In this document: piece by piece, positions 1 through 19,216 of the stretch
Numbering within the stretch: the stretch's first letter is position 1
How the letters are laid out: each line of letters opens with the position of its first letter
Assembly (NCBI GenBank): GCA_007136585.1
Contig: SLGR01000037.1
Location: 1-19,216 of the forward strand
Reading direction: 5' to 3'
From: Candidatus Sumerlaeota bacterium
GTDB taxonomy: Bacteria; CG03; SLGR01
DNA length: 19,216 bases
Translations under genes and position numbers: made by a program
The notes under the pieces: generated by a model
The model's input: only the letters and a program-made list of their open reading frames with translations
What the model was told of the DNA's origin: nothing
The model's database searches: none

Positions 1-707
1 ACCCCCAGGGGGTAGAACTCCATCATTTGTTCCACTGTCCCTATACTTTCGGCAGGTGATACTTTCCATCCGGTCGGACACATTGAAAGAAATTCCACCA
101 TAGAGAAGCCGCTGTTTTTCTTCTGTAGCTCCAGGGCCTTACGGACGGATTTTCCGGCTTTGAGGATATGTCCGGGTGTATGCACAGCCACCCTTTCAAT
201 ATAGGAGACACCCTGCAGGGAGGCCAGGAGTTCGCAGGCCCTGAGGGGCCATCCGTCCTCAATACTCCGACCTGAAGGGGTTGTGGTTGTTACCTGCTCC
301 ATCAGAGTGGTCGGCGCCATCTGCCCGCCGGTCATCCCGTAACAGGCGTTGTTAACGAAAAATACCGTTATATTCTCACCCCTGTTAGCCGCGTGCATTA
401 TCTCGTTCCCGCCTATGGCAGCAAGGTCCCCGTCTCCCTGGTAGGTTATAACTATGTTTTCGGGCATAACCCTTTTAATTCCGGTGGCAACCGCCGGTGG
501 CCTACCGTGGGCAGCCTCGGCTGTATCAAAGTTCCAGTAGTTGTACCCGAAGACCGCGCACCCCACGGGGGCTATGGCTATGACCTTTTCCCGGATCCCG
601 AGTTCGTCCACGGCCTCGGCCATTATTCGGTGAATGATCCCGTGCCCGCATCCGGGGCAGTAGCTGTGCGGGGTTTTTTTGAGGCTTTCGGGAAGTATAT
701 GAGTCAC
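1..707 (-). CDS. 2-oxoacid:ferredoxin oxidoreductase, beta (TPP-binding) subunit, partial
   Basis: Thiamine-diphosphate-binding subunit of a 2-oxoacid ferredoxin oxidoreductase, probably the branched-chain (2-ketoisovalerate, VOR) type. The complex oxidatively decarboxylates a 2-oxoacid with CoA and passes electrons to ferredoxin in the cytoplasm. Reading from the GTG at 707, 235 codons are open to the window edge, so the C-terminus is missing. Visible motifs are YCPGCGHG (residues 16-23), the TPP/Mg2+ motif GDGD (91-94) followed by IGGNE and HAANR, and YGMTGGQ (123-129) followed by APTT. The segment FLSMCPTGWKVSP near the edge resembles the FLS/VLSPCPTNW stretch of VOR and KOR beta chains. 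The start is inferred: GTG overlaps the alpha stop as GTGA, which implies translational coupling. The gamma subunit is not seen and may lie beyond position 1. Substrate assignment is from family resemblance only. Confidence 0.9.
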   Translation of the reverse strand, partial: MTHILPESLKKTPHSYCPGCGHGIIHRIMAEAVDELGIREKVIAIAPVGCAVFGYNYWNFDTAEAAHGRPPAVATGIKRVMPENIVITYQGDGDLAAIGGNEIMHAANRGENITVFFVNNACYGMTGGQMAPTTLMEQVTTTTPSGRSIEDGWPLRACELLASLQGVSYIERVAVHTPGHILKAGKSVRKALELQKKNSGFSMVEFLSMCPTGWKVSPAESIGTVEQMMEFYPLG

Positions 708-1744
708 CGTAGCATCCTTTCGGCTTCTTGAATTATCACTTTTATCTCAGGCAGACCCCCGGCGGGTCGGCCGCAGAACCCCACATCGTTCCTGGAGTGG
801 AGGCGGACATCTTCCACAAGCTGGCCCAGCGAGAGTTCAACGGTCAGAAACTTTGCCTTTTCCGAGAGCTCCGCAATACGTTGTCCCGGGAAGGGCCATA
901 CCGTTTTCAGGCGGAAGAACCCCGCTCTTACCCCCCGGCTCCGGAGCAGGCTCCAGGCATCATGCATTATCCGGGATCCGGTCCCGTAGCCTATAAAAAT
1001 TATTTCGGCATCTTCGGTCCCTTTTTCCTCCCACTCCGCCAGCTCCTCCATTTTACGGAACTTGTCCCTGAGCTTGTAATTGTGTTCTTCAAGCTGGCCT
1101 TCATCCATCATAAGAGAACGTATGAACCTCGGCTTCCTCTTCCGGGTCCCGGTCAGGTTCCAGCCGTAATCCCTGATTTCCCGGGAGAGTGCAGGCGGCG
1201 GGGGTATCTCCGCCGGTTCCATCATCTGACCCAGGACCCCGTCTGAGAGTATGAGTACCGGGGTCCGGAACTTTACGGCTGTATCAAAGGAGTCCCTTGT
1301 CATTGTGTACATTTCCTCAACGGTGGCTGGGGTGTAAACAGGCATATAGTAATCCCCGTGCCCTCCCCCTTTTACGGACTGAAAGTAATCTCCCTGGGCA
1401 CCCGCTATATTCCCGAGTCCCGGCCCCCCCCGCTGTATGTTAGCTATGACAGCCGGCAGTTCGCATCCGGCAAGGTAGGATATCCCTTCCTGCATAAGCG
1501 ATATCCCGGGGGATGAGGATGTTGTCATTGCTTTTTTCCCGGTAAGCGCGGTTCCGAAGACCATATTTATCGAGGCTGGTTCCGATTCGGCCTGCAGGAA
1601 AATTCTGTCCTCTTCCCGCATACGCCGGGACATATACTCGGGAATCTCGTTCTGGGGGGTTATGGGATACCCGAAGTAGGCCTCCAGGCCTCCGGCTATC
1701 GCTCCCTCGGCAAGGGCAAGGTTACCTTTCCAGAGTTGCTTCAT
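704..1744 (-). CDS. 2-oxoacid:ferredoxin oxidoreductase, alpha subunit (VorB/KorA-like)
   Basis: Alpha subunit (346 aa, a normal length for VorB/KorA) of the same oxidoreductase. It carries the pyrimidine-binding and transketolase C-terminal-like domains of the pyruvate:ferredoxin oxidoreductase superfamily. The N-terminal block FGYPITPQNEIPEYMS (24-39), the AESE segment (52-55), TTSSSPGISLMQEGISY (74-90) and GGGHGDY (126-132) are typical of the 2-ketoisovalerate group more than of pyruvate enzymes. The ATG start lies inside the delta gene (23-base overlap) and the stop overlaps the beta GTG, so delta-alpha-beta read as one translationally coupled unit. The role in the cell is either catabolism of branched amino acids to acyl-CoA plus reduced ferredoxin, or the reverse carboxylation; the sequence does not decide which. 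Confidence 0.93.
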   Translation of the reverse strand: MKQLWKGNLALAEGAIAGGLEAYFGYPITPQNEIPEYMSRRMREEDRIFLQAESEPASINMVFGTALTGKKAMTTSSSPGISLMQEGISYLAGCELPAVIANIQRGGPGLGNIAGAQGDYFQSVKGGGHGDYYMPVYTPATVEEMYTMTRDSFDTAVKFRTPVLILSDGVLGQMMEPAEIPPPPALSREIRDYGWNLTGTRKRKPRFIRSLMMDEGQLEEHNYKLRDKFRKMEELAEWEEKGTEDAEIIFIGYGTGSRIMHDAWSLLRSRGVRAGFFRLKTVWPFPGQRIAELSEKAKFLTVELSLGQLVEDVRLHSRNDVGFCGRPAGGLPEIKVIIQEAERMLR

Positions 1745-1943
1745 CTCTTATCTCAAATACATAATCAGGGCATATAAGATAGCACATTCCGCAGAGGCGG
1801 CAGCTGCCTTTCCACTTCACCGGATGGCAGCCGTGAGCGTTAAACCCTGCTGTATCATACTCGAGGACTTTATCGGGGCAGACCTTTATGCAGAGCGAAC
1901 AGCCCTTGCATCTTTCGGGGTTGAGGATTAGTTTTTTCACCAC
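1722..1943 (-). CDS. 2-oxoacid:ferredoxin oxidoreductase, delta (2x[4Fe-4S] ferredoxin) subunit
   Basis: A 73-aa polyferredoxin that carries electrons from the TPP site to external ferredoxin. Two clusters are predicted from CKGCSLCIKVCP (residues 13-24) and CRLCGMCYLICP (48-59), both the CxxCxxCxxxCP pattern. There are two consecutive GTG codons at 1943 and 1940. The second would give a 4-base GTGA overlap with the fabH stop, matching other junctions in this window, so the true start may be one codon later than given. It sits between fabH and the alpha subunit in an unbroken operon. The order delta-alpha-beta is common for four-subunit VOR/KOR enzymes. Confidence 0.9.
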   Translation of the reverse strand: MVKKLILNPERCKGCSLCIKVCPDKVLEYDTAGFNAHGCHPVKWKGSCRLCGMCYLICPDYVFEIRDEATLER

Positions 1944-2914
1944 TGGAGGGCAACCCCGGCCCAGGTAAACCCCGCCCCGAAACTAACCAGTATGATGTTA
2001 TCCCCTTCCTTCAGGATAGACTGGGAGTCAGCCTCCGCCAGAGAGATAGCTATACTGGCGGCGCTGGTGTTGCCTGTCCTGTCCAGGTTTACGTAAACCT
2101 GGTCTTTCCCAAGTTTAAGTCTCTTGGCGATAGCGTCTATTATCCTCAGGTTGGCCTGGTGCGGGATGACAAGGTTTATCTCATCGCTGTGTATCCCGGC
2201 TTCTTCAGCAACAGCCTGCGCGGATTCAAGCATATTCCTGACAGCAACCTTGAAGACCTCGTTCCCCTGCATCCGGAGGTAGTGAAGGCGCCCGGCTACA
2301 GTTTTTTCAGAGGCCGGCATCCGGGATCCGCCGGCCGGAACTATAAGGAGATCTCCCATATTCCCGTCGCTTTTCATATAAGTGGAAAGTATGCCCCTGC
2401 CTGAATCATCCCTCTTAAGGAGGGCAGCTCCGGCCCCGTCACCGAAAAGAACGCAGGTCGAGCGGTCTTTCCAGTCAGTTATGGAGGACATTTTTTCTGC
2501 GGCAACCACAAGAACTGTCTCCGCGGCGCCGGATTTAAGCAGAGACTCCGCTGACGCCAGGGAATAAAGGAAGCCTGAGCAGGCTGCGGATATATCGTAA
2601 GCGAAGGCGTTAGATAGTTTCAGTTTTTTCTGGATCAGACAGGCGGTTGAAGGGAAAAGATGGTCAGGAGTTATTGTCGCGCATATAACGGTATCCACGT
2701 CTCCGGGGGAAACCCCCGCTTTTTCCAGAGCCGCCGCCCCCGCGGCGGAGCCCATATCCGAAGTAGCCTCGTTCTCTGAAGCTATCCTTCTTTCAAGTAT
2801 CCCCGTGCGCTGTGTTATCCATTCCTCGGTGGTATCCACCATCTTCTCAAGGTCCTTATTTGTCAGAATCCGTTCAGGCAGGTAATACCCTGTTGAGATT
2901 ATACGCGCTTTCAC
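1937..2914 (-). CDS. fabH: beta-ketoacyl-ACP synthase III
   Basis: FabH condenses an acyl-CoA primer with malonyl-ACP to start type II fatty acid synthesis. The 325-aa length is normal. The Cys-His-Asn catalytic triad is intact: Cys112 in SAACSGF, His252 in PHQANLR and Asn282 in GNTSAAS. The GAGFTWAG glycine-rich C-terminus is also present. The start is a GTG, chosen because the family N-terminus (ISTGYYLPERILTN, then DTTEEW) begins immediately after it. No Shine-Dalgarno sequence is seen, and a TATAAT lies only 3 bases upstream. It is the first gene of the operon and overlaps the ferredoxin subunit by 4-7 bases. That arrangement suggests, but does not prove, that acyl-CoAs made by the oxidoreductase serve as branched primers for FabH. 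Confidence 0.95.
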   Translation of the reverse strand: MKARIISTGYYLPERILTNKDLEKMVDTTEEWITQRTGILERRIASENEATSDMGSAAGAAALEKAGVSPGDVDTVICATITPDHLFPSTACLIQKKLKLSNAFAYDISAACSGFLYSLASAESLLKSGAAETVLVVAAEKMSSITDWKDRSTCVLFGDGAGAALLKRDDSGRGILSTYMKSDGNMGDLLIVPAGGSRMPASEKTVAGRLHYLRMQGNEVFKVAVRNMLESAQAVAEEAGIHSDEINLVIPHQANLRIIDAIAKRLKLGKDQVYVNLDRTGNTSAASIAISLAEADSQSILKEGDNIILVSFGAGFTWAGVALQW

Positions 2915-3135
2915 CTGATTATACCACTGTATACACGCTCAGGCCGGGGCTGCCGGAAGATGTTTATTGGGTGCTTCATTTTAAATAATACACTCCGTTT
3001 TGCTGAGATAAATGAAAGTTAACGGGGTTTGAGAGGCGCGGGTTCCGGAGCTCTTCCTCGTTTTAAAATCAGAAGCCTGCAGGCGATCCCGGGCCGGACC
3101 CGTATTTCTTCCTTGTGAAACTGGTAACTTCTAGG

Positions 3136-3396
3136 TTACCCGGAGGTCACCTCTCCTTCTTTGAAGGCCTTTTGTATTTTATCCTTGTTCTCAATGAGGA
3201 GATTGAACTCTTCTTCTGTTATACCAACTATTTTTCCAGTTCTGACCTCTCCTTCCAGGGTTGTCCAGAAGGAGCGTTTTTCCAGTTTCGGGGTACCCTT
3301 GTTCCAGCTGACAACCCTCAGGGAGATTATCCCCCCGCGTTCATCCTCGTTGCGGAAGACTTCAAGGATTACTTCTTCTTTGATTTCTCTTGGCAT
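3136..3396 (-). CDS. PC4/YdbC-like ssDNA-binding protein
   Basis: Small (86 aa) protein resembling the bacterial YdbC / transcriptional coactivator PC4 family, which bind single-stranded DNA as dimers. The recognisable part is a beta-rich core with RVVSWNKGTPKLEKRSFW (about residues 26-43) and the segment GKIVGITEEEFNLL before a final helix. YdbC proteins have the equivalent WNGRPPKYDIRKW and KGITLTEEEF. The frame is open 27 codons further upstream, but I place the start at the ATG at 3396 because AGGGAG stands 7 bases before it and the family fold begins there. It is a single gene with its own promoter at about 3505-3532, a leader of roughly 100 bases and a palindrome in that leader. Its biological target is unknown. 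Confidence 0.72.
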   Translation of the reverse strand: MPREIKEEVILEVFRNEDERGGIISLRVVSWNKGTPKLEKRSFWTTLEGEVRTGKIVGITEEEFNLLIENKDKIQKAFKEGEVTSG

Positions 3397-3455
3397 TTTA
3401 AGACTCCCTTTTCCCGGCCTGCCTGTAAGCAGCCTTTTCTCCGCCTTAATAAATC

Positions 3456-3471
3456 CCGGGTTTAAACCCGG
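3456..3471. repeat. 16-bp perfect palindrome in the leader of the PC4-like gene
   Basis: CCGGGTTTAAACCCGG reads identically on both strands. It lies between the predicted promoter (3505-3532) and the start codon (3396) of the PC4-like gene, inside the expected 5' untranslated region. It could be a dimeric regulator's operator. It has no unpaired loop, so it is less suited to be an RNA hairpin unless the central TTTAAA opens. Confidence 0.6.
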
Positions 3472-3504
3472 TCGCATTACACCTCTAAGTATTAATGTAA
3501 ACTT

Positions 3505-3532
3505 ATTATAATTATTTAATGTTTTTTTTCAA
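3505..3532 (-). promoter_or_regulatory. sigma70-type promoter for the PC4-like gene
   Basis: On the minus strand TTGAAA (3532-3527) and TATAAT (3510-3505) are separated by 16 bases in a very AT-rich stretch. Transcription would begin near 3498, giving a leader of about 100 bases before the ATG at 3396. Confidence 0.55.
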
Positions 3533-3573
3533 CAGCCGGCGGGACTGATACCGCCTGGGACTCTCAGAGTTAT

Positions 3574-3601
3574 TTGATTTTTCCGAAAGAGGTGCTAAAA
3601 T
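3574..3601 (+). promoter_or_regulatory. candidate promoter for the nucleoside kinase
   Basis: TTGATT (3574-3579), a 16-base spacer and TAAAAT (3596-3601). The expected start of transcription, near 3608, is only about 4 bases before the kinase ATG at 3612. No Shine-Dalgarno sequence stands at normal distance from that ATG; GAGGTG is 17 bases away and would lie upstream of the transcript. The mRNA would be nearly leaderless. Confidence 0.4.
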
Positions 3602-3611
3602 TAACAGCGTA

Positions 3612-5123
3612 ATGAATACGTTTTCCACCATATCAGGCGAAAGGGTAAGTTTCGACAGCAAACACGGGGCGGAGATATACCGCCGCAGTCTTCTCCTTCT
3701 TATGCAGACCGCGGTAAGCGAAGAGTTCGGGAGACTGCGTATCCAGATCGGCCAGACTCTTATGAACGGGTATTATTTTGAGAACGAGTCAGGCAACCCC
3801 CTTCCAGAGGGGTTCATAGAAAAGGTAACCCTGCGGATGAGGGAAATTTCCGGCAGGGATGAGAGGTTTTCAAAAAAGAAGGTCAGCCGCACCCGGGCCG
3901 CGAAGCTCTTCCGCGCCGCGGGGCGCAGGGATAAGGTGGATGCGTTAAACTTTCTCCCCGACAGGGATATAGAGCTGGTGTATCTCAGGGGTTACTTTGA
4001 TTATATGATAGCGGAGGGGGTATCAAGCGCGGGGGTATTAAGGGTCTTCCGCCTGATCCCTTACGGCGGAGGGTTCGTATTGCAGTTTCCCCAGCGCTTT
4101 TCCGGGATGAAGCTGCCCGATTCCCAGGACCGCCAGGAGAAGCTCTATGAGGTATACCTTGAGTCCCGGCGCTGGGGAGAGATACTTGGGGTCACCTCCG
4201 CCGCCGAACTAAACCGATGCATCAATAACGGTGAGGTCTCCACTCTTATAAAAGTCCAGGAGGCGTTTCACGGTAAAAAACTGGGGATAATAGCCGACAG
4301 GATAAAGGAGCTCTACCCGAGGAAAAGGATTGTCTTTGTATCGGGCCCTTCCTCATCGGGGAAGACGACTTTCTTAAAACGTTTGGGAATACAGTTGAGG
4401 GTCAATGGTTTTGATCCGGTTGAGATATCCCTTGACGATTATTTTGTTCCCAGGGAGAAGACCCCCCGGAAACCTTCGGGGGAGATGGATTTCGAGTGCC
4501 TCCAGGCCCTGGATACGGCTTTTTTCTCCTCTCAGATATTAGAGCTCCTGGGGGGGGGGAGGATAACCCTTCCCAAGTACAGTTTCAAAACAGGGCTAAG
4601 GAAAAAAAGCGGCAGGAGCTTAAAGCTTTCCGGAAACTCGGTAATCGTAGTAGAGGGGATACACGCCCTTAACCCCGGTTTATGCGGCGGCATCGCCGAA
4701 GAGGAAAAGTTCAGGATATTTGTAAGCGCCCTTACCCAGCTCAGGATAGATAACGACACGAGAATATTCACATCCGACTCACGGCTTATGAGGAGGATAA
4801 TAAGGGACTCGCTATTCAGGAATTACAGCGCTCTTGAATCAATTGAGAGGTTTCCCCTTGTCCGGGAGGGAGAGGATGAGTATGTTTTTCCGTTCCAGGA
4901 TACGGCGGATGTATTCTTTAACTCCTCGCTGATATATGAACAGGCCGTGCTGAAACCTTTCCTGGAATCCCGCCTGAGTTCACTAAGGGACACGGTCCCG
5001 GAGTATTACGAGGCCCGGCGGCTTCTTAACTACCTGGACTTTTTTCTTCCCGTGCCCCCGGACGAGGTTACACAGACTTCCATTCTGCGCGAGTTCATAG
5101 GCGAGAGCGGGTTCAGGTACTAG
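3612..5123 (+). CDS. nucleoside kinase (uridine kinase-like) with ThrRS-SAD-like N-terminal region
   Basis: Predicted cytoplasmic P-loop nucleoside kinase of the uridine kinase/phosphoribulokinase group (503 aa). The N-terminal half (about 20-200) resembles the region related to the second additional domain of threonyl-tRNA synthetase found in this kinase family, with YYFE near 54-57 and GRRDKVDAL near 104-112. The C-terminal kinase has Walker A GPSSSGKTT (245-253), SLDDYF (273-278, with the acidic residues expected for nucleoside/Mg2+ contact) and VVEGIHALNP (346-355). Many relatives are about 550 aa and carry an N-terminal TGS domain. Here only about 20 residues precede the SAD-like part, so TGS appears to be absent. 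Substrate cannot be fixed from sequence. It is monocistronic between a divergent gene and the FecR cluster. Confidence 0.85.
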   Translation: MNTFSTISGERVSFDSKHGAEIYRRSLLLLMQTAVSEEFGRLRIQIGQTLMNGYYFENESGNPLPEGFIEKVTLRMREISGRDERFSKKKVSRTRAAKLFRAAGRRDKVDALNFLPDRDIELVYLRGYFDYMIAEGVSSAGVLRVFRLIPYGGGFVLQFPQRFSGMKLPDSQDRQEKLYEVYLESRRWGEILGVTSAAELNRCINNGEVSTLIKVQEAFHGKKLGIIADRIKELYPRKRIVFVSGPSSSGKTTFLKRLGIQLRVNGFDPVEISLDDYFVPREKTPRKPSGEMDFECLQALDTAFFSSQILELLGGGRITLPKYSFKTGLRKKSGRSLKLSGNSVIVVEGIHALNPGLCGGIAEEEKFRIFVSALTQLRIDNDTRIFTSDSRLMRRIIRDSLFRNYSALESIERFPLVREGEDEYVFPFQDTADVFFNSSLIYEQAVLKPFLESRLSSLRDTVPEYYEARRLLNYLDFFLPVPPDEVTQTSILREFIGESGFRY

Positions 5124-5129
5124 ATGCGG

Positions 5130-5159
5130 TTGATTTTCAAGGCTCTCTTGTGTTATAAT
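5130..5159 (+). promoter_or_regulatory. candidate upstream promoter (P1) of the FecR/beta-barrel cluster
   Basis: TTGATT (5130-5135), an 18-base spacer and TATAAT (5154-5159) preceded by TG at 5151-5152, an extended -10 element. It lies just after the kinase stop and would give a leader of about 110 bases on the FecR gene, or an independent short transcript. Confidence 0.45.
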
Positions 5160-5190
5160 TTCTCGGGTTAAGTACAGTTAAATATGCTAT

Positions 5191-5206
5191 TGTGATAAAA
5201 GTCACT
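5191..5206. promoter_or_regulatory. CRP/FNR-family-like activator site
   Basis: TGTGA, six bases (TAAAAG), TCACT. The GTGA-N6-TCAC core is perfectly symmetric and matches the CRP-family pattern TGTGA-N6-TCACA in nine of ten positions. The centre (5198.5) is about 42 bases upstream of the start expected from P2, the class II activator position, and P2 has a poor -35 element. The binding protein is not identified. Confidence 0.4.
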
Positions 5207-5234
5207 GAAATGTTTTCCGCGGTTGAGTTATAAT
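5205..5234 (+). promoter_or_regulatory. candidate proximal promoter (P2) of the FecR/beta-barrel cluster
   Basis: A weak -35 CTGAAA (5205-5210), an 18-base spacer and a consensus TATAAT (5229-5234). Transcription would start near 5241, about 35 bases before the ATG at 5276, leaving room for the Shine-Dalgarno sequence AAAGGAG. Confidence 0.45.
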
Positions 5235-5275
5235 AAGTACAGAAGTTTTATCGCGGGAAACAAAGGAGATATGCC

Positions 5276-7012
5276 ATGAGAAAACATTTTGTTTATTTTA
5301 TTTTAACGCCCCTTTTACTCTTTGCCCTGGCTCCGGATGCCGCGGCGGCCAGGATCATAAGTTTAAAAGGGGAGGCTGTCTATCTGCCGGAAGGCGGGGA
5401 GGATTGGGAGCCCGCTGCTGTTGAGCAGGAGTTATCCTCCGGAGATACCGTCCGCACACTGGAGGAGAGCTGGGTCCAGCTCAGGTTTATAGGGGGTCAT
5501 TCATCCCGCCTGGGACCCGAAAGCTCAATTCAGATAGATTCAATTGATGATGATATCCTCCTGGATCTTATTATGGGAGAGGTCCTGTCAAAGGTCTCCG
5601 AACTTCCGGAAGACGGTAAGTTCGAGATATCGTCTCCCCAGGCGGTTACGGCTGTAAGGGGGACATCATTCTCGGTCTCGGTAAATGAACAGGACGATGA
5701 AACCCTGGTCAGGGTATTTGAGGGATCCGTCTTTACAAGGGAGCCCGGGACAGGTGAAGAGGTGGAGGTTCCGGCCGGAATGTTATCAAGGGTAAGGCGG
5801 GGCACGCCTCCTTCCGAACCGGAGGAGCTCTCCGCAGATGAGGGTGATCCCGACCTCGCCTGGGCCGACGACCCGGATGATGACGGGGAAGAGCCGGAAG
5901 ATACCGAAGACCCCGAAGATCCCGAAACCGTTGAAGAACCGGAGCTGGCAGAGTCCGATCCGGAACCTGACCCGGAACCCGATGCCGCCCCGGCGCGCCC
6001 AGACGTAAGGCAGGAGCTAAGGCAGACACTCAGGGGTGAGATAAGAAGGGCCGTAAGCGAGATAAGAACGGATGTGAACGCCTCCAGGGACGTAGTTGAA
6101 AAGACCAGGGAAACCGATGTATCCGTGGGAAGGACGATGAGGGATTTTCACGGCAACCTGGTCAGGGTTGAGCAGCACGTTATCAGGCCCAGGAGCGATA
6201 CCCTGCAGTTTGTAAATATCACAAAAAGGGATAATTACCGGTACAGGGGGAGGATGGAAGTAGAGGGGACAGGGGCCAGGCTGGACAGCTTTGAGACGAG
6301 GGTATCCTTCAGCCGGGATATCCCCCGGAGGCTTTCCGGATGGGTAAATTTCCTCTCCGATATGTCGGATACCGAGATTCAGGATTTTCATCCGACCTCA
6401 ATGGAGATAAGGATTTCCAACCAGGTAGACAGCATTAATGTAAGAAGCGACAGGTGGATAGAGGAAGATGAGGAGCTTGAAGAGCCTACCATCACCTTTG
6501 TGAGCGGGAAACACGGTACCTGGCAGGTTGATACGGATCCCCCGGATTCTTTTCAGGGGGGGGACGGGATAGACCGGGAGCCCGATGAAGGCCGGATAGC
6601 GATGTGGGCCATATCCCCCCGGGCAAGGCTTCATCAGCCGGGGAATAAGAACATCTTATTTAACGGTGACAGCGATGTCAGGATCGGTATAGAAGGGTGG
6701 CTGATAAATAACGACGGCAGGGTCATAGGGACAAATGACCTGAGCTCCGGAAACCCGTTTGATACTATGAAAAGGGTAGCCTTTGAGCTCTCGGGTACTG
6801 TACGTTACGGGTTTGACACGGATTATATCCTTAACGACCCGAATGTTGAGAATACCGCCGGAAACAGGGATAAGGCCCTGGCGGGGTTCAATGAGGCCAG
6901 TAATTTCTTTGACCGGAATTTTGATATAGTTGCCACGCCTGATTTTCTCTATAATGCTCTTGAGGAGATGGCCAGGAATATTGATTTTGACGCTCTGGAC
7001 AGCGACGACTGA
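5276..7012 (+). CDS. exported FecR-domain protein with acidic linker
   Basis: 578-aa envelope protein. Residues 1-24 form a signal peptide (MRKHFVYF, a hydrophobic core, then DAAAA). A FecR domain follows at about 25-175: GDTVRT, a VQLRF strand, LGPESSIQI and the family signature TAVRGTSFSV (125-134). Residues 187-237 are an Asp/Glu/Pro-rich linker built of repeated ED/DP/EP units. Then comes a short helical segment (about 242-290) and a C-terminal part of some 280 residues that I do not recognise, containing aromatic and beta-rich stretches and an acidic tail. FecR domains are otherwise known in anti-sigma/TonB signalling and in exported proteins. Here no FecI sigma factor is beside it and the domain is behind a signal peptide, so an extracytoplasmic structural or scaffolding role is more likely than sigma regulation. 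The start is supported by AAAGGAG at good spacing. Two beta-barrel genes follow. Confidence 0.8.
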   Translation: MRKHFVYFILTPLLLFALAPDAAAARIISLKGEAVYLPEGGEDWEPAAVEQELSSGDTVRTLEESWVQLRFIGGHSSRLGPESSIQIDSIDDDILLDLIMGEVLSKVSELPEDGKFEISSPQAVTAVRGTSFSVSVNEQDDETLVRVFEGSVFTREPGTGEEVEVPAGMLSRVRRGTPPSEPEELSADEGDPDLAWADDPDDDGEEPEDTEDPEDPETVEEPELAESDPEPDPEPDAAPARPDVRQELRQTLRGEIRRAVSEIRTDVNASRDVVEKTRETDVSVGRTMRDFHGNLVRVEQHVIRPRSDTLQFVNITKRDNYRYRGRMEVEGTGARLDSFETRVSFSRDIPRRLSGWVNFLSDMSDTEIQDFHPTSMEIRISNQVDSINVRSDRWIEEDEELEEPTITFVSGKHGTWQVDTDPPDSFQGGDGIDREPDEGRIAMWAISPRARLHQPGNKNILFNGDSDVRIGIEGWLINNDGRVIGTNDLSSGNPFDTMKRVAFELSGTVRYGFDTDYILNDPNVENTAGNRDKALAGFNEASNFFDRNFDIVATPDFLYNALEEMARNIDFDALDSDD

Positions 7013-7068
7013 AAATTGGGGTTCGGGAGAACTGACCTGTAAGTGAAATATATAAGGAAAAAGAAAAG

Positions 7069-7815
7069 ATGAGAAAAGTTATACTTATTATGGTTGCCGG
7101 GATACTTATGGTTTCCGGCCGGGCCGAGGCGGTGCCTTCCTGGGCCGTTCCGGCCGCGCTGAGGTTTATAAGCAATCCGGATGATTTCTTCTTTAACCTA
7201 CATCTGGATAACGTGGATTACTCGCCTTCGGCGGCGGAGACCAAAGGGGGGATAAGGATGAACCTTCTGCTTACAACGCTCCCTCTTACCTGGGCAAACC
7301 TTAACGTCAAAGCCCAGGTCTTAAATGAGAGCAGCATAAGGCCCTGGACCCCCCAGGTGGATATCGTCGGGAGTTACGGTCGTATAGCCGCGCTTGATAT
7401 ACTCCCTGCCGTTATGGATGACGATGACGATGATGATTTCGAGACCCCCACGATGAGCGATTACAGCATAGGGCTTACCCTCACCAAGGCCGTCTCTCCG
7501 GAGACAAGGCTCTTTGCAGGGTACCACCACTCGGTATTTGCCCTGGATATAGAGTTTGACGAGGTGGATATCGCCGGGGAGGAGACAATCGACTCCCTGA
7601 ATATATCCAGGAGGGATAATATACTGGTGACCGGGATAAGTAACAGGTTCGGGGAGAGAAGCAGTATGACGGCTTACCTGGGGTACGGGTTCAATTACAA
7701 CAAGATATTCTCAAGGGTGGTCTGGCACCGACGGCGGTTTGAACTGGGGTTCAATATCTACCCCGAGGGTCTTCTGGTTATCCACCCGTTCATCGGGATG
7801 CATTGGGGGTTATAA
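7069..7815 (+). CDS. exported beta-rich protein, probable outer-membrane barrel
   Basis: 248-aa protein not recognised as a named family. A signal peptide is clear (residues 1-21, MRKVILIMVA then GRAEA). The rest alternates polar and hydrophobic residues in short strands, with turns rich in Gly/Asn/Asp, such as SYGRIAALDI, RLFAGYHHSVFALDI, MTAYLGYGFNY and FELGFNIYPEG. That is the look of an 8-10 strand outer-membrane barrel. A run of seven aspartates (117-123) would lie in a loop and could bind divalent cations. AAGGAA precedes the ATG. It follows the FecR gene by 56 bases and ends 1 base before the next ORF's start, so it belongs to the same operon. Confidence 0.6.
   Translation: MRKVILIMVAGILMVSGRAEAVPSWAVPAALRFISNPDDFFFNLHLDNVDYSPSAAETKGGIRMNLLLTTLPLTWANLNVKAQVLNESSIRPWTPQVDIVGSYGRIAALDILPAVMDDDDDDDFETPTMSDYSIGLTLTKAVSPETRLFAGYHHSVFALDIEFDEVDIAGEETIDSLNISRRDNILVTGISNRFGERSSMTAYLGYGFNYNKIFSRVVWHRRRFELGFNIYPEGLLVIHPFIGMHWGL
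7417..7437 (+). repeat. GAT/GAC codon run encoding seven aspartates
   Basis: Seven consecutive Asp codons mixing GAT and GAC, inside the barrel-like protein at 7069-7815. The mixed codons make slippage less likely than in a pure trinucleotide repeat. Confidence 0.8.
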
Positions 7816-7816
7816 G

Positions 7817-9019
7817 ATGAAGAAAATAGCTTTACTGATATTTTGGGTTCTTATTTTGGTTTTTGCGCCCCGTCCAGCGGTTTCCGTGGAGGTTGTCCCG
7901 TATTACAACTACCAGTTCACGCAGGGTGCCTCGATATCTCCTGACGGGGATGCGGGTTTCTTGCTGAACCTCTCAAATGATATAGGAACTATAGTAATGC
8001 CGGCTGATGATCATAGTATTATAGGGTACTACTCGTTTCAGTACCAGGGTCCGGGTCTTAAGCGGCAGGAGGGCAGGGAGTTCAGGGAACGTTACCTCAA
8101 CCACGTATTTGCCGGGCGCCATCACTGGAGTTTGGGAGATATGACCCTGCAGTCCCAGCTCAGTATAATGACTGAGAGAAGAAGGAGCGGGACCAACGAG
8201 ACCTGGGACAGCGGGTTATACAACTTCAACCGTTACGGCGGGTCATCGGCGGTTTCCCTGGACCTTTACGGGATATATTCAACCATATCCCTCGGGTATC
8301 ATTACCTTACCTTCCCCAATTATACGGATATGCTGGCCGAGATAAGGGCGGGCGCAGACGCAAGCAGCACCGCCGGTACGCAGAATCATCACTCACTGCG
8401 GATGGCATACCGGGGTGAGGTGAAGAATAATGTGTTCTGGCTCTCGTTCAATCCGCTTTTTTACACCAGGCAGCGCGTAGCGGTAGATAGGGCCCAGGCC
8501 GACGGTAGTTTTTACTCAAGCACAAAGCAGAGAGAGCTCATTATGAATATGGGGGGAAAGAGGAGTGAGAAGCTTTCGGACCGTGTCACCATAGCCCCCG
8601 AAATAGACCTTACCCTGCGGTACTCCAACCAGAACTATCAGCATTTTGAGGAAGCCACTTCAACTACGCCGGTATCCTTCCATGATGATTTTTTTGATTA
8701 TATGGAACCCTCCCTCACCCTCCCGGTTTCGGTAAGGCTCGGTTCGGACTGGACCTATTTTGCAAGTCCCAGTTTCAGTTACCGGAGGTATATGCACAGG
8801 AACCCCCGGGACAGCGAAGGTAATTTTGTAGGAGGGGAGAAACAGAACAGGCTCCTCGGGGTCCATACTACCGGGTTCAGGAAGCAGACCGGGGAGAGCT
8901 CCGCCACGGTCTTTTTCTTTACCTACCAGCACCAGTCGTCAAATATGGAATTTGAGAGATACGCGTCCTATAATTACGACGGGTTTTCGCTGGGTATAAG
9001 GTTCCATATGGAGTATTAG
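7817..9019 (+). CDS. predicted outer-membrane beta-barrel protein
   Basis: 400-aa protein starting at the ATG at 7817, one base after the preceding stop. The frame extends upstream to 7739, but only the 7817 start gives an N-terminal signal peptide (MKKIALLIFWVLILVF then RPAVS). The mature part is made of alternating strands with aromatic girdle residues (Tyr/Phe/Trp) and long polar turns, and it ends GIRFHMEY. A terminal aromatic residue on an amphipathic last strand is the recognition signal used by BAM for outer-membrane proteins. There is no plug domain or TonB box, so it is a porin-like or sporulation-spore-coat-unrelated barrel rather than a TonB receptor. GGGGG lies 8 bases before the start within the previous gene's end, suggesting coupling. 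Cargo is unknown. Confidence 0.68.
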   Translation: MKKIALLIFWVLILVFAPRPAVSVEVVPYYNYQFTQGASISPDGDAGFLLNLSNDIGTIVMPADDHSIIGYYSFQYQGPGLKRQEGREFRERYLNHVFAGRHHWSLGDMTLQSQLSIMTERRRSGTNETWDSGLYNFNRYGGSSAVSLDLYGIYSTISLGYHYLTFPNYTDMLAEIRAGADASSTAGTQNHHSLRMAYRGEVKNNVFWLSFNPLFYTRQRVAVDRAQADGSFYSSTKQRELIMNMGGKRSEKLSDRVTIAPEIDLTLRYSNQNYQHFEEATSTTPVSFHDDFFDYMEPSLTLPVSVRLGSDWTYFASPSFSYRRYMHRNPRDSEGNFVGGEKQNRLLGVHTTGFRKQTGESSATVFFFTYQHQSSNMEFERYASYNYDGFSLGIRFHMEY

Positions 9020-9031
9020 CGGTCCGGTTAG

Positions 9032-9676
9032 TTAAACGTTCCGTTTTATTATAACAGATTCCAGCATATCTGCGGCGTCTTCGGCCAGGTCGGAAATATG
9101 GACGAGATGATATACGAACTCGCGCAGATGAATTTTTTCCGCAAGCGAAAGATCCTTTGAAAGAAATATCTTCTCAGTAAGGTGCCACTCCACGGTATCG
9201 GCGTTCTCCTCCTTGCAGTTTACGGTATGTATGGCTGCTCTCACCGCCTCGTTATCCTGGAAATAATTTTCTACGGCTTTTTTAAGCGGGATAACCGCCT
9301 CATAGGAAAGTCTTGCGATATTAAGTATATCGCTTGAGAACTCTTCCGGGACCCTGGGTTTCTGCGCGATAAGGAAGTCGCAGCAGGACTCCGCGCTGTC
9401 GGCAACCTTGTCCTGCCTTGCGAGGTAGTTTATAAGATCTTCCCTGATTGAAGGGAAGAAGGCCCCCTTGTACATATCTGCGATTATCTTCCTGCGTAGC
9501 TCGTCGGCTTTGCTTTCAAGGTTGTGGGTGGCGTAGGCCCTGGAGTCCGATTCCTCGGTTTTTCCCTTAAGGTAGGCATCAACAGCGTCAACCATACTTT
9601 TAACGGTATCAATGACAACTAAAAGATGTTTCTTGATATCCTGGTTGACCTGTTTTTCCTTTTTTCTGCCGAACAT
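9032..9676 (-). CDS. DUF47/TIGR00153 family PhoU-like protein
   Basis: 214-aa all-helical protein of the DUF47 (PhoU-like) family. Diagnostic features are the ESKADELRRKI segment (about 54-64), YKGAFFPSIREDLINYL (69-85) and a D-x2-AD-x-AE motif after it, where carboxylates would coordinate metal in PhoU folds. Relatives are often encoded beside PiT phosphate transporters and act as cytoplasmic regulators. Here the divergent neighbour is a Ca2+/Na+ antiporter instead and no phosphate transporter is visible. No Shine-Dalgarno sequence precedes the ATG, and the predicted -10 box ends only 8 bases upstream, so the mRNA may be leaderless. It converges with the barrel gene with 12 bases between stops, and no clear terminator is seen there. 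Confidence 0.85.
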   Translation of the reverse strand: MFGRKKEKQVNQDIKKHLLVVIDTVKSMVDAVDAYLKGKTEESDSRAYATHNLESKADELRRKIIADMYKGAFFPSIREDLINYLARQDKVADSAESCCDFLIAQKPRVPEEFSSDILNIARLSYEAVIPLKKAVENYFQDNEAVRAAIHTVNCKEENADTVEWHLTEKIFLSKDLSLAEKIHLREFVYHLVHISDLAEDAADMLESVIIKRNV

Positions 9677-9684
9677 GGGGATTA

Positions 9685-9712
9685 TTTATCAAATAAAAGC
9701 AGCTTATGTCAA
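9685..9712 (-). promoter_or_regulatory. promoter of the DUF47 gene
   Basis: On the minus strand a consensus TTGACA (9712-9707), a 16-base spacer and GATAAA (9690-9685, 4 of 6 matches). The expected transcription start is at 9677-9679, that is 0-3 bases before the ATG at 9676. Confidence 0.5.
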
Positions 9713-9719
9713 GAAGGTA

Positions 9720-9748
9720 TTGACTTAGGATAACCCTTTTGTAAGAAT
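9720..9748 (+). promoter_or_regulatory. candidate promoter of the antiporter-TatD-MATE operon
   Basis: TTGACT (9720-9725), a 17-base spacer and AAGAAT (9743-9748, 4 of 6). Its -35 starts 8 bases from the -35 of the divergent DUF47 promoter, so the two are back to back. The leader would be about 10 bases, containing the AGGGAA before the ATG at 9765. Confidence 0.35.
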
Positions 9749-9764
9749 CATAGGGAATTTTATT

Positions 9765-10700
9765 ATGTTTGCGGAAATCATAAAATTTGTTATTGGGGCG
9801 CTGCTTCTCTGGAAGGGAGCGGATATTTTTGTAAGGGGGGCCTCGGTTCTGGCCGCCCGAGCGGGGGTCTCCGGGCTTATGGCCGGGCTTACTCTGGGGG
9901 CCTTGGGGACCTCCCTGCCGGAAATGGTTGTTTCCTGGTTTGCCGCGGTATCAGGGACACCCTCCATAGCCCTTGGTAACGCTATGGGGTCAAATGTTGC
10001 AAATATATGTCTTGCCCTGGGGCTGGGCGCAGTTATAGCCCCGGTTGAAGCGGCTCGCCGGGAGATTATGGCGGAGTATGGGGTCATGGTTTTTGCTGCG
10101 GCGCTCCTTTGGGCTCTCTCTTTTGGGTTATATATAAGCCGCGTTTCCGGGTCGGTTCTGCTGCTATGCGGGGTATTATACCTGTTTCTTCTCTCCAGAC
10201 GAAGAAAAACGGCACCTGCTGCTCCGGTTAGCGAGGGGAAAAACCGGTCCCTGCCTGCTGCAGCGGCAGGGACTCTCCTGGCCCTGGGGGCCCTGCTCCT
10301 GGGCGCTGATTTTATGGTGGGGTCGGTGGTATCAGCAGCCCGCGCCACAGGTCTCAGCCAAACCCTGATATCTCTCAGCGCCGTTGCCCTGGGAACCTCT
10401 CTTCCTGAGATAGCGGTCCTTGTCGCCGGAAGCATCAGAAAAGAGTACGGTATAGGGATCGGTACAGTCATAGGCTCAAATATTTTCAATATATTCTTTG
10501 TCGCGGGCGGCGCTGCAGCCATAAGCGGGATAAGCATAGAAAGCGCGGAGTTTATTTTTCAGATACCGGCGGTCTTTGCCGTATCGGTCCTTCTTTTCCC
10601 GTTTCTTTTTACCGGGCTCAGGGTTGCAAGAGCCGAAGGAGCCGCCCTTCTTGGTCTCTATATGGGGTATATGTACCTCATATTCAGGTTCATCAGGTAG
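9765..10700 (+). CDS. calcium/sodium antiporter (CaCA family, YrbG-like)
   Basis: Inner-membrane cation exchanger of 311 aa, the usual length of prokaryotic CaCA proteins with about ten membrane segments. The two inverted alpha repeats are visible: GALGTSLPEMV (46-56) with GSNVANI (75-81), and ALGTSLPEIAV (208-218) with GSNIFNI (237-243). The glutamates Glu53 and Glu215 in the two SLPE motifs are the expected ion ligands. A basic loop RRRKTAP (145-151) separates the halves. AGGGAA stands 7 bases before the ATG. It is the first gene of a tight operon with tatD (8-base gap) and a MATE exporter. Which cation is exchanged is inferred from the family. Confidence 0.93.
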   Translation: MFAEIIKFVIGALLLWKGADIFVRGASVLAARAGVSGLMAGLTLGALGTSLPEMVVSWFAAVSGTPSIALGNAMGSNVANICLALGLGAVIAPVEAARREIMAEYGVMVFAAALLWALSFGLYISRVSGSVLLLCGVLYLFLLSRRRKTAPAAPVSEGKNRSLPAAAAGTLLALGALLLGADFMVGSVVSAARATGLSQTLISLSAVALGTSLPEIAVLVAGSIRKEYGIGIGTVIGSNIFNIFFVAGGAAAISGISIESAEFIFQIPAVFAVSVLLFPFLFTGLRVARAEGAALLGLYMGYMYLIFRFIR

Positions 10701-10708
10701 AGAGACAC

Positions 10709-11464
10709 GTGTCCGATTCAGATAAAACGGCGCTTTTTGATTCACATGCGCATCTCCTGGATCCCCGCATAAAGGAGGCGGAGTCTCTTCTTCAGGGGGT
10801 AGGGAGGGTTATCTGTTTTTATGAGCCCGGTGAAGACTGGGAGGGGTTTTTATCTTTTCTTGAGGATGAGCGGGTATTCGGAGCTTGCGGGATACATCCC
10901 CATACCGCCTCCGGAGCGGGTGAGCTTATGGGGGAGCTCCCGCGTATGCTCTCCCACGAAAAAGTCAGGGCCCTCGGAGAGATAGGCCTTGACTTCTACC
11001 GGGATAACTCCCCGAGGGATATCCAGAAGGAGGTTTTTCGCCGGCAGCTTGAGACCGCGTGTCGGATGGAGATGCCCGTTGTAGTGCATACCCGGTCGGC
11101 TTTTGACGAGACTATGAAGATCCTACAGGAGTTCTCACCCGGGAAGGTTCTTATTCACTGTTTTTCCGAGGGGGCTCCCGAGGCCCGGGACGCCATCAAA
11201 AGCGGTTACAGGATCGCGGTGGGAGGGGTTCTTACCTTTCCCAATGCCGCCCGGCTCCGTGATGCCGTAAATATTATCCCCATGGAGAGCCTCCTGGTGG
11301 AGACGGATGCTCCCTATCTTGCCCCGCAGCCCGTCCGCGGCAGGGTGAACCTTCCTTCGTATGTTTCCTATACGGTTGAAGAGATAGCGCGGATAAAAGG
11401 GGTCTCCTTCACCCGCGCTGCAGAGGCTTCATTTCTCAGCGGTTCGGAGTTTTTCGGTCTCTGA
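10709..11464 (+). CDS. TatD family metal-dependent hydrolase
   Basis: 251-aa TIM-barrel amidohydrolase of the TatD family, which acts on nucleic acids (3'-5' exonuclease/DNase) and in some members on D-aminoacyl-tRNA. All metal-site motifs are present: DSHAHL (11-16, His13 and His15), GIHPH (61-65), GEIGLD (90-95, Glu91), VVVHTR (124-129, His127), HCFSE (150-154) and ETDAPYLAP (198-206, Asp200). The start is GTG at 10709, 8 bases after the antiporter stop, with a GA-rich stretch upstream; no better start exists before the first motif. The grouping with transporters is probably housekeeping co-transcription. Confidence 0.93.
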   Translation: MSDSDKTALFDSHAHLLDPRIKEAESLLQGVGRVICFYEPGEDWEGFLSFLEDERVFGACGIHPHTASGAGELMGELPRMLSHEKVRALGEIGLDFYRDNSPRDIQKEVFRRQLETACRMEMPVVVHTRSAFDETMKILQEFSPGKVLIHCFSEGAPEARDAIKSGYRIAVGGVLTFPNAARLRDAVNIIPMESLLVETDAPYLAPQPVRGRVNLPSYVSYTVEEIARIKGVSFTRAAEASFLSGSEFFGL

Positions 11465-11477
11465 GGAGATACTTAAT

Positions 11478-12878
11478 ATGAAAGTAGACCTCATTAACGG
11501 CTCGCCGATGAAGAAAGTCCTCTCTCTTTCCACGCCTATAGTAATATCAAACCTGATGCATGTGCTTTACAATATGGCCGATACCGCCTGGCTTGGGGTT
11601 CTGGGGAAGGAGGAGGTGGCGGCGATGGCTTTTGTCTTTCCTGTCATTTTCCTGGTAATATCAATAGGAGTGGGCATCGGCCTTGGAGGTTCCATACTGG
11701 TCTCGCAGTATGAGGGAGCGGGGCGGCCGCAGCGGGTATCTCTGGCTGCCGGGCAGACCCTGGTGCTGACCCTTCTCCTTTCGGTGCTGATCTCGGTCTC
11801 CGGGCTTTTCCTGAGCCGGCCGCTGGTGCTTCGCCTGGGAGCCTCCCCGGAAGTGGCTGAACTGGCTGTATCATATCTAAGGATAATTTTCTCCGGCGTG
11901 ATCCTGATATTCGCCTTTTTCATATTTAACGCGGTTATGAGGGGGTGGGGGAATACGCGCACACCCATGAAGATAATGATAGCCTCGAACCTTCTGAATA
12001 TCATGCTGGACCCCCTGCTGATTTTCGGGTTCTGGTTCCTGCCGGCAATGGGGATAAAAGGGGCCGCTTTTGCCACGCTCATATCCAGGGCAGCGGCTTC
12101 CGCGGCCGGGCTCTTTATTCTTTTTAAAGGGAGAAATGCGCTCAGGATCAGGTTGAAGGACCTTTTACCGGATTACGGAATGCTTAGGAAAATACTATCC
12201 ATAGGCTCGCCTGCGGTCGCCGAACATGCTCTCAAAGCGGCGGGGATAATGATACTTACGGCCATAGTGGCCGGTTTCGGGACCGTATATACTGCGGCTT
12301 TCAGCATAGGGATGAGGGTTTTCTCCGTTGTTGTGATGCCTTCCCTGGCCATAAGTTTCGGGACCTCCGCGGCCGCCGGGCAGAACCTGGGCGCGGGGTT
12401 TCCGGCCCGGGCCAGGAGCCTTGCGAGGGACTCTTCTGTTTTTGTCTTTTCTTCTCTTGCCGTACTGGGAGGTTTCCTTTTGATGAGCAGGTACCGCGTG
12501 GCCTCATTTTTTATAGGCGCCGGGGATCCCGAAGTGGTTGCCGCATCGGCTGATTTTCTTCTGCGACTTGCAGTTATGGCGCCCTTCCTGGGGACCTGCA
12601 TAACCCTGAGGGGGGCTTTTAAGGGCGCCGGAAAGACCTTCCATTCAATGCTGATCGGGATGACCGGTCTGCTCGGGTTCAGGGTGGTCTATGCCTGGAT
12701 CGCGGCGGGTATATACGGAAGCGTTACAGGCGTCTGGGACTCTTTTGTCTTCAGCGGGGCGGCGGAGCTTCTTATCTGCGTGCTGTACTTCAGAGGGTCC
12801 GGGTGGTCTTCGCCGGTTATAAACGCTTCTGCGAGAGACGGGGACGCCTCCGGTTTCGGGACGGATACCTTGACGTAA
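11478..12878 (+). CDS. MATE family efflux transporter
   Basis: 466-aa multidrug and toxic compound extrusion protein of the inner membrane, with about twelve hydrophobic segments in two homologous halves. The N-terminus (MKVDLINGSPMKKVLSLSTP) and YNMADTAWLG near 36-45 are typical of MATE proteins, as are GVGIGLGGSILVSQYEGAG (about 64-82) and the second-half counterpart FGTSAAAGQNLGAG. AGGAG is well placed before the ATG. It is the third gene of the antiporter operon. The last ~20 residues (Asp/Ser/Thr-rich) extend beyond the last membrane segment. Substrate and coupling ion cannot be read from the sequence. A promoter for the next operon starts inside its last codons. Confidence 0.92.
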   Translation: MKVDLINGSPMKKVLSLSTPIVISNLMHVLYNMADTAWLGVLGKEEVAAMAFVFPVIFLVISIGVGIGLGGSILVSQYEGAGRPQRVSLAAGQTLVLTLLLSVLISVSGLFLSRPLVLRLGASPEVAELAVSYLRIIFSGVILIFAFFIFNAVMRGWGNTRTPMKIMIASNLLNIMLDPLLIFGFWFLPAMGIKGAAFATLISRAAASAAGLFILFKGRNALRIRLKDLLPDYGMLRKILSIGSPAVAEHALKAAGIMILTAIVAGFGTVYTAAFSIGMRVFSVVVMPSLAISFGTSAAAGQNLGAGFPARARSLARDSSVFVFSSLAVLGGFLLMSRYRVASFFIGAGDPEVVAASADFLLRLAVMAPFLGTCITLRGAFKGAGKTFHSMLIGMTGLLGFRVVYAWIAAGIYGSVTGVWDSFVFSGAAELLICVLYFRGSGWSSPVINASARDGDASGFGTDTLT

Positions 12879-12898
12879 ATTCCAGCAGTATCTATCAT
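12870..12898 (+). promoter_or_regulatory. promoter of the DUF6485/Nudix/radical SAM/BMC operon
   Basis: TTGACG (12870-12875, overlapping the MATE stop), a 17-base spacer and TATCAT (12893-12898). Ten of twelve consensus bases match. The leader to the ATG at 12945 would be about 40 bases. Confidence 0.55.
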
Positions 12899-12944
12899 AA
12901 ACCTGTAAAAGGATGGTTGACCGGTTAAGTGAAGGAGGAAGCTT

Positions 12945-13139
12945 ATGAGTGAATGCAAATTGGATAAGAACCTTAAGATGTGCAATTGTTCCTATGAACC
13001 CTGTTCCAGAAAAGGGGTATGCTGCGAATGTATAGCCTACCACAAAAGGGCGGGAGAGGTTCCGGCCTGTTTTTTCCCGGATTCCGCGGAAAAGACCTAT
13101 GACCGCTCCATAGGGCACTTTGTGAGGATAAACAGCTGA
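12945..13139 (+). CDS. DUF6485 family cysteine-rich small protein
   Basis: 64-aa protein with eight cysteines (4, 13, 15, 20, 26, 27, 29, 42) and His33, in the order CNC-x4-C-x5-CCEC-x3-H then ELPACFFP-like EVPACFFP and KTYDRS. This matches the small DUF6485 family common in anaerobes, whose function is unknown. The cysteine pattern suggests a zinc or iron-sulfur site. A strong AGGAGG precedes the ATG, and the promoter at 12870-12898 serves it. It is 35 bases upstream of the Nudix gene and is likely to be co-transcribed with it. Confidence 0.8.
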
Positions 13140-13174
13140 GTATTCCGCCTTCTTCCCGGAGTTGAGGTGCCGGT

Positions 13175-13666
13175 TTGAAAGAGTTCCGCTACTGTCCGTT
13201 ATGCGCCGCCGGGCTTGTAAGTTCTGAGATAGAGGGCAGGCTCCGGAGTCTATGCCCGGGGTGCGGATGGGTTAACTACAAGAACCCGCTTCCTGCCTCG
13301 GCCTGTATTGTAAGAGACGGGGATAAGGTCCTTCTGGTCAGGAGAGCCGTTGATCCGTTTGCTGGCAGATGGTCGCTTCCCGGCGGGTTTATTGAAGCGG
13401 AAGAGACGCCGGAGGACGGAGCCCTCCGCGAGCTCTATGAAGAGACCGGCATAAGAGGAAAAATTGAGAGGCTGCTTGGGGTTTATTCCCAGGAGACCGG
13501 GGTTTACGGAAACGTGCTGGTTATCGGGTTTCTTGCAGTAATGACCGGAGGGCGCTTAAAGGCCGGCAGCGATGTTTCCGAGGCCTGTTTCGGGATTCCG
13601 GAAGAGGCGGACATACCTTTTGAGAGCCAGCGCAGGATGCTGGGTGGGATAAAAGGACGTCTCTGA
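13175..13666 (+). CDS. Nudix hydrolase with N-terminal zinc ribbon
   Basis: 163-aa pyrophosphohydrolase. An N-terminal zinc ribbon uses Cys7, Cys10, Cys27 and Cys30 (CPLC and CPGC), as in NudC-like and ADP-ribose/NADH-type Nudix proteins. The Nudix box GX5EX7REUXEEXGU is complete at residues 71-93: GFIEAEETPEDG followed by ALRELYEETGI. Substrate is a nucleoside diphosphate linked to some group X, but which one is not determined. The start is TTG at 13175 with GAGGTG upstream; no ATG lies before the zinc ribbon. Its stop overlaps the next ATG by one base (TGATG), so it is probably translationally coupled to the radical SAM gene. Confidence 0.88.
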   Translation: MKEFRYCPLCAAGLVSSEIEGRLRSLCPGCGWVNYKNPLPASACIVRDGDKVLLVRRAVDPFAGRWSLPGGFIEAEETPEDGALRELYEETGIRGKIERLLGVYSQETGVYGNVLVIGFLAVMTGGRLKAGSDVSEACFGIPEEADIPFESQRRMLGGIKGRL

Positions 13667-14592
13667 TGTATATCTTCGGGCCGGTTCCCTCGCGCAGGCT
13701 GGGCCTTTCCCTGGGGGTGGATCTTGTTCCCTCAAAGGTTTGCCCGATGGACTGTGTTTACTGCGAGTGCGGCAGGACCACTCTCAGAACCAGCGTCCGT
13801 AAACCCTGGGCCGATCCGGCTTTGGTTATTGCAGAACTCAAGGAACGTCTTGAGGTTCTGCCCGAACCTGAGTGCGTGACCTTCTCCGGGGCCGGGGAAC
13901 CCACTCTCAACAGCGGGATAGGCGAAGTAATAGGTTTTCTTAAATCCCGTAGCCCTGACTCCCCTGTTGCGCTTCTTACAAACGGGGCGCTCCTGGAAGA
14001 TGAGAAAGTGAGAAAGGATATATCCGGGGTTGATATCGTTATACCGACCCTATCTGCTGTTTCACAGGAGGTATTTGAAAGGATATCCCGTCCTGAACCC
14101 GGTCTCACAGCATCCGGAATCGTTGAAGGGATACGTAAACTCTCACGAGAGTCTTCTTCCAGGTTGTGGGTGGAGGTTTTCATAGTCCCTGGTATAAATG
14201 ACGACCCCCGTGAGGTTGCTCTCATCAGGGAGACCCTGCTTCAGATAGAACCGGATAAGGTTCATCTTAATACGCTTGACAGGCCCGCCTCCGAACCCTG
14301 GGTCCGGCCGGCTCCTACAGAGAGGATGGAAGAACTCAGAAGGTATATGCGTCCCCTGGATACGGAGATAATACTTCCCCCGAAGAGTATGGGCGCGGGG
14401 AAGCTCCGGGGATCAGAAATGGAGTCGGGAATCCTTGAACTTATCTCCCGGCGCCCCTGCACCCCGGAGGATATCTCGCAGGTTTTTGGGGTCTCCGAAA
14501 AAGAGGCTGAAACTTATTTGCAAGAACTTCTTAATTCTGGTAGAATATTCGTTGAAAAAAGGGAAAGAGGAGATTTTTACAAAATAAAATGA
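13666..14592 (+). CDS. radical SAM protein (COG0731-like) with C-terminal winged helix
   Basis: 308-aa radical S-adenosylmethionine protein. The N-terminus FGPVPSRRLGLSLGVD with the cluster motif C-x3-C-x2-C (Cys26, Cys30, Cys33) places it in the COG0731 group, distant relatives of the wyosine enzyme TYW1 whose function is not established. The SAM-contact GAGEPT motif is at 75-80. The last 57 or so residues (about 252-308) have the pattern of a winged helix: GILELISRRPCTPEDISQ, VSEKEAETYLQELLNSG and a RIFVEKRERGDFYKI wing. The catalytic substrate is unknown. It overlaps the Nudix stop by 1 base and the BMC gene start by 4 bases (ATGA). Confidence 0.85.
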   Translation: MYIFGPVPSRRLGLSLGVDLVPSKVCPMDCVYCECGRTTLRTSVRKPWADPALVIAELKERLEVLPEPECVTFSGAGEPTLNSGIGEVIGFLKSRSPDSPVALLTNGALLEDEKVRKDISGVDIVIPTLSAVSQEVFERISRPEPGLTASGIVEGIRKLSRESSSRLWVEVFIVPGINDDPREVALIRETLLQIEPDKVHLNTLDRPASEPWVRPAPTERMEELRRYMRPLDTEIILPPKSMGAGKLRGSEMESGILELISRRPCTPEDISQVFGVSEKEAETYLQELLNSGRIFVEKRERGDFYKIK

Positions 14593-15503
14593 ACCAGCAA
14601 AAAAAATCAGCATCAACCAGCAGGAAAAAGACCGGTGAGGCCCTTGCTTTCATAGAAACAAGGGGCAAGACCGGAATAATCGGCGCTCTTGATATAATGC
14701 CGAAGACCTCCGAGGTTTCGTTTTTTGACAGGGTTAATATAGGCAGCGGTATGGTTACCGTTGTTTATACGGGAGAGGTCGCCGCTTCAAGGGCAGCCCA
14801 CGATGCCGCGGCATCCCTGGCAGGAAAGCTGGGAGAGTTTGTGGCCGGCAACGTTATCCCGCGCCCCCATGAGCGTATATACAGCCTTATACAGCAGCGC
14901 CCGGGGGAGGTCTCTTCCGAGGGGTTATCCGGGCGCAGCCTTGCGCTGGGCATAGTAGAGACATACGGTTTTCCAGGTATGATTGAGGCCGCCGACAGGG
15001 GGATAAAGGCGGCTGATGTTATTATTCCCGGATGGGTAACCGTGGGGAGCGGGCTTGCCTCAGTCTTCTTCAGGGGCGACGTGGCTGCGGTTCATTCTGC
15101 CGTTGAGGCCGCTGCCGTCGGAGCGGAGAGGGTTTCCAGGGTGGAAGGGCTTCATGTGATTCCCCAGCCTCACCGGGGGACCGAAGAGGCGGTTCCGGTG
15201 GGACACGGCGGCGAAGCGCCGCCGGACCGTAAAGTTTCTCACGATGATGCCCTTGGCATACTTGAGACCCGGGGAATAACACCCCTTGTAGAGGGGATAG
15301 ATTCGGGGCTTAAAGCGGCGGGTACCGTCGTGCAGGGTTGGGAAAAGATAGGAAGGGGTATGGCCTCAACTCTTTTCCGGGGTCCTGTTTCCGACGTAAA
15401 AGCCTCAATGGAGGCAGCTTCCGCGTCTGCTTCAAAAATCGGAAAGATTACCGGCAGTTATATAATAGCCAGGCCGCACCCCGAATTAGACAAGGGAAGG
15501 TGA
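14589..15503 (+). CDS. triple-domain bacterial microcompartment (BMC) shell protein
   Basis: 304-aa protein made of three consecutive BMC (Pfam BMC-type) domains at about residues 17-94, 117-195 and 219-297, joined by linkers of about 22 residues, after a basic 16-residue N-terminus. Each repeat has the family landmarks: an opening strand (LAFIETRG, LGIVETYG, LGILETRG), a pore loop (NIGSGM, TVGSGL, KIGRGM), a YTGEVAA / FRGDVAA / FRGPVSD helix start and a closing motif (VIPRPH, VIPQPH, IIARPH). Lysines matching PduA Lys26 (39, 140, 242) and arginines matching PduA Arg79 (92 and 295; Gln193 in the middle repeat) are mostly kept, so shell-edge contacts are plausible. Known shell proteins have one (BMC-H) or two (BMC-T) domains. 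Two chains of three would give six domains, the number in one hexagonal tile. No other BMC gene or encapsulated enzyme is in the window. ATG overlaps the upstream stop and the stop overlaps the yggS GTG. Confidence 0.93.
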   Translation: MNQQKKSASTSRKKTGEALAFIETRGKTGIIGALDIMPKTSEVSFFDRVNIGSGMVTVVYTGEVAASRAAHDAAASLAGKLGEFVAGNVIPRPHERIYSLIQQRPGEVSSEGLSGRSLALGIVETYGFPGMIEAADRGIKAADVIIPGWVTVGSGLASVFFRGDVAAVHSAVEAAAVGAERVSRVEGLHVIPQPHRGTEEAVPVGHGGEAPPDRKVSHDDALGILETRGITPLVEGIDSGLKAAGTVVQGWEKIGRGMASTLFRGPVSDVKASMEAASASASKIGKITGSYIIARPHPELDKGR

Positions 15504-16168
15504 ACCGGGTTCAGGTAGGGGAGAACGTCAGAAGGATTCTCGCTGAACTTCCCCGGGGGGTAAGACTTGAGGCTGCGTGCAAGACTCGCTCCCCCTCCGA
15601 GGTCCAGCAGGCCGTTGATGCCGGGGTAGAGATACTCGGGGAGAACTATGTCCGTGAAGCCGCCGGAAAGTTCCACCTTATAAAGGGAAGTTTCCGGCGG
15701 CATTTTATAGGGCACCTTCAGCGGAACAAGGTTAAGAAAGCCCTGGGGCTCTTTGACCTGATAGAGTCTCTTGACTCTATCTCCCTGGCCGAAGAGATCA
15801 GTAAAAGAAGCGCCTCTCTTTCCATTACCGCCGAATGTCTTATAGAGGTAAACAGCGCCCGGGAGAAGAATAAGTCCGGTATTTATCCCGAAGAGACCCT
15901 GGATTTTGCGCGTAAGGTCTCCGGGTTCGGAAATATACTGGTGAGGGGGCTGATGACAATGGGTCCCCTTACGGAGGATCCGGAAGAGCTCCGCCCTTAT
16001 TTCAGACAGACCCGTGAATTGTTCGAAAAACTGAAACAGATGAGAATCCGGGGATGCCGCATGGAGATACTCTCAATGGGGATGTCATCCTCATACAGAA
16101 CAGCGGTAAGCGAGGGGGCAAACCTTGTCCGTGTCGGGACGGCTATTTTCGGTCCCCGTGAAAACTGA
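15500..16168 (+). CDS. yggS: YggS/PROSC family pyridoxal phosphate homeostasis protein
   Basis: 222-aa PLP-binding protein with an alanine-racemase-like TIM barrel, required for vitamin B6 homeostasis. The PLP lysine is Lys28 in AACKTRS. GENYVREA, HFIGHLQRNK and the phosphate-binding C-terminal block LSMGMSSSY ... VRVGTAIFG are present. The frame is open upstream to 15338, inside the BMC gene. The GTG at 15500 is chosen because the family's usual length (220-230 aa) begins there and because GTGA overlaps the BMC stop, with AGGGA just before. One departure from the usual sequence is Ala-Ala-Cys in place of Ala-Val-Ser before the lysine. Cotranslation with a shell-protein gene is unusual; yggS is usually found beside cell-division genes or proC. 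Confidence 0.92.
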   Translation: MNRVQVGENVRRILAELPRGVRLEAACKTRSPSEVQQAVDAGVEILGENYVREAAGKFHLIKGSFRRHFIGHLQRNKVKKALGLFDLIESLDSISLAEEISKRSASLSITAECLIEVNSAREKNKSGIYPEETLDFARKVSGFGNILVRGLMTMGPLTEDPEELRPYFRQTRELFEKLKQMRIRGCRMEILSMGMSSSYRTAVSEGANLVRVGTAIFGPREN

Positions 16169-16170
16169 GT

Positions 16171-16200
16171 TTTAAAAAAGAAGGGAAACAGGAGTATACT
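16171..16200 (+). promoter_or_regulatory. weak candidate promoter of the GYD gene
   Basis: TTTAAA (16171-16176), an 18-base spacer and TATACT (16195-16200) in the 53-base gap after yggS. It could allow separate expression of the GYD gene, although read-through from upstream is just as likely. Confidence 0.3.
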
Positions 16201-16221
16201 TAAAAAGAGGAGGAGAATCTT

Positions 16222-16500
16222 ATGGAAAAATTCTTGATGCTGGGGAAGTATTCCTATGAAGCGACAAAGGGTGTCTCGGCCGAGCGTACGCAGAAAGCTG
16301 TGGAACTTATAGAAAATGCCGGGGGAAAGGTTAAAGCCATTAATATTCTTCTGGGGAATTACGATATGTTTATTCTTTCCGAGTTCCCCGGTGTAAAAGA
16401 AGCGATAAATATATCGCTTGCTCTTACCAGGATGACAGGTATATCTTTCACAACCTCTCCCGCGCTTTCCGTGGAAGAGTTTGACAGGCTTATCCAGTAA
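16222..16500 (+). CDS. GYD domain protein
   Basis: 92-aa protein of the GYD domain family, small ferredoxin-like alpha/beta proteins of unknown function. The eponymous motif appears here as GNYD (LLGNYDMFILSE), followed by INISLALTRMTG and a C-terminal SVEEFDRLI helix, all in family register. An N-terminal beta strand (FLMLGKYSYEA) and the AVELIENAGGKVKAINI helix-strand unit precede it. A strong AGGAGG precedes the ATG. It follows yggS in the same direction with a 53-base gap that holds a weak promoter candidate. It probably forms oligomers, as ferredoxin-like folds of this size do, but this is inference. Confidence 0.78.
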   Translation: MEKFLMLGKYSYEATKGVSAERTQKAVELIENAGGKVKAINILLGNYDMFILSEFPGVKEAINISLALTRMTGISFTTSPALSVEEFDRLIQ

Positions 16501-16529
16501 CCCGCGCAGGATACGGTCCCGGGCAGTTG

Positions 16530-16549
16530 TAAATGCCGTGATTTACGGC
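16530..16549 (+). other. two mutually exclusive short hairpins in the leader of the ModE-like gene
   Basis: TAAAT (16530-16534) can pair with ATTTA (16541-16545), and GCCGT (16535-16539) can pair with ACGGC (16545-16549); each occupies the other's loop. The stems are only 5 bp and no T-run follows, so this is not a terminator. It lies between the GYD stop and the ribosome-binding site of the regulator gene. Confidence 0.3.
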
Positions 16550-16569
16550 GGTTCAGGGGAGATGTTTTT

Positions 16570-16956
16570 TTGAATCTTTTCCTGAAACTCTATATAGGGA
16601 AAGACGGCGAAGAACCTTTTCTGGGCCGGGGTCCTGTCGAGCTTCTTGAGAATATCCTGAAAACCGGTTCCATCCGGGCTGCCGCTTCCGGTATGCGGAT
16701 GTCCTACTCCAAGGCCCACAGGATAATAAGGCGCCTGGAAAAAGGATTAGGGCTCAGGGTCCTGCGCCCTGAGACCGGGGGCGCAGGGGGCGGCGGGAGC
16801 GTCCTTACAGAGGAGGGGCGGCGTCTTATCCGGGATTACCGGAAACTTGAAAAAGAGGTGACGGAGTTTGCTTCCGGGCGGTTTTCCGAAACGGTTGCTT
16901 TTTACGGAAAGAGCCGGTCTCAGAGAAATTCTCCACAGAACCCCCGGGGATTTTAA
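16570..16956 (+). CDS. ModE N-terminal-type winged-helix regulator
   Basis: 128-aa DNA-binding protein resembling the N-terminal LysR-like winged helix of ModE. The core LLENILKTGSIRAAASGMRM (25-44), then SYSKAHRIIRRLEKGLG and a wing ending LTEEGRRLI (79-87), is the classic form, including the Gly-Ser-Ile-Arg-Ala-Ala-Ala helix-turn-helix start. There is no molybdate-binding (Mop/TOBE) domain, so metal sensing is not indicated. Such stand-alone domains are common as regulators of adjacent transport genes. The start is TTG at 16570 with GGGGAGA upstream; the in-line ATG at 16562 is out of frame. Two membrane protein genes follow at once, so they are the natural candidate targets. Confidence 0.8.
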   Translation: MNLFLKLYIGKDGEEPFLGRGPVELLENILKTGSIRAAASGMRMSYSKAHRIIRRLEKGLGLRVLRPETGGAGGGGSVLTEEGRRLIRDYRKLEKEVTEFASGRFSETVAFYGKSRSQRNSPQNPRGF

Positions 16957-16957
16957 T

Positions 16958-18052
16958 TTGAAAGGTCTTAAAGGTATTCTCAGTCTGCCGCTTCTTGCAG
17001 CGGCGATGGTTCTTTCCGCCCGCTTCCCTGCCGGCGGCGCTTCCAATTCCCGCGAATACGCTCGCGCCCGGGTCCTGGAGGTGGTTTCCGAGACAAGGGC
17101 AGATGACGTATGGCAGCAGTCTCTTCTCGTAAAGGTGCTTAGAGGTTCATACAGAGGAACTGTCATCAGGGCCGGAAACAGAACCTGGGGAGGAGCATAC
17201 GGGTTCAGGGCCGCTGCCGGCGATACCCTTATAGTAAGCATAGACACCCGCTCCGCTATCCCTTCTGCCCAGGTCGCCGCAAGGCACCGGTCGCCTTATG
17301 CGCTGCTTGCCCTTGGTCTTTTCATACTGGTTTTTATGCTGGTCTCGGGAGTTAAATCCGCCGGAGCCCTCTCCTGTGTCGGGATCAACGCGGGACTTGT
17401 GGTCTTTCTGCTCATACCCCTGCTGATACGGGGTTGGGCGCCGCTTCCCGCGGCGCTGGCGGTCTGTATCCTTGGTATCGCGTTTTCAGTAAGGGTTATC
17501 TTAGGCGGAGGCCCCCGGTTCCTGGCATCTTCGGCCGGAGCCGCGTGCGGGGTTCTCTTTGCCGCCGCGCTTACGGTGTTTTTTTCCCGCGCGGCGAACC
17601 TTACGGGACTCTTTGCCGGCGGCAGTTCGCGTCTCTTAAGCGCTGCCGCCAGACACCTGCCGGGTTGGGCGCTCTCCGATATGAACGGTCTCCTGGCTGC
17701 CGGGTTTATGGTGGCCGCCCTGGGGGCGGTTGTGGATGTCTCGGTTACCATTACCTCGGCCTGCTCAAGTTTTTCCTCAGAAGGGGCCGGAAGAAACCGG
17801 CTCTGGAGATCCGGCCTCCAGGTAGGCAGGGATATAACAGCTACAATGCTTAACAGTCTGATCCTTGTTTTTCTGAGTCTCTCCTTTCCGGTTATAGGGC
17901 TTTTTTCGGTTATGGATATCCCGTTTGTTATGGCGTTTAATTTTGAGTTCTTTGTAGTGATGGCTGCCGGCGCGCTTATAACCAGCAGCGCGATGGTTGC
18001 CGCCGTGCCGGCTTCGGCTTTCATCTCAAGCAGACTCTTGGCCGGAAAATGA
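16958..18052 (+). CDS. YibE/F-like membrane protein (first of pair)
   Basis: Predicted 364-aa inner-membrane protein of the YibE/F family (function unknown). A signal/anchor segment (about 7-27) is followed by an extracytoplasmic beta-rich domain (about 33-105) and then seven or so membrane segments. The family's conserved part is at the end: GAVVDVSVTITSA (256-268), LQVGRDITATMLNS (287-300) and LILVFLSLSFPV. The frame is open to 16868, overlapping the regulator. I place the start at TTG 16958 because it lies one base after the regulator's stop, has GGGG upstream and begins the signal segment. Its stop overlaps the next gene by 4 bases (ATGA). Confidence 0.75.
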   Translation: MKGLKGILSLPLLAAAMVLSARFPAGGASNSREYARARVLEVVSETRADDVWQQSLLVKVLRGSYRGTVIRAGNRTWGGAYGFRAAAGDTLIVSIDTRSAIPSAQVAARHRSPYALLALGLFILVFMLVSGVKSAGALSCVGINAGLVVFLLIPLLIRGWAPLPAALAVCILGIAFSVRVILGGGPRFLASSAGAACGVLFAAALTVFFSRAANLTGLFAGGSSRLLSAAARHLPGWALSDMNGLLAAGFMVAALGAVVDVSVTITSACSSFSSEGAGRNRLWRSGLQVGRDITATMLNSLILVFLSLSFPVIGLFSVMDIPFVMAFNFEFFVVMAAGALITSSAMVAAVPASAFISSRLLAGK

Positions 18053-19146
18053 GGAATCTTCTCTTAGTCTCTCTTCTTCTTGCTTCGGCATCCGTTAACG
18101 CTTATCCCGGCGTCTGGGCAGAGAACCCCGAAGAGGATTTTCACGCCCATCCTCTTGTTGAGATATCCGGTTCCGGAAGAAACTTTGCCCGGGCAAGGGT
18201 GCGGAAACTACTGCGTGAGGCCTCAAGGAGAGAGAGCGGACTTCTCAGAGCAGAGATATCTTCGGGGCCCCGCGCCGGTGAGTATATATACGTATCTGTT
18301 TTCTATACCCCGCAGGTTGAACCTCTCAGGGAGAACGAAAATATAGTAATAAGTTTCCAGGACGGCGCCGGAGAAGATGCCGTTTTTGAGTCCAGGGACC
18401 GGCTTGGGAGCCTGGCCCTGCTGCTGATTATATTTATCATTCTTGTTGCTTCAGTGGGAGGAAAGAGAAGCCTTTACTCTATCGCGGCTCTTGGAGCAGG
18501 TATAGCGGTCTGCTGGGTGGTACTGGGAAGAATCTTTGAGTTCGGGAGAAACCCTCTTTACGATATGGGCCTTGCTGTATCTTTCGTGGTTATGATAACA
18601 ACTCTTGCGATAGGGGGGGTCTCTTCAAAGAGCTTCTCCGCCGCTATAGGGAGTTTTGCGGGGTTGGGGGTGGGCGCTTTCACGGGATGGGTGTTTTTTT
18701 ACGGGGCCGGGGTAACGGGGTTTCATTTTGAGGAGGTTCAGCTTCTTCATTATGCGACAGGGTACGGTTCAGGGTTTTTCATAGATTTCATGACCGGGCT
18801 TCTTCTGCTGGGCGCCGCCGGGGTTATCATGGATTCTGCGGTAAGCGTGGCTTCTTCTATGTATGAAATCAAGAAGAATAATCCGGGGATAACCCGGGTC
18901 GCTCTCAGGGACGAAGGGGTTTCCATAGGGCGCGATGTCACGCTTACAATGGCCAGCACCCTGGCTGTTGCCTACCTGGGGGGGGCTTTACCTTTGATGC
19001 TGGCCGGGAGTCTTCATCTCTCGTCTGTTACGCAGCTGGTAAACCTGCCTTCTTTTCATCTGGGGCTTTACAGCGTGCTGCTGGGAAGCACCGCCTTTGC
19101 CGTAAGCGCCCGCGTAACCGCCTGGGTCGGCGCAAAAATAATATAA
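18049..19146 (+). CDS. YibE/F-like membrane protein (second of pair)
   Basis: 365-aa paralogue of the preceding gene and nearly the same length. Residues 1-18 are a signal peptide (MRNLLLVSLLLASASVNA). The exported domain spans about 30-115 and contains GPRAGEYIYV, the counterpart of GSYRGTVIRA in the first protein. Membrane segments then run from about 121. The family motif is GVIMDSAVSVASSMYEI (258-274) followed by SIGRDVTLTMASTLAVAYLG (292-311). The shared GRD-x6-L/M core and MD/VD before it mark both as YibE/F. The role is unknown; a hetero-oligomeric membrane complex is a reasonable inference from tight coupling. Confidence 0.82.
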   Translation: MRNLLLVSLLLASASVNAYPGVWAENPEEDFHAHPLVEISGSGRNFARARVRKLLREASRRESGLLRAEISSGPRAGEYIYVSVFYTPQVEPLRENENIVISFQDGAGEDAVFESRDRLGSLALLLIIFIILVASVGGKRSLYSIAALGAGIAVCWVVLGRIFEFGRNPLYDMGLAVSFVVMITTLAIGGVSSKSFSAAIGSFAGLGVGAFTGWVFFYGAGVTGFHFEEVQLLHYATGYGSGFFIDFMTGLLLLGAAGVIMDSAVSVASSMYEIKKNNPGITRVALRDEGVSIGRDVTLTMASTLAVAYLGGALPLMLAGSLHLSSVTQLVNLPSFHLGLYSVLLGSTAFAVSARVTAWVGAKII

Positions 19147-19155
19147 CTCAACTTC

Positions 19156-19183
19156 TTGACAGGTTCTTTAAGGGTTATATAAT
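19156..19183 (+). promoter_or_regulatory. strong sigma70-type promoter pointing out of the window
   Basis: A perfect TTGACA (19156-19161), a 16-base spacer and a perfect TATAAT (19178-19183). It lies just after the YibE/F stop and would transcribe a gene beyond the right edge from about 19190. Confidence 0.65.
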
Positions 19184-19216
19184 TAAAGACAGTTTAACGG
19201 CTGCCGGAAGTTACGG

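Follow-up and report, generated by a model that had tools for sequence, protein, structure and literature searches.

An open reading frame in the window, that is, the whole 19,216 nt stretch of DNA analysed here, encodes a single chain with three tandem BMC shell domains. This chain is kept in 12 genomes of three groups and probably represents a genuine kind of shell tile that had not been described. Its membership in the shell is very likely, and we consider it likely that the protein is a satellite-encoded facet tile, in which two identical chains would form a two-fold pseudohexamer.

Three BMC domains in one open reading frame

The gene and its parts are located as follows:

14589..15503, + strand: three-domain BMC shell protein (the triple), 304 aa, open ORF with ATG start
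14640..14867, + strand: BMC domain 1 (PF00936), with the D-x-x-PKT signature
14868..14942, + strand: linker 1-2, approx. 25 residues, a gap between domain matches that includes the predicted C-terminal helix of domain 1 (residues 95-102)
14943..15170, + strand: BMC domain 2 (PF00936), Q replacing the PRPH arginine
15171..15248, + strand: linker 2-3, approx. 26 residues, a gap between domain matches; pLDDT <50 at residues 203-213
15249..15476, + strand: BMC domain 3 (PF00936), arginine instead of serine at the pore position

PF00936 was matched three times in this ORF using Pfam hmmscan (whole protein E 3.8e-52), with approx. 58.4-58.6, 72.2-72.3 and 63.4-63.5 bits for domains 1, 2 and 3. Each third also exceeded the curated cut-off of 24.5 bits when scored alone (58-72 bits; E of 7e-16, 3e-20 and 2e-17). 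Three full BMC repeats in one chain had been proposed in an earlier note on this DNA, and the residue ranges given there (17-94, 117-195 and 219-297) lie near the PF00936 match positions.

By domain cut-off, fold and edge lysine, the triple belongs to the BMC shell protein superfamily (PF00936). Four narrower classes were considered and rejected. BMC-H proteins have one PF00936 domain and BMC-T proteins (Ts, Tsp, Tdp) exactly two, compared to three in the triple, and the domain tree described below also speaks against BMC-T. For CcmO, the NCBIfam model NF053792 yields 176 bits against a cut-off of 270, and both domain count and tree oppose this assignment. The single-domain EutM equivalog (NF012018) is reached by none of the thirds (59-69 bits each, cut-off 133). 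The whole chain, however, sums to 179 bits with the same model and passes the cut-off because the three domain scores add up; consequently, automatic annotation may hide the triple.

The current classification divides shell tiles into hexamers of one-domain chains and trimers of two-domain chains, permuted variants included. Phrase searches of the literature returned no three-domain BMC protein, although most subscription papers were outside their scope and an earlier mention is possible. Term searches of two large surveys, within the parts of these sources that were covered, found one- and two-domain types only (PMC8217296; PMC4207490). Among the PDB sequence matches listed, no chain had more than two matched stretches, and the closest was 6ner, an engineered two-domain BMC-H fusion. 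Within this scope, the earlier statement that no well-characterised three-domain member is known stands.

Orthologs and origin of the triple

Intact orthologs were detected in 11 further genomes. Five genomes of the same order carry full-length three-domain orthologs with 63-71% identity; five of the order's copies were found in the scan of named genomes, under records titled Elusimicrobia bacterium. A domain-wide search of 386 genomes revealed further full-length triples in G147, G284, G120, G256 and G383, and a phylum search added one more in G386. These six proteins outside the order are more divergent and belong to two other phylum-level groups, so that, including the window's own, 12 triples in three phylum-level groups are available. 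All copies share the D-x-x-PKT signature of domain 1. The closest pair, G120 and G256, differs by 18 synonymous and 1 non-synonymous changes, i.e., the gene is under strong purifying selection.

A tree of 96 BMC domains (88 columns) recovered domain 1, domain 2 and domain 3 as one clade each (support 100/97, 97/87 and 97/88), from which a single origin of the triple follows. The clades of domains 2 and 3 are sisters (99/90), while deeper joins are uncertain due to some long branches and the limited number of columns. Probably, the triple was formed when a C-terminal domain copy was added to a two-domain chain. BMC-T and CcmO-like domains fall elsewhere in the tree; the triple domains do not group even with BMC-T domains of the same genomes. 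CcmO of the beta-carboxysome resembles the triple in being a tandem of BMC-H-like domains, but it has only two of them, and in G206 and G062 the CcmO-like domains group in clades of their own.

No match to the triple was found in G387-G389, which belong to the phylum of G120, and phylum-wide searches around G068 and G339 yielded no triples. Weaker matches of the genome search (G062, G068, G124, G206, G296, G339) were rejected, as their ORFs are two-domain CcmO-like or adjacent single-domain genes. All matches in 72,556 plasmid records stayed below 60% identity; the top ones were either pduA/eutM-type genes with one domain or short stretches lacking annotation. The absence of the triple from G004 is uninformative, since this assembly also lacks the adjacent radical SAM gene. 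Genomes of the sister class have BMC-H and BMC-T genes without a triple. The triple is therefore dispensable for shells of this general kind, which counts against a facet tile.

Predicted arrangement of the domains

Single chains were modelled with AF2, with only 6-8 related sequences as input. The full-chain model reached a pLDDT of 79.5 and a pTM of 0.77. Of the five models of the full chain, two were of low quality (pLDDT 50 and 46), and this, like the small number of input sequences, counts against the tile. In the full-chain model, residues 9-203 (domains 1-2) match the whole BMC-T chain 5dii/5dih (Z 21, 2.6 Å, 187 residues). The same chains are matched when domains 2-3 are modelled on their own (pTM 0.80; Z 22, 2.4 Å, 185 residues). 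Domains 2 and 3 superpose on PduA at 0.6-0.7 Å (AF2 models against PDB), with 0.7 Å over 84 residues for domain 3 of the full chain. As a further point against the tile, the whole chain of 6ner superposes poorly on the triple model (Foldseek rmsd ~17 Å).

The monomer prediction that the earlier note had called for and the model of domains 2-3 thus place the neighbouring pairs 1-2 and 2-3 side by side as in BMC-T (2.4-2.6 Å), and one chain would correspond to half a disc. As for the assembly, a homodimer that closes into a two-fold pseudohexamer is most likely, and the modelled 1-2/2-3 geometry is consistent with it. BMC-Ts proteins (HO-5812, 5DIH/6N06; PduT, 3PAC) likewise consist of several fused PF00936 domains in a pseudohexameric disc, where the triple domains are predicted to lie side by side too. 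However, BMC-Ts proteins have two domains and three chains per disc, whereas three domains and two chains are expected for the triple. That BMC-H domains tolerate fusion in one chain is also known from 6NER and the six-fold concatenated PduA (A6), but these were engineered from copies of one domain rather than from three domains. The polypeptide with six PduA copies served as a non-tessellating control (PMC11157265).

Edge and pore residues

Four residues were of particular relevance:

14703..14705, + strand: Lys39, PduA K26 equivalent of domain 1, invariant in 12 proteins
15006..15008, + strand: Lys140, PduA K26 equivalent of domain 2, invariant in 12 proteins
15312..15314, + strand: Lys242, PduA K26 equivalent of domain 3, invariant in 12 proteins
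15354..15356, + strand: Arg256 at the pore-loop position (GRG) of domain 3, which is R or K in each of the order's six members

In PduA, K26 is needed for tessellation, and the K26D mutant does not tessellate (PMC11157265). The equivalent lysine is present in 36 of the 36 domain copies of the 12 triples, which supports the earlier reading that the protein fits into a shell lattice and has not been repurposed. The arginine of the PRPH motif is less uniform. In this order, domains 1 and 3 retain it, while domain 2 here reads PQPH; across all lineages, this position of domain 2 is Q, S or N, and in most of the G120 group the arginine is gone from domains 1-3. Of the conserved edge lysines and arginines claimed before, the lysine is therefore confirmed for every domain, but the arginine for all except domain 2. 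The equivalents of Arg256 in domains 1 and 2 are Ser53 and Ser154. At the pore position, members of the order have S or T in domain 1, S or G in domain 2 and R or K in domain 3; domain 3 has S in the lineages outside the order. Compared to BMC-H proteins (PduA, EutM, CcmK), the triple domains have the same standard unpermuted fold and the K26-equivalent lysine, but they occur as three diverged copies per chain which differ in their pore and edge residues.

A shell protein which does not pair with itself might also be imagined. Its chains would either form mixed discs with three BMC-H monomers or remain open half-discs which end or bend a facet, acting as an edge or curvature element. Such a protein would agree with the fact that each chain encodes only half a ring, and BMC-H genes are kept in nearly every triple-bearing genome searched. 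The pore and edge chemistry of domains 2 and 3 is unlike that of BMC-H, which we likewise count in its favour. Against it, each of the three domains retains the lattice lysine. Further, BMC-T, the two-domain analogue, closes with itself, and the neighbouring domains of the triple are predicted to have the geometry of homotrimeric BMC-T. We therefore regard a partner other than the triple itself, or none, as unlikely and retain the homodimeric facet tile as the preferred reading.

Genomic context

The triple is embedded in a conserved host operon with the order NUDIX, radical SAM, triple, YggS, in which it overlaps each of its two neighbours by four bases:

13175..13666, + strand: NUDIX hydrolase, which opens the conserved host operon and is not a shell part; same order in L029, L037 and L105
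13666..14592, + strand: radical SAM protein, immediate upstream neighbour, overlapping the triple by ATGA (14589-14592)
15500..16168, + strand: YggS/PROSC-like PLP protein (PF01168), immediate downstream neighbour, its GTG start overlapping the triple stop (GTGA, 15500-15503)

Downstream of YggS, a small GYD-domain protein (PF08734; 16222-16500) is encoded, which was not seen in the operons of relatives, and two tandem YibE/F-like membrane proteins (16868-19146) after the operon are kept nearby in relatives. In G120, G256, G383 and G386, the triple resides in another housekeeping operon (gmk, coaBC); at the loci L058, L059, L060 and L075 of this group, guanylate kinase and then coaBC follow directly 3′ of the triple.

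G001, a genome of the same family (97% complete), provides an empty site. NUDIX, radical SAM and YggS adjoin with the same short overlaps, but without the triple, and neither a PF00936 nor a PF03319 match was found in this genome. As triple and shell genes are absent together while the host operon is intact, the triple appears to go with the shell rather than with the operon, based on this one comparison.

No BMC-P or any other BMC gene lies beside the triple in the window. Besides the triple, the shell genes of this genome comprise one BMC-H gene on contig C157, one PduT-like BMC-T gene on C8 and three BMC-P genes, which are distributed over C8 and C55. A satellite locus, according to the covered part of PMC4207490, contains one or more shell genes without a full shell set, away from the main locus of the same genome; with the main-locus genes on C8, C55 and C157, the window holds such a locus. 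Nowhere does the triple gene adjoin a main shell locus, so that the two may not be co-expressed, which counts against a facet tile. PF03319 pentamers occur in the triple-bearing genomes checked, and nearly all of these have BMC-H and PduT-like BMC-T genes. G147, G120, G256 and G383 each contain BMC-H, BMC-T and three BMC-P genes; in G284 (590 contigs), BMC-H was not found and only two BMC-P genes were detected.

The position in housekeeping operons, be it NUDIX/radical SAM/YggS here or gmk/coaBC in the G120 group, could also indicate a protein outside the shell, e.g., a cytosolic scaffold, cargo adaptor or sensor derived from BMC domains, and the loss of the edge arginine described above would fit such a role. 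Nevertheless, we consider this improbable, even more so than a shell protein without self-pairing, since the triple is missing along with the whole shell in G001 and the lattice lysine has been retained in every domain. In addition, satellite shell genes are common and are thought to tune shell permeability, as stated in the covered part of PMC8217296. Finally, the assembly to which the window belongs is fragmented (257 contigs, completeness 88%), which would favour an artefact. However, the probability that the ORF results from an assembly error or from three BMC-H genes run together is negligible, since the same three-domain ORF in twelve genomes, its domain-specific clades and strong purifying selection rule out chance or mis-assembly, and 12 intact three-domain proteins refute three adjacent BMC-H genes.

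Type of the compartment

The BMC contigs of this genome encode DeoC (PF01791), RpiB (PF02502), an aldehyde dehydrogenase (PF00171), a PduL-type phosphotransacylase (PF06130) and an RnfC/PduS-type protein. According to the covered part of the 2021 catalogue, PF01791 and PF02502 are the two enzymes common to all SPU compartments (PMC8217296). Both are found on C8 together with BMC-P and BMC-T, and the compartment is accordingly of the SPU type, with an aldehyde dehydrogenase as a further likeness. The SPU components given in that part of the catalogue are BMC-H, -Ts, -Tsp, -Tdp and -P, without a three-domain protein, in contrast to the genome studied here.

Several other genes were observed in the compartment loci. 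A DnaA-type ATPase (PF00308, E 8e-66; L027:1280-3352 on C157) is located between BMC-H and a sensor kinase; it has proline-rich and zinc-ribbon-like stretches and occurs across the order (L030, L032, L039, L041, L042). Also near BMC-H, a cyclodeaminase-like protein (PF04961, FTCD_C; L027:681-1274) is encoded, which is found in the compartment loci of relatives, too. The DeoC aldolase (L028:2-1373 on C8) carries a fused flavoprotein-like domain at its N-terminus (PF02441 + PF01791 in a single chain), and relatives have similar ORFs. Triosephosphate isomerases of BMC loci (L076:2591-3487, L036:5252-6154, L032:14844-15740) carry approx. 50 extra N-terminal residues with a 'TPxARE' motif. Similar stretches were noticed by eye in a 94-aa protein of L027 and at the RpiB end in L071 and L073; the stretch is possibly an encapsulation module.

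Proposed tile

In the proposed facet tile, the chain would fold as three adjacent BMC domains in one arc, representing half a hexagonal tile. Two chains would pair in head-to-tail orientation, each domain 3 meeting domain 1 of the partner chain. The resulting closed six-domain disc would be of the usual size, but its symmetry would be two-fold rather than six- or three-fold. Such a disc could pack in a facet beside BMC-H hexamers and BMC-T trimers via the conserved edge lysine. Owing to the divergence of the three domains, the six edges of the disc and its pore ring would repeat in the order 1-2-3-1-2-3, with the edge arginine present at disc positions 1 and 3 and absent from position 2. In this order, the R or K of domain 3 would face that of the partner across the pore. 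The tile would serve a compartment with an SPU-type enzyme set (DeoC, RpiB, aldehyde dehydrogenase, PduL-type and RnfC/PduS-type proteins), and it is speculative that the positively charged pore matters for phosphorylated substrates.

Taken further, the triple might be an additional hexagonal building block in which the domain types divide the work, that is, a directional tile with two-fold pseudohexameric structure whose edges would differ in having or lacking the lattice arginine and whose paired-arginine pore, in this order, would suit phosphorylated sugars or acyl phosphates. This extended reading is tentative, and we hold it to be somewhat doubtful.

A three-domain chain makes use of the one divisor of six that was still left to evolution, and its tile would be two-fold. 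The triple is ancient enough or mobile enough to occur in three phylum-level groups. A two-fold tile could have unlike edges and unlike pore sides, which bears on the placement of tiles in a facet and on the selection of charged metabolites. For shell engineering, a three-domain chain would be a natural template.
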